Of a stretch of DNA of 64,000 nucleotides, positions 1 through 64,000 are shown one piece after another (position 1 is the first letter of the stretch; each line of letters begins with the position of its first letter). The DNA comes from Bacteroidota bacterium. GTDB taxonomy: Bacteria > Bacteroidota > Bacteroidia > UKL13-3. The stretch is taken from NCBI GenBank assembly GCA_027487835.1, contig JAIYCU010000003.1, positions 1 to 64,000 of the forward strand. Direction: 5' to 3'. A program made the position numbers and the translations under genes. Below the pieces are notes generated by a model. It saw only the letters and a program-made list of their open reading frames with translations, did no database searches and was not told the origin of the DNA.

Positions 1-947
1 CTATTATAAAACCCTATTCGCCCCTTAGCTGTCAAAAGACCAATTGTATAATAATCATTACCGAACTTTTTACTTAGATGCTCACCCATTGTTTGCCAGA
101 TTTTGATGTTTCCATTTTTAGTAATATGCTCGTTGTGCGCCCAAATTATTGTTTTAACGGATTGACTTTTATAGGCATTAATTATGTTGTCAGCCATATA
201 CTTGTCGCGAAAGTTTGCCTTTTGGTATGGATCAATAATCTTAAGATAATTAATTGATGTGGTCATTGAATTAATTAATCCAATTAAACTCGTCTTTACA
301 GTGTCATTCTGTAGATTAGCGTATTCAATTAATTCCCCTGTTAATTTATTCAAGTAGTTTAAATCAACTTGCGTACTTGTTTTCCATGTAAAAAGGGTGT
401 CTAAAAGTTCAGCAGCGGGACAATCAAGCTTTATTAGCTCTATCTTTAGTCTTGTAAGTGTTGGTTTAGCAAACTGCATGTCGAAACCATATATTGAGAC
501 TTTATGAAGTTCTGGTTTGTCTGAGTTATATTGTTTTAACCATTCTAGGATGTCTTTCATTTCCTCCGTCATCCAAGCAGATATACCCATATTGTAAACT
601 GCATCTCCTGCTATGCCAACTTCTTCTCGTATGAATTTATTCGCATCTATAGTTCCTGCAAAATCAGATTCTATTCCTATTGTCCTATAGTTTAACTTCG
701 TTACACAGTACTGTATTATTTGAAACTTGGTTGTAAAGAATTCATGTGTGCCATGAGAATTCTCACCAATTGCAAGAATATTATTGTTTAATAATGTTGA
801 ATCGAGAAAAGCGAACTGCTCGAAATTTTCTTCAATGTTTAGTTTTATTGCAGTCTTTTCTAGTTCAGTGCAAATATCTATTTGTGCAGATACATATTCT
901 GAGGCTATAAAGATTAGAAGTAGGGTTGTTAAAACTTTGTGTTTCAT
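1..947 (-). CDS. Erythromycin esterase family protein, C-terminus cut off by window edge
   Basis: This reading frame is missing from the ORF track because its stop codon lies outside the window. Translating from the ATG at 947 gives a signal peptide (MKHKVLTTLLLIFIASEYVSA) followed by conserved erythromycin-esterase blocks: GENSHGTHEF near residue 65, YGFDMQ near 160 and IIWAHNEH near 270. The family (PF05139) includes macrolide esterases, but most members in Bacteroidota are uncharacterised hydrolases, so resistance should not be assumed. The frame is open for 315 codons up to base 1. It follows the propeller gene on the same strand after about 140 bases. The export signal suggests a periplasmic location. 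Confidence 0.82.
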   Translation of the reverse strand, partial: MKHKVLTTLLLIFIASEYVSAQIDICTELEKTAIKLNIEENFEQFAFLDSTLLNNNILAIGENSHGTHEFFTTKFQIIQYCVTKLNYRTIGIESDFAGTIDANKFIREEVGIAGDAVYNMGISAWMTEEMKDILEWLKQYNSDKPELHKVSIYGFDMQFAKPTLTRLKIELIKLDCPAAELLDTLFTWKTSTQVDLNYLNKLTGELIEYANLQNDTVKTSLIGLINSMTTSINYLKIIDPYQKANFRDKYMADNIINAYKSQSVKTIIWAHNEHITKNGNIKIWQTMGEHLSKKFGNDYYTIGLLTAKGRIGFYN

Positions 948-949
948 GT

Positions 950-1080
950 GTTCTTTTAAATTTGTCAATGTCGGTCAGTGCATTTTTGTATCCAAGTTGT
1001 CCAAGAGCCAAAATCATTGCTACTTGCGTTTCCCAAGTCCTTTTGCCTTTAGTTTCTTTATAACATAATTGCGGTCTCAC
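950..1080 (-). pseudogene. Possible remnant of a HEAT-repeat-like protein
   Basis: A short frame beginning with GTG reads KGKRTWETQVAMILALGQLG and then NALTDI. This resembles one helical pair of a HEAT-like repeat rather than random translation. It has no independent full-length gene: upstream it meets the stop of the propeller gene and downstream it runs into the esterase start region in another frame. It could be the tail of a decayed gene or chance. This is inference from composition only. Confidence 0.25.
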
Positions 1081-1086
1081 AGTAGA

Positions 1087-2178
1087 TTAGTTCCATGGTC
1101 CCAGTCGCGAAACATTGATTATTGAATCTCCATGTTGTCGAAAAAGTCCACCCGATAGACCTAACCACACATTTCCTTTTTTGTCTTCAAGAATGCATTG
1201 TATGCCATAGCCAAAAGGCATCAAGTCTGCTCGATTCGTTTTACTAAATAGGGTAAAAAATTTTCCGTCATAGCGATATACGCCCATTTTATTTGCGCCA
1301 ACCCAAATATTTCCCTTACTATCCGCACTTATAGCATAGGTGTCGTTTTGGGTAATCCCTTTTATTGTTTGGAATTGAGTAAATATTTTACCGTCAAATT
1401 TGGTTAATCCGCCACCCCCGATTCTTTCATTGGTGTTGGGACTGTCTTGTTCTGCAACTCTGGACCCAAACCAGAGATTTCCTTGTTTATCCTCTTGAAT
1501 TACTTGAACACCATTCGAAGCAAGACCATCGTTTTTTGTGTAGTTAGTGAACGATTTCCCATCGTATTTACAAACGCCGTAACCATCCCGGGCAAACCAA
1601 ATATTCCCTTGCTGATCTTCAATTATTTCAGTCACCCAATTTGCCATTGATTGATAAGGCAATAACTTGATGTCGGGATTCGGAATAGAAAAAGTCATAA
1701 AGGTTTTGCCATCATACCTAGAAACTCCACCCCATGTTCCAACCCATAGAATGCCTTTTTTATCAATTAGTAGTTCGGAAACTTTGTTGTTAACAAGTCC
1801 ATTTATATCAGTAAAGTTGGTAAATGTTTTACCGTCGTATTTCGAAAGTCCGGAATGAGAGCCAAACCAAATGTTTCCTTGCTTGTCCTCCGCAAAACTC
1901 GTTACTATATTTCCAACAAGTCCGTCTTCAGTTGTCAGAAAAGTAAGCGACTTCCCATCGTATTTTGCTGCTCCGTTATTTATCGTTCCAAACCAAAGAT
2001 TGTTTTTTGAATCTTCGAATATATCTACTACATATTCTGAAATCTGGGAGTCTTTTGGTTGCGTTTGCTCAGCCGCCTTTTTGTCTTGTGTGTGTGTCTG
2101 TGAATGGCAAGAAGAAGTCAGGACTAAAAAGGATATTAAAATGACGTCTGCTGTTATTCTTATAAAGGAAATACTCAT
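1087..2178 (-). CDS. Seven-bladed two-component-regulator-type propeller lipoprotein
   Basis: The protein has a hydrophobic N-terminus ending in a lipobox-like LTSSC, so it is probably a lipoprotein. The rest consists of seven repeats of the Reg_prop type (PF07494), each with a core such as GNIWFGS followed by a glycine-rich turn and KYDGKSF. Seven copies close one beta-propeller. In the family these propellers usually form the sensor half of hybrid two-component systems. Here no transmembrane segment, kinase or DNA-binding domain follows; the protein ends after the seventh blade. It is therefore a stand-alone surface or periplasmic propeller that may bind a glycan or another protein. The ligand cannot be read from the sequence. 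Confidence 0.85.
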   Translation of the reverse strand: MSISFIRITADVILISFLVLTSSCHSQTHTQDKKAAEQTQPKDSQISEYVVDIFEDSKNNLWFGTINNGAAKYDGKSLTFLTTEDGLVGNIVTSFAEDKQGNIWFGSHSGLSKYDGKTFTNFTDINGLVNNKVSELLIDKKGILWVGTWGGVSRYDGKTFMTFSIPNPDIKLLPYQSMANWVTEIIEDQQGNIWFARDGYGVCKYDGKSFTNYTKNDGLASNGVQVIQEDKQGNLWFGSRVAEQDSPNTNERIGGGGLTKFDGKIFTQFQTIKGITQNDTYAISADSKGNIWVGANKMGVYRYDGKFFTLFSKTNRADLMPFGYGIQCILEDKKGNVWLGLSGGLFRQHGDSIINVSRLGPWN

Positions 2179-2272
2179 AATAGGTTTTGTTTGTTCTATT
2201 TTTTATCGGTCGTCCGATGCAATGTGTTATTACCTTTGTGGGCTTGGCTAGCAGGGTAAAATCAAAAAAAAT

Positions 2273-4477
2273 TTAATTGATAATTGCTATTGCTTTTTCA
2301 ATCAATTCGTCTTTTCCCTCAATTATGCCTCGAATGGTAGGTTTAAGTTCAATATCGGGTACAATTCCAATTCTTTGGGTTTCTTTTCCATCGGGATAGT
2401 AAACACCTATGCCACTAATCGCGGTTTTTAATCCGCCTGGTAATGAAATTTGGGATATATTGCCGTCGGCACCTGCCGTGGTTGACCCAATCACCACCGC
2501 GTTGGGGTGCACACGATAGGCCATGGTATGAAATTCCGCAGAACTTTGTGAAATTTCATTAATCAATATCACCACTTTCCCTTTATAGTATTTTTTGTTT
2601 TTCTTACCGACATTTAATGGGTTAGTATAAGTGAATAATCCAGGACTCTCCATACTACCATTGGTGAATTTAACAAATGGGGTACTTTTGGGCATTAAAT
2701 AATTACTCAAATCATAGAGCGGAAAATCAGAAGGATAATTTCTAATATCGATAATGACCCCTTTTGTATGTTCAATTTTCTTCCATAATTCAGGGAGGTA
2801 CGCTGTTTTCAAGGAGCTATTATTGAGGTAGGCGATATCCTTTGCCACAAGTTTAAAACAAGTATCAGTAGCCATATATTTACGATACAGTTTAAAATCT
2901 TTTCCTGAATAGGTATTTATTATTTTACTTTCTATTTTGTTGTCTCTTATGAATTCAATACTGAGGATAGAGTCATTCGTTCTAAACAAACTAGTGGCAA
3001 TGTCTCGTAATTTGGTGGGGTAATTAGAAGCAGGAAACAATTCTAATCTATCCTTTATTATTTCCTCCACAGGCTTATTGTTAATGGTCGAAATGACATC
3101 TCCGATTATTAAGCCAGTTTCCTTACCCAATAGTTCATCATAAAAACCAGTGACCACTGCTTTTCCTTCTACAAAAGTTAATTCAACGGGCGCATAGCTA
3201 ATTCCAAAATGATTGTTTAAGGCTTGGTTATCACCCCAAATATTGGCGTGGGTATCGTTAATCCAACCAATTAACTTTAAAGCAGTAAGTGAATATTCTG
3301 TCTCATCTTTTGCCTCTATAAATTTGGGAATAAACGCTTCCAATACATTTTTCCAATCTTCCTCAATTAAGTTTTTGTAAGGGAAGTAATATTGAATCAT
3401 GTTCCAATATCTGAATAATGACAAAAGGCGAAATCCCACATCAGGGTACTTCATGGTGGTATACGATTTTTCGTTTCTAAACTCAGGATTGCCAACACCA
3501 GGGAAAAAATCGATATAGTAATGTTCTTTTAGTCTTTTGGCCTCTTTTACTTTTAAAAGCAAGGCCTTAAGTTCTTCTGAAAAATTGGCCTTATTAATCC
3601 ATAGAAGATCGGGTTCAAACTTTAGCTCTGAAGCATTAATTGCAGTGGGTTTACCTGGCGAAAACTCGCCCAAACTCAGGATCCATTTTGCCAAAATAGC
3701 ATCTCGGCTTGTTGTATTTTCGGCTTGTAGTACCTTAGGGAGTATTCTAAAGAGTTCATAATCCCAGTTGTAGTTTCCACTGGCAATATTGGGATGATGG
3801 TACTTTAGGAAGCCCCAAATTAAGCCTAGGTATTTTAAGTTTTCAATTTGGGTTTTATCTACCGCCGCAAGGGTGATGCCCGACCCATTATTAAACACTG
3901 TATCTTTTTCGGCAGGATAGATTTTTCTTTCTAGCGTTTTTAGCTCTTTAATGTCTTTTCCATCAATAGAAACACTAAAATCATCTATCCACATTTTACC
4001 CTTTCCAACCAATAATCCACCAATAACAATTTGTTTTGTTTTTGCGGGGTTCATCTCAAGCGTAATCTCGTATTTTGTCCAATCGGTGCTTCCTTTTACG
4101 CCATTATTATTCATATTATCAAAGGCAATAGAAGGGTCGATGCGCATCCAAAGACCTGCATATCCATCGGTCACATTTTCAGTTTTAATATACCCTGTGA
4201 GGGTTATTTTCTTACCAGCGTAATTGTTTGGAAGCGTAAAGGCCCAAGCTTTAAAGTTTGAACCACCTTCTTTAAATGCTATGCTTGCGGCGTATTTTCC
4301 ACTTTTTGTACTTATTGAGTCGAGGGCAACCTCATAATTTTCAGCCCCAAAGACATTCCAATCCTTCGGCTTCCCATTGTCGGTAAGTTCAAAGTTTAGG
4401 TTAAATTTATCATCCGTCTGACAAAAAGTAGATAGTGCGCTTACTAAAATTAAAAAGGTTAAAATTATTTTTTTCAT
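2273..4477 (-). CDS. S41 family (C-terminal processing/tricorn-like) peptidase with N-terminal carbohydrate-binding-like domain
   Basis: A 734-residue exported protein with signal peptide MKKIILTFLILVSALSTFCQ. Residues of about 25-175 resemble a jelly-roll, CBM-like domain (GYAGLWMRID, KMWIDDFSV). A central helical region and a PDZ-like stretch (GLIIGDVISTINNKPVEEI) follow. The C-terminal S41 core contains GVIIDIRNYPSDFP and VVILINEISQSSAEFHTMAY, in which the second serine of QSSAEF is the expected nucleophile, then GSTTAGADGN and a PDGKETQRIGIVPDIEL tail typical of the family. It probably acts as a periplasmic or surface protease. Its substrate is unknown. The gene stands alone, with a 94-bp gap to the propeller gene. 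Confidence 0.88.
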   Translation of the reverse strand: MKKIILTFLILVSALSTFCQTDDKFNLNFELTDNGKPKDWNVFGAENYEVALDSISTKSGKYAASIAFKEGGSNFKAWAFTLPNNYAGKKITLTGYIKTENVTDGYAGLWMRIDPSIAFDNMNNNGVKGSTDWTKYEITLEMNPAKTKQIVIGGLLVGKGKMWIDDFSVSIDGKDIKELKTLERKIYPAEKDTVFNNGSGITLAAVDKTQIENLKYLGLIWGFLKYHHPNIASGNYNWDYELFRILPKVLQAENTTSRDAILAKWILSLGEFSPGKPTAINASELKFEPDLLWINKANFSEELKALLLKVKEAKRLKEHYYIDFFPGVGNPEFRNEKSYTTMKYPDVGFRLLSLFRYWNMIQYYFPYKNLIEEDWKNVLEAFIPKFIEAKDETEYSLTALKLIGWINDTHANIWGDNQALNNHFGISYAPVELTFVEGKAVVTGFYDELLGKETGLIIGDVISTINNKPVEEIIKDRLELFPASNYPTKLRDIATSLFRTNDSILSIEFIRDNKIESKIINTYSGKDFKLYRKYMATDTCFKLVAKDIAYLNNSSLKTAYLPELWKKIEHTKGVIIDIRNYPSDFPLYDLSNYLMPKSTPFVKFTNGSMESPGLFTYTNPLNVGKKNKKYYKGKVVILINEISQSSAEFHTMAYRVHPNAVVIGSTTAGADGNISQISLPGGLKTAISGIGVYYPDGKETQRIGIVPDIELKPTIRGIIEGKDELIEKAIAIIN

Positions 4478-4679
4478 GATTGTCTGTTATTTAAATCGGT
4501 TTTTATCCATTCATAATATCTTCACTAACTTCCCTTCTAAACAAATATACCCAAACTAACAAACTAAAGAATAACCATTAAAAGGTGTTTTAAAAATAAT
4601 TGGATTGGCCTAATAGAAAAGCTAAGCCTCGAAAATAAAGCGCTTATGTCAGTTGCCTAGGTTTGACAACTTTTGTAAA

Positions 4680-5060
4680 TTACCTAGTTCGGGTCAGCTT
4701 AAAACTTGGTTTTAATTGCAACTATAACCAGTTCTGTTTTGGGGTGAACTTAGTTGTGTTTTGAGGTGAACTCAGTTGTGTTTGATATTAAACTAGTTCA
4801 ATTTACAACTATTCCCAGTTCGGTTCGGAGCTAAACCTAGTTATGTTTAAAACTATTCTTAATGCTGTTCATAACTAAACCAAATTAGGTTTTGTTTAAA
4901 CTTAGTTCTATTAAATACTAAAACCAGTTCTACATGCAACCATACCCAGTTCAGATTAAAGATAAAACTAGTTAGGGTTTAAACTAAACCGAGTTCTCTG
5001 CATAAATAAACCACTTGGATTCATAAGTGAACCCAGCTCTGTTTGAAACTAAACATGCCT
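4680..5060. repeat. Phased degenerate 22-bp tandem repeat array, about 17 units
   Basis: The 680-bp gap between the S41 protease and rnhA holds no gene. Most of it is a degenerate repeat with core AACCnAGTTcTGTTT. The AGTT (or variant) core begins at 4686, 4708, 4730, 4752, 4774, 4795, 4817, 4839, about 4861, 4883, 4904, 4926, 4948, 4970, 4992, about 5014 and about 5035, so the spacing is 22 bp with a few 21-bp steps. Only the core is conserved; the rest of each unit drifts but stays AT-rich. The same unit with the same period recurs at 63850-64000. Two helical turns per unit suggest a protein-binding or DNA-bending array. That function is inference. Confidence 0.8.
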
Positions 5061-5160
5061 TTCAACGCATCAGTTTTGGGTAAAGATGAAGCCTTAATAA
5101 AATAAATACCATTAAAAGACCATTTTTCTAAAAGCTCTATTTATACTTGCAGTTGTTAAT

Positions 5161-5622
5161 ATGAAGATAGTTATTTACACCGACGGCTCTAGCAGAGGAA
5201 ACCCAGGACCGGGAGGCTTTGGATTGGTGATGCAAAGCGGTAAGCACCACAAAGAAATGAGTGGCGGTTTTAGGTTAACTACCAATAACCGCATGGAGTT
5301 ATTGGCTGTTATCATTGCCTTAGAAACCCTAAAAATACCCAATTCTGAAGTGCATGTGTATACCGATAGCAAATATGTTTGCGAAGCGGTTGAAAAAAAA
5401 TGGGTATTTGGCTGGGCTAAAAAAGGCTTTGCAGGCAAAAAGAACCCAGATTTATGGCAGCGGTTTTTGAAAATATATCCGCAGCACCAAATACAGTTTC
5501 ATTGGGTAAAAGGCCATGCAGGCAATCCCTTAAATGAGCGATGCGACCAACTGGCAACGGCTGCCGCCGATAGCAAGAACCTAGACGTCGACCATTATTT
5601 TGAAGCAAATCAATCGAGTTAA
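5161..5622 (+). CDS. rnhA: Ribonuclease HI
   Basis: This enzyme hydrolyses the RNA strand of RNA-DNA hybrids, for example replication primers and R-loops, in the cytoplasm. The 153-residue length is normal for bacterial type I enzymes. All catalytic positions are visible: Asp8 in IYTDGSSRGNPGPGG, Glu46 in NNRMELLAV, Asp69 in VYTDSKYV, His119 in WVKGHAGN and Asp129 in ERCDQLA. A near-consensus -7 box (TATACTTG, 5143-5150) lies 10 bases before the ATG. The gene follows directly after the 22-bp repeat array, so the array forms its upstream region. Confidence 0.96.
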   Translation: MKIVIYTDGSSRGNPGPGGFGLVMQSGKHHKEMSGGFRLTTNNRMELLAVIIALETLKIPNSEVHVYTDSKYVCEAVEKKWVFGWAKKGFAGKKNPDLWQRFLKIYPQHQIQFHWVKGHAGNPLNERCDQLATAAADSKNLDVDHYFEANQSS

Positions 5623-5662
5623 TATAAAATTAATATATCTTCGAATCATAAACCCTGCTGCC

Positions 5663-6511
5663 ATGCTAAAAATATTAGTCCCTACCGACTTTTCACCAGA
5701 GGCAAAAAATGCCTGGCTTTATGCCTACGAATTTGCAAGGTACACCAACAGCGCGTTATTGCTTTACCATGCAATTCCATTACCTATTTCTGTGACAGAT
5801 ATTCCATTTGAGAATTTCTATTTAGATGAACAACAAGAAATAGATTTATTACATGAGAGCTTTAATAAATATATTACTTCGCATCAATTAGACCCTAAAT
5901 TGGTTAATGTAAAAGCAACTGTGTCTAGCAATAATAATATTGCCATAGGCATTCAAGATGCATTTAAGAGTCATGGTTGCGACATGGTAATTATGGGCAC
6001 ACATGGCGCCAGTGGAATAGCGGAAGTTATCTTAGGAAGCAATACCGCGAAGCTAATAACGCAAGCTAAAATTCCCATCATCGCCATTCCTGCCACTTAT
6101 AAGTTTCATCCCATTTACCATATTGTATATGCTTCTGATTTAGTGAACTTGGCCGATGAACTTTCTGTGATCATTCCATTTACTAAGGTATTTGAAGCCG
6201 TGCTGGAAATCTTCTATTTCGACTATGCAGGTCCAGAAAGTGAGCAACTTATTTTTGAAGCAGAAAATTTTATAAATTCACAAAACTATAAGAACATTTC
6301 CTTAGAAGTTAAGAAAGGCAGCATCCAATTATCAGTAGCCGAGAATCTAAAAAATCAGCTTAACATCAGCAATACCCAACTGCTAATATTATATAGAGCT
6401 GAGCACAGTTGGTTAGATAATTTGTTATTAGGCAGCAATACCAGAAAACTAGTAATGGAGCCTAGCATTCCAATTATGGTTTTGCCAAAAACAACAATAT
6501 TTGTTGATTAG
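5663..6511 (+). CDS. Universal stress protein, tandem UspA domains
   Basis: The ORF track starts at 5600, but that TTG lies inside rnhA and adds a non-homologous tail. The ATG at 5663 begins MLKILVPTDFSPEAKNA, the usual UspA N-terminus. The protein has two Usp folds in one chain. The first carries the ATP-binding signature GTHGASGIAEVILGSNT (G-2x-G-9x-G-S). The second, from about residue 150, keeps only the GSNTRKL end of it (LLLGSNTRKLVMEPSIPIMVLP). Such proteins are thought to bind ATP and to support stress survival. A TAnnTTCG box is present at 5636-5643. The 3' end overlaps the convergent hydrolase gene by 38 bases. Confidence 0.87.
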   Translation: MLKILVPTDFSPEAKNAWLYAYEFARYTNSALLLYHAIPLPISVTDIPFENFYLDEQQEIDLLHESFNKYITSHQLDPKLVNVKATVSSNNNIAIGIQDAFKSHGCDMVIMGTHGASGIAEVILGSNTAKLITQAKIPIIAIPATYKFHPIYHIVYASDLVNLADELSVIIPFTKVFEAVLEIFYFDYAGPESEQLIFEAENFINSQNYKNISLEVKKGSIQLSVAENLKNQLNISNTQLLILYRAEHSWLDNLLLGSNTRKLVMEPSIPIMVLPKTTIFVD

Positions 6512-7355
6512 CGGCTTTAGCCTCCTCAATTTGTACAAAATGCCCACATTGTGGAAACACTTGTAAATCGCATTTTTTAAATAAAACAGAGGCTCTTGCC
6601 CCTACCTTGCTTGGGGTATCTGTGAGGTGAATTAAGCGATTTGGAATGAGCATATCATGCTCTCCCATAAATAGCAAAACTGGTACCTCTATGAGTCCGA
6701 AAAAGGGCAGAACCGGTTCATCCAACATTGATTCTATATTGGTTTTAACCATCTTTCGCCAATACTTTCCAGTTTCACCACTCATTAACTGTTTTAGGTC
6801 GCTAATAATAGACGAAGCCCCTGTTTTTTGTTTGTGATAATAACTTTGATTGATGACGGTTTCCAAACTCATGGCATCGCTATACACAAAGGAACCAAGA
6901 TGCAAAACACCTTTAAACCACGATTTCTCCATATCAGTAAAAACTTCTAAACCACTTGGTGCAAACAGAACCAAATTTTGCACCAATTCTGGGTATCGGA
7001 GTGCAATCATTAAGCTAACATGTCCGCCCATGCTATGCCCCACCAGCACTACTTTATTCAAGCCCATTTTTTTTATAAAGCGCGCTACCGACTCTGCATA
7101 AAAGCTCATGGTAAATGGGTAGTCGTTTCTTGAGGAGAGTCCATTCCCCGGTAAATCAATGCCAATGCACTGAAAATGCTTGCTTAACTCAGAAATATTG
7201 TATTGAAAAACAGGAATATAATTGGCCAATCCATGAATAAAAAGTAAGGTAGTATCGCCTTGACCTTCTTGGCAATAGGCAATCTTTATCTGAGGGTCAA
7301 TGTCTAGATAATGAACAGGAAAAGGATATTTAATCATTCGGCTACGATTATACAT
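6474..7355 (-). CDS. Alpha/beta hydrolase
   Basis: A cytoplasmic alpha/beta-hydrolase of about 290 residues. Visible elements are the oxyanion-hole block LLFIHGLANY, the nucleophile elbow VGHSMGGH (Ser108 counted from the track start), the acid in MGEHDMLIP and the catalytic histidine in PQCGHFVQIEEA. The substrate cannot be inferred. The start is uncertain between the ATG at 7355 and the one at 7337 (MIKYPFPV). The gene converges with the upstream Usp gene and diverges from the GT9 gene; only 29 bases separate the two divergent starts. Confidence 0.88.
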   Translation of the reverse strand: MYNRSRMIKYPFPVHYLDIDPQIKIAYCQEGQGDTTLLFIHGLANYIPVFQYNISELSKHFQCIGIDLPGNGLSSRNDYPFTMSFYAESVARFIKKMGLNKVVLVGHSMGGHVSLMIALRYPELVQNLVLFAPSGLEVFTDMEKSWFKGVLHLGSFVYSDAMSLETVINQSYYHKQKTGASSIISDLKQLMSGETGKYWRKMVKTNIESMLDEPVLPFFGLIEVPVLLFMGEHDMLIPNRLIHLTDTPSKVGARASVLFKKCDLQVFPQCGHFVQIEEAKAANQQILLFLAKP

Positions 7356-7384
7356 ATATATTTGAACAAAAATTAGCTTTCGGT

Positions 7385-8347
7385 TTGAACCAAAAAATAT
7401 TAATTATCCGTTTTAGTTCCATTGGTGATATTGTGTTAACAACGCCCGTTATTAGGTGCATTAAACAGCAGTTACCTGGTGTTTGCTTACACTATCTTAC
7501 CAAGCCGCAATTTGCGCCTATACTGGCAGACAATCCTTATTTAGATAAGGTATTGGTCTTAGATAAATCACCCTTACAAATGGGTTTAGCCTTGCAAGCC
7601 GAAAAGTATGATTGTGTAATTGATTTACACCACAACCTACGTACCCTCATTTTAACCAAAGCACTTGGGGTTAAAACGCATGCTTTTAATAAATTAAACA
7701 TTGAAAAATTCTTGCTTGTTAACTTCAAGGTGAATAGGTTGCCAAACATCCATATTGTGCAGCGTTATTTGGCCGCAGCAGCTCCTTTAGGTGTAACAGA
7801 TGATGGACAAGGCTTAGACTATTTTTTATCAGCATCGGTTCAAACCGAAACCATTTTAAACTATAATCTATTTGAAAAACCCTACCTCGCTTGGGCAGTG
7901 GGTGCGCAGCATTTTACCAAGCGTTTACCCACTAAAAATATCATTGCAAAAATTAAGCAACAATCCTTAATCGTAGTGTTATTAGGCGGGAAAGAAGACC
8001 AAGCCACGGGTCAAGAAATTGCTGCAGCTTGCGGACCCCAAGTTGTTGATTTTTGTGGCAAAATAAGCTTGGCTCAAAGCGCATGGGTAACAAAAAATGC
8101 CAGTCTGGTGCACACCAATGATACAGGCTTAATGCACATTGCAGCGGCCTTTCATAAGCCAATTATAAGTTATTGGGGCAATACTATTCCGGCATTTGGC
8201 ATGACGCCTTATTATGGAAAATTAAAAGCAGATGAACACTACCCTGCAAAGCTAGTTGAGCAAGCTAATTTATCATGCAGACCTTGTTCTAAAATTGGGT
8301 TCAAGGCTTGCCCCAAAAGGCATTTTAAATGCATGGCTACCTTATAG
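7385..8347 (+). CDS. Glycosyltransferase family 9 (heptosyltransferase-like)
   Basis: The sequence ILIIRFSSIGDIVLTTPVI at the N-terminus and HTNDTGLMHIAAAFHKPIIS in the C-terminal domain are the two hallmark blocks of GT9 enzymes, which add heptose or related sugars to the lipopolysaccharide core. The C-terminus carries a cysteine-rich stretch (CRPCSKIGFKACPKRHFKCM) common in Bacteroidota homologues. The only reasonable start is TTG at 7385, and it lies inside a copy of the dispersed motif GGTTTGAACC. A TAtaTTTG box at 7357-7364 fits a promoter 20 bases upstream. The stop is separated by a single base from the stop of the convergent dehydrogenase gene. Confidence 0.88.
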   Translation: MNQKILIIRFSSIGDIVLTTPVIRCIKQQLPGVCLHYLTKPQFAPILADNPYLDKVLVLDKSPLQMGLALQAEKYDCVIDLHHNLRTLILTKALGVKTHAFNKLNIEKFLLVNFKVNRLPNIHIVQRYLAAAAPLGVTDDGQGLDYFLSASVQTETILNYNLFEKPYLAWAVGAQHFTKRLPTKNIIAKIKQQSLIVVLLGGKEDQATGQEIAAACGPQVVDFCGKISLAQSAWVTKNASLVHTNDTGLMHIAAAFHKPIISYWGNTIPAFGMTPYYGKLKADEHYPAKLVEQANLSCRPCSKIGFKACPKRHFKCMATL

Positions 8348-8348
8348 C

Positions 8349-9551
8349 TTAATCTACAAAATCTTGTAAGTATTTGTATTTATCGGTGAGTAAACCTGCC
8401 TCGGTTAAGCTTGCATTTTTGATAATATCATCCTTATCTCCCATAAACAATAAAGGCAAAACGTGACGTTTAAGTTGCTCGCCAAATTCAACAGAAGCAT
8501 CTATGGGCAGTTCGCATGGAAGGTTCCCCACGGCTTGCACATCAATGGTATTGCTAAGAAAGACTGGCACTTCGCTTTCAGAAAAAACATTGTACCCAAA
8601 AAATGGCTCTGCTATGGTGGTGCTTTTTAAGGTGCTAGGCACAGGACCTGGGATATCGCAGGTAATGTCTGAAATGATTTTAATTCTAAAATCAGCACCC
8701 TTCATTTCTTCATGGGTAAAAAATGGAGCAATGCCTTCTTTCCAAAAAACGGCATTGATAAAAATATCTGCCTTTTGATAATAGGGTTTAAAAGTGCTTA
8801 AGTAATCTTCTGGGTGCTTATAAAAATCTGGTTTATCCCAAGGTCTGCCATCTTTGTGCGCATAATAATCCTCGCTACGCAAGTGCACATAAATGGGTTT
8901 GTTATAATCTTCTTCTAGAAACTCCTCCTGACTCACATGGTGAATTTTGAGTTTCTTAAGGAGTTCCAATGCGCCATGTGCCACCCTCCCATCGCCGCAA
9001 ACAACTATTTTAACAGGCGGAATTTTCAATCCTTTGTATTGCTCTAACAAGGCGGCATAATCATTTAATTGGTGCGCTGCTTTAAGGGTGTAATATCCAT
9101 ACTTTTTACCCAACATTAAAAAGGCATAATGCGTACCAACAATTCCGGCAAACCTACCAAAACCAATAATGCGATTGCCAGCATCCCATGTAAGGGTTTC
9201 ATAATCTATCAATCGAATATTTTGCTTTAGCACTTCACGCAATAGTTTGCGATTATGCAATTGCTTTTTGATGGTATGCGAAAAGAACAAATAGGTTTTA
9301 TTTGGGATCAAGGCTTCAACAGCCACTTCCTTAACGCCTAGCAATATGTCGGCAGCAGATAAATCAGTGCACACTGTTGCTCCAGCCTCGGCATAATCTT
9401 CATCAGCAAAGCAACGCTCGGTGCAGGTTTGAACCAAGATTGTGAGTCCGGGAAAAGATTTTAACAATTCTGCACAATGCTGAGGAGTAAGCGGCGTGCG
9501 ATGATCAACGGGACTTTTGGTTTCTTTGATTATTCCGATGGTTATATTCAT
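8349..9551 (-). CDS. NAD(P)-dependent dehydrogenase of the saccharopine dehydrogenase / lysine-ketoglutarate reductase (AlaDH-fold) family
   Basis: The N-terminus IGIIKETKSPVDHRTPLTP and CFADEDYAEAGA belong to the alanine dehydrogenase/transhydrogenase N-domain fold. The later blocks GRFAGIVGTHYAFLMLGKK, ISDITCDIPG and AVGNLPCELPIDAS point to the Lys1/lysine-ketoglutarate reductase branch rather than to alanine dehydrogenase. The family catalyses reversible reductive coupling of lysine and 2-oxoglutarate, so a role in lysine metabolism is likely but not proven. The length, 400 residues, suits a monofunctional enzyme. It lies 7 bases downstream of dnaG on the same strand and is probably co-transcribed with it, without obvious functional link. 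Confidence 0.8.
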   Translation of the reverse strand: MNITIGIIKETKSPVDHRTPLTPQHCAELLKSFPGLTILVQTCTERCFADEDYAEAGATVCTDLSAADILLGVKEVAVEALIPNKTYLFFSHTIKKQLHNRKLLREVLKQNIRLIDYETLTWDAGNRIIGFGRFAGIVGTHYAFLMLGKKYGYYTLKAAHQLNDYAALLEQYKGLKIPPVKIVVCGDGRVAHGALELLKKLKIHHVSQEEFLEEDYNKPIYVHLRSEDYYAHKDGRPWDKPDFYKHPEDYLSTFKPYYQKADIFINAVFWKEGIAPFFTHEEMKGADFRIKIISDITCDIPGPVPSTLKSTTIAEPFFGYNVFSESEVPVFLSNTIDVQAVGNLPCELPIDASVEFGEQLKRHVLPLLFMGDKDDIIKNASLTEAGLLTDKYKYLQDFVD

Positions 9552-9558
9552 AACAATA

Positions 9559-11493
9559 TTAATGCAATATTACAATGCCTGCTTTATGGCTTAATTCCTT
9601 TTGTTTTTCTTTGAGTAATTTTATAAGTTCTAAAGAGAAATTAATTTCTTCTTCATTGCCCTTTTCAATGGCCAATTTTAGTTCTTCGCCTGCTTGGCTT
9701 GTCATTTTTTCTAATTGCTTTTTCTCAAGGTAAAGCATGGTAGAAGATATATCTAGCAAATAATTATCCTCTGGTGAAACAATTGGAACACCGTATTTGA
9801 TTGTCCATTTTTCACTGGCTTCATCTTGTTGTGCCAAAATACTTGCTGTAGAAGCTGAAATTAAAGGGTTGCTATGGTTTATAAATGCCTCTGTATGAAG
9901 AGGCAGGTTTTCTTGCAACATAAACCTTATTTCATCTACCAGTAAACGCATGGCTTCTTGCTCAAAAAAGAGTTCGAGGTTTTGCATTTCGGCAAGTATA
10001 TATTGGGCAATATTAGCATACCCTTCCTTTTCTTTATGACCATGCAATAACAATAGCTTTACCATATAACGCTCTTGTTCAAATAAGGGTTCAACTTTTA
10101 GCAGTTCCTTCAGTTCTTCTTGCAAAGAGACCTTTGGTGTATCTATAGTTGGTTCAACCCATTCCTTTTCTTTTTGTGTTAGGAAATCATTTCGATACTT
10201 ATTGAGTTCTGCTATCAATAAGCCCTCATTCATATCAAGCAACACCGCACATTCCTTAATAAAAGCCATGCGTTTGATGCCATCCGGAATCTTACCAATA
10301 CTTTCAACAATATCGCGTGTAACTTGTGCTTTCTTAATAGGGTCGTTTGCCACATCGGTTAGCAAAAGTTTAACCTTAAAAAGAATAAAATCTCTGGTTT
10401 CTTTTTTAAGGTAGCTAGAATACGCATCGGCACCTACTTTGCGCGAAAATGAATCGGGGTCTTCTCCATCTGGGAAAGGCACTACCTTTACATTTAGGCC
10501 TTGCTCCAAGAGCATGTCAATTCCGCGCATACTGGCTTTGATACCAGCCGCATCTCCATCATACAACACCGTTACGTTTTCTGTATGGCGTTTAATCAAT
10601 TTGATTTGATTTTCTGTGAGCGAAGTGCCGCTTGAAGCCACCACATTTTCTATGCCTGCTTGGTGCATAGAAATAACATCCGTATACCCTTCTACTAGGT
10701 AAACAAAATCATTTTGGCGAATGGCGTTCTTAGCGTAAAATAAACCATACAACTCATTGCTTTTATGATAAAGCAAGGTTTCTGGCGAGTTAACATACTT
10801 GGCACTCTTATCGTCTTTTTTGAGTTGTCGACCAGCAAAGGCAATTACTTTTCCCGTATGACCGTGAATGGTAAACATAACCCTGCCTCGGTAGGCATCA
10901 TATACTTTACCTTGTTCACTTTTCTTAACCAAGCCAGCCTTCAACAATAAATCTTCATTGTATAAAGCCGCTAAGGCAGTATCATTTAAATGGCTCCAAC
11001 TTTCTAGGCTGTAACCAAGTTTAAACTTCTTAATGATATCATGCCTAAAGCCACGTTCTTCAAAATAGGAAAGCCCAATGGTTTTACCTTCATCCGATTC
11101 CCAGAGCTGATTTTCGAAATAATCAGCAGCCCAATTATTTAAAATTTGAAGACTTTCTTTTTCGGAGCGAATGGCCTTTTCATGGTCGATGTTTACATTT
11201 TCTTGCTGTGGCCATTCTATGCGGTATTTATCGGCTAAACTTTTAAGCGCTTCGATGTACCCAAGGCCATCATGCTCCATTACAAAATTTACAGAGTTGC
11301 CCGCCTTGCCGCATCCAAAGCATTTGTAAATCCCTTTGGCAGGCGATACAGAGAAGCTTGGGGTCTTTTCATTATGAAAGGGGCATAACCCCGTAAGGTT
11401 AGCCCCTCTCCTTTTTAATCTTACATAATCGCCTACCACCTCTTCGATGGTAGCCACTTGTAGGATTTCGTCTATTTTACTTTGAGGAATCAA
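9559..11493 (-). CDS. dnaG: DNA primase
   Basis: This enzyme synthesises RNA primers at the replication fork together with DnaB. The N-terminal CHC2 zinc-binding domain is intact (CPFHNEKTPSFSV followed by YKCFGCGKAGN). A central Toprim domain follows (YLVEGYTDVISMHQAG, VTVLYDGDAAGIKA) with the metal-binding glutamate and DxD motifs. The C-terminal 200 residues are helical and divergent, as expected for the helicase-interaction region. The length, 644 residues, is normal. The start context is MIPQSKIDEIL, typical of the family. Confidence 0.97.
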   Translation of the reverse strand: MIPQSKIDEILQVATIEEVVGDYVRLKRRGANLTGLCPFHNEKTPSFSVSPAKGIYKCFGCGKAGNSVNFVMEHDGLGYIEALKSLADKYRIEWPQQENVNIDHEKAIRSEKESLQILNNWAADYFENQLWESDEGKTIGLSYFEERGFRHDIIKKFKLGYSLESWSHLNDTALAALYNEDLLLKAGLVKKSEQGKVYDAYRGRVMFTIHGHTGKVIAFAGRQLKKDDKSAKYVNSPETLLYHKSNELYGLFYAKNAIRQNDFVYLVEGYTDVISMHQAGIENVVASSGTSLTENQIKLIKRHTENVTVLYDGDAAGIKASMRGIDMLLEQGLNVKVVPFPDGEDPDSFSRKVGADAYSSYLKKETRDFILFKVKLLLTDVANDPIKKAQVTRDIVESIGKIPDGIKRMAFIKECAVLLDMNEGLLIAELNKYRNDFLTQKEKEWVEPTIDTPKVSLQEELKELLKVEPLFEQERYMVKLLLLHGHKEKEGYANIAQYILAEMQNLELFFEQEAMRLLVDEIRFMLQENLPLHTEAFINHSNPLISASTASILAQQDEASEKWTIKYGVPIVSPEDNYLLDISSTMLYLEKKQLEKMTSQAGEELKLAIEKGNEEEINFSLELIKLLKEKQKELSHKAGIVILH

Positions 11494-11524
11494 TTGTTTT
11501 GTTTAACCCTGAACTACTGAACCA

Positions 11525-12406
11525 TTAGAAGTTAAATTCACTCTTGTAGGTTTCAAAATTTGGATTGACACAAAAAACAGGCACATTGCCGGCGTCGTTT
11601 ACAATTTGTTGTGCATAGGTTTCAATGATGTATTCGCGAATTGACTTCTCGTCTTCTTGCTGCGTCATAATCATGATTAAATCTGCTAGTTTTAATTCTG
11701 AAAACTCCAATGTTTTACGTGCAAAATCGCTGTTATCTTCTAATAGCGTTTCTTCGTGAGCTACACCGGCTTCATCAAATAAACCTTGAATCTGACGTAG
11801 GTTAGCCATCAACTTATTGTTCAAAAACTCATCTCCCACTTTATAGGTAAGAATATGGATAGTTGATTTATACGATTTACCTAAGTGAATGGCCCATTTT
11901 ACTTTTTGTTTAGACTCGGCAGAAAGATCTAATGGAAATACGATGTTCTTGTATGCATTTGGGTTTTTATCTGTTTTAACTACAATAACAGGCATGGTAG
12001 AATAACTGATGGTACGGCTTGCATTAGAACCTAATACGCGCTCAACACCACTGGCACCATGGGTTCCCATGATAACACAATCGCAGCCAAACTCTTCAGC
12101 CGTTTCGATAATGGTTTTATAAATTTTACCTGCTTTAACCACCGTATGGCAATTGATTCCAAATTTGCTTTTAATGTCTTTCGCTATTTCATTTAAACGA
12201 GATAACAAAGCTTCTTTGGCCAAATTATCCTTGGCTTCATTTTTACTGAAACTGAAAATATTGCTTAAAAAATCTTCTTCTAAAATACTCAACAATACCA
12301 AGTCATTATCAAAATGTTTAGCAACTTGTGATGCGTGGCCTAATGCATTTAAAGAGATTTCAGAGAAATCTACTGGTACGAGCATGATGTTTTTTTTCTT
12401 TTCCAT
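11525..12406 (-). CDS. Universal stress protein, tandem UspA domains
   Basis: A two-domain UspA protein; the first domain has the nucleotide-binding signature GTHGASGVERVLGSNASRT. The track start at 12454 adds MLIKKFTFAM..., which is not family-like. A -7-like box TACATTTG lies at 12437-12430 on the minus strand, so a transcript would begin close to 12425 and the ATG at 12406 (MEKKKNIMLVPVDFS) is the better start. The ATG at 12427 is the alternative. It is the second Usp in the window and is divergent from the nucleoside phosphorylase gene. Confidence 0.85.
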   Translation of the reverse strand: MEKKKNIMLVPVDFSEISLNALGHASQVAKHFDNDLVLLSILEEDFLSNIFSFSKNEAKDNLAKEALLSRLNEIAKDIKSKFGINCHTVVKAGKIYKTIIETAEEFGCDCVIMGTHGASGVERVLGSNASRTISYSTMPVIVVKTDKNPNAYKNIVFPLDLSAESKQKVKWAIHLGKSYKSTIHILTYKVGDEFLNNKLMANLRQIQGLFDEAGVAHEETLLEDNSDFARKTLEFSELKLADLIMIMTQQEDEKSIREYIIETYAQQIVNDAGNVPVFCVNPNFETYKSEFNF

Positions 12407-12474
12407 TTTTAGGTTTCTATTTTTCATTGCAAATGTAAATTTTTTAATTAGCATGCAGCGATTAAAATTTGATT

Positions 12475-13323
12475 ATGATAATTGCAGAAAGCGAGTTGAT
12501 TTTAAATGCCGATGGTTCGGTTTATCACCTTCATTTACAGCCAGAAGACATTGGCAATACTATTATTTTAGTGGGCGACCCAGATCGGGTACCTGCTGTT
12601 TCTAAGCATTTCGACCAAATTGAGCTTAAAAAACAGAAACGCGAATTTATTACCCACACGGGCAGGATTGGTTCAAACCGAATAAGTGTAATTTCTACTG
12701 GAATTGGCACTGATAATATTGACATTGTGCTGAATGAGTTGGACCAGCTTCAACACCTAGATTTAGCAACAAGGGAAGTAAAATCCCAAAAACAGGATTT
12801 AAATATCATCCGCGTGGGCACTAGTGGGGCCTTGCAATCAGACATTTTGGTAGACAGTATTTTGGTTTCTACGCATGGTTTAGGATTGGATGGCTTGCTT
12901 TGGTATTACCCACATACCCCTAAATTTGAGTTGGGAAATTTGCAGGATAAACTAGGAATTCCCTTTGTGAAACCTTATTTATTTGAATCAAATCAAATGC
13001 TGCTGGCCAAGTTCGACGAACGTTTCTTAAAAGGCATAACTGCCACTTGCCAAGGTTTCTACGGACCCCAAGGCAGGGGTTTAAGAAAGACTGTTGTTGA
13101 ACCAAACCTGCCGCAAAAACTAAGTGAAATAAGAATTGAAAACCACCGCATAACCAATTTTGAAATGGAAACCGCAGCAATACTTGGCCTATCTGAAATA
13201 TTTGGCTTTAGGGCCATCTCTGTAAATGCAATCTTAGCCAATAGGATCAACCATACCTTTAGTAAAGACCCAGATAAAATAGTTGAAAGCGCAATTTTAC
13301 ACACTTTAGAAGCCTTGTTTTAA
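12475..13323 (+). CDS. Nucleoside phosphorylase (uridine phosphorylase family)
   Basis: Members cleave nucleosides with phosphate to give a base and ribose-1-phosphate in the salvage pathway. Visible family blocks (PF01048) are TIILVGDPDRVPAVSKHFD, the phosphate-binding region ISTGIGTDNIDIVLNEL, RVGTSGALQSDI and the ribose-binding NFEMETAAILGLSEIFGF. These favour the uridine phosphorylase branch, but specificity is not certain. The track start is a TTG at 12469; the ATG at 12475 (MIIAESEL) is preferred. The TAA stop overlaps the dprA ATG by one base (TAATG), which suggests translational coupling. Confidence 0.84.
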   Translation: MIIAESELILNADGSVYHLHLQPEDIGNTIILVGDPDRVPAVSKHFDQIELKKQKREFITHTGRIGSNRISVISTGIGTDNIDIVLNELDQLQHLDLATREVKSQKQDLNIIRVGTSGALQSDILVDSILVSTHGLGLDGLLWYYPHTPKFELGNLQDKLGIPFVKPYLFESNQMLLAKFDERFLKGITATCQGFYGPQGRGLRKTVVEPNLPQKLSEIRIENHRITNFEMETAAILGLSEIFGFRAISVNAILANRINHTFSKDPDKIVESAILHTLEALF

Positions 13324-14432
13324 TGAGCGATGAAAACCTATTGCGCCTGCGCATTGCCCTCAATTTAATTCCTGGCATTGGCGATGTACTCATCAAAAAC
13401 CTTTTGAGTTATTGCGGCAGTGAAGAAGCTGTTTTTAAGGAAAGTTCGAGCAAATTGCAAAGGATACCAGGGATTGGGGTGGTGTTGGCCAATAATATTT
13501 GTCGGTTTAAAGATTTTGGAAGGGCCGAAGAAGAAATATTATTTCTAAAGAAGCATCAAATTTTGCCTTTGTTTTACCTAGATGCGCTTTATCCTAAGCG
13601 CTTACTAGAATGTGTAGATGCGCCCAACCTCTTATATTCCTTAGGAAATCACCAACTAAACAATCCTTATGTGGTGGCCATTGTGGGCACACGAAAGGCC
13701 AGTGAGTATGGCAGGCAGTTTACAGAAAAGCTGATTGAAGTACTTAAAGAAAATGATGTATTAGTGGTGAGTGGCTTAGCCGCTGGCATTGATGGCATGG
13801 CACATAAGTATGCTTTAGAAGCGGGTTTGCAAACCACTGGGGTTTTGGCCCATGGTTTGGATAGAATGTACCCCGTGCAACACAAAGCCCTTGCTAGAAA
13901 AATGGTGCAACAAGGCGGCTTGCTCACCGAGTATAAGAGTTTTACGGTGCCTGATAAAGAAAATTTCCCAAAGCGAAACAGAATTGTGGCAGGGATGTGT
14001 GATGCGGTGGTACTTATAGAAACAGCCATTAAAGGAGGCTCTCGCATTACGGCAGAAATTGCACACGCTTACAATAAAGACGTTTTTTGTGTGCCAGGAA
14101 GGGTAACTGATTACTATTCGCAAGGTTGCAATTACCTGATACAAGCCAATAAGGCTACCATGTTATGTGAACCTAAAGACCTGCTCGAATTTATGAATTG
14201 GAGTAAGAAGTCGGAAAACAATGCGGCTAAAAAACAATTACAGTTATTTGAGACCTTGCCCGAAAACGACCGTGCTTTGTTACAATTTATTCGCGAGCGC
14301 CTAAAAATTAGCATAGACGATATGGCGTATGCCTTGCAAGTGGATCCAGGTGAATTGGCATTAAAGCTATTAGAATTAGAATTTTCTGGATACTTGCGCG
14401 CCTTACCTGGTAAAATGTATGAGTTGAGCTGA
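13323..14432 (+). CDS. dprA: DNA-processing protein DprA (Smf)
   Basis: DprA binds incoming single-stranded DNA during natural transformation and loads RecA. An N-terminal helix-hairpin-helix/SAM-like region (IALNLIPGIGDVLIKNLL, IPGIGVVLANNI) precedes the Rossmann core. The core shows VAIVGTRKASEYG, VVSGLAAGIDGMAHKYAL, LTEYKSF, FPKRNRIVAGM and GGSRITAEIAHA, all conserved in the family. A C-terminal winged-helix-like DML1 region follows. The length of 369 residues is normal. It shares one base with the preceding phosphorylase gene. dprA also occurs in non-competent bacteria, so competence cannot be concluded. Confidence 0.95.
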   Translation: MSDENLLRLRIALNLIPGIGDVLIKNLLSYCGSEEAVFKESSSKLQRIPGIGVVLANNICRFKDFGRAEEEILFLKKHQILPLFYLDALYPKRLLECVDAPNLLYSLGNHQLNNPYVVAIVGTRKASEYGRQFTEKLIEVLKENDVLVVSGLAAGIDGMAHKYALEAGLQTTGVLAHGLDRMYPVQHKALARKMVQQGGLLTEYKSFTVPDKENFPKRNRIVAGMCDAVVLIETAIKGGSRITAEIAHAYNKDVFCVPGRVTDYYSQGCNYLIQANKATMLCEPKDLLEFMNWSKKSENNAAKKQLQLFETLPENDRALLQFIRERLKISIDDMAYALQVDPGELALKLLELEFSGYLRALPGKMYELS

Positions 14433-14616
14433 CGTTTTATCAGATATTTTGTTTCACTTGCTAATGATAGTCAAAATGAAATTATTGCCCTGGATTTACT
14501 AGTTGCATTTTCTGAGCCAAATGGATGCAAGGAACTATTAACTAAAGAGGTTGTTTAAAGCTGATTTCCCAGTTTTGTAACAAATATGGAGAGGATAGAA
14601 AATTTCTAAAAATAAG

Positions 14617-14624
14617 TACTTTTG
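14617..14624 (+). promoter_or_regulatory. Putative -7 element TAcTTTTG
   Basis: The octamer matches TAnnTTTG and ends 6 bases before the ATG of the GT2 gene. No convincing -33 TTG is present at 17-23 bases upstream. If used, the transcript would have almost no leader. Confidence 0.4.
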
Positions 14625-14630
14625 AGTGCC

Positions 14631-15746
14631 ATGAAAATTTTATTAGCTTTTTCATTTATACCCATAATGTTAATAGGGATATATCCAATAATATCCTTTA
14701 TTCGATTTAAGTATTTCGCAAATCCAGTAGCAAAATCTGACAAATTCATTGCTCCTGTTTCTATCATTATTGCTTGCTTTAACGAGGAAAAATATATCCG
14801 TAATAAAATAACATCATTTTTAGATAATGATGAATGGATTGGAGGTTCTGAAATTATAGTTGTTTCGGCCGGTTCGACGGATAAAACCAATAGTATATTA
14901 AGTGAATTTAAAAGCAATCCATCAATTAACATTATTTTCAGTGAAAGGCAATTGGCAAAAATTGAGGCGGTAAATCTTGCAGTTGATTATGCAAAACATG
15001 AGTTTTTAGTATTTTCTGATTGTAGGCAAAGCATGAAAAAAGGGTCGCTAAAACAATTAATAAAAAACTTTAATGATAAAAATGTTGGAACAGTAGCAGC
15101 TAAGCTTATAGACCCAGATGAAAATAAGAGGCAATCTTTTTTTAGAGCAACAATTAATAAATTAGTTTATTATGATAGCCAGTATAGTTCTGGATTAAAC
15201 GTTTACGGTGCCCTATATGCCCAAAGAAAATCAATCTTTCAGAAATTCCCTCAAGAACAACTCTTTGATGATCTTTGCGTGATAACTACAACCCTTTCTC
15301 AGAATATGCGCTTAGTTCAAGAGCCTATGGCTGTTATTTATGATGTGAATTTTCAATTGTATTATCAAGGAGAAAGATTGGAGCGATTAACACGTGGACT
15401 TCTTATTTTTTTAACTAAACATTGGTCTCAAATAATCAAAATTAATAAATTTGATTTGTTTCGATTGCTTGTTTTCAAATATGCAAAATTGCTTTTACCA
15501 TTTTCATTTACTATTTGGATAGTATATTGTCTTATGTGGTTTTATGCTAACATCAGTTTAAAATTAATAACCTTACTTTTGTTATCATTAGGAATATTGA
15601 TTTTGATAAAACAAACTCGCTTATTAATATTATTAGCATTTAGAATAAATATTTATTTCATTTTAGCAATAATAAAATACTTCATCCTCAAACGGCAGTC
15701 ACCACAATGGGAAAAACTAAAAGTTTCTATAAATGTAAAGCACTAA
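14631..15746 (+). CDS. Membrane-bound GT2 family glycosyltransferase
   Basis: The protein has an N-terminal membrane segment, a GT-A domain beginning VSIIIACFNEEKYI, with VVSAGSTDKT and the nucleotide-binding VFSDCRQSMKKGS, and several hydrophobic helices at the C-terminus. The acidic block near QEQLFDDLCV is the likely catalytic region. This layout is that of processive or membrane-attached glycan synthases. The track start is TTG at 14622; the ATG at 14631 (MKILLAFSF) is preferred. The gene is more AT-rich by eye than dprA before it. It sits alone, away from the main polysaccharide locus, and its acceptor is unknown. Confidence 0.83.
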   Translation: MKILLAFSFIPIMLIGIYPIISFIRFKYFANPVAKSDKFIAPVSIIIACFNEEKYIRNKITSFLDNDEWIGGSEIIVVSAGSTDKTNSILSEFKSNPSINIIFSERQLAKIEAVNLAVDYAKHEFLVFSDCRQSMKKGSLKQLIKNFNDKNVGTVAAKLIDPDENKRQSFFRATINKLVYYDSQYSSGLNVYGALYAQRKSIFQKFPQEQLFDDLCVITTTLSQNMRLVQEPMAVIYDVNFQLYYQGERLERLTRGLLIFLTKHWSQIIKINKFDLFRLLVFKYAKLLLPFSFTIWIVYCLMWFYANISLKLITLLLLSLGILILIKQTRLLILLAFRINIYFILAIIKYFILKRQSPQWEKLKVSINVKH

Positions 15747-15757
15747 ACCATTTATTT

Positions 15758-15877
15758 ATGCGCATAATACTTGGAGTTTTGTTTTTGGCAACTTGGATGA
15801 ATGGATTTGGACAATCCATTAATACGAATGAAATCAAAGATTGTGAATACGTAACTTTAAATAAAATTGATAGTTAA
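15758..15877 (+). CDS. Small putative secreted peptide (39 aa), not in ORF track
   Basis: An ATG at 15758 opens a 39-codon frame with a clear signal-peptide-like N-terminus (MRIILGVLFLATWMNGFGQS) followed by only 19 residues before a TAA. It lies between the GT2 gene and the next membrane protein, 11 bases after the GT2 stop. It could be a real small exported peptide or the start of a gene whose body has been lost. No family is recognised. Confidence 0.4.
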   Translation: MRIILGVLFLATWMNGFGQSINTNEIKDCEYVTLNKIDS

Positions 15878-15908
15878 TTTAACTTTAAATATTAATCGAT
15901 ATTAAAAT

Positions 15909-16370
15909 ATGAAAAAACTACTTCCAAACTTTAGAAAAACCTTTTTAATTGTAGGTTTTACATTTATCGTTTTGCCAATGGGGCTTTTTACAAAAGGCTT
16001 AATGCTTAGTATGGCTGATTTTAAAGTACCAGAACCTATTTTGAATTCCTCTCATTATTTTGACGCAATACTTTGGGTTTATGTTCATATGATGGTTATT
16101 GGATTACTCATACTAGCTATTGGTTATTCAATCGAGGAATTAAATAAACAAAAATGGATAGCAATTCTACTTTTATTGGTGACTTCATTCTATACCTATT
16201 TAGATTTTCGAAGTGCTGACTGGGTTTTCGGGAATGCACTGTATAAGGGAGAATCTTCAATAGTCCCAGCGATGATTAGTTTATTGGTTAATTTACTGTT
16301 TTTTCAATTAGTAATAAGCCTCTTTATAAATGCCAAATCAACTAAGGTGAATAATAATGGCAATAATTAA
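15909..16370 (+). CDS. Small four-helix membrane protein of unknown function
   Basis: A 153-residue protein with four predicted membrane segments, beginning at FLIVGFTFIVLPMGLFTKG, ILWVYVHMMVIGLLILAIG, WIAILLLLVTSFYTYL and IVPAMISLLVNLLFFQLVI. No catalytic motif is visible and I do not recognise the family. Its N-terminus MKKLLPNFRKT closely resembles a 12-codon fragment at 37164 in this window (MKKLLPSFLRT then stop). The stop overlaps the track start of the next gene, so the two are probably co-transcribed. Confidence 0.7.
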   Translation: MKKLLPNFRKTFLIVGFTFIVLPMGLFTKGLMLSMADFKVPEPILNSSHYFDAILWVYVHMMVIGLLILAIGYSIEELNKQKWIAILLLLVTSFYTYLDFRSADWVFGNALYKGESSIVPAMISLLVNLLFFQLVISLFINAKSTKVNNNGNN

Positions 16371-16383
16371 ACTTACAGTAACT

Positions 16384-16947
16384 ATGAAAAAAATAATTTA
16401 TGTGTTGATCTTATCCTTGCTAGTGGTAAGCGGAATTGTTTTTGCAAATCGCGAAACTAAAAATGAAGCTTCTGAAGAGACAGTTCTGAAACCGCTTTCG
16501 GCTGCTGAAATAAAAGCTGCCAAGAAAGAATGGGAGTCCACGCCGGCTGGAGTACAATTCAAACAATGGGAAGCCTCTCCTGCAGGTTTAAAAGTGCATG
16601 CTAGTGCTGCAAAAATTAGAAAATACATTAAAGATTCCTCCAATATGGAAGGAGTTGTAACTTCTCTTTCTTTGCCAGAAGGCTCAAGATTAGGTTTCGG
16701 AGTGATGGTGAAGATTGATGGTGAGGATTATATTCTCACTTTTGGGCCCGAATCATTTAACAAGAATAGGGTGTCTAACAATGAGTTTAAGCAATTGCGT
16801 AGCTTAAAAGTTAATGACAAAATAATGATAAAAAGCCATTTCGTATCCTATGCACCTAAGTATTCATATCCAATTTTGGCTGGCGCATACGTAGAAAGAG
16901 AGGGTAAAATAATCTATAAACGAGTACCAAGGAAAGGTGGTTGCTAA
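16384..16947 (+). CDS. Secreted protein of unknown function
   Basis: The track start at 16357 overlaps the upstream gene; the ATG at 16384 gives a canonical signal peptide (MKKIIYVLILSLLVVSGIVFA). The mature protein has an alanine- and lysine-rich helical start (AAEIKAAKKEWESTPAGVQF, with a repeated W-x-(S/A)-x-PAG phrase) and then a beta-rich half (GVVTSLSLPEG, FGVMVKIDGEDYILTFGPE, KVNDKIMIKSHFVSYAP) that looks like a small OB-type barrel. I do not recognise a family. It sits between a membrane protein and alkaline phosphatase on the same strand. Confidence 0.7.
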   Translation: MKKIIYVLILSLLVVSGIVFANRETKNEASEETVLKPLSAAEIKAAKKEWESTPAGVQFKQWEASPAGLKVHASAAKIRKYIKDSSNMEGVVTSLSLPEGSRLGFGVMVKIDGEDYILTFGPESFNKNRVSNNEFKQLRSLKVNDKIMIKSHFVSYAPKYSYPILAGAYVEREGKIIYKRVPRKGGC

Positions 16948-17007
16948 GTAAATAATTTAAGAAACTAAAATCTGCCTTCCAAATTTTTGATGCATATTTG
17001 CAAGGTT

Positions 17008-18096
17008 ATGAAAAGAAAATTCACCTGGAAGTTGCTTTGTTTATTGGCATTAACCTTAACCCTTAATGCAGCATGGGCTGGCCCTAAGAAACCTAAAAGA
17101 CCAAAAAGAGTTATTTTCTTAATTGGAGATGGCATGGGCTTGGCGCAAATCTCGGGTGCTATGAGTACTTACAAAGGAAAAAATGCCTTTGAAAGATTTA
17201 AAGTTATTGGTTTAAGTAAAACCTCGTCTGCAGACAATTATGTAACGGATAGTGGCGCTGGCGCCACTGTTTTCTCAATTGGCAAAAAAGCTAAGAACGG
17301 CGCCATTGGGGTCGATAGCGCCGAAAAAAGTCAAGATGGTTTGTTTGAACTGCTAAAAATTAAAGGTTGGGGAACAGGTGTGGTGGCCACTAGCAGCATT
17401 ACACATGCCACTCCTGCTGCATTCTATTCACATGTAAAAAGCAGAAAATCTCAAGATGAAATTGCAGAGTACCTAGTGCGTAAAACCTGTGATATTGCCA
17501 TTGGTGGGGGCAATCAATTTTTCAATAAAAGAAAAGACAATAGAAATTTATATTCAGAACTAACCGAGTTTGGTTACTTAACCTTGCATGATACCACTTG
17601 GGTTGAACCAAATAATCACAAAATTATTTACACCTGTGCCGAAGATGGCATGCCTAAAATGTCTGAAGGTCGTGGTGATTTTTTATTAAAAGCAACCCAA
17701 CTGGCTTCCCGCAATTTACAGCAGCATTATGGCAATTACTTTCTCATGGTAGAAGGTTCGCAAATAGATTGGGGTGGCCATGACAATGATTACGATTATA
17801 TGGCTGCTGAATTGTATGATTTTAATGAAGTTATCAATGCAGTATTAGATGCTGCCATTAAAGATGGCAATACGCTTGTAGTAGTTACAGCAGACCATGA
17901 GACCGGCGGTTTAAGTTTGCTTGAAAACAAAGATGATAAAAGCACTTTTAAACCAAGCTATTCATCAAAAGGCCACAGTGGCATAATGGTACCTGTTTTT
18001 GCATTTGGGCCTGGTGCAGAAGAATTTGCAGGCATTTATGAAAACACAGCCATTCATTATAAATTTCGCAAATTATTAGGGCTCGATGGAAAGTAA
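17008..18096 (+). CDS. Alkaline phosphatase
   Basis: This exported enzyme hydrolyses phosphate monoesters in the periplasm. The PF00245 fold is evident: FLIGDGMGLAQISG supplies the first metal ligand Asp, NYVTDSGAGATVF holds the phosphorylated serine, MVEGSQIDWGGHDND and VVTADHETGGLSLL carry zinc ligands and KGHSGIMVPVFAFGPGAEEF closes the site. The track start is a TTG at 16987; the ATG at 17008 yields a clean signal peptide (MKRKFTWKLLCLLALTLTLN). The 3' end overlaps the next small gene by 11 bases. No PHO-box can be claimed. Confidence 0.93.
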   Translation: MKRKFTWKLLCLLALTLTLNAAWAGPKKPKRPKRVIFLIGDGMGLAQISGAMSTYKGKNAFERFKVIGLSKTSSADNYVTDSGAGATVFSIGKKAKNGAIGVDSAEKSQDGLFELLKIKGWGTGVVATSSITHATPAAFYSHVKSRKSQDEIAEYLVRKTCDIAIGGGNQFFNKRKDNRNLYSELTEFGYLTLHDTTWVEPNNHKIIYTCAEDGMPKMSEGRGDFLLKATQLASRNLQQHYGNYFLMVEGSQIDWGGHDNDYDYMAAELYDFNEVINAVLDAAIKDGNTLVVVTADHETGGLSLLENKDDKSTFKPSYSSKGHSGIMVPVFAFGPGAEEFAGIYENTAIHYKFRKLLGLDGK

Positions 18097-18343
18097 TACC
18101 AATTGGATTTATTTATTGGCCGCAATTGGCGCAATAGTTTTACTTGTGTACATTGTACTTCCAAGACTATTTAAAAACAATTATCAGAAAGAGAAAATTC
18201 TTAAAATGGTTTTGGCCTGGGCGGCATTAGGTTATTTGGCTTTCGATAATTTTCAAAAAGAAAAATATCTTTTTGCAGGTATCATGGTCTTAGGAGCTGT
18301 GCTTTTCACCTACCTAGTAGGTATTGCTAAGCGCAAATCCTAA
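18086..18343 (+). CDS. Small membrane protein (85 aa), unknown function
   Basis: Three hydrophobic stretches (WIYLLAAIGAIVLLVYIVL, MVLAWAALGYLAF, LFAGIMVLGAVLFTYLVG) separated by short lysine-rich loops. No family is recognised. It overlaps the end of the alkaline phosphatase gene by 11 bases, so it is probably translated from the same mRNA. That overlap and the clean frame support it as a real gene. Confidence 0.6.
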   Translation: MESNTNWIYLLAAIGAIVLLVYIVLPRLFKNNYQKEKILKMVLAWAALGYLAFDNFQKEKYLFAGIMVLGAVLFTYLVGIAKRKS

Positions 18344-18348
18344 GACCA

Positions 18349-18368
18349 AAAAATCTAAACAGATTTTT
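18349..18368. terminator. Weak bidirectional AT-rich hairpin
   Basis: AAAAATCT, an AAAC loop and AGATTTTT form an 8-bp AT-rich stem at the junction of two convergent genes. With the T-run on one strand and the A-run on the other it could serve both directions, but the stem is weak. Confidence 0.4.
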
Positions 18369-18921
18369 GTCTGAAAGTAGTTTTATTGCTGTTATTACCT
18401 TTGGTATTGGCTTTTGGCGCAGGCGTCTTGGTGGCTTTTTTAACCTCTGCGCTCTTTGGGGCCACCGCTTTTTTCACCTTTTTTTCTTTGGCATCTTCTG
18501 CCCCAGTTTCTTCATCAGCTGCTGCCGCTTCGCTGGTTTCGGTTTGACCCAATTTATCGAAGTCTAATAGATCGATTAACAAATGAAACCAAGTAATAAG
18601 CTTCTTGATATCATTATCATAAACCCTCTCACTATCTAAACTAATTGCGCCTACCAAATATTCTCTAACTTGCTTCAGTTCGCTTTTTGATGTGGGCACA
18701 TTGCCAATTTCTTTTAACTTAATAAAAACATCTGCTAGGCGCATGTCTTCATTAATTGTATAAACAGAAATGTCTTCCAATACAGAAACTTTGTCTTGAA
18801 AACTGGTAGAAAATCTTTTGCCTGTGCCAATGGTTTCTACAATTAAACCATTTTTGCTTCTTCCAACCACCTTGTGAAGGCCACTTTGACCCGCTATTGC
18901 TACTACGTCTTTTAATTCCAT
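18355..18921 (-). CDS. DUF5606-like protein with charged low-complexity tail
   Basis: The track start at 18990 would extend into the divergent gene; the ATG at 18921 gives MELKDVVAIAGQSGLHKVVG, the conserved start of a Bacteroidota-specific family (DUF5606, function unknown). The conserved region covers about residues 1-130 and includes GRSKNGLIVETIGTGKRF and a helical part ending near HLLIDLLDF. The last 55 residues are low-complexity: first acidic (EETGAEDAKE), then rich in Lys, Ala and Pro. Such a tail might bind nucleic acid, which is a guess. The protein lacks a signal peptide and is cytoplasmic. Confidence 0.78.
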   Translation of the reverse strand: MELKDVVAIAGQSGLHKVVGRSKNGLIVETIGTGKRFSTSFQDKVSVLEDISVYTINEDMRLADVFIKLKEIGNVPTSKSELKQVREYLVGAISLDSERVYDNDIKKLITWFHLLIDLLDFDKLGQTETSEAAAADEETGAEDAKEKKVKKAVAPKSAEVKKATKTPAPKANTKGNNSNKTTFRQKSV

Positions 18922-18978
18922 AATTTGAAAAATGAAAGGCAAATGTAATAAAATTTCCATTGGCACATGATTCCTACT

Positions 18979-18986
18979 TATTTTTG
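18979..18986 (+). promoter_or_regulatory. Putative -7 element TAttTTTG
   Basis: The octamer fits TAnnTTTG; a TTG at 18960 lies 16-17 bases upstream. It precedes the likely TTG start of the barrel gene by 6 bases, so the leader would be very short. Confidence 0.4.
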
Positions 18987-18992
18987 CCACCC

Positions 18993-19748
18993 TTGAAAAA
19001 CATAATTTTACTTTTAGTACTCAGCTGCTACAGTATCATAAGCCTTTTGGCTCAACAAGTTATCAATGTAGAAAGCAGAAAATATGACCAAAGAGACAGT
19101 AGTTTTCATGGCGATTTAGAGTTTAGTTTGAACCTAATTAAAAACCAAAATCAACTCATTGTCTTTGGAAATAAATTTTTCCTTCAGAAAAATGTGGATG
19201 TTAATACCTACTTATTTCTGAATGAATTCAACTTTGTGCAAGCCAATCAAACCAATTTAGATTATAATACCTACCAGCATTTTAGGTACAAAAGAAACAT
19301 CAACGAATGGCTAAATGGAGAGGCTTTTGTACAAACACAATTTAACCAACAAATGGGAATTAAGTTTAGAGGCTTGTTGGCGGGCGGACCCAGAATTAGA
19401 TTGTTTTATGCTGATAGCATGAAACTTTTTATTGCCCCCATGTGGATGTATGAATATGAAGAAACCACCATTAAAGAGGAGAAAAACGTCAAGAATCGAT
19501 TAAATTTATATACCTCATTTTCATACTTTAAAGAAAAGAACTTTAGCCTCGACTTGGTTATTTACTACCAACCTGATTTTATTAACTTAAGAGACTTTAG
19601 GCTGCTTTCAGAAGTGCGCGCGGATATGCATTTAACTTCAAAAATTAATTACCGTGTAAGTTTTAGTCAGAACTTTAATACCAACCCGCCACCCTTTATC
19701 CCCTCTAATTCGATTAACATGCGAAACGCCTTAATCTACCGCTTTTAA
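18993..19748 (+). CDS. Outer-membrane barrel protein, DUF481-like
   Basis: After an N-terminal export signal (KNIILLLVLSCYSIISLLAQ) the protein is built of alternating, aromatic-rich strands, e.g. LFLNEFNFVQANQTNLDY, RIRLFYADSMKLFIAPMWMY and KINYRVSFSQNF, and ends with the aromatic residue of IYRF, as outer-membrane barrels do. The pattern resembles DUF481 (PF04338). The track start at 18960 would put a non-hydrophobic tail before the signal peptide; the TTG at 18993 is preferred, with no ATG available. It diverges from the DUF5606 gene. Function is unknown. Confidence 0.68.
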   Translation: MKNIILLLVLSCYSIISLLAQQVINVESRKYDQRDSSFHGDLEFSLNLIKNQNQLIVFGNKFFLQKNVDVNTYLFLNEFNFVQANQTNLDYNTYQHFRYKRNINEWLNGEAFVQTQFNQQMGIKFRGLLAGGPRIRLFYADSMKLFIAPMWMYEYEETTIKEEKNVKNRLNLYTSFSYFKEKNFSLDLVIYYQPDFINLRDFRLLSEVRADMHLTSKINYRVSFSQNFNTNPPPFIPSNSINMRNALIYRF

Positions 19749-19787
19749 ATCGCGATTTTTACTGCTTCTTTTATTGGGTCAAAACCC

Positions 19788-19795
19788 TATTTTTG
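19788..19795 (+). promoter_or_regulatory. Putative -7 element TAttTTTG of icmF
   Basis: An exact TAnnTTTG match 26 bases before the icmF ATG. The -33 element is poor: no TTG lies 17-23 bases upstream. Confidence 0.4.
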
Positions 19796-19821
19796 CGTAC
19801 TAAACACAATCTGTATCTTGT

Positions 19822-22800
19822 ATGGAAATCATTGAAAAATATACGCCTAAAAACAAAATTAGAGTGGTAACAGCGGCCAGTTTGTTTGACGGCCATGATG
19901 CTGCCATTAATATCATGCGTAGAATTATCCAAGCCAGTGGCGCTGAAGTAATTCATTTAGGACATGATAGAAGTGCAGTGGAAGTTGTTGATACAGCTAT
20001 TCAAGAAGATGCTAATGCCATTGCTTTAACGAGCTACCAAGGCGGACATGTAGAGTATTTTAAATACATGTACGATCTACTCAAGGAAAAAGGTTGCAGC
20101 CATATTAAAATCTTTGGCGGTGGTGGTGGTACTATTTTGCCAGATGAGATTGCTGAACTTCAAGCCTATGGAATTACCCGTATTTACCACCCAGATGATG
20201 GTCGTGCCATGGGTCTCCAAGGCATGATTAATGATATGCTCCAAAAATGTGATTTCCCAACAGGCGCAAACCTTAATGGAGAAGTAAAGCATTTAAAAGA
20301 TAAAGATTATAAATCCATTGCGCGTTTAATTTCTGCCGCTGAAAATTTCCCAGAAGATTTCAATAAAATAGCGTCAAGCATTGATAGCGCAAGTTCTACC
20401 ACCCCAATTTTAGGAATTACAGGAACTGGAGGTGCCGGAAAATCTTCTTTAGTAGATGAATTAGTAAGAAGGTTTCTAATTGACTTTAAAGATAAATCAG
20501 TAGCTATTATTTCGGTTGACCCAAGCAAAAGAAAAACAGGTGGTGCCTTGTTAGGTGATAGAATTAGAATGAATGCCATAAGCAATCCTCGTGTTTATAT
20601 GCGCTCATTGGCTACTAGACAAAGTAATTTAGCGCTATCTAAATATGTAAAAGAGGCAGTTGATATTGTAAAGGCAGCAGGATTTGATTTGGTAATTCTA
20701 GAAACTTCAGGCATTGGCCAGAGCGATACAGAAATCATTGAACATAGCAATGTTAGCTTGTATGTAATGACCCCAGAATATGGCGCTGCTACACAACTTG
20801 AGAAAATTGACATGTTGGATTTTGCAGACATCATTGCCTTGAATAAGTTTGACAAAAAAGGAGCCTTAGATGCCTTAAGAGATGTTAAAAAACAATACCA
20901 AAGAAATCATGTATTGTTTGATAAAGACCCAGATACTATGCCAGTATACGGCACCATCGCCTCGCAGTTTAACGACCCTGGCATGAACCGTTTGTACAAG
21001 GAAATAATGGATAAAATTGTTGAGAAAACCGGTGCAAACCTGAGTTCAACCTACCATATTTCTGAAGAAATGTCGGAGAAGATTTACATCATTCCTCCTG
21101 CCAGAAATAGGTACCTATCAGAGATTTCAGAAAACAATAGAAACTACGACAAGTGGGTTCAAAAGCAAGCCAGCATTGCTGATAAATTATACGGACTCCA
21201 TGTGTCGGTTCAAACCATTAAAGAAAGTAAATTAGACGATAAGGATAGATTGGTAAAAGGCTTACAAGAATCTTACACCCAACTAGCTTTAGACCTAGAC
21301 CCACGCAACCGGATATTATTAGAAACTTGGGATGAAAAAACCCAACAATACCGTAACGAACACTTTATTTTTAAAGTAAGAGACAAAGAAATTAAGATTA
21401 AAACGCATACCGAATCTCTTTCTCATTCTCAAATACCAAAGGTAGCAACGCCTAAATTTAAAGGTTGGGGCGATATCTTACGTTGGGCTTTGCAAGAAAA
21501 TTTCCCAGGAGACTTCCCTTACACTGCCGGAATCTATCCATTTAAACGCGAAGGCGAAGATCCAACCCGCATGTTTGCTGGTGAAGGCGGACCTGAACGC
21601 ACCAATAAGCGCTTTCATTATGTGAGTTTAGGGATGCCAGCTGCCCGTTTAAGTACAGCATTCGATTCGGTTACGTTATATGGCAACGACCCAGATCATC
21701 GTCCTGATATTTATGGCAAGATTGGCAACTCAGGTGTAAGTGTTTGGAGTTTAGATGCTGCGAAGAAATTGTATTCTGGCTTTAATTTGGCTGACCCAAA
21801 GACCTCGGTTTCTATGACCATTAATGGACCAGCAGCCATCATATGCGCCTTTTTTATGAATGCGGCCATTGATCAACAGTGCGAAATTTATATCAAGAAA
21901 AATGGATTAGAGGCAGAAGTTGATCAAAAAATAAATGATATCTTTAAGGCTAGAGGCACGGCAAGACCTACCTATAACGAAACCTTACCTGAGGGTAATG
22001 ATGGACTAGGATTGATGCTCTTAGGTGTGAGTGGTGATATGGTTTTACCACATGAGGTTTACCAAAAAATAAAGGTTGAAACCCTTAAACAAGTTAGAGG
22101 AACGGTTCAAGCCGATATCTTAAAAGAAGACCAAGCACAAAATACCTGTATCTTTTCTACCGAATTTAGCTTGCGCGTAATGGGTGATGTACAACAGTAT
22201 TTCATCAATAGCGGTGTAAGAAACTTTTACTCGGTTTCTATTAGTGGATATCATATTGCAGAAGCAGGAGCCAACCCAATTACACAATTAGCACTTACAC
22301 TTTCAAATGGTTTTACATTTGTAGAATACTATTTGAGCAGGGGCATGAACATTGATGATTTTGCGCCAAACTTATCTTTCTTCTTCTCTAATGGTGTTGA
22401 CCCAGAATACGCTGTTATTGGCAGGGTTGCCAGAAGAATTTGGGCCAAAGCCATGAAGATAAAATATGGCGCCAATGAAAGAAGTCAGATGTTAAAATAC
22501 CACATTCAAACCAGTGGTAGAAGTTTACATGCGCAAGAAATTGATTTTAATGACATCCGCACCACCCTGCAAGCCTTGTATGCCATTTACGATAATTGCA
22601 ATTCACTGCACACTAATGCCTATGATGAGGCCATCACAACACCTACTGAGGAATCGGTAAGAAGAGCCATGGCCATTCAGCTAATCATTAATAGAGAATT
22701 AGGTTTGGCTAAAAATGAAAACCCATTACAAGGTTCATTTATCATTGAAGAACTAACAGATCTAGTGGAAGAGGCAGTATTAACAGAGTTTGATAAGATT

Positions 22801-23196
22801 ACAGAAAGAGGTGGCGTTTTGGGAGCCATGGAAACCATGTACCAACGCACCAAAATCCAAGAAGAAAGTTTGTATTATGAAATGCAGAAACATTCTGGAG
22901 AGTATCCAATTATTGGGGTAAATACTTTCTTATCTTCAAAAGGTTCTCCAACTATTATTCCGCAAGAAGTAATACGATCTACTACCGAAGAAAAAGAGTT
23001 TCAAATTAAAATGCTGAACGAGTTAAAGCAAGGCAATAGAGAAAAAGGAGAGGTTTGTTTAAAAGAGTTGCAACAAGTTGCCATTCACAATGGAAATATA
23101 TTTGAAGCACTAATGGAAACCGTTAAATACTGCTCATTGGGTCAAATCACTGCAGCCTTGTTTGAAGTGGGTGGTCAGTATAGAAGAAATATGTAA
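19822..23196 (+). CDS. icmF: Fused isobutyryl-CoA mutase IcmF (B12-dependent mutase with G-protein chaperone domain)
   Basis: A 1124-residue fusion in the characteristic IcmF order. The N-terminal 140 residues form the cobalamin-binding domain ([38 protein letters not shown]), which holds the B12-ligating histidine. Residues of about 190-420 form a MeaI/ArgK-type GTPase with P-loop [17 protein letters not shown] and [12 protein letters not shown], which loads and protects the cofactor. The remainder is the substrate-binding TIM-barrel subunit ([34 protein letters not shown]-like [37 protein letters not shown]). IcmF interconverts isobutyryl-CoA and butyryl-CoA, linking branched-chain acids to central metabolism. 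No separate mutase or chaperone gene is nearby. Confidence 0.95.
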
Positions 23197-23204
23197 TTTT
23201 AACA

Positions 23205-23241
23205 ACAGGGCATTTCAAGTATTATACTTGAGGTGCTCTGT
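23205..23241. terminator. Bidirectional hairpin between icmF and the hybrid kinase gene
   Basis: ACAGGGCATTTCAAGTAT and its near-complement after a single central T form an inverted repeat of 18 pairs, three of them G-T wobbles. The central few pairs must open as a loop. It spans the two convergent stop codons (23196 and 23222), the expected place for a shared terminator. No long T-run follows. Confidence 0.6.
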
Positions 23242-25819
23242 ATTTGTTTATATGGCTATTGTATAAGGCATAGCCAAGTCGCTCTTTTAAATCCTCAGGA
23301 TTAAAGGGTTTAAAGATATAATCATTCATGCCCACTTCGTAAACCCGCTGCCTAAACTGCATTTCATTTTCTGCCGTTAAGGCAATGATTGGGACATTTC
23401 TTTTGCGCTCTTCTGGGAGTTTCCTAATTTCGATGGTGGCTTCAATACCGTCCATTTCTGGCATGTGAATATCCATCAACACTGCATCAAAATGTGCTTC
23501 TTTGATTCTGTCTATGGCTTCCCTCCCATTCATAGCAATCTCTGCCTTAACACCCCATCTTTCAAGAAATTGCCTAAGCACCATTATATTCATCATGTTA
23601 TCCTCCACAATAAGGATACGCTTTCCTTCAATTGAATCTTCAAAAGAAGCTGTTTTTGCACTTTTTCCTAAACTTGCATTTCTGCTTACTTCAAAGTTAA
23701 TGGTAAAGTAAAAGGTTGAACCCACCCCAATGGTGCTGTCTAATTGTAATCTACTGTGTAAGGTTTCTAAAATTCGTTTGCAAATAGATAAGCCCAAACC
23801 AGTACCACCGTATTTACGTGTGGTATTGGCATCTGCCTGGGTAAAACTTTCAAATATTTGCTTCTGCTTATTTTGATGAATACCAATGCCCGAATCTGCC
23901 ACAGAGAAATAAATTAAGGCATGATTAATGGTGCTTAATTGCAAGCTAACATCAATTTTAACATAACCGGCCTCTGTAAATTTAATAGCATTTCCTACCA
24001 AGTTTATTAATAATTGGTTGATGCGCAAAGGATCACCTTTTAATACACTTGGAATTTTATCATCAAAGGTGATAAGTAATTGTATACTTTTTTCTAAGGC
24101 TTTAATAGAAAATAATTCTTTAACATCCTGCACTAATGCCTTTAGGTTAAATTCAATATTCTCTAGTTGCAGTTTTCCCGATTCTAGCTTAGAAAAGTCT
24201 AAAATATTATTAACCAATCCCAATAGGTTATCCGAACTAATTTTTAAGATATTTAAGTTCTCTAATTGCTCAGGCGCTGGATTGGTTTGGGATAACAAAT
24301 TTGCAACCCCAACAATGGCATTTAAGGGTGTTCTAATCTCATGGCTAATGGTAGAAATAAACTGTGTCTTTAGATTTGCTGCTTCCTCTGCTGCTTCTTT
24401 TGCTTGTAAAACTTCTATGTTTTTTACCTGTAATATTTTGTTTTGAACCTCTATCTTCTTCTGATTTTGTTGTAAAGATTTATTTACAGTTTTAATGCGT
24501 CTCGTATAAATAATCATAAATACTATTGCGCTTATACCAGAGATTATAAATAAAAAGAATAACCCATATTTTAAGTATCGTTTCTCGGTTTCGTTTTTGG
24601 TTTGATCCAATTCTTTTGCTATACCTAATTGCACAAATTCTCCCTCCATTGCTTTTAGCTGGACTCCAATTTCTGCGGTTGCTAAACTATCTTTTAGAAC
24701 CCCTAGTTTTTTGAGCCATTGCGCCGCCGCTGGATAATCTTTCTTGGCTTCGGCTAGGTTTGCATACTCTTGATAAACTTCAATTAAGGTGTTAGTGGCG
24801 TATTCTTTACTCGCAATTTTATAAGCTTTACTTAAAAAATAGGAAGCAGAATCATACTGCTTTAAGATTCTATAAACACTTGCTAAATTCCCAAAAACAT
24901 TTCCCAATCCCGAACTTTTCCCATTGGCTTCTTTAATGGCAATAGCCTTATAATAGAAATATTTCGCCTTATTATAATTTCCTAAATCGAATTCTACCAC
25001 CCCTAAATTGTTATAGCTGTATGAAAGGTTTTCGGGTATCCCTTGTTTCAAATCTATTTGCAATACCTTTAAGAAATAAGATTTAGCTAATTCTGTTTTA
25101 TGTTGCTCTTGATAGCAAATTGCAAGGTTATTATAGGCATTCGCTAACACATCTTCATCTTTGATTTTATTGCCAATTTCCAAAGCTTGTTGATAAAAAT
25201 AAATAGCCCTGGAATATTGCTTTTGCAATTGGTAAATCAAACCAATATTATTAATTGCATTTGCTATACCTTCTTGATTTTCTAATTTCCTAAAAATTTC
25301 TAGGGACTTAAAATATAACTCTAATGCTTTTTTATACCTCCCTACTCTTTCGTAAACAATTCCTAAACTATTTATAGCATAAGCCCTTTCTTCCATCATT
25401 TCTGCTTTTTCAAAAGCATCTATGGCATGCATATATAAATAATCAATACTATCAACAGAAACTTGGTTTTCTCTGGCTTGTGCCATTAAAAAATAAGTTT
25501 GGCCTAATCCCTTTTGATACCTGAATTTATTAGATAAAACAAAAGCATCGTTAAGGTACTTTTCATACTCAATATTGCCTTCTTCAAAATAAACAGAAGC
25601 AATTTTAACAAGCACATCTACCCTATCTTTTGAATTTAAGTTATCTTTTAAAAGAGAATTTAAACTGTCGAGATTATAACTAAGTATATTTGCTTTAGTG
25701 CTTGTTAAAAACACAAAAGCAAAACCAATAAATAGAATTGTATATTTAAATTGGTTAGTCAACCTTTTAATATGTGGTTGAATTGTAGTTATTTTGAGAA
25801 AATATATCGATGAATTCAT
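23222..25819 (-). CDS. TPR-containing hybrid sensor histidine kinase with receiver domain
   Basis: The track extends the frame to 26038, but that part reads through pdxJ on the other strand and is not real. The likely start is the ATG at 25819 or a TTG at 25762 just before the signal peptide (TILFIGFAFVFLTSTKA). About six TPR units follow (e.g. YNNLAICYQEQHKTELAKSY, NIGLIYQLQKQYSRAIYFYQ), then a membrane segment (YGLFFLFIISGISAIVFMII), a coiled coil, HisKA with phospho-acceptor His in FISTISHEIRTPLN, an HATPase domain (KYGGTGLGLSICKRIL) and a C-terminal receiver (MDIHMPEMDG, phospho-acceptor Asp). No output domain is present, so the signal must pass to a partner. The periplasmic TPR domain would sense a protein or peptide. 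Confidence 0.92.
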   Translation of the reverse strand: MNSSIYFLKITTIQPHIKRLTNQFKYTILFIGFAFVFLTSTKANILSYNLDSLNSLLKDNLNSKDRVDVLVKIASVYFEEGNIEYEKYLNDAFVLSNKFRYQKGLGQTYFLMAQARENQVSVDSIDYLYMHAIDAFEKAEMMEERAYAINSLGIVYERVGRYKKALELYFKSLEIFRKLENQEGIANAINNIGLIYQLQKQYSRAIYFYQQALEIGNKIKDEDVLANAYNNLAICYQEQHKTELAKSYFLKVLQIDLKQGIPENLSYSYNNLGVVEFDLGNYNKAKYFYYKAIAIKEANGKSSGLGNVFGNLASVYRILKQYDSASYFLSKAYKIASKEYATNTLIEVYQEYANLAEAKKDYPAAAQWLKKLGVLKDSLATAEIGVQLKAMEGEFVQLGIAKELDQTKNETEKRYLKYGLFFLFIISGISAIVFMIIYTRRIKTVNKSLQQNQKKIEVQNKILQVKNIEVLQAKEAAEEAANLKTQFISTISHEIRTPLNAIVGVANLLSQTNPAPEQLENLNILKISSDNLLGLVNNILDFSKLESGKLQLENIEFNLKALVQDVKELFSIKALEKSIQLLITFDDKIPSVLKGDPLRINQLLINLVGNAIKFTEAGYVKIDVSLQLSTINHALIYFSVADSGIGIHQNKQKQIFESFTQADANTTRKYGGTGLGLSICKRILETLHSRLQLDSTIGVGSTFYFTINFEVSRNASLGKSAKTASFEDSIEGKRILIVEDNMMNIMVLRQFLERWGVKAEIAMNGREAIDRIKEAHFDAVLMDIHMPEMDGIEATIEIRKLPEERKRNVPIIALTAENEMQFRQRVYEVGMNDYIFKPFNPEDLKERLGYALYNSHINKYRAPQV

Positions 25820-26543
25820 GACAAAACTGAGTGTAAACATAAATAAACTTGCATTAATACGCAATTCGCGGGGTGGAAATAATCCAAATGTCATAAACTG
25901 GGCTGTTAACTGCGAAAAATTTGGTGCAGAAGGTATCACTGTGCATCCGCGTCCAGACGAGCGGCATATCAAATATGCCGACACCATAGCACTTAAAGAA
26001 GTTGTAACTACAGAATTTAACATAGAAGGGAATCCCAAAGAGCAAAAGTTTATTGAGTTAGTGCTTCAAACCAAACCCACACAAGTTACCTTGGTACCCG
26101 ATAATTTAAACCAACTAACCAGCGACCATGGCTGGGATACACATAAAGAGGCTGATTTCTTAAAGGAAATGATTGGCTTATTTCAAAATCATGGCATACG
26201 TACCTCTATTTTTGTTGACCCAAATCCTGAGATGATAGAAGGGGCGGCAAAACTAGGTTCAAACCGAATTGAACTCTACACTGAAAGCTATGCCCAGCAA
26301 TATTTTACCGATAGAAGTAAAGCAATTGCACCATATAAGTTAGCCGCTAAAATTGCACAAGAAATTGGCATTGGCGTAAATGCAGGTCATGATTTAAGCT
26401 TAGATAATTTGCAGTTTTTTGCGCAAGAAATCCCTAACTTATTAGAAGTTTCTATTGGCCATGCCTTAGTTTGCGATGCGTTAATCTATGGCATGCAAAA
26501 CACCATACAACAATATAAAAGACAGTTGGTAGTTATTTCATAA
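25818..26543 (+). CDS. pdxJ: Pyridoxine 5'-phosphate synthase
   Basis: PdxJ condenses 1-deoxyxylulose-5-phosphate with aminoacetone phosphate to give pyridoxine 5'-phosphate, the last ring-forming step of the DXP-dependent vitamin B6 pathway. The conserved start LSVNINKLALIRNSRGGNNP, EGITVHPRPDERHI, TLVPDN, FVDPNPEMIEGA and GVNAGHDLSLDNL are present. The ATG at 25818 (MTKLSVNIN) is preferred over 25794. Its ATG shares the CATG tetranucleotide with the possible ATG of the divergent kinase. pdxH, also in this window, acts on its product. The 3' end overlaps purA by 11 bases. Confidence 0.96.
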   Translation: MTKLSVNINKLALIRNSRGGNNPNVINWAVNCEKFGAEGITVHPRPDERHIKYADTIALKEVVTTEFNIEGNPKEQKFIELVLQTKPTQVTLVPDNLNQLTSDHGWDTHKEADFLKEMIGLFQNHGIRTSIFVDPNPEMIEGAAKLGSNRIELYTESYAQQYFTDRSKAIAPYKLAAKIAQEIGIGVNAGHDLSLDNLQFFAQEIPNLLEVSIGHALVCDALIYGMQNTIQQYKRQLVVIS

Positions 26544-27795
26544 TCGTTTCTTCCCTGTCTGGGCCCACAGAAATCACATTAACGGGCACGCCAATTTGTG
26601 CTTCTACATAATCCATATAGGTTTTAAACGTTTCTGGCAAATCTTGATAGTTTCTAATTTTTGTTAGATCGCCTGTCCAACCAGGAAAGGAACGGTACAA
26701 AGGCAATATATCTTTGCGACTCAAATCAAATGGGATTTCGGAAGTTTTTTGTCCATTGATATCATATCCATCACATACAAGAACCTCTTCAAAGCCACTC
26801 AATACGTCACTTTTGGTACAAATTAAATCGGTAACACCATTTAGCATGATGGCATATTTGAGGGTTGGTAAATCTAACCAACCTGTTCTGCGGGGCCTTC
26901 CAGTGGTAGCACCAAACTCATGGCCTAATTTTCTAAGCATTTCACCAGTTTCATTTTCTTGCTCGGTTGGGAACGGACCATTGCCCACGCGGGTACAATA
27001 GGCCTTAAATATTCCAAAAACCTTATTGATTTGTTGCGGTGCAATACCCAAGCCACTGCAAGCACCACCCGTTATGGTATTTGAAGAAGTAACAAAAGGA
27101 TAGGAACCAAAATCTATATCTAACAAAGTTCCTTGGGCACCTTCTGCAAGAATTTTTTTACCCGCTTTGATGAGACTATTAATGTAGTATTCAGAGTTAA
27201 TGATTTTAAATTGCTTTAAAAATTCAACCGCTTCAAAAAACGCAGGCTCATGGTCGGCCAAATTGTAATCATAATTAAAACTATCCAACAGTTTCTTATG
27301 ATTGGCAATTGCATGTGTATATTTTTCCTTAAAATTTGGGTCGAGCAAATCCCCAATGCGTAAGCCACTTCTGCCAATTTTATCTTGGTAAGTTGGGCTA
27401 ATGCCTCTAAGGGTTGAACCCACTTTATGTACCCCTTTATTTGCTTCGCTTGCCGCATCTACCAAGCGATGAGTAGGTAAAATAAGGTGCGCTTTTTCTG
27501 AGATATAAAGATTTTTCTTAATATCTACACCAGTTGTCATGGCCTTTTCAATTTCTTTTTTAAGTTGAACAGGGTCAATTACAACACCATTACCAATAAT
27601 ATTGATGCAATGCGCGTGGAAGATCCCAGAAGGGATGGTATTTAAAACATACTTATTACCTCCAAACTCAAGCGAATGACCCGCGTTTGGGCCTCCTTGA
27701 AACCTGGCTACCACATCATATCTTGGGGTTAATACATCTACTATTTTCCCTTTACCTTCATCGCCCCATTGAAGCCCTAATACTACATCTACCAT
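26533..27795 (-). CDS. purA: Adenylosuccinate synthetase
   Basis: PurA joins IMP and aspartate using GTP in the first committed step to AMP. The N-terminal P-loop-like GLQWGDEGKGKIVDVLTPRY with the catalytic Asp, the conserved FQGGPNAGHSLEFGG, EGAQGTLLDIDFGSYPFVTS and TGRPRRTGWLDLP all match. The length of 420 residues is normal. It lies 3 bases after fur on the same strand, in the order rsh-fur-purA, an arrangement seen elsewhere in Bacteroidota. Confidence 0.98.
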   Translation of the reverse strand: MVDVVLGLQWGDEGKGKIVDVLTPRYDVVARFQGGPNAGHSLEFGGNKYVLNTIPSGIFHAHCINIIGNGVVIDPVQLKKEIEKAMTTGVDIKKNLYISEKAHLILPTHRLVDAASEANKGVHKVGSTLRGISPTYQDKIGRSGLRIGDLLDPNFKEKYTHAIANHKKLLDSFNYDYNLADHEPAFFEAVEFLKQFKIINSEYYINSLIKAGKKILAEGAQGTLLDIDFGSYPFVTSSNTITGGACSGLGIAPQQINKVFGIFKAYCTRVGNGPFPTEQENETGEMLRKLGHEFGATTGRPRRTGWLDLPTLKYAIMLNGVTDLICTKSDVLSGFEEVLVCDGYDINGQKTSEIPFDLSRKDILPLYRSFPGWTGDLTKIRNYQDLPETFKTYMDYVEAQIGVPVNVISVGPDREETIMK

Positions 27796-27798
27796 ACC

Positions 27799-28299
27799 CT
27801 ATTTTAAATTGATTATTTTCTTACAAGACATACATTTTCCCTCGGCATCCATTTGTGGATTTCCAAATAAATAAAGTGAGTGATTGGTTATTTGAAACTG
27901 CATCAACTCTCCCATTGTGGTTTTAATTTGCTGAATACGTGGGTCGCAAAACTCAAGCACTTCATTGCAAAGGTTGCAAATAAGGTGATCGTGTTGCCTA
28001 AACCCGTAAGCCCTTTCGAACCTTGAAATATTTTTTCCAAACTGATGTTTAATGACCAAACCACAGTCTAATAATAAATCGAGTGTGTTGTATACAGTTG
28101 CTCGGCTTACCCGGTAGTTTCTATCTTTCATATGCTCAAAGAGCGTTTCTACATCAAAGTGCTCTTTGTTGGAATAGATTTCGTCCAGGATGGCAAACCT
28201 TTCTGGCGTTTTGCGCTGCTGTTGCCTTTCGAGGTACTCTACAAACTTCTGTTTGACTTCCTCTTTAAGCTTTATGGCTACCTGATTATCTGTGTTCAT
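27799..28299 (-). CDS. Fur family transcriptional regulator
   Basis: A 166-residue metal-responsive repressor. The winged helix is visible around SRATVYNTLDLLLDCGLV, the usual DNA-contact helix. The dimerisation domain contains the metal ligands in RQHDHLICNLCNEVLEF and a second cysteine pair CMSCKK at the C-terminus, which would form the structural zinc site with CNLC. This could be Fur, PerR or Zur; the sequence alone does not decide. A TAttTTCG box upstream is a possible promoter. The gene lies immediately before purA. Confidence 0.9.
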   Translation of the reverse strand: MNTDNQVAIKLKEEVKQKFVEYLERQQQRKTPERFAILDEIYSNKEHFDVETLFEHMKDRNYRVSRATVYNTLDLLLDCGLVIKHQFGKNISRFERAYGFRQHDHLICNLCNEVLEFCDPRIQQIKTTMGELMQFQITNHSLYLFGNPQMDAEGKCMSCKKIINLK

Positions 28300-28339
28300 T
28301 CAAAATTTGAAAGGGACGAAAATACATAAATCTTTGATA

Positions 28340-30556
28340 TCAATTCAAATCGACTCTTTGCACACTGATAAGATTACTTGCTGCTTTGATGGTATTGATA
28401 ATGTTTTCTAGTTGTTGCGTATCATGTACCTCTAAAAAAATATTTCCTTCAAAGGTTCCTTCATTACTAGAAATACTAATTGATTTCATATTGATATTTA
28501 GTTGCCTTGAGATAATATCGGTGATAATACTCACAATACCAACACTATCTATTCCAGATACCCGTATTGAACTAAGAAATCCTTTCTGTGACACAGCAGC
28601 ACCCCCAGCCCATTTTGCTTTGATAATGCGATACCCATAGTTACTCATCAATGCTACTGCATTAGAGCAACTGGTTCTGTGTATTTTAACGCCCTCACCA
28701 ATGGTAATAAAGCCAAATATCTCATCGCCTGGAATTGGGTTACAGCATTTTGCAAACCCATATTCCATTGAAGCCTCATTTTCGCTTAAAATAACTACAT
28801 CATTGGGTACAATGGGAATGGGCGATTTGGTTTTAGGGGCTTGGTTTGGTTCAGCGCTTTTTGTATTTTCAATGGATAAAATGCCCTCTATATCCATTTT
28901 GGTGCGGTCAATAATTTCCTGAGCCACTTGGTAATATAAGTCGCTAACCGATTTTAGCTTATAAAACTTCATGAGCGTATTCAAGGCATCTGAGGTAAAA
29001 GCTACTTTTGCATTTTTAAACTTTCGCTCTAAAATCTCTTTGCCTAAAGAAGAGGCCTTAAGACGTATTTGTTTAAAATACTCTCTTATTTTGGATTTTG
29101 CTTTGGCTGTAATTACAAAGTTGAACCATTCTTCGCTAGGCTTTTGCTTACTGCTGGTAAGAATCTCTACTTGGTCGCCATTATTAAGTTTATGATTTAT
29201 AGGTACCAATTTATTATTGAGTTTGGCACCAATGCATTGCAAACCTAAATCTGAGTGGATGTCGAAGGCAAAGTCTAGCACTGTGGCATTTGCAGGCATT
29301 TTTTTCAAATCACCCTTTGGTGTAAATACAAAAATTTCGTCGGTATACAGTGCTAATTTAAAATCATCCAAAAACTCAAGCGCTGTAGCATCTGGGTTTT
29401 CAAGGATTTCGCGCACACGACCAATCCAACCTTCTAGGCTATTATCTTGCCCAGCAGCTGCTTTATCCTTGTATTTCCAATGTGCAGCAAAACCTTTCTC
29501 CGCAATTTCGTCCATTCGTTTGGTTCTAATTTGCACTTCAACCCAACGGCCTTTGGGGCCCATTACTGTGGTATGCAAACTCTCGTAACCATTGGCTTTT
29601 GGGGTACTTACCCAATCGCGCAACCTATCAGGATTTGGCGTATAATTATCGGTTACAATTGAATAAACACGCCAACAATCACTTTTTTCATGGTCAAAGT
29701 CGGTTTCTATTATAACACGAATGGCAAATAAATCATACACCTGCTCAAACTGCACATTCTGCGCTTTCATTTTATTCAAAATAGAATGAATGCTCTTTGG
29801 CCTTCCTTTAATTTCAAATTTAAATCCACTTTCTTTCATTTGGTCCTCAATGGGATCAATAAAAGTTCGGATGTATTTATTGCGTTGAACTTTTGTTTCG
29901 GATAATTTATTCTTGACAAAACTGTAGTTATCTGCTTGAAGGTATTTGGTAGATAAATCTTCCAATTCAGATTTAAGGGCGTAAAGGCCTAATCGGTGGG
30001 CAAGTGGGGCGTAAACATATGCGGTTTCCGAGGCAATTTTAAGTTGCGACTTTGGACTCATACTATCCAATGTGCGCATGTTATGTAAGCGATCTGAGAG
30101 TTTTATTAAAATCACCCGCACATCATCGCTCAAGGTGAGCAACATTTTCTTAAAATTTTCTGCCTGTATGCTGCGATCTGGCTGATCAAATACGCCAGAA
30201 ATTTTAGTGAGACCATCAATGATGCGGGCCACCTTTTCGCCAAATTTTAGCTGTATAAACTCCAGCGTTATTTCTGTATCTTCAACAGTGTCATGTAAAA
30301 GGGCACAAACAACAGAGGTAACACCAAGTCCTATTTCTTCTGCACAAATTTGTGCTACGGCCAAGGGGTGAAAAATATAGGGTTCCCCACTTTTACGGCG
30401 CATATTTTTATGCGCTTCTAATGCCAGCTTAAATGCCGATTTTATGAGTGCTTTATCTTCTTTAGTAACCGCCCTGCGAATGCTGCGCAACAGCTGACGA
30501 TAAGCCTTTACGATTTCTATATTTTCTTGTTCTGTATTGAATTCCTTCAGCACCAT
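28340..30556 (-). CDS. rsh: Bifunctional (p)ppGpp synthetase/hydrolase (RelA/SpoT homologue)
   Basis: A 738-residue long RSH controlling the stringent response. The N-terminal HD hydrolase domain is intact (FHPLAVAQICAEE, LLHDTVEDTEIT). The synthetase domain shows YDLFAIRVII, YESLHTTVMGPKGRWVEVQI and AEKGFAAHWKYK. TGS (FTPKGDLKKMPANATVLDFA), a helical/zinc-finger region (YGFAKCCNPIPGDEIFGFIT) and a C-terminal ACT domain (IRVSGIDSVGIVSIITDIIS) follow. Because both catalytic domains keep their key residues, it should both make and degrade the alarmone. A TAttTTTG box at 30586-30579 sits 22 bases upstream of the ATG, and a copy of the GGTTTGAACC motif lies just beyond it. Confidence 0.97.
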   Translation of the reverse strand: MVLKEFNTEQENIEIVKAYRQLLRSIRRAVTKEDKALIKSAFKLALEAHKNMRRKSGEPYIFHPLAVAQICAEEIGLGVTSVVCALLHDTVEDTEITLEFIQLKFGEKVARIIDGLTKISGVFDQPDRSIQAENFKKMLLTLSDDVRVILIKLSDRLHNMRTLDSMSPKSQLKIASETAYVYAPLAHRLGLYALKSELEDLSTKYLQADNYSFVKNKLSETKVQRNKYIRTFIDPIEDQMKESGFKFEIKGRPKSIHSILNKMKAQNVQFEQVYDLFAIRVIIETDFDHEKSDCWRVYSIVTDNYTPNPDRLRDWVSTPKANGYESLHTTVMGPKGRWVEVQIRTKRMDEIAEKGFAAHWKYKDKAAAGQDNSLEGWIGRVREILENPDATALEFLDDFKLALYTDEIFVFTPKGDLKKMPANATVLDFAFDIHSDLGLQCIGAKLNNKLVPINHKLNNGDQVEILTSSKQKPSEEWFNFVITAKAKSKIREYFKQIRLKASSLGKEILERKFKNAKVAFTSDALNTLMKFYKLKSVSDLYYQVAQEIIDRTKMDIEGILSIENTKSAEPNQAPKTKSPIPIVPNDVVILSENEASMEYGFAKCCNPIPGDEIFGFITIGEGVKIHRTSCSNAVALMSNYGYRIIKAKWAGGAAVSQKGFLSSIRVSGIDSVGIVSIITDIISRQLNINMKSISISSNEGTFEGNIFLEVHDTQQLENIINTIKAASNLISVQRVDLN

Positions 30557-30658
30557 TTAACGTAACTATGAGTTTTCCCAAAAATAGTTTTTAATTCGGT
30601 TTGAACCTAAATCAAAACGGGTGAATAGACCTTATTTTAAGTGATTTTCTGAAAGTCT

Positions 30659-30687
30659 TTTGTTTTTGAAAAATATTCCTATATTTG
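30659..30687 (+). promoter_or_regulatory. Promoter of tRNA-Leu (TTTG-N17-TAtaTTTG)
   Basis: TTTG at 30659-30662 and TATATTTG at 30680-30687 are separated by 17 bases and match the Bacteroidota -33/-7 consensus. The predicted start near 30694 leaves about 16 bases before the mature tRNA. Confidence 0.6.
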
Positions 30688-30709
30688 CGCTCCCTTTTCG
30701 AAGGTAAAA

Positions 30710-30791
30710 GCGCATGTGGCGTAATTGGTAGCCGTGCCAGACTTAGGATCTGGTGCCGAGAGGCGTGGGGGTTCGAGTCCCTCCATGCGCA
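30710..30791 (+). tRNA. tRNA-Leu (anticodon TAG)
   Basis: The acceptor stem pairs GCGCATG with CATGCGC, followed by the discriminator A at 30791. The anticodon stem pairs CCAGA with TCTGG around the loop CTTAGGA, giving anticodon TAG at 30734-30736, which reads CUA leucine codons. A long variable arm (GTGCCGAGAGGCGT) and the T-arm GGGGGTTCGAGTCCCTC mark a class II tRNA of 82 bases. CCA is not encoded. Confidence 0.95.
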
Positions 30792-30815
30792 CAAAACGCA
30801 GCTTGCTGCAAATTC

Positions 30816-30845
30816 AAATAAGACTGACAATCGTCAGTCTTATTT
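30816..30845 (+). terminator. Hairpin after tRNA-Leu
   Basis: AAATAAGACTGAC pairs perfectly with GTCAGTCTTATTT around an AATC loop, a 13-bp stem 25 bases after the tRNA. It probably ends the tRNA transcript; its position 29 bases before tig would also let it influence tig. Confidence 0.7.
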
Positions 30846-30873
30846 GTTATTATGTCCTTGTAAATAAAGAGTA

Positions 30874-32259
30874 ATGAACGTAACATTCGAAAAAAAAGAT
30901 GATTTAAATGGAACCATTTCCGTTCAAATTAGTACTGGCGACTACTTAGCTAACTACGACAAAAGACTAAGAGATTACAGCAAAAAAGCTAATATCCCTG
31001 GTTTCCGTGCCGGCCATGCCCCTAAAGGTATGATTGAGAAAATGGTTGGAAACAACCTTCTCCTAGAAGAAATTAACACACTAGCGAGCAAAGGTCTCTT
31101 TGATTACATCGAAGAAAATAAACTCAATGTTTTGGGTCAACCCGTTATGAATGACGACACCAAGATTGATGAACTTAACAAAACTGCTGATTATACTTTT
31201 AGTTTTGATATTGGTTTAAGTCCAGAAATTGAATTAAATATTAGTGCCGCAGATACTTTTACGAAATACACAGTAGAAGTTACACCTGCTATGATTGATG
31301 ATGAATTGGACCGCATGACCAAACGTTTTGGCAATCTTGTAGAGGTTGAAGTTGCTGGTGAAAACGACATGATTTATGCTGGGTTAACCGAATTATTAGA
31401 ATCAGGTGAAGTATTAGACGGCGGTGTGAATGCAGATAGCGTTCCTGTTGCCATCAACACCATTAAAAACGAAGATATAAAAGCGCAAATATTGGCTGCT
31501 AAAAAAGGTGATACTTTTACGGTAAATATTTTTGGCTTGTTTAATAATGATGAATCAGAAATGAGTCATGCATTGGGTGTTCAAAAACAAACCATTGGAG
31601 ATTTAAGTCCAAACTTTAGGGTAGAACTTAAGGAAATTAAGCATACCGAGAAAGCAGAACTAAATCAAGAATTGTTTGACAAGCTTTACGGCGAAAATGC
31701 CATCAGCAGCGAAGAAGAATTGAGAGAAAAATTAAAGGCTGAAATTCTAGGTTACTTCGACCAACAAGCGCAGCATTTATTAGAGCACGAATTGTTTGAC
31801 CATTTGGTTGAGAAGCATAATATCGTTTTACCTGATGCTTTTTTAAAGCGTTGGTTAATCGATCGTCATGCTGATAAATTCAATGAAAGCAATATTGAAG
31901 AAGGTTATATCCCTGAAGCCAACTATTTGAAGAACCATATTTTAGAAGAGAAAATTCTTTTAACAGCAGGTATCAAAATAGATGATTCAGACATTAGAAA
32001 TGCAGCCTTTGACTATACTAAAAACATGTTTGGGGCATATGGCAACCAAGGCTTAAGTGATGAGTTATTGCTTAGCATTGTTGAACCTCAATTAAAGAAA
32101 GAAGATTTTAGAAGCAGAATGATTAATGTAGCTGCCAGAACTAAGGTTAACGAGTATATATTAAATACAGTTACCATAGAAACTAAGGCAGTACCAACAG
32201 AAGAATTTAACCAAATCATTTCGCAGCACAATGGCAAACATCACCATTCTCACGAATAG
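30874..32259 (+). CDS. tig: Trigger factor (ribosome-associated chaperone/prolyl isomerase)
   Basis: Trigger factor binds at the ribosome exit tunnel and shields nascent chains. The ribosome-binding signature is present in GFRAGHAPKGMIEKMVGNN (family GFRxGxxP). The central FKBP-like domain is divergent and only weakly recognisable (AGENDMIYAGLTELLESGEV), as is usual in Bacteroidota, so isomerase activity is doubtful. The C-terminal helical arms follow. The last residues are histidine-rich (HNGKHHHSHE), a possible metal-binding tail. A perfect 52-bp palindromic terminator follows the stop. Confidence 0.93.
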   Translation: MNVTFEKKDDLNGTISVQISTGDYLANYDKRLRDYSKKANIPGFRAGHAPKGMIEKMVGNNLLLEEINTLASKGLFDYIEENKLNVLGQPVMNDDTKIDELNKTADYTFSFDIGLSPEIELNISAADTFTKYTVEVTPAMIDDELDRMTKRFGNLVEVEVAGENDMIYAGLTELLESGEVLDGGVNADSVPVAINTIKNEDIKAQILAAKKGDTFTVNIFGLFNNDESEMSHALGVQKQTIGDLSPNFRVELKEIKHTEKAELNQELFDKLYGENAISSEEELREKLKAEILGYFDQQAQHLLEHELFDHLVEKHNIVLPDAFLKRWLIDRHADKFNESNIEEGYIPEANYLKNHILEEKILLTAGIKIDDSDIRNAAFDYTKNMFGAYGNQGLSDELLLSIVEPQLKKEDFRSRMINVAARTKVNEYILNTVTIETKAVPTEEFNQIISQHNGKHHHSHE

Positions 32260-32271
32260 TTGTTTATTAAA

Positions 32272-32323
32272 AATATATCATAAAAAAACCGCTGCAATTG
32301 CAGCGGTTTTTTTATGATATATT
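32272..32323. terminator. Perfect 52-bp palindromic bidirectional terminator
   Basis: The sequence reads identically on both strands over 52 bases, centred between 32297 and 32298: AACCGCTGCAA/TTGCAGCGGTT flanked by A7 and T7 and a further ATCAT/ATGAT arm. It is an intrinsic terminator for both tig and the convergent desaturase gene. Confidence 0.93.
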
Positions 32324-32331
32324 GTGAAGGA

Positions 32332-33315
32332 TTAAGCCCTTATCCAACTAAATTTAAACTGTTGATCATTTGGTTTAGCTCTTTCAGCAATTCTAGCCAT
32401 TCTATCTGGCAAGCCCATCAAGAAATCTCTTGCCTTTTCGCCATCTTCTTGAAGACTGCGAATGCTATCTAATTTCCAATCGGTTATTAGATTTCTCATT
32501 AAATCTACATAATCCATAGAAGTATAAACACCCAATCTTTGGGCGGCAATACTAAAATTAGAGAAGGTGTTAAGTTCGCCACCTAATTCTTTTAAACACT
32601 GCGCTGGCATTAAAATCTTTTTGCGCATCATGTCTTCAAAAGCAAGCATCATTTCATTGGGATCAATTTCAAAAATGCGACTCACAAAAGACTTATAGGC
32701 TTTCGCGTGTCTTGCTTCATCAGCAGCCACTAAGCCGCAGAGTTTAGAAAGCATGGCATTACCGTCTTTTTTGGCTAAAGAAGCAACTCTTCTATGCGAA
32801 ATATTGGTAGCCATTTCTTGGAAACTGGTATAAACAAAATTGCGGTAAGGATCATTTCCTGCCCCATTATCAAATCCATCTACAATAAGGAATTGAGTGC
32901 TTGCTTCAAACTCACGCATGTTAATTCTACCACATAAATATAGATAGCGGTTAAGCACATCCCCGTGTCTGTTTTCTTCTGCAGTCCAAGAGCGTAACCA
33001 TTTCATCCAAATATTATCCCCAACTTGGTTTACACCAGTCATGCCAGCTAACCAAGTTTCGTAGGTAGGTAAAGCCTCTTCTGTAATGGTGTCAGCCACC
33101 AATACTGCCATTAAATCATAAGAATGATTTTGAGCTACTTCCTGAATACTTTTCAAGTCTTCTACAAAAGTTTCATCTGAGGTTAAAGGCAGAAGCTCAG
33201 AAGCTTGCCAATTAACATCAACTGGATTCAAATACGTTTGAATATCATTTTCAATTTCTTTGCCGATATAGTTCATTACTTCCAAACGGCTTGGTTTGAG
33301 CGGTACTGCATTCAT
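32332..33315 (-). CDS. Acyl-ACP desaturase (soluble di-iron, stearoyl-ACP desaturase family)
   Basis: This soluble enzyme introduces a cis double bond into ACP-bound fatty acid using O2 and a di-iron centre. The two metal-ligand motifs are visible, EENRHG and DEARHA, in four-helix-bundle context. The ATG at 33315 (MNAVPLKPSRLEVMNYIGKE) is preferred to the track's TTG at 33339, because a promoter -7 box (TAAATTTG) covers the TTG. This is one of two genes in the window acting on ACP-linked chains, the other being in the P450 operon, though 30 kb separates them. Confidence 0.9.
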   Translation of the reverse strand: MNAVPLKPSRLEVMNYIGKEIENDIQTYLNPVDVNWQASELLPLTSDETFVEDLKSIQEVAQNHSYDLMAVLVADTITEEALPTYETWLAGMTGVNQVGDNIWMKWLRSWTAEENRHGDVLNRYLYLCGRINMREFEASTQFLIVDGFDNGAGNDPYRNFVYTSFQEMATNISHRRVASLAKKDGNAMLSKLCGLVAADEARHAKAYKSFVSRIFEIDPNEMMLAFEDMMRKKILMPAQCLKELGGELNTFSNFSIAAQRLGVYTSMDYVDLMRNLITDWKLDSIRSLQEDGEKARDFLMGLPDRMARIAERAKPNDQQFKFSWIRA

Positions 33316-33336
33316 AATTCGCGAAAGGTAAGGTTT

Positions 33337-33366
33337 CAAATTTAGTATTTCTTATTAATTTGCAAA
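33337..33366 (-). promoter_or_regulatory. Promoter of the acyl-ACP desaturase (TTTG-N18-TAAATTTG)
   Basis: Read on the minus strand, TTTG at 33366-33363 and TAAATTTG at 33344-33337 are 18 bases apart, an excellent match to the Bacteroidota consensus. It decides the start: the transcript would begin near 33330, leaving the ATG at 33315. Confidence 0.7.
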
Positions 33367-33392
33367 TCTTACATTCTCAACACACGCTCAAT

Positions 33393-34055
33393 TTGCAGTA
33401 TTTCAACCTTCATTCGCATTATAAGCCACAGGCTACTAATGAAATTAGCATTAGAAATGCCTATCATTATTTCCCTAGAAATCATGTTTTGGGCCAATAC
33501 TTTAGTGTTGGCATACATCCTTGGCATCTGCAGAAGTTTGCGCTCGAGGATATTTCTAGTTTAATTAAACCCTTACTTGAGCATCCCCGGGTAGTGGCCA
33601 TTGGCGAGATTGGTTTAGATAAATTAAAGCCTAATTTTGAATTGCAGGCGTCTGCGTTTTTGGTTCAAACCGAAATAGCAGAAGCTGCCCAATTGCCAAT
33701 CATCATTCATTGTGTAAAGGCATATCCAGAAATATTGAAACTTATTAAATCATTTAAAGGAAATATAATTTTGCATAACTTCTATGCTAATGAAGAAATA
33801 ACTACAGCATTTTTAAAATTGCCAAATGTATATTTCTCCTTAGGAAAAAGATTTAGATTTTCGGTTGGTTTGAACCAATCGTATGCAAAAAGAATTCCTA
33901 TTGAAAGGCTATTTATTGAAACAGATATAATCCGCGAACCAGTATCAATTATTTATGAAGCCATTGCAGAAAAACTAGATCTTTCTTTAGGTAGTTTAAC
34001 TGCCAGCATTCAAGTCAATGCAAAATTGGTATTTAAGAAAATGGTAAATCTTTAA
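33393..34055 (+). CDS. TatD family metal-dependent hydrolase
   Basis: TatD proteins are metal-dependent DNases (3' exonucleases) with a TIM-barrel fold. The ligands are all present: HxH in NLHSHYKP, the bridging glutamate in IGEIGLD, histidines in IIHCVKAYPE and ILHNFYA, and the aspartate in LFIETDI. No ATG is available; the TTG at 33393 (QYFNLHSH) places the HxH at residues 7 and 9 as in other members, while the track uses a TTG at 33360. Two copies of the GGTTTGAACC motif fall within this one gene. Confidence 0.85.
   Translation: MQYFNLHSHYKPQATNEISIRNAYHYFPRNHVLGQYFSVGIHPWHLQKFALEDISSLIKPLLEHPRVVAIGEIGLDKLKPNFELQASAFLVQTEIAEAAQLPIIIHCVKAYPEILKLIKSFKGNIILHNFYANEEITTAFLKLPNVYFSLGKRFRFSVGLNQSYAKRIPIERLFIETDIIREPVSIIYEAIAEKLDLSLGSLTASIQVNAKLVFKKMVNL
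33662..33876. repeat. Representative pair of a dispersed 10-bp near-palindrome GGTTCAAACC/GGTTTGAACC
   Basis: Two exact copies lie in the TatD gene at 33662-33671 and 33867-33876. Other exact copies in the window begin at 7382, 7837, 9426, 12670, 21207, 26256, 30599, 39396, 42311, 48126 and 58502. The extended consensus is TTCGGTTTGAACCAA. One-mismatch forms occur near 4257, 18540, 19127, 43066, 44588, 49001, 49361, 53339, 56456, 57071 and 60706. Copies appear in both orientations and in several reading frames, so the constraint acts on DNA. Details are given in the findings. Confidence 0.85.
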
Positions 34056-34627
34056 TTCCAAAGGTAATCATCAGGAGAATCTGCTAAGTATGCAAAATCA
34101 CTTCCGAGTGCTCTAACAGCTGTGGGCCACATTTCTTCTAAATCATCTAAAAAAACTAGATTAGCAGAAGGTTTTGCCAACCACCATGCCTTTTGGTCAA
34201 TTTCGCTTTGCAATTGACCAGCACCCCACCCACTATAGCCTACAAAAAACTTAAAATCGGTATTTTGGGCCCTGCCATCATTTAAAAGTTGGTTTATATT
34301 CTCAATGTTTCCACCCCAAAAAAGACCATTACCAATTGGCATTGCATCGTCAATTAGTAAACCACAACGATGAATAAAATGAAGTGTATTAGGTTCAACA
34401 GGTCCACCATAAAAAATTGGAAAATCAAAGGTCAACAATTCTGGAATAATTTCAGAAGTGTAGGTATTCAATAATTTATTTAGCACAAAACCAACGCTGC
34501 CCTCTGGTTCATGTTCGCATAGCAACACGACGGACTTCCTAAAATTTGGGTCGCTCAAAAAAGGCTCGCTAATGAGTAACTGACCACCTTCGGGATTGAA
34601 ATTATATTGTTTATTACTAATCTCCAT
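34052..34627 (-). CDS. YqgE/AlgH family protein (UPF0301)
   Basis: A cytoplasmic protein of unknown function, widespread in proteobacteria and Bacteroidota. The family start GQLLISEPFLSDPNFRKSVVLLCEH and GSVGFVLNKLLN are typical, as are FYGGPVEPNTLHFIH and the C-terminal VGYSGWGAGQLQSEI. The track starts at a TTG (34636); the ATG at 34627 (MEISNKQYN) is preferred. The stop overlaps the convergent TatD stop by 4 bases. Confidence 0.9.
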   Translation of the reverse strand: MEISNKQYNFNPEGGQLLISEPFLSDPNFRKSVVLLCEHEPEGSVGFVLNKLLNTYTSEIIPELLTFDFPIFYGGPVEPNTLHFIHRCGLLIDDAMPIGNGLFWGGNIENINQLLNDGRAQNTDFKFFVGYSGWGAGQLQSEIDQKAWWLAKPSANLVFLDDLEEMWPTAVRALGSDFAYLADSPDDYLWN

Positions 34628-35010
34628 TTTTTGCAAACTACTAAAGAAGAACCAATTTTATAGCTTTTTCAGAAAGTTTTTTTTGTAATACCAAAATTTC
34701 CAAAAAAATTATACAAAACCTTAAAACAAGATTTAAAAACTTAGTCAACCCATCAAATCCCTTATCAATTTAAAGATTTGATAATAAGAATTTCACCATA
34801 GTTATACGCCATTCATTTTTACTTAATTGTTTAAGTAACATTGATGAAAAAAAATGGTTTAAAACGAACATGCATTGTATTTTTGATAACACCTGGACTT
34901 AAGATAATTAATCATATTCGAATTTACTATAATTGCGTATTGGTTTAAGTTGATTCCATTCACTATTTATCATGAAAATTTTACTTAATCCATAAGTTTA
35001 TTTGAACAAA
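34628..35010. other. AT-rich gene-free stretch before the acyltransferase
   Basis: About 380 bases without a supported gene. It contains a weak inverted repeat (ATCAAATC at 34752 and GATTTGAT at 34775) and a 7-codon ATG frame at 34972 (MKILLNP) just before the acyltransferase. No TAnnTTTG box with a matching -33 element is convincing. It is more AT-rich than the flanking genes. Confidence 0.5.
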
Positions 35011-36972
35011 ATGATGAAATACAGAATTGAGATTGATGGGTTGCGTGCTATTGCAATAGTTCCTGTTATTTTATTTCATTTAGGATACAATATTGTTAGG
35101 GGTGGATATTTGGGGGTAGACGTGTTTTTCGTAATTTCTGGTTACCTCATCACAAGCATTTTAACCAATGATATAGAAAATCAAAATTTTTCAATGTACC
35201 GTTTTTGGTTAAGACGAATAAAGAGATTGTTGCCTTTATTATTAAGTGTTGTCTTATTTACATTAATATTTTGCTTGTTTTTTGTTTTTAAGCCTACTGT
35301 TAAGAGTATTTCCAAAGATATTTTTCCTGTAATTTTTTCTTATTTTAATTTTCACGCTCTTTTTGACTTCGGAGACTATTGGGGTGAAAAGTCTGAACAA
35401 TCATTTTTTCTGCACACTTGGTCACTTTCGGTTGAAGAACAATTTTATTTATTTTACCCCTTTTACCTTTATTTTTCTTTTAAATTATTTAGTAATTTTA
35501 TCGTCCCGATTCTGCTTATTACTTTAGCAAGTTTTAGTTTTTTTGTTTATGAAATTACATTCAATATAAATGTTGACTTCGCCTTTTATATGCTTCCTAC
35601 TAGAATCTGGGAGCTTTCATTAGGTGGTCTTGTGAGTCTTATAAAAATTCGAAAAAGTAAGAATTCTTTTCCAAATCTTTTTTTTCCATCAATTGGATTT
35701 TTAATGATTGTTTGGTCCTATTTTTTCGGAGCTAGGAACATCGATCATACTGTTTTATTTCCAGTAATCGGTTCAACTTTGATTATTATGTATAGCTCAA
35801 CAAGTGAAATTGTTGGTAAATTTTTATCCATGAGAATCCTAGTTTTCATTGGCAAAATTTCATATTCATTATATCTGTGGCATTGGGTAGTAATTCTTAT
35901 AATGAAGAATTTAACGATTAACTTTAATCATTTTAATCATCATATTATAAACGGATTTGCGCTGTTTATAACCTTTATACTTTCAATTTTTACTTTTGTT
36001 TTTATTGAAAATAAAACGCGCAATTACAATCATTCACCCAAAATTGTAATTGTTGGCTTTTTAGTAATCAGTGGACTTACATTTTTTCTTCAATCAGACT
36101 TTTTTAGTACCAATTATAATAGTAAATACCAAAGTCAAATTTCCTACATACAATATTATAATATTACTCCAAATCAAAGTGGATTAAAGACATTTCTTAA
36201 AGAAAATAACTTAACACAAAACATACAAATTCCTGAGAAAAAGGAAAAGTTTATAGACTCCTATAAAAAAGAAGGAATAGTGGAAAACGAACATTTTGGT
36301 ATTCCTAAAATGATGCTATTTGGCGATTCTCATGGAGTAATGTGGGCAAAATTGTTAAATGAAGTTTCATTTGATTTTAAAACATCACTTTCATGTTATA
36401 CTTCAAATGGTACAACTCCCTTTTTCAATATTCGGAAAATTGAATTACAAGGAGAGAGTGTATATTTCTCAAAACTGCAAAGATTTGAATATGCAAAATC
36501 TATCATTTCTAATATCGAAAAATGGAAACCGAAATTGATAGCAATAGCTTGTCGTTGGGATGTTAGTTATGATGAGATTGATTCGAATTTCTATGATTTA
36601 CTTTTGTATTTAGAGAAGGAAAACATTAAGGTTTTACTTTTTACACAACCTCCTGTTTTGCCTTTTAAGGAAAATATTAATGTTGATCAATACTTAACAT
36701 ATTTAAAAATTCAACCCATAACTGGCTCAAATATGATATCGTTAAGCAACAATTTTTTGGTTATCAAAAAAAATGAATTAATCAAATCATTAAGCACTAA
36801 ATTTAAAAACATAATTGTATATGATGTTTTTCAGGAAATGACTGAAGGTGGCAAAGTTAAAGTTACCTTAGACAACAAGGTACTTTATTTTGATGATGAT
36901 CATTTAAGCTACGATGGAACTTATATTCATAAAAAAAATATTGTTTCTATAATTAAGCCCATAATAAATTAA
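35011..36972 (+). CDS. Acyltransferase 3 (OafA/YrhL-type) with C-terminal SGNH domain
   Basis: A membrane O-acyltransferase that modifies surface glycans. The N-terminal AT3 domain begins YRIEIDGLRAIAIVPVILFH and contains GYLGVDVFFVISGYLI and HTWSLSVEEQFYLFYP, with about ten membrane helices to residue 360. The C-terminal extracytoplasmic half is an SGNH domain with LFGDSHGVMWAKLL (nucleophile Ser) and DDDHLSYDG (catalytic Asp/His). The two-domain layout is that of OafA. The track starts at a TTG; the ATG pair at 35011/35014 is preferred. It is flanked by long AT-rich gaps and lacks the GGTTTGAACC motif, consistent with acquisition. Confidence 0.92.
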   Translation: MMKYRIEIDGLRAIAIVPVILFHLGYNIVRGGYLGVDVFFVISGYLITSILTNDIENQNFSMYRFWLRRIKRLLPLLLSVVLFTLIFCLFFVFKPTVKSISKDIFPVIFSYFNFHALFDFGDYWGEKSEQSFFLHTWSLSVEEQFYLFYPFYLYFSFKLFSNFIVPILLITLASFSFFVYEITFNINVDFAFYMLPTRIWELSLGGLVSLIKIRKSKNSFPNLFFPSIGFLMIVWSYFFGARNIDHTVLFPVIGSTLIIMYSSTSEIVGKFLSMRILVFIGKISYSLYLWHWVVILIMKNLTINFNHFNHHIINGFALFITFILSIFTFVFIENKTRNYNHSPKIVIVGFLVISGLTFFLQSDFFSTNYNSKYQSQISYIQYYNITPNQSGLKTFLKENNLTQNIQIPEKKEKFIDSYKKEGIVENEHFGIPKMMLFGDSHGVMWAKLLNEVSFDFKTSLSCYTSNGTTPFFNIRKIELQGESVYFSKLQRFEYAKSIISNIEKWKPKLIAIACRWDVSYDEIDSNFYDLLLYLEKENIKVLLFTQPPVLPFKENINVDQYLTYLKIQPITGSNMISLSNNFLVIKKNELIKSLSTKFKNIIVYDVFQEMTEGGKVKVTLDNKVLYFDDDHLSYDGTYIHKKNIVSIIKPIIN

Positions 36973-37315
36973 CATTATTTGAATCCTATATTCAACTAAG
37001 GAATCCAGAATTTTCCTGCTTCATAACATAAAAATGTCCATGCTACTAATCGTGTTATTTTGTTTCAAATATTTATGAAAAGAGTTGCTTTAAATCCTTC
37101 AGAGATATCTGAGGTTTTAAAAAAAAAATCAAAAATGAATTATGCTTTATTGAGAATTGGACAATGAAAAAACTTTTACCAAGCTTTCTTAGGACTTGAT
37201 TTTTATTTGACTTTATTGAATTGAATGTGCTTTTTTTGAGAAACCATTGAAAATTAATTTGGATTGGCTGATATTTATCAAGTTAACTGTGTTAACAAAA
37301 TATTAGCTTTGGGCT
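36973..37315. other. Gap with short gene-like fragments
   Basis: No full gene is present. An ATG at 37075 opens 30 codons (MKRVALNPSEISEVLKKKSK...). Its stop overlaps (ATGA) a second frame at 37164 that reads MKKLLPSFLRT and stops, similar to the first residues of the membrane protein at 15909. A -7-like TAgcTTTG box at 37304-37311 lies 4 bases before pdxH. The fragments look like the remains of degraded genes. Confidence 0.45.
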
Positions 37316-37963
37316 ATGTTAGATTCTAAAAAAATAGCAGAAATAAGAAAAGATTATACTTTGAAGGTTTTTGACGAAACCCATGTAAATCCAGATCCAC
37401 TTATTCAATTTAATGAATGGTTTAACGAAGCTTTAAATGCAGCAGTTCTAGAGCCCAATGCCATGACCTTAGCTACAGTTGGCTTTGATGGCCGACCTTG
37501 CGCGCGCATAGTTTTGTTAAAAGGCATTGAAGAAAATGGGTTTATATTTTATACCAATTACGACTCTAATAAAGGAAAACAATTAAGGGCTAATCCATAT
37601 GCCTCTTTGGTGTTTTTTTGGCCAGAATTACAAAGGCAAGTTCGGATATCTGGCAATGTCGAAAAAATATCAGAGCTGGATGCTGATGCTTATTTTGCCA
37701 GCAGACCCCTTGAAAGTCAAATTGGTGCACATGCCTCTATGCAGAGTCAACCTTTAAAAAACAGAGAAGAATTGGAGGCGGAATTTGAAAGATTAAAGGC
37801 CTTATTTACAACTACTCCTTTGGTTAGACCAAGGCATTGGGGAGGATTTAAAGTTGTGGCGCACACCATAGAATTTTGGCAAGGCAGAGCCAGCAGGCTT
37901 CATGATAGGTTTGAGTTTACCTTAGGACCAGAGAATTGGATGTATAAAAGATTATCGCCATAA
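37316..37963 (+). CDS. pdxH: Pyridoxamine 5'-phosphate oxidase
   Basis: PdxH uses FMN and O2 to convert pyridoxine or pyridoxamine 5'-phosphate into pyridoxal 5'-phosphate. Family blocks are complete: MTLATVGFDGRPCARIVLLK, GFIFYTNYDSNKGKQL, FFWPELQRQVRISGNVEKI, SRPLESQIGAHAS and the C-terminal WQGRASRLHDRFEF ending in RLSP. The length, 215 residues, is normal. Together with pdxJ it supplies two steps of B6 synthesis in this window, although the genes are 11 kb apart. Confidence 0.97.
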   Translation: MLDSKKIAEIRKDYTLKVFDETHVNPDPLIQFNEWFNEALNAAVLEPNAMTLATVGFDGRPCARIVLLKGIEENGFIFYTNYDSNKGKQLRANPYASLVFFWPELQRQVRISGNVEKISELDADAYFASRPLESQIGAHASMQSQPLKNREELEAEFERLKALFTTTPLVRPRHWGGFKVVAHTIEFWQGRASRLHDRFEFTLGPENWMYKRLSP

Positions 37964-38026
37964 AAAGTTTGGCGAAATTGGCATTTTAAGATTTTTTTAA
38001 TAGATTGCCCCATATCCTCATCACTT

Positions 38027-39139
38027 ATGATAGATATTATCCTACTTGTAGCCACATCATTCTTGATTTGCATATATGCAATTCCTTCCATCATAACAGT
38101 TGCTAAGTTGAAAAACTTATACGACAAACCTGAGGAACGAAAAATCCACACCCTTAAAATCCCAAGATTAGGAGGGGTTGCAATATTTACAGCATTTTCC
38201 ATTTCCATGTTAATTTTTGGAGATGCTGCGCAGGTAGAGGGAATTAGATTTATCGCAGCAGGCGGGTTAATCTTATTTATAAGTGGGTTAAAAGATGATG
38301 TAGTTATGTTATCACCTATGAAGAAACTCATGGCCCAATTATTGGCGGCAGGTTTGGTAACAGTATTAGCAGACATTCGTATAAATGATTTACAGGGGGT
38401 ATTCGGCATCAATGAAATTCCAAAATTCATAAGTATTATCTTAAGTATGTTTATGATCATTGTTATTACTAATTCCATGAATTTAATTGACGGGGCAGAC
38501 GGATTAGCTGGAAGTTTAGGATTAATAATCAGTTTAACCTTTGCCTATTTTTTTACACTATATAACGATACGAACTGGGCTATTTTAGCCTTTGCCTTGA
38601 GTGGTGCATTACTTGGTTTTTTGTTTTTCAATTTTAACCCCGCAAAAATATTTATGGGTGATGCGGGTTCATTAACTCTTGGATTTTTATTATCGGTATT
38701 TGCCATTCATTTTATAGAGTCTCATAGTCCTGCTGCTGGCAACTATTTGCGACTAAAATCTGCACCTGGCGTGGCAGTAGCCATTTTAATTATTCCTTTG
38801 TATGATACCTTGCGTGTTTTTCTTTTAAGGGCATATAGAAAAACGTCCCCTTTTAAAGCAGATAAAAATCATTTGCATCATTGGTTAATGAAAATTGGAT
38901 TGGGGCACAAGCAGGTAAGTTTAATTTTAAGCAGCATTAACTTATTATTCATATTAATTGCCTTTGCCATTAAAGATCAACCTGCCTACATTGTATTATC
39001 TGTGGTGGTTGGATTAACAATTATAGCTGGACAATTACCTGTATATATTTACAAGCACAAAATCACAGATATTGAGGTGGATGATTCTGTGCAGGAAGAA
39101 ATCACTCAATCTTTATACGACACGCGCATTAGAAAGTAG
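38027..39139 (+). CDS. Polyprenyl-phosphate sugar-1-phosphate transferase (WecA/MraY superfamily)
   Basis: This integral membrane enzyme attaches a sugar-1-phosphate to undecaprenyl phosphate and so starts lipid-linked glycan synthesis. About ten helices are evident. Catalytic motifs are NSMNLIDGADGLAGSLG, the metal-binding FNPAKIFMGDAGSLTLGF and the histidine-rich ADKNHLHHWLMKIG. The D-D and HxHH motifs favour the WecA/TagO branch rather than MraY. It may prime the polysaccharide made by the 41-54 kb locus, which contains no initiating transferase of its own; that link is inference. Confidence 0.9.
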   Translation: MIDIILLVATSFLICIYAIPSIITVAKLKNLYDKPEERKIHTLKIPRLGGVAIFTAFSISMLIFGDAAQVEGIRFIAAGGLILFISGLKDDVVMLSPMKKLMAQLLAAGLVTVLADIRINDLQGVFGINEIPKFISIILSMFMIIVITNSMNLIDGADGLAGSLGLIISLTFAYFFTLYNDTNWAILAFALSGALLGFLFFNFNPAKIFMGDAGSLTLGFLLSVFAIHFIESHSPAAGNYLRLKSAPGVAVAILIIPLYDTLRVFLLRAYRKTSPFKADKNHLHHWLMKIGLGHKQVSLILSSINLLFILIAFAIKDQPAYIVLSVVVGLTIIAGQLPVYIYKHKITDIEVDDSVQEEITQSLYDTRIRK

Positions 39140-39140
39140 A

Positions 39141-39719
39141 TTACTGATTTTGTTTTAAGAAATCCACCATAGCAAGAAAGGCTTTTCCTCTATGGCTAAT
39201 TTGATTTTTCTCTTGCAAAGACATTTCGGCCAAGGTTTTATTGGCACCAGTAGGCATAAAAATCGGGTCATAACCAAACCCATTATTTCCTTTATATTCG
39301 GTGGTAATAACACCATGTAACTCACCCTTAAAAAAGTGCTTATTACCGTTTAGAATTAGACATATAACCGTAACAAATTTTGCTTCTCTATTTTCGGTTT
39401 GAACCAATTCTGACAATAGTTTTTGATTGTTAGCTTCGGGGCTTTTTTCATCACCCGCATAACGAGCAGAGAATACGCCTGGCGCCCCGTTAAGTGCATC
39501 TACAAGCAGACCAGTATCATCTGCAAAGCAATTAAGTTTGGTAGCCGCATAAACGGCATCGGCTTTTATACTTGCATTTTCGATAAGGGTATTTCCTGTT
39601 TCAGCAATTTCTTCAAAGAATCCAATTTCGTTTAAAGAAACAACTTGTGCTAGACCTTGAAAAATGGCACCAATTTCTTTTGTTTTATTGGCATTATGTG
39701 AGGCAAAAATGAGCTTCAT
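39141..39719 (-). CDS. rdgB: XTP/dITP diphosphatase (RdgB/HAM1)
   Basis: A house-cleaning enzyme that hydrolyses non-canonical purine triphosphates. The N-terminus KLIFASHNANKTKEI, the central CFADDTGLLVDALNGAPGVFSARYAG, GFGYDPIFMP and the C-terminal KNQISHRGKAF are the family signatures. The length is normal at 192 residues. It is separated from the convergent WecA-like gene by one base and by one base from the following minus-strand gene. Confidence 0.96.
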   Translation of the reverse strand: MKLIFASHNANKTKEIGAIFQGLAQVVSLNEIGFFEEIAETGNTLIENASIKADAVYAATKLNCFADDTGLLVDALNGAPGVFSARYAGDEKSPEANNQKLLSELVQTENREAKFVTVICLILNGNKHFFKGELHGVITTEYKGNNGFGYDPIFMPTGANKTLAEMSLQEKNQISHRGKAFLAMVDFLKQNQ

Positions 39720-39720
39720 T

Positions 39721-40200
39721 TTAATTAAAAAACAATTTTTGCAAGGCAGTCCAAAGCTTAACCTTTTGAGAAGGTTCGGTTAAGTATTGGCGAAAAGGAA
39801 GCGCTTGTAAAATTTCTACTCCTTCAAACAGAGTAGATTTATGAATTGGCACATTGCAACCCTGCGAGCCTATCCAAGTATCTAGGCCCCAAAGAATAAT
39901 GTGTGTAGGTTCAAAATGAGAGAGTAATGCAGTAAGGCTTTTCACTGGAAATTTATCAAAGTTCACTATCCAAACATCCTCCATAGTCCTTCTTAAACCT
40001 TTTTCTACAATGGTTTTCAGCAAATTAAGTTCGTCATCTAAAAGATAATCAACCTCTTTAGTATTCACCAGCATCAATAATTTGTGCTTGCCTTCTCCCA
40101 TGGGATTGTATTCTATGGAAAAATCTCTTTCTTTGACCATGAAAATTTCTCCAAAAAGAGGAGCTAGAAACGAATCATCTATATCAAAACCATTTTGCAT
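39721..40200 (-). CDS. Conserved-looking protein of unknown function (159 aa)
   Basis: A soluble protein with no signal peptide. It has an alternating alpha/beta pattern (KLLMLVNTKEVDYLLDDEL, DVWIVNFDKFP, THIILWGLDTWIG) and ends in a short amphipathic helix. The layout suggests a Rossmann-like or uracil-glycosylase-like sandwich, perhaps a divergent replisome accessory subunit, but no diagnostic motif supports this. It is packed directly upstream of rdgB on the same strand and is divergent from ilvE by 3 bases, so both starts share control DNA. Confidence 0.7.
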   Translation of the reverse strand: MQNGFDIDDSFLAPLFGEIFMVKERDFSIEYNPMGEGKHKLLMLVNTKEVDYLLDDELNLLKTIVEKGLRRTMEDVWIVNFDKFPVKSLTALLSHFEPTHIILWGLDTWIGSQGCNVPIHKSTLFEGVEILQALPFRQYLTEPSQKVKLWTALQKLFFN

Positions 40201-40203
40201 ACC

Positions 40204-41271
40204 ATGGCAATTTCAATAAAAATTAATAAAACACAAAGTTCTAGGATTCATTTATGTGATTTTGAAAATATCGAGTTCGGGAAAATATTCTCAGACCACA
40301 TGTTTATTGTTGATTTTAAAGATGGTGTTTGGCAACACGGAGAGATTATGCCCTACGGAGAAATCTCGATGGCCCCCAGTATTTCAGCCCTGCACTATGG
40401 CCAATCAATTTTTGAAGGAATGAAAGCATTTAAAGGTGCAGATGGCAATCCTCAATTATTTAGGCCCTTAGATAATTTTAGGCGATTTAATATTAGTGCC
40501 ACGCGCATGGGAATGCCAGAAATTAGTGAAGACTTATTTATGGGCGGTTTGCATGCACTTATTAATTTAGATAAGAATTGGATTCCAACTAAAGATGGCT
40601 CGGCCTTATATATTCGCCCGTTTATGTTTGCAACCGATGATTTTGTTGGTGTAAGACCAAGTAGTAACTATAGTTTTATTATATTTTGTTGTCCGGTAAA
40701 TTCTTACTATCCAAAACCTATTAAAGTTAAGGTAGAGCAAAAGTTTGTGCGAGCATCAGATGGGATGGCTGGATATGCAAAAGCAGCGGGAAATTATGGC
40801 ATCAGCATGTTGCCTTCTATGGAAGCAAAGAAATTGGGATATGACCAAATTGTATGGACAGATGGTAGAACCCACGAGCACGTTGAAGAATCTGGCACTA
40901 CTAATTTGTTTTTTGTAATAGATGACAAATTGATATTGACACCAGCTTTAGATGGAAATATTCTAGAGGGTATCACAAGAGATTCTTGCATAAAATTATT
41001 ACAAAAAGAAGGATATACCGTTGAGGAGCGAAAAGTAAGTATCAAGGAAATCATCGCCTTTGCCAAAGAAGGAAGGTTAACAGATTGTTTTGGAACAGGA
41101 ACAGCAGCCATCATAGCAAAGATTGCTGCCATTGGATATGAAGGTGTAGATTATGTTTTACCAGAAGCAGACAGCAGAAAGGTGAGCAATTGGTTATATA
41201 ATACCATTTATGGCATTCAAACCTCTAAGGTAATTGATAGCTTTAACTGGATATTAAAAGTTGAAGCGTAA
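40204..41271 (+). CDS. ilvE: Branched-chain amino acid aminotransferase
   Basis: A PLP-dependent class IV (fold type IV) transaminase that performs the last step of valine, leucine and isoleucine synthesis and the first of their breakdown. Blocks include ISALHYGQSIFEGMKAFKG, RPFMFATDDFVGVRPS, the PLP lysine Lys193 in MAGYAKAAGNYGIS and HEHVEESGTTNLFFVID. It is the long, BCAT-like form common in Bacteroidota. The ATG at 40204 (MAISIKINK) is preferred to the track TTG at 40195. The gene diverges from an unknown gene 3 bases away. Confidence 0.94.
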   Translation: MAISIKINKTQSSRIHLCDFENIEFGKIFSDHMFIVDFKDGVWQHGEIMPYGEISMAPSISALHYGQSIFEGMKAFKGADGNPQLFRPLDNFRRFNISATRMGMPEISEDLFMGGLHALINLDKNWIPTKDGSALYIRPFMFATDDFVGVRPSSNYSFIIFCCPVNSYYPKPIKVKVEQKFVRASDGMAGYAKAAGNYGISMLPSMEAKKLGYDQIVWTDGRTHEHVEESGTTNLFFVIDDKLILTPALDGNILEGITRDSCIKLLQKEGYTVEERKVSIKEIIAFAKEGRLTDCFGTGTAAIIAKIAAIGYEGVDYVLPEADSRKVSNWLYNTIYGIQTSKVIDSFNWILKVEA

Positions 41272-42441
41272 TTAAGCGCGCTTCGCGCGCTCCCAATTTG
41301 CACTTTGCTTTCCTCTTAAAAACCTAATTAAACCTAGGTACATACACAAATTCATGATAAAAAAGTAATAAGGCACAAACAGTGCTTTCACTTTTATTTG
41401 CTTGTTGGCTAGGTACCAACCTAATAATGCCATTCCATAAAAAACAACTTGCGCAAACATTAATAGAGAATAAATATTTCCATCTTGAAGCGCTAAGGGA
41501 ATGTTTAATACAAACAAAAGTAGAAGTGAAAGGGGTGCAAGCGTCCACCTTAGCACACGGTGAGAGATAAACAAAAAGCTTACCTTAAAATTGCCAAATA
41601 AATTGAATGCTTTTGGCAAACGCGTCATACTTTGAAAAGCCCCAGCCGCAATTCTCACCTTGCGTTTAAGTTCTTCGCCAACATTTGCGCTAGCGGTTTC
41701 TGCAGCATAAGCATTTTTCTCATAAATAACCCGAAAGCCATTGGTAGCAATTAGCATACTTTGCATTAAATCATCTAGTAAAGTATCTTTTGGCAAAGGT
41801 TTAAATAATTCAGTGCGGTAGCTCATAAGTTCACCTGCTGCTCCAACAATTGTATAAAAATCAGAATCGAGTTGTTTTAAGAAACTCTCGTACTTCCAAT
41901 ATATACCTTCTCCTGCCCCACTGGCATTTTCCTTATCTTTGGTAATGATTCTTTTCTCACCTGTAACCGCCCCAACTCCTGGGTCGGCATAATGCTTAAC
42001 CATTTCACGAATAGCCTCTGGATTTAATTCAGTATTGGCATCACAAAAAACAACAATCGGCGCCTTAACAAATTGCATTGCTCTATTCATTGCGGCGGCT
42101 TTACCATTTCTAGCATCCTCATGTAAGGCTAATACCTGTGGGTATTTTTTAACCCGTAAATGTGTATCATCGGTAGAGCCATCGCTGATAAAAATAAGTT
42201 GAAGTTTTTCTGCGGGATAGGCCAGCTGCAAACTATTTAAAATTTTGTCTTCTATATAATCCGCCTCATTAAAGCAAGGTACGATTAGGGCTACAGATGG
42301 CTGAAAATTTGGTTCAAACCGAGGCGATTTAGTAATGGCTTTTTTAATTTTAACTAAAAAATATAAAAGCACACCATACCCAATATAGCTATATAAAACC
42401 AATCCTATTCCAATCCAAAAAACACATTCCATTACATTCAT
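41272..42441 (-). CDS. GT2 family glycosyltransferase, membrane-attached
   Basis: An N-terminal membrane helix precedes a GT-A domain: SVALIVPCFNEADYIEDKI, LIFISDGSTDDTHLRV, VVFCDANTELNPEAI, GAVTGEKRI and the catalytic acid region KDTLLDDLMQSM. Three C-terminal helices follow (LAPLSLLLLFVLNIPL, MFAQVVFYGMALLGWYL, YYFFIMNLCMYLGLI). This is the architecture of single-chain glycan synthases. It is the last gene of the minus-strand polysaccharide run. Its stop is directly adjacent to the ilvE stop. The sugar used is not predictable. Confidence 0.88.
   Translation of the reverse strand: MNVMECVFWIGIGLVLYSYIGYGVLLYFLVKIKKAITKSPRFEPNFQPSVALIVPCFNEADYIEDKILNSLQLAYPAEKLQLIFISDGSTDDTHLRVKKYPQVLALHEDARNGKAAAMNRAMQFVKAPIVVFCDANTELNPEAIREMVKHYADPGVGAVTGEKRIITKDKENASGAGEGIYWKYESFLKQLDSDFYTIVGAAGELMSYRTELFKPLPKDTLLDDLMQSMLIATNGFRVIYEKNAYAAETASANVGEELKRKVRIAAGAFQSMTRLPKAFNLFGNFKVSFLFISHRVLRWTLAPLSLLLLFVLNIPLALQDGNIYSLLMFAQVVFYGMALLGWYLANKQIKVKALFVPYYFFIMNLCMYLGLIRFLRGKQSANWERAKRA
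41275..41291. terminator. GC-rich hairpin at the ilvE/GT2 convergent junction
   Basis: AGCGCGC, TTC, GCGCGCT gives a 7-bp stem, by far the most GC-rich short sequence here, directly after the ilvE stop and inside the last codons of the convergent GT2 gene. No T-run follows on the plus strand. Confidence 0.5.
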
Positions 42442-42480
42442 AACGTTACAATTAGTGTAAGTAAAATAAGTAAGCTATTG

Positions 42481-43614
42481 CTATTTTTCAAGCACCTCTT
42501 TATAAATCTTTTCAGTAAGTAAAGCATTGGCATCCCAACTAAAATACTTAGCACGCATTATTCCTTTTGCAACTAAAGATTGCTGCAAGTTTGCATCCTG
42601 CCATAATTCTTGAATAGCTGTGGCTATGGTTTCCGGTTTAAATGGATCTATTATTAAGGCAGCATCTTGTGCAATTTCTGGCATAGAGGAGGTATTAGAA
42701 GTTATTAACGGAACTCCGCATGCCATAGCTTCTACCAAAGGAATACCAAAACTTTCTCTTAAAGAAGGATATAAAAACAAACTTGCCAAACTATAAATAG
42801 CAGGTAATTCATGGTTAGGCACATACCCTGTAAATTGAATATGATTTAAAATCTCTGTATCACCAATATCAGATGAAAGTGCACCCAAATAATCTTTATT
42901 AATATCGAGCATAACCAAAGGCGCAGGCAATGCATTATTTTTTCGCAATATACTGAGGGCTTGCAATACCCCTTTTACATTTTTCTTAGGGTCTGTATTT
43001 CCCAAGAAAAATATAAACTTCTCAGGAAGTTTGTATTTGTTGCGAGCAGCATTTAATTCGGTTTGATCCAATACACGTTTAAAATGAGCTCCAACACCGT
43101 TATAAGCTGTAACAACTTGGTCTTGCTTAAGATTGAAATAGTTTTGAATACGTTCCTTTTCAAAATCTGAAACCGTCAGGATTTTCTTAGCATTAGGCAC
43201 AATCCTTGGGACATTTAATTTCCTATAGATATTACCAAATTTCTGGTAAGCTGTACCTTGGCTCAAGGAAATCTTCTCGAGATAGATGATATCATGCAAA
43301 GTGAGCACTAATGGCATTGAAAGAAAAAGCGGTGCTGTATTACTTGTACAATGTAGCAATTGAACTTTTTCCTTGGCAGCTGCTTTAGGCAAAAGATATT
43401 GCTCCCAAATGGGATAGGGTGCAGATTTAACTTCAACAATTTTAACATTCGAAGACGCCTGTAAACACTGAGCGTCTTCATCTGGCTTCACAAAAACCAC
43501 ATATTCATGCCCGGTATTAAGGCGTTGCAAAGCTTTAATTAGCTCAAGGGCAACCATGTCCATACCATGTTTTTTCTTTCTAAAAATGCGTTGTGCCTCA
43601 ATGCCAATTTTCAT
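42481..43614 (-). CDS. GT4 family (GT-B fold) glycosyltransferase
   Basis: The C-terminal nucleotide-sugar site is plain: FFLGNTDPKKNVKGVLQAL, and LFLYPSLRESFGIPLVEAMA with the retaining E-x7-E motif, then CGVPLITSNTSSMPEI. The N-terminus KIGIEAQRIFRKKKHGMDMV is typical of mannosyl- or glucosyltransferases of polysaccharide loci. The protein is soluble. It follows the upstream GT2 gene by one base, so translation is probably coupled. Confidence 0.9.
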   Translation of the reverse strand: MKIGIEAQRIFRKKKHGMDMVALELIKALQRLNTGHEYVVFVKPDEDAQCLQASSNVKIVEVKSAPYPIWEQYLLPKAAAKEKVQLLHCTSNTAPLFLSMPLVLTLHDIIYLEKISLSQGTAYQKFGNIYRKLNVPRIVPNAKKILTVSDFEKERIQNYFNLKQDQVVTAYNGVGAHFKRVLDQTELNAARNKYKLPEKFIFFLGNTDPKKNVKGVLQALSILRKNNALPAPLVMLDINKDYLGALSSDIGDTEILNHIQFTGYVPNHELPAIYSLASLFLYPSLRESFGIPLVEAMACGVPLITSNTSSMPEIAQDAALIIDPFKPETIATAIQELWQDANLQQSLVAKGIMRAKYFSWDANALLTEKIYKEVLEK

Positions 43615-43615
43615 A

Positions 43616-44803
43616 CTATGTATTTTTTACAGTGGCAGAATGTTTAGTTTGTACAAACTTCTTACTATTTCCTTTACTCTTAACCATGGCAAAAAACATT
43701 AAGAAAAAAGCAAGTGGTAATCGTAAAGCTGCCTTTAGTGTATTGGTATTAAAATAGGAAGAAGGAATTGCGATAATATAACTTAAGCAATTAATAATAA
43801 ACAGGGTTAAAAAGTACTGCCCTAGTTGGGCAAAAGGAATAAAATAAAATAGGGCACAGAAAAAGGAGAAACCAAGCAACAATACACGTGGCATAATTAC
43901 GCGTTGAAGTCCTTTGTCGAAAAAGTCAAATTTCCCTTTCAATAAAAGGTCTTTAACGCCCTCGCCAAGTACTTTATTCATTTCATAAAACTGGGAAGAA
44001 ATCCATCGCTTTCTTTGTGAAGTAAATACTTTAGAGTTTTGAACCTTTTCATCAAATACTAAGGCATCATTTTCATAAAGCACCTTGAAGTTATTTCTCA
44101 GAAGGTAGTATTCTAATTCCTTATCCTCCACTGCGGAACTAATACCAGACATGGCAAGTTTAAACTCATGAATACGCATAGCTTGCCCAGAACCAGACAA
44201 GGCAGAAGTAACACCTAAAGCCACATGCCCTTTTCTAAAGATATGGTTATTAATTTCTTCACTAATACCATCTAAAATTGAAAATGCTGTGTCTAAATTC
44301 TTGGCTGTTCTATGGCCTTGAATTACCATTTGATCATCTTGCAGGCGGGCATTAATTTTAGAAAGAAAGTTATGCTCCATGATATTATCAACATCTAGGA
44401 TTAAACAATAATCGTAATTATCTATATCTAATTGAGCAAGGGCCGTATTGATAGATTTCGCTTTTGTGCTTTCTTCAAATGACACTTTTATTAACTTAAT
44501 GGGCAAAACACTTAGCTCAGCTAAGGTTAGCTGCTCAAGGGAATCGGCAATTATTATTACATCAAATTTTTCGTTAGGATAATTTTGGTTCAAACAGTGA
44601 CCCACTGTATTTAAAATAACCTCATCATGTTTATAGGCAGGAATAAGAACAGCAAAACGTTGCTGCTTCTTAATCTCAATTGCTTTAAAATTGGTTGCCT
44701 TATAGAGAATCCCTCCAAAGGAAAATACAGCGATATAAAGCACATTAAATGTGAGGTAGGCAAGAATAATAATTTCTATTAAAAATAGCAGGCTGGCTAA
44801 CAT
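43616..44803 (-). CDS. GT2 family glycosyltransferase (tandem paralogue 1)
   Basis: A membrane GT2 with N-terminal helix (LFLIEIIILAYLTFNVLYI), core FAVLIPAYKHDEVILN, DVIIIADSLEQL, CLILDVDNIMEHNFL (DVD metal motif), FEEK-like VFDEKVQNSK and the QRKRW motif in FTSQRKRWISSQF, which marks processive or synthase-type GT2s. Two helices close the C-terminus. It shares long stretches with the neighbour at 44813 (e.g. FSILDGISEE), so the two arose by tandem duplication. The ATG at 44803 is used; the track begins at a TTG at 44812. Confidence 0.88.
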   Translation of the reverse strand: MLASLLFLIEIIILAYLTFNVLYIAVFSFGGILYKATNFKAIEIKKQQRFAVLIPAYKHDEVILNTVGHCLNQNYPNEKFDVIIIADSLEQLTLAELSVLPIKLIKVSFEESTKAKSINTALAQLDIDNYDYCLILDVDNIMEHNFLSKINARLQDDQMVIQGHRTAKNLDTAFSILDGISEEINNHIFRKGHVALGVTSALSGSGQAMRIHEFKLAMSGISSAVEDKELEYYLLRNNFKVLYENDALVFDEKVQNSKVFTSQRKRWISSQFYEMNKVLGEGVKDLLLKGKFDFFDKGLQRVIMPRVLLLGFSFFCALFYFIPFAQLGQYFLTLFIINCLSYIIAIPSSYFNTNTLKAALRLPLAFFLMFFAMVKSKGNSKKFVQTKHSATVKNT

Positions 44804-44812
44804 TGTGTGCAA

Positions 44813-45991
44813 CTATTGTTCTTTTTGGGTAGGTGAATGAGGTGTATGAATAAACTTTTTATTGGCGCCTTTAAGTTTAAAGAGATTCATAAACATTAAA
44901 AAGAAACCATAAGGTAACCTAGCCATTGAAGCTAAACCTTTGCTGTTAAAATATTTCTTGGGCGTTGAAATCAATAATACAAAAATTTGGGCTACGAGTG
45001 TAAACATAAAAAACAACCCAAAGCCAGGATGTATAAAATAGCTTAAACACATGAGACCAGTTAGGCCAAGATTTATAACCCTAGGCAATAAAATCAACTG
45101 AATGCATTTATCCAAATAATCAATATTGAAGGTAAGAATTGATTTAACAATACCTTTTAAGGCATACTTACGCATAAAGACTAATTGTGCCGACATCCAG
45201 CGTCTGCGTTGATTCTGGAAAATTTCTGCGAATTGAACTTTCTCATCATATACGATAATATCATCTGCATAATCAATATTTATGCGACGAGAAATAAGGA
45301 GAATCTCCATTTCTTTATCAAATCCGCCTACCGCCGTAATTTCACTCATTATTTTCACAAAAAGAGGATATTGCAAGGCTTTGCCTGAACCAATTAATGC
45401 GGCTGAAAGCCCAATTGTTTTATGCCCTTTTCTGAAAATATGATTATTCACTTCCTCGCTAATACCATCTAAAATAGAGAATTGAGTATCTTCGTTTTTG
45501 GCCGCTCTATGCGCTTGAATTACTTGTTGCCCTGCCTGCAATCTTTCATTTAACTTAGTTAAGAAAGAAGTTTCCATTACATTGTCAATATCCAAAATAA
45601 TGGCATAATCGTAATGGTTTGCAGCTACTGCTTTGATGCCAGCGTTTAAAGATTTCCCTTTGGTACTGTTTTCAAATTGTACTTCTACTACTGTAATCGG
45701 GTGTTTTTTAAGCGCAATAATAGTTTCGGGTTGAAGTGAATCTGCAATGACAATTACATCATACAAGTCTTGGGCATAATCTTGCTTTAGCGCTTCAATA
45801 GATGAAGCAAGAATTACAGCATCTCCTTTATAGGCTGGCATAAAAACAGCAAACTTATTTAACTTTGTTATTGGTAATTTCTTTGGCTTAGGCATTAGAT
45901 GCCCAAGTATAGAAAATACAAACATGTATAATAAGTTGAGGCCAAGCATTACGGCGAAGAAACCAAGAATAATATTGATGAGTAAATCCAT
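44813..45991 (-). CDS. GT2 family glycosyltransferase (tandem paralogue 2)
   Basis: The paralogue of the preceding entry, with the same order of parts: membrane helix, FAVFMPAYKGDAVILASSI, DVIVIADSLQPETI, AIILDIDNVMETSFL, the shared FSILDGISEEVNNHIFRKGH, VYDEKVQFAE and the FQNQRRRWMSAQLV motif, then three C-terminal helices. The DID/QRRRW pair indicates an active synthase-type enzyme. Divergence outside the motifs suggests a different sugar or linkage from its partner. It lies 3 bases after the rhamnosyltransferase-like gene. Confidence 0.88.
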   Translation of the reverse strand: MDLLINIILGFFAVMLGLNLLYMFVFSILGHLMPKPKKLPITKLNKFAVFMPAYKGDAVILASSIEALKQDYAQDLYDVIVIADSLQPETIIALKKHPITVVEVQFENSTKGKSLNAGIKAVAANHYDYAIILDIDNVMETSFLTKLNERLQAGQQVIQAHRAAKNEDTQFSILDGISEEVNNHIFRKGHKTIGLSAALIGSGKALQYPLFVKIMSEITAVGGFDKEMEILLISRRINIDYADDIIVYDEKVQFAEIFQNQRRRWMSAQLVFMRKYALKGIVKSILTFNIDYLDKCIQLILLPRVINLGLTGLMCLSYFIHPGFGLFFMFTLVAQIFVLLISTPKKYFNSKGLASMARLPYGFFLMFMNLFKLKGANKKFIHTPHSPTQKEQ

Positions 45992-45994
45992 ATT

Positions 45995-46912
45995 CTATTT
46001 TATAATTAAGCCCGTATTTTTATAAATATTAAAATGAGTAAAGTTCCAAACAGCACCTTTTACAAAAGCCCGCAGCAATATAAAATCTTTCCTTATTAAA
46101 TATTTTAAAATCCCTTTTGGAAAAGAAAAAATAAAGAAAAATAACAGGGCAGCCAATTTTTGAAGCCCAAAACTATTTCGTCGAGTGTAAATTAATCGGT
46201 TTCTAGTAAGGTAATACGTTTTCATAGGACTTTCTTTTCCAACCGACATAGACTCTTTGTGCAAGACGGTGGAGCCGCCGCAATACCAAATTTCGAAACC
46301 TGCTTTTTTTACCCTTTCACAAAAATCTGTTTCTTCATAATACAAAAAGTATAGTTCTGCCATGAGGCCAATTTTCTCAACCACTGCCCTAGAAATAAGC
46401 ATGGCAGCTCCATGTGCTAATTCACTTTTATAGTTGGTGGCATATATAGGTTTATCGCTATCCATATACCCAATAGAAAACCCTCTACCTGTATACATAT
46501 TTATTCCTTTGCTGCCAGCAAACTGAAGGGTATCGGGTGCATTAAAATACTTAAGTTTTGAACTTGCAACGCCAATTTGTGGCTGTGCTTCCATGAGAGC
46601 AATAATGGGTTCTAAAAAATCAGGTAAAGGTTCAGTATCATTATTTAATAAAAAAAAATACTTTCCTTTTGCCTCCTGCATGGCTAGGTTATTACCTCCG
46701 GCAAAACCAAGATTATCTTTACTCTCGATAAAATTAACCTGTGGAAACTCATCCTTTAATGGCTGAATCGACTCTTTAGAGGCATTATCTACTACCCAAA
46801 CTTCATAATTAGGATACGAAACCTTTTCTAAGGATTTCAAAAATGCACGCGTATAAATTAAGCCATTAAAATTTACGGTTATCAAACTAACTAAGGGGTA
46901 GATTTGCTTCAT
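45995..46912 (-). CDS. GT2 family glycosyltransferase, rhamnosyltransferase-like
   Basis: A soluble or peripheral GT2 with SLITVNFNGLIYTRAFLKSL, WVVDNASKES, NLGFAGGNNLAMQEAKGKYF, FLLNNDTEPLPDFLEPI (metal motif NND) and YFLYYEETDFCERVKKAGF, the signature of the WcaA/RfbF-like branch that transfers rhamnose or related sugars. A C-terminal hydrophobic, basic region may bind the membrane. The ATG at 46912 overlaps the upstream polymerase stop by one base (TGATG); the track starts one codon earlier at a TTG. Confidence 0.88.
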   Translation of the reverse strand: MKQIYPLVSLITVNFNGLIYTRAFLKSLEKVSYPNYEVWVVDNASKESIQPLKDEFPQVNFIESKDNLGFAGGNNLAMQEAKGKYFFLLNNDTEPLPDFLEPIIALMEAQPQIGVASSKLKYFNAPDTLQFAGSKGINMYTGRGFSIGYMDSDKPIYATNYKSELAHGAAMLISRAVVEKIGLMAELYFLYYEETDFCERVKKAGFEIWYCGGSTVLHKESMSVGKESPMKTYYLTRNRLIYTRRNSFGLQKLAALLFFFIFSFPKGILKYLIRKDFILLRAFVKGAVWNFTHFNIYKNTGLIIK

Positions 46913-48360
46913 CAACTCAGTTTTTTAACGGGTGTGACATCAGGATCATCGTATCGATTGGCAACAGAAAGCATGGTCATAGAAATATACATAAGGGCAC
47001 CTAAAGGCGCCTGACCAAATACAGGATTTCCGAATGAGGCAGTGATAATACCAAGTAATCCACCATATAAAGCCAACATTTTTTGCTTGGTATCTCTATT
47101 TTTTAAATTACGAATATTGACTACACCAAATACAATTACAAAGGCCAAACTAAGTGAATAAACAGTTAAGCCCACCACCCCATTTTCTACCCAAATTTTA
47201 ACAAACCAGCTATCCGTTGGTACATTTACAAGGTAACTGGTTGGATAAAAACGAGCTGCCCAAGTATCTGTGGTACCAATACCCGCACCGAATGGTCGTG
47301 TTTGCAAGTATTCGCGTAATTTGGATTGATTACTTAACCTCACCAAAAGAGAAGCTTCCTTAGGGTCTAAGGCTGTTCTAATCCTAAAAATCTGGTAATT
47401 AGTATTACCAATAAAGGTAAATTTTAGGAAGGCAAAAACAACCAAAATTACGAATACCCCAGGAATTAAGATTCTATAATTACGAATCATTAATAGATAG
47501 GAAATTAACCCAAAAAACACAACGAAGATTGGACCACGAGAACCAGAGGTACCCATTCCAATAATACAAACAATGAAGGCTATAAAATACCAAAACTTTG
47601 CAGAGGCTTTATAAGGGCCGATGGCCATAATTAAGGACAAGAACGCAACATATGCCATAGTAGCTCCAAACTGTCCAGCATCCGAAAAGAAAGAGAACGC
47701 ACGTAATTGACCAGCCAAAACGTGAGTTACTTTACCACCTGCTTCTAACCAACCATTTTCAAATGGATCGAGCCCAATATTAATTTGTTTCCAACCCCAA
47801 AATGCACCTACAACTCCCCAAATAATTACAATTCTAAAAAACTGATCCAAGTCTTTTTTGCTAGCAAAAAGCACCAATGTAAGTGGAACGGTTTGAATAG
47901 CATAAAATGTTACTCCACGCACCGCATAAGCCCAAGCGGCAAAATTACCAGCCTCGGGATTTATCGCTTGAAATAAGGTATAAAAAAACCAAAGGGCTGT
48001 TACACCAAAAAATCCGTTTTGTAGTCGACTAGCACTATCTTTAGTGAGTCGAAATACCATTGAAAGTGTAGTCAGAAACAAAAGACCATCTACCAACAAA
48101 CCTAATGGAATAGCGGGCACATATCGGTTCAAACCGATAAAGAAAAAGGAATAGTTAACGTAGAATATAAGTCCGTAATAAGGATTTGAAATAATAAGTG
48201 CAATCAAACCAACAATGGCAGGCAAGAATGCCACCAAACTACCAATACCTAAATCACCAATTGAAAGTACAACCGCCATGGTAATGCCTGTTACCACAAT
48301 GAGTAGGGCAATAATAAAGTTATTTGTACGCTGACTTACAGCACTTGTAGTAGGTCTCAA
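46912..48360 (-). CDS. O-antigen ligase/polymerase family (Wzy-like) membrane protein
   Basis: A polytopic protein with about 12 helices and a large periplasmic loop containing SNQSKLREYLQTRPFGAGIGTTDTWAARF, the Wzy_C (PF04932) feature region that includes the conserved arginine and glycines. Such proteins polymerise lipid-linked repeat units in the periplasm. The gene sits between the flippase and a GT2 gene, as polymerases do. The start is a TTG at 48360; no upstream ATG exists and the next ATG would remove a membrane segment. Confidence 0.87.
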   Translation of the reverse strand: MRPTTSAVSQRTNNFIIALLIVVTGITMAVVLSIGDLGIGSLVAFLPAIVGLIALIISNPYYGLIFYVNYSFFFIGLNRYVPAIPLGLLVDGLLFLTTLSMVFRLTKDSASRLQNGFFGVTALWFFYTLFQAINPEAGNFAAWAYAVRGVTFYAIQTVPLTLVLFASKKDLDQFFRIVIIWGVVGAFWGWKQINIGLDPFENGWLEAGGKVTHVLAGQLRAFSFFSDAGQFGATMAYVAFLSLIMAIGPYKASAKFWYFIAFIVCIIGMGTSGSRGPIFVVFFGLISYLLMIRNYRILIPGVFVILVVFAFLKFTFIGNTNYQIFRIRTALDPKEASLLVRLSNQSKLREYLQTRPFGAGIGTTDTWAARFYPTSYLVNVPTDSWFVKIWVENGVVGLTVYSLSLAFVIVFGVVNIRNLKNRDTKQKMLALYGGLLGIITASFGNPVFGQAPLGALMYISMTMLSVANRYDDPDVTPVKKLS

Positions 48361-48361
48361 T

Positions 48362-49690
48362 TTACTTAATTTTTAAAATTTTAAATATATAACCTTTATA
48401 ATCCATCCAACCCAATTTTAACACATTAGAAAAACTAACATTCATGTGTTTATTGAGTTGATAATACCCAAAAATCATTCCAGCTGCAAAGGTAGCGGTA
48501 GAAACAAAGGCTACAGACTCTACATTATTAAACAAGGAAATCCCAATAAAATCCCCTGCTATATTAACTGCCAACATGATTAATATTTTATAGAAATTTA
48601 AATTCGGTTTGTTGATGGTATCTAACATAACACCACTAAATTTATCTAAGGGCAAGATAGCCATATAGCTGGCAAAAAATCTTAAGGTGAGAGCAGCATC
48701 TGCATAGCCTTTGCCCCCAATAAGTAAAACGATATAATCTGCAAAAACAAAGCAAATAATTGAAATAGGCAAAAGCAAGTAAAACACCATACCCGCTTTG
48801 CGCTCAAACTCATATTTAAGGGCTTCAAAATTACCTTCCGAATACTGCCTTGCAAACTGCGGCAATGCGGTAACCGCAAAACTTCTCAATGGCATTTCAA
48901 CAATTTCTAGCAAGCGCGCAGGCACATTAAATTTTGCAACACCTTCCTTTCCTAAAGCGCTTAATCCAATGATAAAGGTATCAGAACTTCTAAGTAAGTT
49001 TGAACCAAGCAGTGTTCCCATACTATACTTACCAAAGTGGAATATATCAATCACTACAGACTTTGTATACCTAAAGAAATATGAAAAGCCAGACCAACCC
49101 ATAAATAAAGCAATTAGACTTATTAAGGCTTGTGAAATTAGGTATCCATTTAATACACTGTAAATGCTTCTATCTGGTATAATAAAAAAATAGATATAAA
49201 CGATAAAAGCTATTTGACCCACAATTCTAAGAATACTCATGCTTTTAATTTGCAGCTTTGCATTGAGGTACCAAGTAGCATAATTGTTTGGTAAGGATAA
49301 AATGGCTAACCCTACCCACCATTTAAAGAAAAAAAGATACTCTGTAAACAGGCCAAACTGTTTGAACCCAAAATAAAGCACCAACATTATGATGGCATAT
49401 AAAAAAGTGATTCCGACTGTAATAAATAGGGTTGAACCAATTACGCCTTCTTCTTCACTTTGTGCTTTGCATTGCGATAAATTTCTCACAAGTGCATTCA
49501 TAACCATTCCAATTCGAAGGTTCTCAAAAATGCCGTAAATGGCTAAGAAAATTATATAAGGCCCAAAAATATCCTTTGGCAGCACCCTTGCCAATACAGC
49601 AAAAGTGATTACACCAAGCAAGGCTCCTAAACCATTACCAATTAAGGAAGAGAAACTTTTGCTTTTTATAATTTGTAATACGGCCTGCAT
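48362..49690 (-). CDS. Polysaccharide flippase (Wzx/MATE-MOP superfamily)
   Basis: About 12-14 hydrophobic helices and the N-terminal LIGNGLGALLGVITFAVLARVLPKDIFG, the usual first segments of polysaccharide-biosynthesis transporters (PF01943/PF13440). It would move lipid-linked repeat units across the inner membrane. The gene precedes the Wzy-like polymerase by one base and follows the chain-length gene, consistent with a Wzx/Wzy-dependent pathway. Confidence 0.9.
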   Translation of the reverse strand: MQAVLQIIKSKSFSSLIGNGLGALLGVITFAVLARVLPKDIFGPYIIFLAIYGIFENLRIGMVMNALVRNLSQCKAQSEEEGVIGSTLFITVGITFLYAIIMLVLYFGFKQFGLFTEYLFFFKWWVGLAILSLPNNYATWYLNAKLQIKSMSILRIVGQIAFIVYIYFFIIPDRSIYSVLNGYLISQALISLIALFMGWSGFSYFFRYTKSVVIDIFHFGKYSMGTLLGSNLLRSSDTFIIGLSALGKEGVAKFNVPARLLEIVEMPLRSFAVTALPQFARQYSEGNFEALKYEFERKAGMVFYLLLPISIICFVFADYIVLLIGGKGYADAALTLRFFASYMAILPLDKFSGVMLDTINKPNLNFYKILIMLAVNIAGDFIGISLFNNVESVAFVSTATFAAGMIFGYYQLNKHMNVSFSNVLKLGWMDYKGYIFKILKIK

Positions 49691-49702
49691 GATTTACCCT
49701 AA

Positions 49703-51910
49703 TTAATCATCAGTTTCAGGCTCATCAAATTCTTGTTTTAAAGCTGGTTTAACTTGGTTACGTTTAGGCTTAGGAATAGTACCAACCATGTTCTCTAGAT
49801 TTTCTGGCTCCACATAATTTAACCAACACATAATCTTAGTATCCTCTGTAGAAGCTTTTCTAAATAACTTCATGATGTTTTCATCTGCAGCCGACCAAGA
49901 TCTTCTAGCATCTACCACTAACATAGATAACCTAGAATTTTTAATCAATTGATTTGGTATGGCATTAATACTAATCGCAGGAATTTCAACAATAATGAAA
50001 TTAAAGGCACTTCTGTTTACTCGAGAAAATTCTGGTAATAAGTTTTCTTCTGTTTTGGCAGAGAAAAAGCGAGAAGTAACATCATATCTAATGGTTCTAA
50101 ACCTTCTATCTTCAGTTTCCGCGTCTTCCATATTATCATCATTAGAGATGAATAATACAGAGTAATCTAGGTTATACAACTTCTCAGCAAGTTTTTGTGC
50201 TGCGTAAGTTTTACCTTCTTGCTCTCGTGTACTTAAGAAAGTGATCAGGTAATTATTGGTGATATGGGGATTATTTTCTAATTCAATTTTCAAATTAGTT
50301 GCAGCATAATCTAATAAAGTATTTTCTATTCTACCAATTTGAAGGCTATTAGAAAGACTCAATCGATTTGGCAAAGCGCTAAAAGTTTTAAGCCCGATAA
50401 TTTCTTCTGCTCTTTGCGTATTTTTAATTGAGCTATCCAATAGTTCTTTAGCAATAAAATAAACCAACAAGAAGAAGAAGGTTGCTAAGAAGGCTAATAC
50501 CACAAGAAGTGGCGCCCTACTTGCCAATGGCTTAGTTGGGAATACAGGCTCGTCCATAACTTGTAAGTTATTAGACATTTCTATGTTTTGTTGACGCAAC
50601 TTAGCCAAATGGTAGCCATGTAAAATTTCAAGGTATTGGCGCTCATTTACACTGATTTCACGCTCAAGTCGGCTCACCTGCATATTTAAAGGAGAGAACT
50701 CATTATACCTGCGATCGAATTCTTTTCTACGGTCAATATAAATCTGAAGGCGTGCTTCAGAAGCATCCATTTGCAATACTTCCTTTAACCAGTTTTCTAG
50801 TACAACGCTAGCAGGAACAGATTCTATCGTATTATTTAAACTATAGTACTGTAATACCCATAACCTAAGTTCCTGTTTAATCGCATCAACTTTAGTAGCT
50901 AGTTTCTCTATTTTCTCAGGAGAATTGCTATATATTTTTGCACGCTCATATTCTTCATGAGCAATTGCTAAATCTTTTCTTAATTTATTTAATTCAGTGT
51001 TGTTACGGAGTAAGATTTCCCTACTTTCTAATTGGTCTTCTAACCTGGCAACGGCTCTCTTGTGGGATTCATACGCCATCAATTCTTTATAGTAATCCGT
51101 TTCGTTGGTCTCATTTTCAATGGCTACGGCCTTTGCTTGTTCGTAGTAATTGATAATCTTATTGCGTATACCGAAGTCTTTTAATTTGTTCTCAGAATTA
51201 TTAAGTGCGGCTGAAGATTCTTTTAGTCGTGCTTCAAACCACTTCAATACATTAACCGTTTCTGCCCCTTTAAGGGATTTATACTTTAATATAAAAACTT
51301 CAGTGATAAATTTTAAAGTATTTAAACATACACCCTGGTCATCCGACTTATAAGTTAAATCAATAAAATCGGAAGTAGATTTGCGGGAGGCAGTAAGATT
51401 TTTATTAATTTGAGTTAAGCTATAATGTCCTTTAGGTCTTGATAATAAATCAACTACTATGTTATCTGTAGAGGCATTTTTGTATTTAATGATTTTTTCA
51501 ACCGTTGCAGAAAAATTGCCTGGCACAACAATTAGTGCTCGTTCATCCGTAATGGTATTCTTTAGTTCCGCAAAACTTTTTTCACCTAAAATTAATGGAT
51601 CAGGCATTTCTAGAAGTAAATGTTGCGCCAATAATTTAATGGCCACATCTTCGAGGGTTTGCCTTGCAGTGATGGTCGCTAAGAGGTTATCAAAAGCATT
51701 GTTAATTGAGAAATAATCCGCACGGGGCGCATTTTCATCGGAAGTAATTCCGTAACCAGATGCAATACCAGTATAAACAATGGTTGCGGCGGCATATTCC
51801 TTTGGTAGTTTTGAAGTAAGAAAATAAACCAAAATGGCCACTAAAAGTGGAAATATTATTAACCATTTAAGGTTTTTACTTAAAACGCGTAAAAACTGAA
51901 CGAGTGTCAT
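49703..51910 (-). CDS. Wzc/GumC-like polysaccharide co-polymerase with degenerate tyrosine-kinase domain
   Basis: The N-terminal Wzz domain has its first membrane helix near LIIFPLLVAILVYFLTSKLP, followed by a long periplasmic coiled coil (residues about 200-440) and a second helix near PLLVVLAFLATFFFLLVYFI. The C-terminal cytoplasmic part resembles a BY-kinase: STREQEGKTYAAQKLAEKLY is a Walker A-like site. However, the expected Walker A' aspartate and the Walker B aspartate are not obvious (VLFISNDDN, FNFIIVEIPAI), and there is no C-terminal tyrosine cluster. Autophosphorylation is therefore doubtful; it probably acts as a chain-length regulator. It lies directly behind the TolC-like gene. 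Confidence 0.88.
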   Translation of the reverse strand: MTLVQFLRVLSKNLKWLIIFPLLVAILVYFLTSKLPKEYAAATIVYTGIASGYGITSDENAPRADYFSINNAFDNLLATITARQTLEDVAIKLLAQHLLLEMPDPLILGEKSFAELKNTITDERALIVVPGNFSATVEKIIKYKNASTDNIVVDLLSRPKGHYSLTQINKNLTASRKSTSDFIDLTYKSDDQGVCLNTLKFITEVFILKYKSLKGAETVNVLKWFEARLKESSAALNNSENKLKDFGIRNKIINYYEQAKAVAIENETNETDYYKELMAYESHKRAVARLEDQLESREILLRNNTELNKLRKDLAIAHEEYERAKIYSNSPEKIEKLATKVDAIKQELRLWVLQYYSLNNTIESVPASVVLENWLKEVLQMDASEARLQIYIDRRKEFDRRYNEFSPLNMQVSRLEREISVNERQYLEILHGYHLAKLRQQNIEMSNNLQVMDEPVFPTKPLASRAPLLVVLAFLATFFFLLVYFIAKELLDSSIKNTQRAEEIIGLKTFSALPNRLSLSNSLQIGRIENTLLDYAATNLKIELENNPHITNNYLITFLSTREQEGKTYAAQKLAEKLYNLDYSVLFISNDDNMEDAETEDRRFRTIRYDVTSRFFSAKTEENLLPEFSRVNRSAFNFIIVEIPAISINAIPNQLIKNSRLSMLVVDARRSWSAADENIMKLFRKASTEDTKIMCWLNYVEPENLENMVGTIPKPKRNQVKPALKQEFDEPETDD

Positions 51911-51919
51911 AAGCTGTTA

Positions 51920-52714
51920 TTAATCTCGGGTATTGGGTTTAATCATAATTGTTTGTAGAGGTACTCCTAAAACAGCCTCTAATTGTTCAAGTGCACTATA
52001 AAAAAATCTGAACGATTCGTTATAAGCTGCCTCGGCATCTGCCAATACATTCTTTTGACGTGCATACTCAGATATATGAATGGTTCCTTCTCTGTATTCT
52101 TTTTCGGCAACTTGACAGGCCACAATTTGAGTAAGTAAATCTTCATTTCTACCTCTATATAGCTTACCATACCCCACTGCATCAGTATAATAGAGACTCA
52201 ACTTTCTGCGTAATTCCATGGCTTCTGCATCCCTTAAATACCTGCTAATTAAGGCTCTCTCCTTGTGCTCATTAACCCTTCCTCTATGCCCCATGATATC
52301 GAAAATTGAAAATTGAATATTGATACCTGCACGATAACCTTCTCTTACCTGAACCAAATTTTGCCTTGCTGGTTGCGTTGGATCTTGCTCTGTATAGGCG
52401 AAGAATGGTAAACTACCAAAAGAATAATTTGCAAAAACATACACATTCTGACCCCAAATCCACTTATTATAATCTGCGGCCCATAAACTCGCTCTCATAG
52501 CCGCATTCTGTTGCTTTAGGGTAGGATTAACCGATATGGCTATTTCAAATAATGAATCCAAAGTGGGTAGTAACATCTCTATTTCATATTTTGGATTTAG
52601 AAATAGTGTGTCGTTTTGCGCTTTAACTGAACCAAAAAGCCCTGTAATGGCAAGAAAAATTAGCAGCTGCTTTCGTAATATTTTAACCAAATTTGACATA
52701 ACTATTTTCTTCAT
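51920..52714 (-). CDS. TolC-like outer-membrane protein, half-length
   Basis: A 264-residue exported protein beginning MKKIVMSNLVKILRKQLLIF. The ATG at 52714 is preferred over the track TTG at 52729 because GGAGG lies 6 bases upstream, one of the few clear Shine-Dalgarno sites in this window. The sequence shows one TolC-type repeat: helical ISVNPTLKQQNAAMRAS, a beta portion and helical EGTIHISEYARQKNVLADAEAAYNESFRFFYSALEQLEAVLGVP. Normal TolC proteins have two repeats and over 400 residues. It may function as an outer-membrane export partner in place of a Wza-like channel, which is absent here. Confidence 0.78.
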   Translation of the reverse strand: MKKIVMSNLVKILRKQLLIFLAITGLFGSVKAQNDTLFLNPKYEIEMLLPTLDSLFEIAISVNPTLKQQNAAMRASLWAADYNKWIWGQNVYVFANYSFGSLPFFAYTEQDPTQPARQNLVQVREGYRAGINIQFSIFDIMGHRGRVNEHKERALISRYLRDAEAMELRRKLSLYYTDAVGYGKLYRGRNEDLLTQIVACQVAEKEYREGTIHISEYARQKNVLADAEAAYNESFRFFYSALEQLEAVLGVPLQTIMIKPNTRD

Positions 52715-52853
52715 AATATCCTCCAACAAAGTAATGACGCAATTATAAAGGAAAATTTTCAGTTATTAACCCTATCCCTTTAGGTGTCTATTTTTTTTGC
52801 AAAATAGGTTTTTTGGAATAAAATCATGTTTTTTGGTAGTAAATCTATTCCAT

Positions 52854-54053
52854 ATGACAGGTTATGATATAATTTTGGTTGGACTACAACCTTACGATAG
52901 TGACATCGGAAGCAATAGTATCAACATTGCAGAAGAATTTGCCAAGCAAAATAGAGTGCTTTATGTTAATTATCCCTTCGATAGGAAATCTTTTAGCTTG
53001 GAAAAACATTTGCCAAATGTTCAAAAAAGAGCAAAAATGATGGCAGGTGAAACAAGCAACTTAGTTCAGGTAAAACCACAATTATGGAACCTCTATCCAA
53101 ATACACTCATTGAATCAATTAATGGCATTCCTTTTACTCCTTTGTTTAGAGTATTTAACTATATCAATAATAGACGCCTTGCCAATGAAATTGCCAAAGC
53201 GGCAAATAAGTTAGGCTTTAAAGATTTTATTCTATTTAATGATAGTGATATGTTTAGGAGTTATCACCTTAAAAATTTGCTCAAACCTAAATGCACTGTT
53301 TATTATACAAGAGACAATATGATGTCTGTGCCCTATTGGTTCAAACATGGACATAAATTGGAGCCTGAGTTAATGGCAAGTTCCGACTTAGTTTGTGCAA
53401 ATTCTACCTACCTAGCAGGAATAGCTGCAAAAGATAATAAAAATAGTTTTTATGTAGGCCAAGGTTGCGATGTAACTGCCTTTGATAGCGATAAAGTAAA
53501 GGAAAAGCCCACAGACCTTGAACCCATCAAAGGCCCCATAATTGGATATATTGGGGCATTGTTTACGCAACGATTGGATATTAAAATCATTAAATTAATT
53601 GCTTCGCACAACCCTGATTGGAATGTGGTGTTAATTGGACCTCAAGATGAAGATTTTAAAAAATCTGAATTGCACCAAATATCAAATGTTCATTTCTTAG
53701 GCCTAAAAGATGGCAGCGTACTTCCAAATTATCTTAATTATTTTGATGTAGCAATTAATCCACAAATCTTAAACCCCGTTACAATAGGTAATTACCCAAG
53801 AAAGATTGATGAATATTTAGCAATGGGCAAACCAGTGGTGGCCACAGAAACCAAAGCGATGAGCATATTTAAAGACCATACTTATTTGGCAACTAGCCCA
53901 GAAGGGTATATTCCATTGATAGAAAAGGCACTTAAAGAAAATTCGTCTGAACTAGCCAACGAAAGAATTAAGTTTGCAAGGTCGCACACCTGGGAAAACA
54001 GTGTGAAAGAAATTTATAAAGCCATTCAAATTGTAAACCCAAATTTAATTTAA
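52854..54053 (+). CDS. Glycosyltransferase, GT-B fold (GT1/GT4-like)
   Basis: The protein resembles teichuronic/exopolysaccharide glycosyltransferases. Visible are the N-terminal DIILVGLQPYDSDIGSNSIN, VYYTRDNMMSVPYWFKHGH, the hinge IKGPIIGYIGALFTQRLDIK and the C-terminal nucleotide-sugar region NPVTIGNYPRKIDEYLAMGKPVVATETKAM. The ATG at 52854 (MTGYD) is preferred over the track TTG at 52797, which prefixes an unrelated stretch. Together with the next gene it forms a plus-strand arm of the polysaccharide locus, divergent from the TolC-like gene. Confidence 0.85.
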   Translation: MTGYDIILVGLQPYDSDIGSNSINIAEEFAKQNRVLYVNYPFDRKSFSLEKHLPNVQKRAKMMAGETSNLVQVKPQLWNLYPNTLIESINGIPFTPLFRVFNYINNRRLANEIAKAANKLGFKDFILFNDSDMFRSYHLKNLLKPKCTVYYTRDNMMSVPYWFKHGHKLEPELMASSDLVCANSTYLAGIAAKDNKNSFYVGQGCDVTAFDSDKVKEKPTDLEPIKGPIIGYIGALFTQRLDIKIIKLIASHNPDWNVVLIGPQDEDFKKSELHQISNVHFLGLKDGSVLPNYLNYFDVAINPQILNPVTIGNYPRKIDEYLAMGKPVVATETKAMSIFKDHTYLATSPEGYIPLIEKALKENSSELANERIKFARSHTWENSVKEIYKAIQIVNPNLI

Positions 54054-54054
54054 T

Positions 54055-54669
54055 ATGTCAGTTGCCTCCTACATTAAATCGCATCCTGGGCTAAAAAAAC
54101 TAGTTCATTGGATGCTAATACCTAAAGGCCAAGCAAGACCCAGAACTTGGGTTTCTTGGTTTGTAAATCCTTTCTTTCATAAGGTGGCAAAGGGAAGTCG
54201 AATCAACAGACAAACCCGCATTGATGTATTACCTTTTAATGAATTTGAATTAGGGAAATTAAGTACAGTTGAGGATTATAGTACTATAAATAATGGTGTT
54301 GGGTCTGTAATTATTGGCGAAAGTTGTAGAATAGGTCTTAGTAATGTAATAATTGGACCTGTTACAATTGGAAATCATGTTATCCTTGCCCAAAATATTG
54401 TAGTTAGCGGCTTAAACCATAGCTATGAAAGAATTGATATGCCAATAAAATATCAAAAAGTTACTACAGCTAGAATTACCATTGAAGATGAAGCTTGGCT
54501 TGGTGCAAATGTGGTTGTAACTGCTGGCGTAACCATAGGTAAACACTCTGTTATTGCGGCTGGTGCGGTAGTAACTAAAAATATTCCTCCTTATTCAATT
54601 GCCGTAGGAAACCCAGCAAGGGTTATAAAACACTACGACTTTGAACAAAAGGCTTGGGTGAAAGTTTAA
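54055..54669 (+). CDS. Hexapeptide-repeat (left-handed beta-helix) acyltransferase
   Basis: Repeated [LIV]-G-x4 units such as VIIGESCRIGLSNVIIGPVT, IGNHVILAQNIVVSG and ITIEDEAWLGANVVVTAGVT show a left-handed beta-helix, and GNPARVIKHYD is the usual end of CatB/WcaF-type acetyltransferases. The histidine in SGLNHSYERID is the likely catalytic base. It would O-acetylate a sugar of the polysaccharide. It follows the upstream glycosyltransferase by one base (stop TAA, then T, then ATG). Confidence 0.9.
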   Translation: MSVASYIKSHPGLKKLVHWMLIPKGQARPRTWVSWFVNPFFHKVAKGSRINRQTRIDVLPFNEFELGKLSTVEDYSTINNGVGSVIIGESCRIGLSNVIIGPVTIGNHVILAQNIVVSGLNHSYERIDMPIKYQKVTTARITIEDEAWLGANVVVTAGVTIGKHSVIAAGAVVTKNIPPYSIAVGNPARVIKHYDFEQKAWVKV

Positions 54670-54671
54670 GT

Positions 54672-54703
54672 TTTGGAGTAAACCTCTTTCTCCTTTACCT
54701 TTG
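54672..54703 (+). promoter_or_regulatory. Promoter of the MORN/VWA gene (TTTG-N20-TAccTTTG)
   Basis: TTTG at 54672-54675 and TACCTTTG at 54696-54703 have a spacer of 20 bases, matching the Bacteroidota consensus. The ATG follows the box by 5 bases, so the predicted start nearly coincides with the start codon and the mRNA may be leaderless. Confidence 0.65.
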
Positions 54704-54708
54704 AAGCT

Positions 54709-55854
54709 ATGTATAGAATAGTATTTAGCCTTTTTATGCTGCTTTTCAGTATCCTTGCTAGCTCGCAAACCTTTTCATTAAGCGATGGGGATACCATAAA
54801 TCACACCCTAGCTAATGGCAAAAAACAGGGCTTTTGGCGTTATTTCTGGGCCAATGGCGACCTTAAATACGAGGTGTATTATGAAAATGGAGAAAAGGAA
54901 GGTCTAGAAATTAGTTATTATGATGGGCAAGATTGTATTGAATATTCTAACACATACAGTAAAGGTATTTTAGATGGACCCCGCGTAATGTTTTACCCCA
55001 ATTGCAGCACCCGTGTAGAAGAAATGTATAAGGCGGGTTTGAAAGATGGATATGAAAGAAACTTTGACCAAACGGGTGTTTTACTTACAGAAGGAAATTT
55101 CTTAAAGGGTGAATTGGATAGAAGCTATGCCCATTTTGATAAAAAAGGATATGTTACCTATGAAAGTCCTACCAAAGAAACAACGCTAAAGTTTGACAAG
55201 TTCTTAAGTGGTGAATATAAAATAAAAGATTCCACCTTATTCAATGTTTTTAAACGCAATAAGGAATGGAAAAAAATGATGCTTGTGGTTGACATGACAG
55301 GAAGTATGTTTCCATATATTGGTCAAATGCTTGTGTGGTATCGCCAAAATTATGAAGATGGTCGCGTTAAATATTATGTTCTATTTAATGACGGAGATAA
55401 CTTACCAGATGACAAAAAATCAGTTGGAAAAACAGGTGGCGTGCATCCCTTTGAAGCCAAAGATTACCGCAAACTAAAAAAAGACATTGAAGATGTTAGA
55501 AAAATGGGAGAAGGCGGAGACGACCCAGAAAACGACTTAGAAGCAGTAGTTTCTGCCATGATTGCCTACAGAGATTACACTGATATTATTCTAATTGCCG
55601 ATGAAAGCACAGTGAGAGATATGGCTATTTTAAAGCGCATCAAAAAACCTATCCATGTAATTATGTGTGGCACTAAAAAAGGCATAAACGAACAATATCT
55701 TCGGATTGCCTACCAAACTAAAGGCTCTTTTCATACCATTAGTAATGATGTGGATATGAAAAAACTAAAGGATGGCGATGAATTTCAAGTTGATAAAGAT
55801 ATATTTAGATTAAGCGGTGGAAACTTTATTTGGGTAGACACCGTTGAACAATAA
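54709..55854 (+). CDS. Exported MORN-repeat protein with von Willebrand factor A domain
   Basis: After a signal peptide (MYRIVFSLFMLLFSILASSQ) the first 130 residues carry MORN-type repeats (GKKQGFWRYFWANGDLKYEV, YENGEKEGLEISYYDG, FLKGELDRSY). Residues of about 190-370 form a VWA domain: the MIDAS-like DMTGSMFP, the FNDGDNLPDD region and GEGGDDPENDLEAV. VWA domains bind proteins through a metal ion; MORN repeats in Bacteroidota are often on surface proteins. The combination is unusual. No catalytic residues are seen. It has its own promoter and precedes the Maf-fusion gene by one base. Confidence 0.78.
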   Translation: MYRIVFSLFMLLFSILASSQTFSLSDGDTINHTLANGKKQGFWRYFWANGDLKYEVYYENGEKEGLEISYYDGQDCIEYSNTYSKGILDGPRVMFYPNCSTRVEEMYKAGLKDGYERNFDQTGVLLTEGNFLKGELDRSYAHFDKKGYVTYESPTKETTLKFDKFLSGEYKIKDSTLFNVFKRNKEWKKMMLVVDMTGSMFPYIGQMLVWYRQNYEDGRVKYYVLFNDGDNLPDDKKSVGKTGGVHPFEAKDYRKLKKDIEDVRKMGEGGDDPENDLEAVVSAMIAYRDYTDIILIADESTVRDMAILKRIKKPIHVIMCGTKKGINEQYLRIAYQTKGSFHTISNDVDMKKLKDGDEFQVDKDIFRLSGGNFIWVDTVEQ

Positions 55855-55855
55855 C

Positions 55856-57799
55856 ATGGAAATTATATTAGCCTCAAAATCTCCAAGACGTCAAGAACTG
55901 GTAAAAGGGTTGGAGCTTCCTTTTAGTGTAGTTACGTATGAAGTAGACGAATCTTTTGATAGCAACTTATCCCCCGCAGAAATTGCCACAAGCTTGGCAA
56001 CTAAAAAGGCAAACCACTTTCCTAAATCAATAAAAGATAATGAGGTATTGCTCACTGCAGATACCATTGTTTGGGTAGATAATAAAGTTTTAAACAAACC
56101 AGAAAACCCACAAGAAGCGCTGGAAATGTTAGAACAAATTTGTGGCAATACGCATACTGTATTCACAGGTGTTTGTTTAAAATCAAATAATCATCAAATA
56201 AGCTTTGCTGATCAAACGAAGGTAACTTGCAAAGCGTTAAGTCGACAAGAAATGGAACATTATATCAATAATTATCATCCATTTGACAAAGCAGGCAGTT
56301 ATGGTATACAAGATTGGTTTGGCTATACTGCTGTTGAAAAAATTGAAGGTTGTTATTACAATGTAATGGGCTTACCTATAAGTAAAATTTATAGTATGTT
56401 AAAAAAAGAATTTGGGTTGATCCTAACTTTATTATTGTTGAGTTTCGGCGCTTTGGCTCAAACCGAAACCATTATTAGCGGCTTATTACCCAATAAGGCT
56501 GGTCAAGCCATGTTGCAATATTTTCCGCATACATACAGTAGTAAAGAAGAGAATACAAACTTTATTATTGCCCCTAATGGAAGCTTTAAAGAAAAAATAG
56601 TTATCACTGAGGGACAGCAGTTAATTTTTGTAAATGCAAATGATTATTTTAAGTTATATATTCAACCTGGCGATAGTTTATTTTTAGGGGTTGACCCTAA
56701 AAACCCTTCACAAATTTTGATTAATGGAAAGGGTGCTAAATCAGCAAAATATGGCTATCAATATTTCCAATATTTTAAACTAAGTACCGAAGCCAACGAC
56801 TTTCAAAAAATCATTGGTCAGCAAATTAGCACACGAACACCAGAAGGATTTAAAGCCTGGGGAGATAGTATCATAAAAGTAAAACTAAGCTATTTAGAAA
56901 AAAATGGAAAAGAGCTTAGTCAGCCCATTAAAGACCAACTTCAGGCTGAATACATTTTTGAATATCAAAATTTAAAACTAAGCTATCCACAATACTATCA
57001 AAACAAAAAAAGAAGCAATCCTGGTTTACCTGATTTAGACACTAGTTACTTCAATTTTTTAAAAGGAATTGATTTGAACCAAAGTAAATACGTAAGCTCA
57101 TTGCAATACCGGACCTTCCAAAAAATATTTCTAATCAATGAAATTAATGCAATGGGCAGACGCATGGAAATGGAAGAAATTTGGACGCTGTGCGAACGCT
57201 ATTTTAAAGGAAATATCCTTGCCCAATTCAGACTTAATATTTGGTCGGATATTGTTTTTAACGGAAGCAATGACGATGCCTCAAAGCTTTATAAATTAGC
57301 TCAAAAGGATTGTGAAAATACACCAGGATTTAAGTTTATTGAAGAAGCCTATTTAGATAAACTTCCTTTTCTTCCGGGCACAAAAGCCTTTCCTTTTGTA
57401 ATGAAAGATGATCAAGGGAAAATTCTGAGCCTGGAAAGTTTAAAAGGCAAAGTAGTGTACTTAGATTTTTGGGCCAGTTGGTGCCGTCCATGCCTTGGCG
57501 AGATCCCGGCAGGTGAAGAATTAAAAAAGAAGTTTGAAGGTAAAGATGTAGTATTCGTTAATATTTCAATTGATGAAGGAGAACAAAATTGGGAAAATGC
57601 GAAGATGCGTTATAATATAAGCGGCATTCATGCTTTATCCAATAATAGAAATAATCCAGAGGTACAAAAAAAATATAAAGTGCAAAGTATTCCTTCCTAT
57701 TTTTTAATTGACAAAGAAGGTAATTTTACTGCAGCACCTGCGCCAAGACCTAGCAATCCTTCTATCTATCAAATGATTGAAGATGCCCTTAATAAGTAA
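55856..57799 (+). CDS. Maf-type nucleotide pyrophosphatase fused in frame to a signal-peptide-bearing thioredoxin (TlpA-like)
   Basis: Residues 1-180 are a complete Maf domain (IILASKSPRRQELV, LLTADTIVWVDNKVL, YGIQDWFGYTAVEKIEGCYY, ending GLPISKIYS). Met181 (56396) then begins a signal-peptide-like stretch (LKKEFGLILTLLLLSFGALA), followed by a DUF4369-like beta region and a C-terminal redoxin with FWASWCRPCLGEIPAG (CxxC). Maf hydrolyses modified nucleotides in the cytosol whereas TlpA-like proteins work in the periplasm, so one polypeptide is topologically odd. An A7 tract (56401-56407) lies at the junction. Deleting one A would end Maf at a TGA (56418) overlapping a TTG (56417) that could start the thioredoxin. 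It may be two genes. Confidence 0.85.
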   Translation: MEIILASKSPRRQELVKGLELPFSVVTYEVDESFDSNLSPAEIATSLATKKANHFPKSIKDNEVLLTADTIVWVDNKVLNKPENPQEALEMLEQICGNTHTVFTGVCLKSNNHQISFADQTKVTCKALSRQEMEHYINNYHPFDKAGSYGIQDWFGYTAVEKIEGCYYNVMGLPISKIYSMLKKEFGLILTLLLLSFGALAQTETIISGLLPNKAGQAMLQYFPHTYSSKEENTNFIIAPNGSFKEKIVITEGQQLIFVNANDYFKLYIQPGDSLFLGVDPKNPSQILINGKGAKSAKYGYQYFQYFKLSTEANDFQKIIGQQISTRTPEGFKAWGDSIIKVKLSYLEKNGKELSQPIKDQLQAEYIFEYQNLKLSYPQYYQNKKRSNPGLPDLDTSYFNFLKGIDLNQSKYVSSLQYRTFQKIFLINEINAMGRRMEMEEIWTLCERYFKGNILAQFRLNIWSDIVFNGSNDDASKLYKLAQKDCENTPGFKFIEEAYLDKLPFLPGTKAFPFVMKDDQGKILSLESLKGKVVYLDFWASWCRPCLGEIPAGEELKKKFEGKDVVFVNISIDEGEQNWENAKMRYNISGIHALSNNRNNPEVQKKYKVQSIPSYFLIDKEGNFTAAPAPRPSNPSIYQMIEDALNK

Positions 57800-59027
57800 G
57801 AAGAAGCTAAAAGTTCAGCTTGTATTTTGGTTACTCTGTATATTGATTAGTCTGCTTATTGGACTAGCTTCTGCTGCATTTTTATTGAGCCTTGATTGGG
57901 TTACACAAGAAAGAATTAGGCATTCGCAATGGATATATTTTTTACCACTAGCTGGGTTTGCAATTGGGTATGTGTATCATTATTGGGGAGAAAGTTTTAA
58001 TAAAGGAAACAATCATTTAATCGATGAATTTCATTTGCCCCAAAAGGGAATACCTGTAAAAATGGGGGTTTTTATTTTTGGTTCAACCTTACTAACTCAT
58101 CTAGTAGGAGGTTCAGCTGGCCGTGAAGGAACAGCCATGCAAATGGGAGGCGCAATTGCCTATCCATTTAGGCGGTATCTTGCCTTTATTCCCAATGCCT
58201 CCTCCTTCTTACTTGTAATTGGCATAAGTGCTGGCTTTGCGGCCGTGTTTGGAACTCCTTGGGCGGCTACCCTTTTTGCACTTGAAGTAATATGGGTTGG
58301 AAAGAAATGGTATAAATACATATTGCCTTCAATAGTTGCGGCTTTTATGGCGCATGCAAGTTGTTTATTTTTTGGTGCTGAACATACTTTATTTCCTAAA
58401 CCAAGCCTTCCTAATTTTACTTTTTCAATCATTCTAGGAATGGCTGCAGCGGCTGTGCTGTTTGGTCTTACCGCCAGACTATTTACCTTTAGCCTAGACT
58501 TGGTTCAAACCAAAATAAAAAGATTAATAGCCTATCCTCCCTTTAGACCTGCAGCTGGTGGCTTAATTTTATTGGCGTTATTTTTAATTTTTAACCTTCA
58601 AGAATTCGCAGGATTAGGCATGCAAGGAATTTTGCAGGCATTTGATTATGCGCAAGGCTTTGAGCAGGCAACCCTAAAAATTGTCTTAACTGTACTAACA
58701 CTTGGAAGCGGTTTTAAAGGAGGTGAGGTTACTCCCTTATTTTTTATTGGCGCAAGTTTAGGAAGTGCACTTTCCTTATTCCTACCCTTGCCAGTAATAT
58801 TTTTAGCCGCCATGGGTTTTGTAGCGGTTTTTTCAGGTGCCTCCAATGCCCCTTTAGCTTGCGCAATAATGGGAATGGAGTTGTTTGGTTGGCAATTAGG
58901 TTTATGCTTTTTATCCATCAATTTAATAGGCTATTTTTTTGCAGGTGAAACTGGAATTTATTCTGCTCAAAAAACATTAATCCCAAAGATTAAAGTACCT
59001 TTGCTCATGCAAGTATTTAGCAAATAA
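57783..59027 (+). CDS. CLC-type anion antiporter, probable fluoride exporter (CLC-F/EriC-F)
   Basis: A CLC protein of about 414 residues and ten or more helices. The gating-glutamate motif is GGSAGREGTAMQMGG: GREGT rather than the canonical GREGP of chloride CLCs. The segment FNKGNNHLIDEFHLPQKGIP takes the place of the usual GSGIP motif, and SGFKGGEVTPLFFIGASLG matches the C-terminal block. From memory these substitutions are typical of CLC-F fluoride/proton antiporters, but this was not checked by alignment. The ATG at 57783 overlaps the Maf-fusion gene by 17 bases. Inorganic pyrophosphatase, a fluoride-sensitive enzyme, follows 9 bases later. Confidence 0.85.
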   Translation: MPLISKKKLKVQLVFWLLCILISLLIGLASAAFLLSLDWVTQERIRHSQWIYFLPLAGFAIGYVYHYWGESFNKGNNHLIDEFHLPQKGIPVKMGVFIFGSTLLTHLVGGSAGREGTAMQMGGAIAYPFRRYLAFIPNASSFLLVIGISAGFAAVFGTPWAATLFALEVIWVGKKWYKYILPSIVAAFMAHASCLFFGAEHTLFPKPSLPNFTFSIILGMAAAAVLFGLTARLFTFSLDLVQTKIKRLIAYPPFRPAAGGLILLALFLIFNLQEFAGLGMQGILQAFDYAQGFEQATLKIVLTVLTLGSGFKGGEVTPLFFIGASLGSALSLFLPLPVIFLAAMGFVAVFSGASNAPLACAIMGMELFGWQLGLCFLSINLIGYFFAGETGIYSAQKTLIPKIKVPLLMQVFSK

Positions 59028-59036
59028 AACAGAAAA

Positions 59037-59582
59037 ATGAGCGATCATAAACACCCTTGGCACGATGTAAACATTGGCGATAATATTCCAGAATTGGTGA
59101 ACGGGATTATTGAAATTCCGAAAGGAACCCGCGCAAAATATGAGTTGGACAAAGACAGTGGACTGTTAAAGTTGGATAGGGTTTTATACTCTTCTGTTTA
59201 TTATCCTGCTAATTATGGATTTATCCCACGCACCTATTGCGATGACAAAGACCCTTTAGATATTTTAGTATTGTCTCAAATTGATATTGTGCCAATGTGC
59301 ATAGTAGAAGCTAAAATTATTGGCGTTATGCGCATGTTAGACAACAATGAAGCAGATGACAAGCTTATTGCGGTGGCCTCTGGTGACCCAAGTGTAAACC
59401 ACTACAATGATATTTCTGAATTGCCTCCACATTTTATATCTGAGATGAAAAACTTTTTTGAAGACTATAAAAAACTTGAAAACAAAACGGTAGTAGTGGA
59501 GGAATTTTTTGGCAAAGACTTGGCCCAGAAAATTTTAATGGAGAGCATAGACCTTTACGATAAAACATTTGGGAATAAATAA
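59037..59582 (+). CDS. ppa: Inorganic pyrophosphatase (family I)
   Basis: Ppa hydrolyses pyrophosphate to drive biosynthesis. The metal site is visible in [21 protein letters not shown] (D-x-x-D-P-x-D), with [17 protein letters not shown] and [20 protein letters not shown] also conserved. The length of 181 residues is typical. It is 9 bases after the CLC gene and is probably co-transcribed with it. Fluoride is a classical inhibitor of such pyrophosphatases, which makes the pairing meaningful. Confidence 0.97.
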
Positions 59583-59619
59583 GCTGAATTAGCTAAACAG
59601 TGCCTACATTCGCCAGAAC

Positions 59620-59964
59620 ATGAGCGATACAATTATACCTTGCCCTATTTGCAAGTGCGAATACACCTACCCTATGGATCATTTAATGGTTTGCCCAGAA
59701 TGCGGCCATGAGTGGAATGTGAACGAGCTTGCAGAAGCAAGTAGTGATGCCTTAATTGTAAAAGATGCGCATGGCAACTTGCTAAAAGACGGAGATTCTG
59801 TGAGTATTGTAAAAGATTTGCCTGTAAAAGGATTTTCGAAGGCTATCAAAGTAGGAACAAAGGTTACCAATATCCGTTTGGTAGAAGGAGATCACAACAT
59901 CGATTGCAAAGTGCCTGGTTTTGGGGCAATGGCGCTAAAAAGCGAATTTGTAAAGAAGGTTTAG
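59620..59964 (+). CDS. YjdM/PhnA-like zinc-ribbon protein
   Basis: A 114-residue cytoplasmic protein. Residues 5-35 form a zinc ribbon ([23 protein letters not shown]). The rest is a small beta-barrel ([40 protein letters not shown]). The family was once named PhnA for its place near phosphonate genes, but its function is unsettled and no phosphonate genes are here. A TAcaTTCG box (59605-59612) ends 7 bases before the ATG. The 3' end overlaps the convergent SGNH gene by 4 bases. Confidence 0.9.
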
Positions 59965-60887
59965 TTTCCAAAAAAGTTTCCAAAAAAGGAAGAATAAAAG
60001 GAGGCACCTTTGACATTCAAATGTTCTTCGTCTGCCATCCACTCAGGGTTTCTTAGTGCTGCTAAAAATTCACAATTAAATATAATGCGATTTTCAATGG
60101 GAATTAATTTAAATACTTCAATTAATCTTTCTTTTTCTTCAGGACTTGCAGTATGTGGAGGTAAATAAAAGTACACCCTACAATTTAGTAATTTACTTTT
60201 TTCTATAATTAATTTGATCAAATTTTTATAAATAAAAAAATTGTGACTTGGCTTGGCATAGTCTTTATTTAAGTCACCGCATTTAATGGAATGGAAAGGA
60301 AGTAAGTTTAAATTTTTATTATGAACTCCAAATTGAGTCAAGGAAGAAATAGATTCATTTGAAAGCAAATAACTTAGGTAAGGTTTAATGGAAAAAAAAT
60401 CAAAAAAATAAGCTTCATAATAAGGAGAATAAATTTTATATAAATCTTCCAAGGAACTTTCTTGAAGGTTAGATTCAAAAGTAGAATGAAGGTAGCGTGT
60501 TTCAACAAGCATGCTTATTTGACTGGGTGCTTTACCATTTACCACTCCTAGTTCAATGCATAGGGTTGAATTTGAATCCATGCTTAGAATTTCTAGGGCG
60601 AGCATAGTTGAACTTAAGAAATTAGCTGATAATACGCCAGCATTTACCACTTTTATGTTTTTCAAACGCTTTTCAATAAGGGTGTCATTTATACCATATT
60701 TTGTTCGGCTTGAACCAACAAAATAAAGTGTTCTTTTAAAATTGTCTTTAGGTTGAAATAAAGCTTCAGGAATATTTTTAACCCCTAAAACTTGAAAACA
60801 AAGATGCTTAAAGCCAAATACAATACCCGAAACCATTACAAAAAAAAGTAATAGTTTGAAAGGTGATTTTATGAGAATTGCATTCAT
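59961..60887 (-). CDS. Membrane-anchored SGNH-type protein (DltD/AlgJ-like), last gene of the ACP-P450 operon
   Basis: One N-terminal membrane anchor ([17 protein letters not shown]) precedes an extracytoplasmic SGNH-like domain. Block I is [11 protein letters not shown] with a serine in the nucleophile position; the last block is [20 protein letters not shown], with the Asp-x-x-His pair. The layout resembles DltD or AlgJ, which assist MBOAT acyltransferases. The C-terminus ends in a short duplicated phrase (FFGNFFGN) encoded by a direct repeat. It lies 3 bases after the MBOAT gene, so the pair are very likely partners. I do not recognise a named family. Confidence 0.72.
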
Positions 60888-60890
60888 AAT

Positions 60891-62300
60891 TTAAAACTTA
60901 AAGTAATAATTATTTATAGTCCAAAAAGTAGTGAAAGCTGAAATTACTATGGCTAAGAATATATATATAAACCATCTTTTTGAAAAACTTAAAGTACCGA
61001 GGTAAACATCAAAATTACGAGTACCCATTTTTCTACTTATCCAATCAAATGGTGCAAAAAGTAAGAAAATGATTAGGCCATGTTTAAACAACCAAAATAA
61101 TGTAACACTATTACAAGTTGTAGGAGAGAATAATTTACCATAGGTTAATAATGGCAACTTTGAACTAAAAATAATCGCTAAAAAAGAGGCAAATGTTAAA
61201 TGATAGAATAAACCCAAAACTTTCTTTATCCTAGGTGAAATGAAATTGAAGTATGGCAGAAGCCTTTCTTCGCCAATTACCCATAATCCATTCAACAAAC
61301 CCCAAATTGCAAATTGAAATGAAATGCCATGCCAAAGTCCAATGAGTAAAAATGTAACAAGCATAGCGATATTCAAACCTAGTTTGCTTCTTACTTTCTT
61401 TGCAATTGCAAAAAAAAAGTAATCTCTAAACCAATTATTAAGTGTTATATGCCATTCGCTCCAGAACTTTTTACGAGAGGTAGAGGCGTATACTCTATTT
61501 CCAAAATTTCTAGCTAATTGTATATTGAAAATCCGAGATATGCCAGTGAAAATATCAACATAGGAACTAAATGTAAAGTATAAATAAAAGAAAAAAGATA
61601 AACCTTGGAGAAGGATTAAAAATCCACTCGCATCACTTTTTTCAATGGTTTTCATATAAACATAAAACTGTTGTCCAAGCACAAAATTTTTGAACACTCC
61701 CCATAGAAACAACCTAAAGCCATAGGAAAAATTTCGATTAGATAAAAACAACTCACCTTTAAACTGACCTAAAAGTTGAGAACTTCTGTGCAATGGACCA
61801 GATAATAAAATTGGAAAGAAAATAATATAAAGTAAAATTCTTAGAAAATTTGGTTCTGGTTTTACATACCTCTTTCGTATGTCTATTAGATACCCAATTC
61901 CATTGAAAGTAAAATAAGAAAAACATAAAAATGCAGGTGTTAAATCCTCGAAATGCCAATACTCTATAATTATACTTGAATCATTCCAATTTGTATTAAT
62001 AGGAATAATTGAAGATAATTTAGAAACAAGTAAAGGTATAAGACATAGTAAAACATACCCAGCAGTTACTGTCTTTGCTAGATTTTGGTTAAGACTAATT
62101 TTATTTATATGATGAGACCCAAAATAAACTACCGCTGCAAAAACCAAGGCGATTATAACTTGATTTCCTAAAATCAAACTGTAAAAAAGCAAGCTAACCG
62201 ATAGCAGGACAATCCATCTATGGGTTGGATTGAAAATTATAAAGCCAACTACACCGGCAAGTATGGAAATAAAAAGTATGGAAAAATTTATACTTAACAT
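60891..62300 (-). CDS. MBOAT-family O-acyltransferase (AlgI/DltB-like)
   Basis: A polytopic enzyme of 469 residues that transfers an acyl group across the membrane to a hydroxyl of an extracellular acceptor. Typical AlgI/DltB blocks are FFPILLSGPLHRSSQLLGQF, YVDIFTGISRIFNI, and the two conserved histidines His284 in SEWHITLNNWFRDY and His324 in LIGLWHGISFQFAIWGLLNG. The genes on both sides (P450 at 5 bases, SGNH at 3 bases) make a tight operon. AlgI and DltB take their acyl group from a cytoplasmic carrier; a carrier protein gene is present two genes upstream. Confidence 0.92.
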   Translation of the reverse strand: MLSINFSILFISILAGVVGFIIFNPTHRWIVLLSVSLLFYSLILGNQVIIALVFAAVVYFGSHHINKISLNQNLAKTVTAGYVLLCLIPLLVSKLSSIIPINTNWNDSSIIIEYWHFEDLTPAFLCFSYFTFNGIGYLIDIRKRYVKPEPNFLRILLYIIFFPILLSGPLHRSSQLLGQFKGELFLSNRNFSYGFRLFLWGVFKNFVLGQQFYVYMKTIEKSDASGFLILLQGLSFFFYLYFTFSSYVDIFTGISRIFNIQLARNFGNRVYASTSRKKFWSEWHITLNNWFRDYFFFAIAKKVRSKLGLNIAMLVTFLLIGLWHGISFQFAIWGLLNGLWVIGEERLLPYFNFISPRIKKVLGLFYHLTFASFLAIIFSSKLPLLTYGKLFSPTTCNSVTLFWLFKHGLIIFLLFAPFDWISRKMGTRNFDVYLGTLSFSKRWFIYIFLAIVISAFTTFWTINNYYFKF

Positions 62301-62305
62301 TTCGA

Positions 62306-63511
62306 TTATTTACGTGTGGCAATTAAGCTATGCATTCCTCTCATAAAAATAGTTTTTTGCCAAACTGGTTCGGCCTTATCATCCAACTTATATTCGTTTA
62401 AATAGCGGGTTACGGGCTTTAGCCAATTTCTAATTTCATTTCTTGCAATTTTCGCACCTAGACATGAATGAACTCCTGTTCCAAATGATAAATGGGGATT
62501 ATACTTTCTATTAAAAATTATTGAATCTGGCATTTCAAAAATTTCAGGATCTCTGTTAGCCGCGGCCAAGGATAAAAACAATCTATCTCCTTTATTTACT
62601 TTTTGATTACTAATCACACAATTTTCATTTGCAATTCTAACGGTGTATTGGAGTGGAGAAACATACCTTAATAATTCTTCTGATAACACATTAATTGCAG
62701 TGTCATCTGCATTAAGAATCCAGTCAGACAATTCTGGATTTTTTAATATCTCATACAAAATTACACTCATCGAATCCTTTGTGGTTTCTAAGGCAGCCAT
62801 AAAAACTACAATCAGAATCGAGATGATTTCATCATTGGTAAAATCAGTTGGTTTTAAAGAATCTGCCTGTTTTAAAAGCGTAACTATATTAGATTGGGTG
62901 GCAGCATCGCTCTTATTATATAGATCTCCAAAAAAATCAAAGGCCCAACTAAAAACAGCATTTATTTCCCGGTAAACACTTTTAGGAACGAACATATCTT
63001 GAGAGATAGCCAATAAATGTGAAAACTTTTTTAATTCTTGAAGCTTACACATGCCTTCAATGCCAAAAAACGACTCGATAACATACAGTGGAATTTGGGT
63101 TGATATATCAACAATATCAATTACATCATTTTGCTTATTGGCTCGTATACAATTCTCCACAGCCGTTTCGATAACTGGATTAAAATTAAATTGCCTAAGG
63201 ATAGAATCAACTAACTGTTTTGTATTTTCATGTTCTTTATCATTTAAATACATGAGCCATTTTGCGGTACCTTTAGATAAAAAAGGGCAAGCGCTCTCCC
63301 CTAAAATTATTAACTCCTTTTCTTTAAAAAAACCGGATAAATTAGTGACACCAAATGAAGGGGATTTCAAGATTGTTTTAACATCCCTATACTTAAAAAA
63401 CATTATCTCATTGTGCACCCCATAATGAATTGGAGCCAACTCTCTGCACTCCTTTAAATGGACATAAGGATTATTAAAATAACCTGGTGTATAAGGATTC
63501 CATCTAATCAT
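62306..63511 (-). CDS. Cytochrome P450
   Basis: A soluble bacterial P450 of 401 residues. The heme loop LSFGTGVHSCLGAKIARNEI places the heme-ligating cysteine at Cys350. The I-helix reads FMAALETTKDSMS with the acid-alcohol pair Glu-Thr, and the ExxR motif is in SEELLRYVSP. All core elements are intact, so it should be active. It overlaps the carrier-protein gene by one base (TAATG). Redox partners are not encoded nearby. Co-transcription with a carrier protein suggests that it oxidises an ACP-tethered chain, as known for several biosynthetic P450s; the substrate is unknown. Confidence 0.95.
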   Translation of the reverse strand: MIRWNPYTPGYFNNPYVHLKECRELAPIHYGVHNEIMFFKYRDVKTILKSPSFGVTNLSGFFKEKELIILGESACPFLSKGTAKWLMYLNDKEHENTKQLVDSILRQFNFNPVIETAVENCIRANKQNDVIDIVDISTQIPLYVIESFFGIEGMCKLQELKKFSHLLAISQDMFVPKSVYREINAVFSWAFDFFGDLYNKSDAATQSNIVTLLKQADSLKPTDFTNDEIISILIVVFMAALETTKDSMSVILYEILKNPELSDWILNADDTAINVLSEELLRYVSPLQYTVRIANENCVISNQKVNKGDRLFLSLAAANRDPEIFEMPDSIIFNRKYNPHLSFGTGVHSCLGAKIARNEIRNWLKPVTRYLNEYKLDDKAEPVWQKTIFMRGMHSLIATRK

Positions 63512-63747
63512 TAGGTGTTGGATTGAATCGCCTCTGAAAGCAGTCGGATACTATTATATTGATAAAACAAAGTTGGATCAATCTCCCTACCTAATATAGT
63601 TTCTAAATCAAATGAGACTGTAATCATAGAAAGTGAGTCTAAATTAAAAAAATCAAATGGAACATCAATTGATACCTGTTCTTTATTAAGTCCACTTTCT
63701 TCAGAAATTTTTTCAACCAGCCAATCCTGAATTTCTTCTTGATTCAT
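63511..63747 (-). CDS. Acyl carrier protein (phosphopantetheinylated)
   Basis: A 78-residue four-helix carrier. The phosphopantetheine serine is Ser38 in FFNLDSLSMITVSFDLE (DSL motif). It is acidic and of normal ACP length, yet no fatty-acid synthase genes flank it. It is the first gene of the four-gene operon and overlaps the P450 start by one base. No adenylation or ligase gene lies in the window, so the charging enzyme must be elsewhere. The dedicated carrier implies that the cargo differs from ordinary fatty-acid intermediates. Confidence 0.92.
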   Translation of the reverse strand: MNQEEIQDWLVEKISEESGLNKEQVSIDVPFDFFNLDSLSMITVSFDLETILGREIDPTLFYQYNSIRLLSEAIQSNT

Positions 63748-63776
63748 AAAATGTTTTAAATAAGAAACAATTTATT

Positions 63777-63793
63777 ACTTTTAAATTAAAAGT
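63777..63793. promoter_or_regulatory. 17-bp inverted repeat upstream of the ACP-P450 operon
   Basis: ACTTTTAA, central A, TTAAAAGT is a perfect palindrome 30-46 bases upstream of the acp ATG. The position suits an operator or promoter element, but it is AT-rich and could arise by chance in this composition. Confidence 0.4.
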
Positions 63794-63849
63794 TTTATTT
63801 TTTTGTTGATTTTGTCAAATAAAAATGCAGTTAAATACTATCTTCATTT

Positions 63850-64000
63850 ATACCAAGCTTTTTAGCTACTCATGTCCCGCCTTATTAGGGAAAGGACCCC
63901 ATTGCAATAAGCACCGAGGCACAATTGTGTCAACACTTATACCTAGTTATGTAATCATATACACCCAGCTGTATACTCACATCTACCAAGTTATGTATTC
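63850..64000. repeat. Second phased 22-bp repeat array, continuing past the window end
   Basis: Cores at about 63856 (ACCAAGCTT), 63901 (CCCCATTG), 63923 (ACAATTGTGT), 63945 (ACCTAGTTATGT), 63967 (ACCCAGCTGTA) and 63989 (ACCAAGTTATGT) keep a 22-bp register; the position expected near 63879 is poorly preserved. The core matches the array at 4680-5060. It lies upstream of the ACP operon, and the number of units beyond base 64000 is unknown. Confidence 0.75.

Follow-up and report, generated by a model that had tools for sequence, protein, structure and literature searches.

Repeat arrays in the window

The window analysed here comprises positions 1–64,000 of contig C4, which ends at 64,570, in a Bacteroidota genome assembled to 3.38 Mb in 46 contigs (G000). 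It contains two tandem arrays with a period of about 22 bp (Table 1). Array 1 lies upstream of rnhA; array 2 begins at the right-hand edge, beside an acyl carrier protein (ACP) gene, and is followed by a tRNA-Asn gene. For array 1 the self-match is 0.50 at a lag of 22, a value that none of 1000 shuffles attained. Array 2 is also real: it has 17 units spaced 21–22 bp apart (mean 21.5) and its self-match is 0.45 at lag 22 for the full array and 0.84 at lag 44 for the part within the window, with neither value reached in 1000 shuffles. The original prediction placed the start of this array at 63,850, but positions 63,850–63,937 are flank and leader and the repeat itself starts at about 63,938. 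As had been proposed, it runs past the end of the window.

Table 1. Positions of the features discussed (C4 coordinates unless another contig is given).
Feature	Position	Strand	Remarks
F1 array 1	4679..5049	+	17 units; upstream of rnhA
rnhA (RNase HI)	5161..5622	+	Conserved neighbour of array 1
ACP gene, 78 aa	63511..63747	-	Nearest gene to the left of array 2
Leader of array 2	63874..63937	+	Without repeat units; no counterpart at the orthologous G007 site (compared by eye)
F1 array 2, part in window	63938..64000	+	Remainder outside the window, to C4:64304
F1 arrays in G000	C4:4.7k; C4:63.9k; C3:22.1k; C3:102.6k; C27:116.1k; C20:11.1k (weaker); C25:8.1k (weaker)		

Distribution of the F1 family

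The two arrays agree in core and period, as originally predicted, and also in strand: profiles built from each alone match best in the same orientation (p = 0.0006 by 5000 column permutations). On the basis of pattern, covariance-model and chain searches, with G000 covered by these searches and by sampled stretches, we assign both arrays to a family, F1, with the consensus TAAACCYAGTTATGTnnnnAnn and about seven arrays in this genome. The proposal of a genome-level element family is thus borne out, and the converse, that only two loci exist with no similarity unit by unit, is contradicted by the further arrays on C3, C27, C20 and C25 and by the agreement of the profiles. The F1 arrays give chain scores of 68–274 bits, whereas the same stretches score at most ~18 bits when reversed or shuffled. 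The least certain member is C25:8.1k, which scores equally on both strands.

Among 18 genomes of the same genus, F1 arrays were found only in G007, a pond MAG (JAIYAT01) of a sister species, which has three: one on C33, one on C25 and one at rnhA that is split over two contigs. A profile scan of 64 genomes of the order gave no other F1-bearing genome, although decayed arrays may have escaped it, as the model searches have a lower sensitivity than the chain scorer, whose use was confined to fetched stretches. In G002 there is one isolated match with no array around it. A phage or plasmid origin of the arrays was rejected: no viral contig holds the F1 pattern, a set of 72,556 plasmids gave zero matches to the F1 array and the comparison with phage gave only two weak matches of 82 bp. 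Searches of the open-access literature turned up no account of these arrays.

Core and spacer

The F1 unit (array-weighted consensus TAAACCTAGTTATGTTTTAAAC) contains a 15 bp core, TAWACYYAGTTATGT, that is conserved between arrays. Core positions match between arrays at 0.33–0.96 (mean about 0.6), whereas spacer positions 18, 19, 21 and 22 match at 0.26, which is the background level; registering the units by their core somewhat favours this contrast, but a homologous spacer would still have appeared. Within arrays the spacer is partly alike (0.36–0.47 at positions 17–19 and 21–22). A core that remains alike beside a spacer at background would be expected if the core is constrained, or if arrays are founded repeatedly from it. 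When the arrays upstream of rnhA in G000 and G007 are aligned, agreement is 71% at core positions and 55% at spacer positions. The mean unit spacing is 21.3–21.9 in every F1 array, and the arrays contain decayed units and higher-order doublets of 43–44 bp.

Dyad symmetry of the core is marginal, with p about 0.04–0.05 at half-widths of 6–8 and 0.2 at 5, and a dyad operator was not accepted on these values. Single core sites outside arrays are not enriched (at 12 bits, 53 compared with 107 for the reversed control); this lack of excess led us to reject scattered single binding sites and speaks against a single operator in wide use. Folding of six-unit pieces was better than that of shuffled sequences in some cases (z = −2.75 and −2.90) and not in others (z = −0.45 and −0.23).

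Genomic context and turnover between species

The neighbours of the F1 arrays are unrelated to one another: rnhA and a peptidase, ACP and tRNA-Asn, a giant secreted protein and a sigma factor, alaS and a lipoprotein, and two convergent pairs. Nor is the orientation of the arrays relative to genes fixed; those at C27:116.1k and C20:11.1k lie between convergent genes and others are antisense or downstream. The arrays had been described as occupying gene-free DNA near gene starts. They are gene-free, but a link to gene starts is not general.

Among the G000 sites looked up in G007, only that at rnhA is kept; none of the other six has an F1 array beside the corresponding neighbours there. The rnhA site of G009 and of G017 is without an F1 array. 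At the orthologous site of array 2 in G007, compared by eye, the left flank (CTTCATTTATGCCAAGC...CACTCAT) and the right flank (GAATGACCTACGTAATATTTATC) are separated by ~95 bp of other DNA, with no F1 array between them upstream of the ACP gene. As both flanks are present and the array is absent, the extra segment of G000 extends from about 63,874 to 64,351 and consists of the leader, the array and a 47 bp tail resembling an IS end. The ~95 bp of other DNA in G007 blurs the exact joints in a check for target-site duplication, and the difference may reflect either a gain in G000 or a loss in G007. The location assigned to array 2, upstream of ACP, is correct to the extent that the ACP gene is the nearest on the left, its start being about 190 bp away, but the array is absent from the ACP site in the sister species and a role in ACP regulation is not supported.

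Similar turnover is seen elsewhere. DedA and rsmI adjoin in G000, while in G007 an array and a lipoprotein gene lie between them. For the genes on the far side of array 1, C27:116.1k and C25:8.1k, neither G007 nor G009 has a close counterpart, and several F1 arrays are flanked on one side by species-specific genes. Conservation of position between close species, a trait expected of parS-like or operator-cluster arrays, was seen for F1 only at rnhA among the sites looked up. The idea that the arrays mark chromosomal domains is not supported; gain and loss of arrays between close species argues against it, and G000 consists of 46 unordered contigs.

Other 22-bp families and IS256-type ends

The genus has at least three further families of intergenic 22-bp arrays that are unrelated to F1 in sequence, and profile comparison gave no link between F1 and these families. 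Upstream of the same sigma-factor gene there is an F1 array in G000 and an array of the unrelated family F3 (AAGCTACTACCCAAATGGTGGG) in G007. Another 22-bp unit in G000 is CGCTCCATGTTGAAGCATGCAG, and arrays of GTACCCCCTTGGTTTAACATGG occur in G000 and also in G007 and G009. In stretches chosen blind to arrays (400 kb each of G007 and G009, and 864 kb of G000 with the window among them) we counted ~10 non-coding arrays with a period of 21–22, or double that, and ~4 with another period; these numbers are small, the coding calls are rough and one or two of the ten arrays are weak. No arrays of period 21–22 were present in 200 kb each of G004 and G078. We note two related lipoprotein genes in G007 (~46% identical), each downstream of a 22-bp array, one of F1 (C25; L088:9783-10421) and one of F3 (C32; L221:4441-5103). 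In G000 a 14/35-bp array of GTCCATGGTCGATAG-like units at C27:79.1k (L206:19151-19534) adjoins a 22-bp array at C27:78.2k, and two more arrays, of 21/42-bp period, unrelated in unit and apparently intergenic, are found at C20:47.5k (L186:7552-7853) and C46:55.4k (L177:15422-15655).

Many of the 22-bp arrays lie close to ends of one insertion-sequence type. The IS-end pattern TTTACACACTTNNTGRGA, with one mismatch allowed, has 20 matches in G000, G007 and G009 together and none in the reversed control. By our count these IS256-type ends represent 16 distinct sites. Twelve of them, including that of array 2, have a 22-bp array, belonging to one of three families, no more than 400 bp away. This closeness is far beyond chance when set against the estimated ~1% of the sampled DNA taken by arrays and their surroundings, the copies not being independent of one another. 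A complete element in G017, with left end GGTAGCGTCTCATTAAGTGTGTAAAC, right end GACACCATCCCAAAAAGTGTGTAAATT and a 398-residue transposase, is one that we take, from its sequence and general knowledge, to be a member of the IS256 family. G009 has one fragment matching PF00872, and an intact IS256-type transposase was not found in G000. The arrays are situated outside the IS tips; array 2 ends ~10 bp before its IRR-like end, and the only other F1 array to abut an IS256-type end is that on C25 of G007 (IRL-like). No array lies near the IS copies of G017 and G001, so the IS is not always accompanied by one.

Comparison with known repeats

Having several intergenic copies and no transposase, F1 shares one trait of MITEs. 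We rejected its assignment as a MITE with inverted repeats, as it has no terminal inverted repeats and no shared leader or tail: in nine F1 arrays the longest exact inverted match between flanks was 7–8 bases, as in shuffles, and all-against-all blastn of the flanks gave only four matches of 13–28 bp at E = 0.023. With these features missing, no transposition unit is evident for F1. The closest parallel in the literature considered here is BrickBuilt of Porphyromonas gingivalis, a minisatellite-MITE with a 23-nt tandem unit and a leader and tail bearing terminal inverted repeats (PMC4596501). Like F1 it belongs to the Bacteroidota, has a unit of about two helical turns without spacers between units, occurs in many intergenic copies and is species-restricted; its ends resemble those of resident insertion sequences (PMC4596501), while of the F1 arrays two abut an IS-like end. 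The two differ in unit sequence and length, and the IS ends near the present arrays are of IS256 type, with the arrays outside the IS tip. Because F1 lacks the inverted repeats and the leader and tail, we do not file it under BrickBuilt. The TAACTGA heptamer direct repeats are likewise intergenic tandem arrays, some of them in Bacteroidota, but their unit is 7 nt long and of other sequence, and in the best-studied genome most of them lie immediately before start codons (PMC4679880). Identity with F1 was rejected on the difference in unit.

Interpretation

In our view, the 22-bp arrays look more like bacterial satellite DNA than like a gene switch. With somewhat better than even confidence, we regard the F1 arrays as a form of satellite DNA in bacteria: dispersed intergenic minisatellites of this genus that are lineage-specific and have a constrained core. 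This reading draws on the arrays themselves, their period, the contrast between core and spacer, their dispersal, the differences in site between species and the proximity of IS256-type ends to many of the 22-bp arrays. Units of 21–22 bp, or two helical turns, would be multiplied in place through strand slippage during copying or through unequal recombination, and the 43–44 bp doublets would arise by the same route. Gain and loss of arrays would take place at variable intergenic positions that also see turnover of genes and IS256-type elements, and the IS elements may play a role in dispersal. Since the core is kept between arrays while the spacer drifts, it is probable that the arrays have been acted on by a protein reading the core, be it a DNA-binding protein of the host or a transposase. 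Against the satellite reading, the conservation of the core and the shared rnhA array exceed neutral decay and could reflect a cellular function; the missing transposition unit, the small number of F1 arrays that abut an IS end and the failure to find an intact IS256-type transposase in G000 also count against it.

That cellular function might be the one originally suggested, in which the arrays are platforms for a single protein. A sequence-specific host protein (nucleoid, partition or regulatory) loaded at sites two turns apart along the same helix face could spread or form loops. The conserved core, which fits protein recognition, speaks for this reading, as do the uniform spacing, the presence of the rnhA array in two species and the weak dyad. 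We retain this as the chief rival, though a doubtful one: the two close species differ in their repertoire of sites, neighbours and orientation vary, lone cores are fewer than in the control, other 22-bp families with unrelated units share the genome and no candidate protein was found. Plain slippage minisatellites, without function or recognition and with a common core through shared ancestry only, would explain the decayed units, the higher-order duplications and the differences between species. Neutral decay should, however, wear core and spacer equally, and most of the spacer is at background while the core is not, which makes this explanation unlikely.

Two further explanations seem to us very improbable. 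If the arrays acted as RNA, they would be transcribed as chains of small hairpins, as the better-folding pieces might suggest, but other pieces do not fold better than shuffles and the strand relative to genes varies. If they were iterons of integrated plasmids or of a replication origin, they would resemble the 22-bp repeats TAAACCTAGTTTTAT observed in Acinetobacter (L092, L096, L102, L106, L107, L111 and L121), which are probably plasmid iterons and which in A. gerneri (L107) adjoin a Rep_3 initiator gene. These Acinetobacter hits, with their similar core, were selected by the search pattern, and a large collection holding many 22-bp arrays would be expected to yield some resemblance. Iterons are few, near-identical copies next to the initiator gene, whereas G000 has about seven dispersed arrays and no Rep_3 gene (PF01051 match), and the plasmids were without a match.

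It is conceivable, if rather unlikely, that unrelated families share the two-turn period, each with its own constrained core, because repeats are amplified or selected according to their spacing by a single agent, which would be either an IS256-type transposase or a DNA-bridging protein of the host. Such an agent would make these arrays a bacterial counterpart of eukaryotic satellites with a protein-binding box. One bacterial genus has several unrelated intergenic satellite families of a single repeat length, which vary between close species and are linked to the ends of one type of insertion sequence. This makes testable the origin of bacterial minisatellites, the reason why 21–22 bp is favoured and whether proteins hold the cores.

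Arrays of 21–22 bp with different units were also seen in other Bacteroidota, found with a search pattern that favours such hits: L093 (Parabacteroides An277; 813-1161), L095 (Prevotellaceae; 4193-4525), L098 (3400-3534) and L099 (661-808). In a Tannerellaceae Kf353 MAG the same short array occurs on many contigs (L094, L101, L103, L104, L116, L117, L119 and L120), several of them with a similar left flank.
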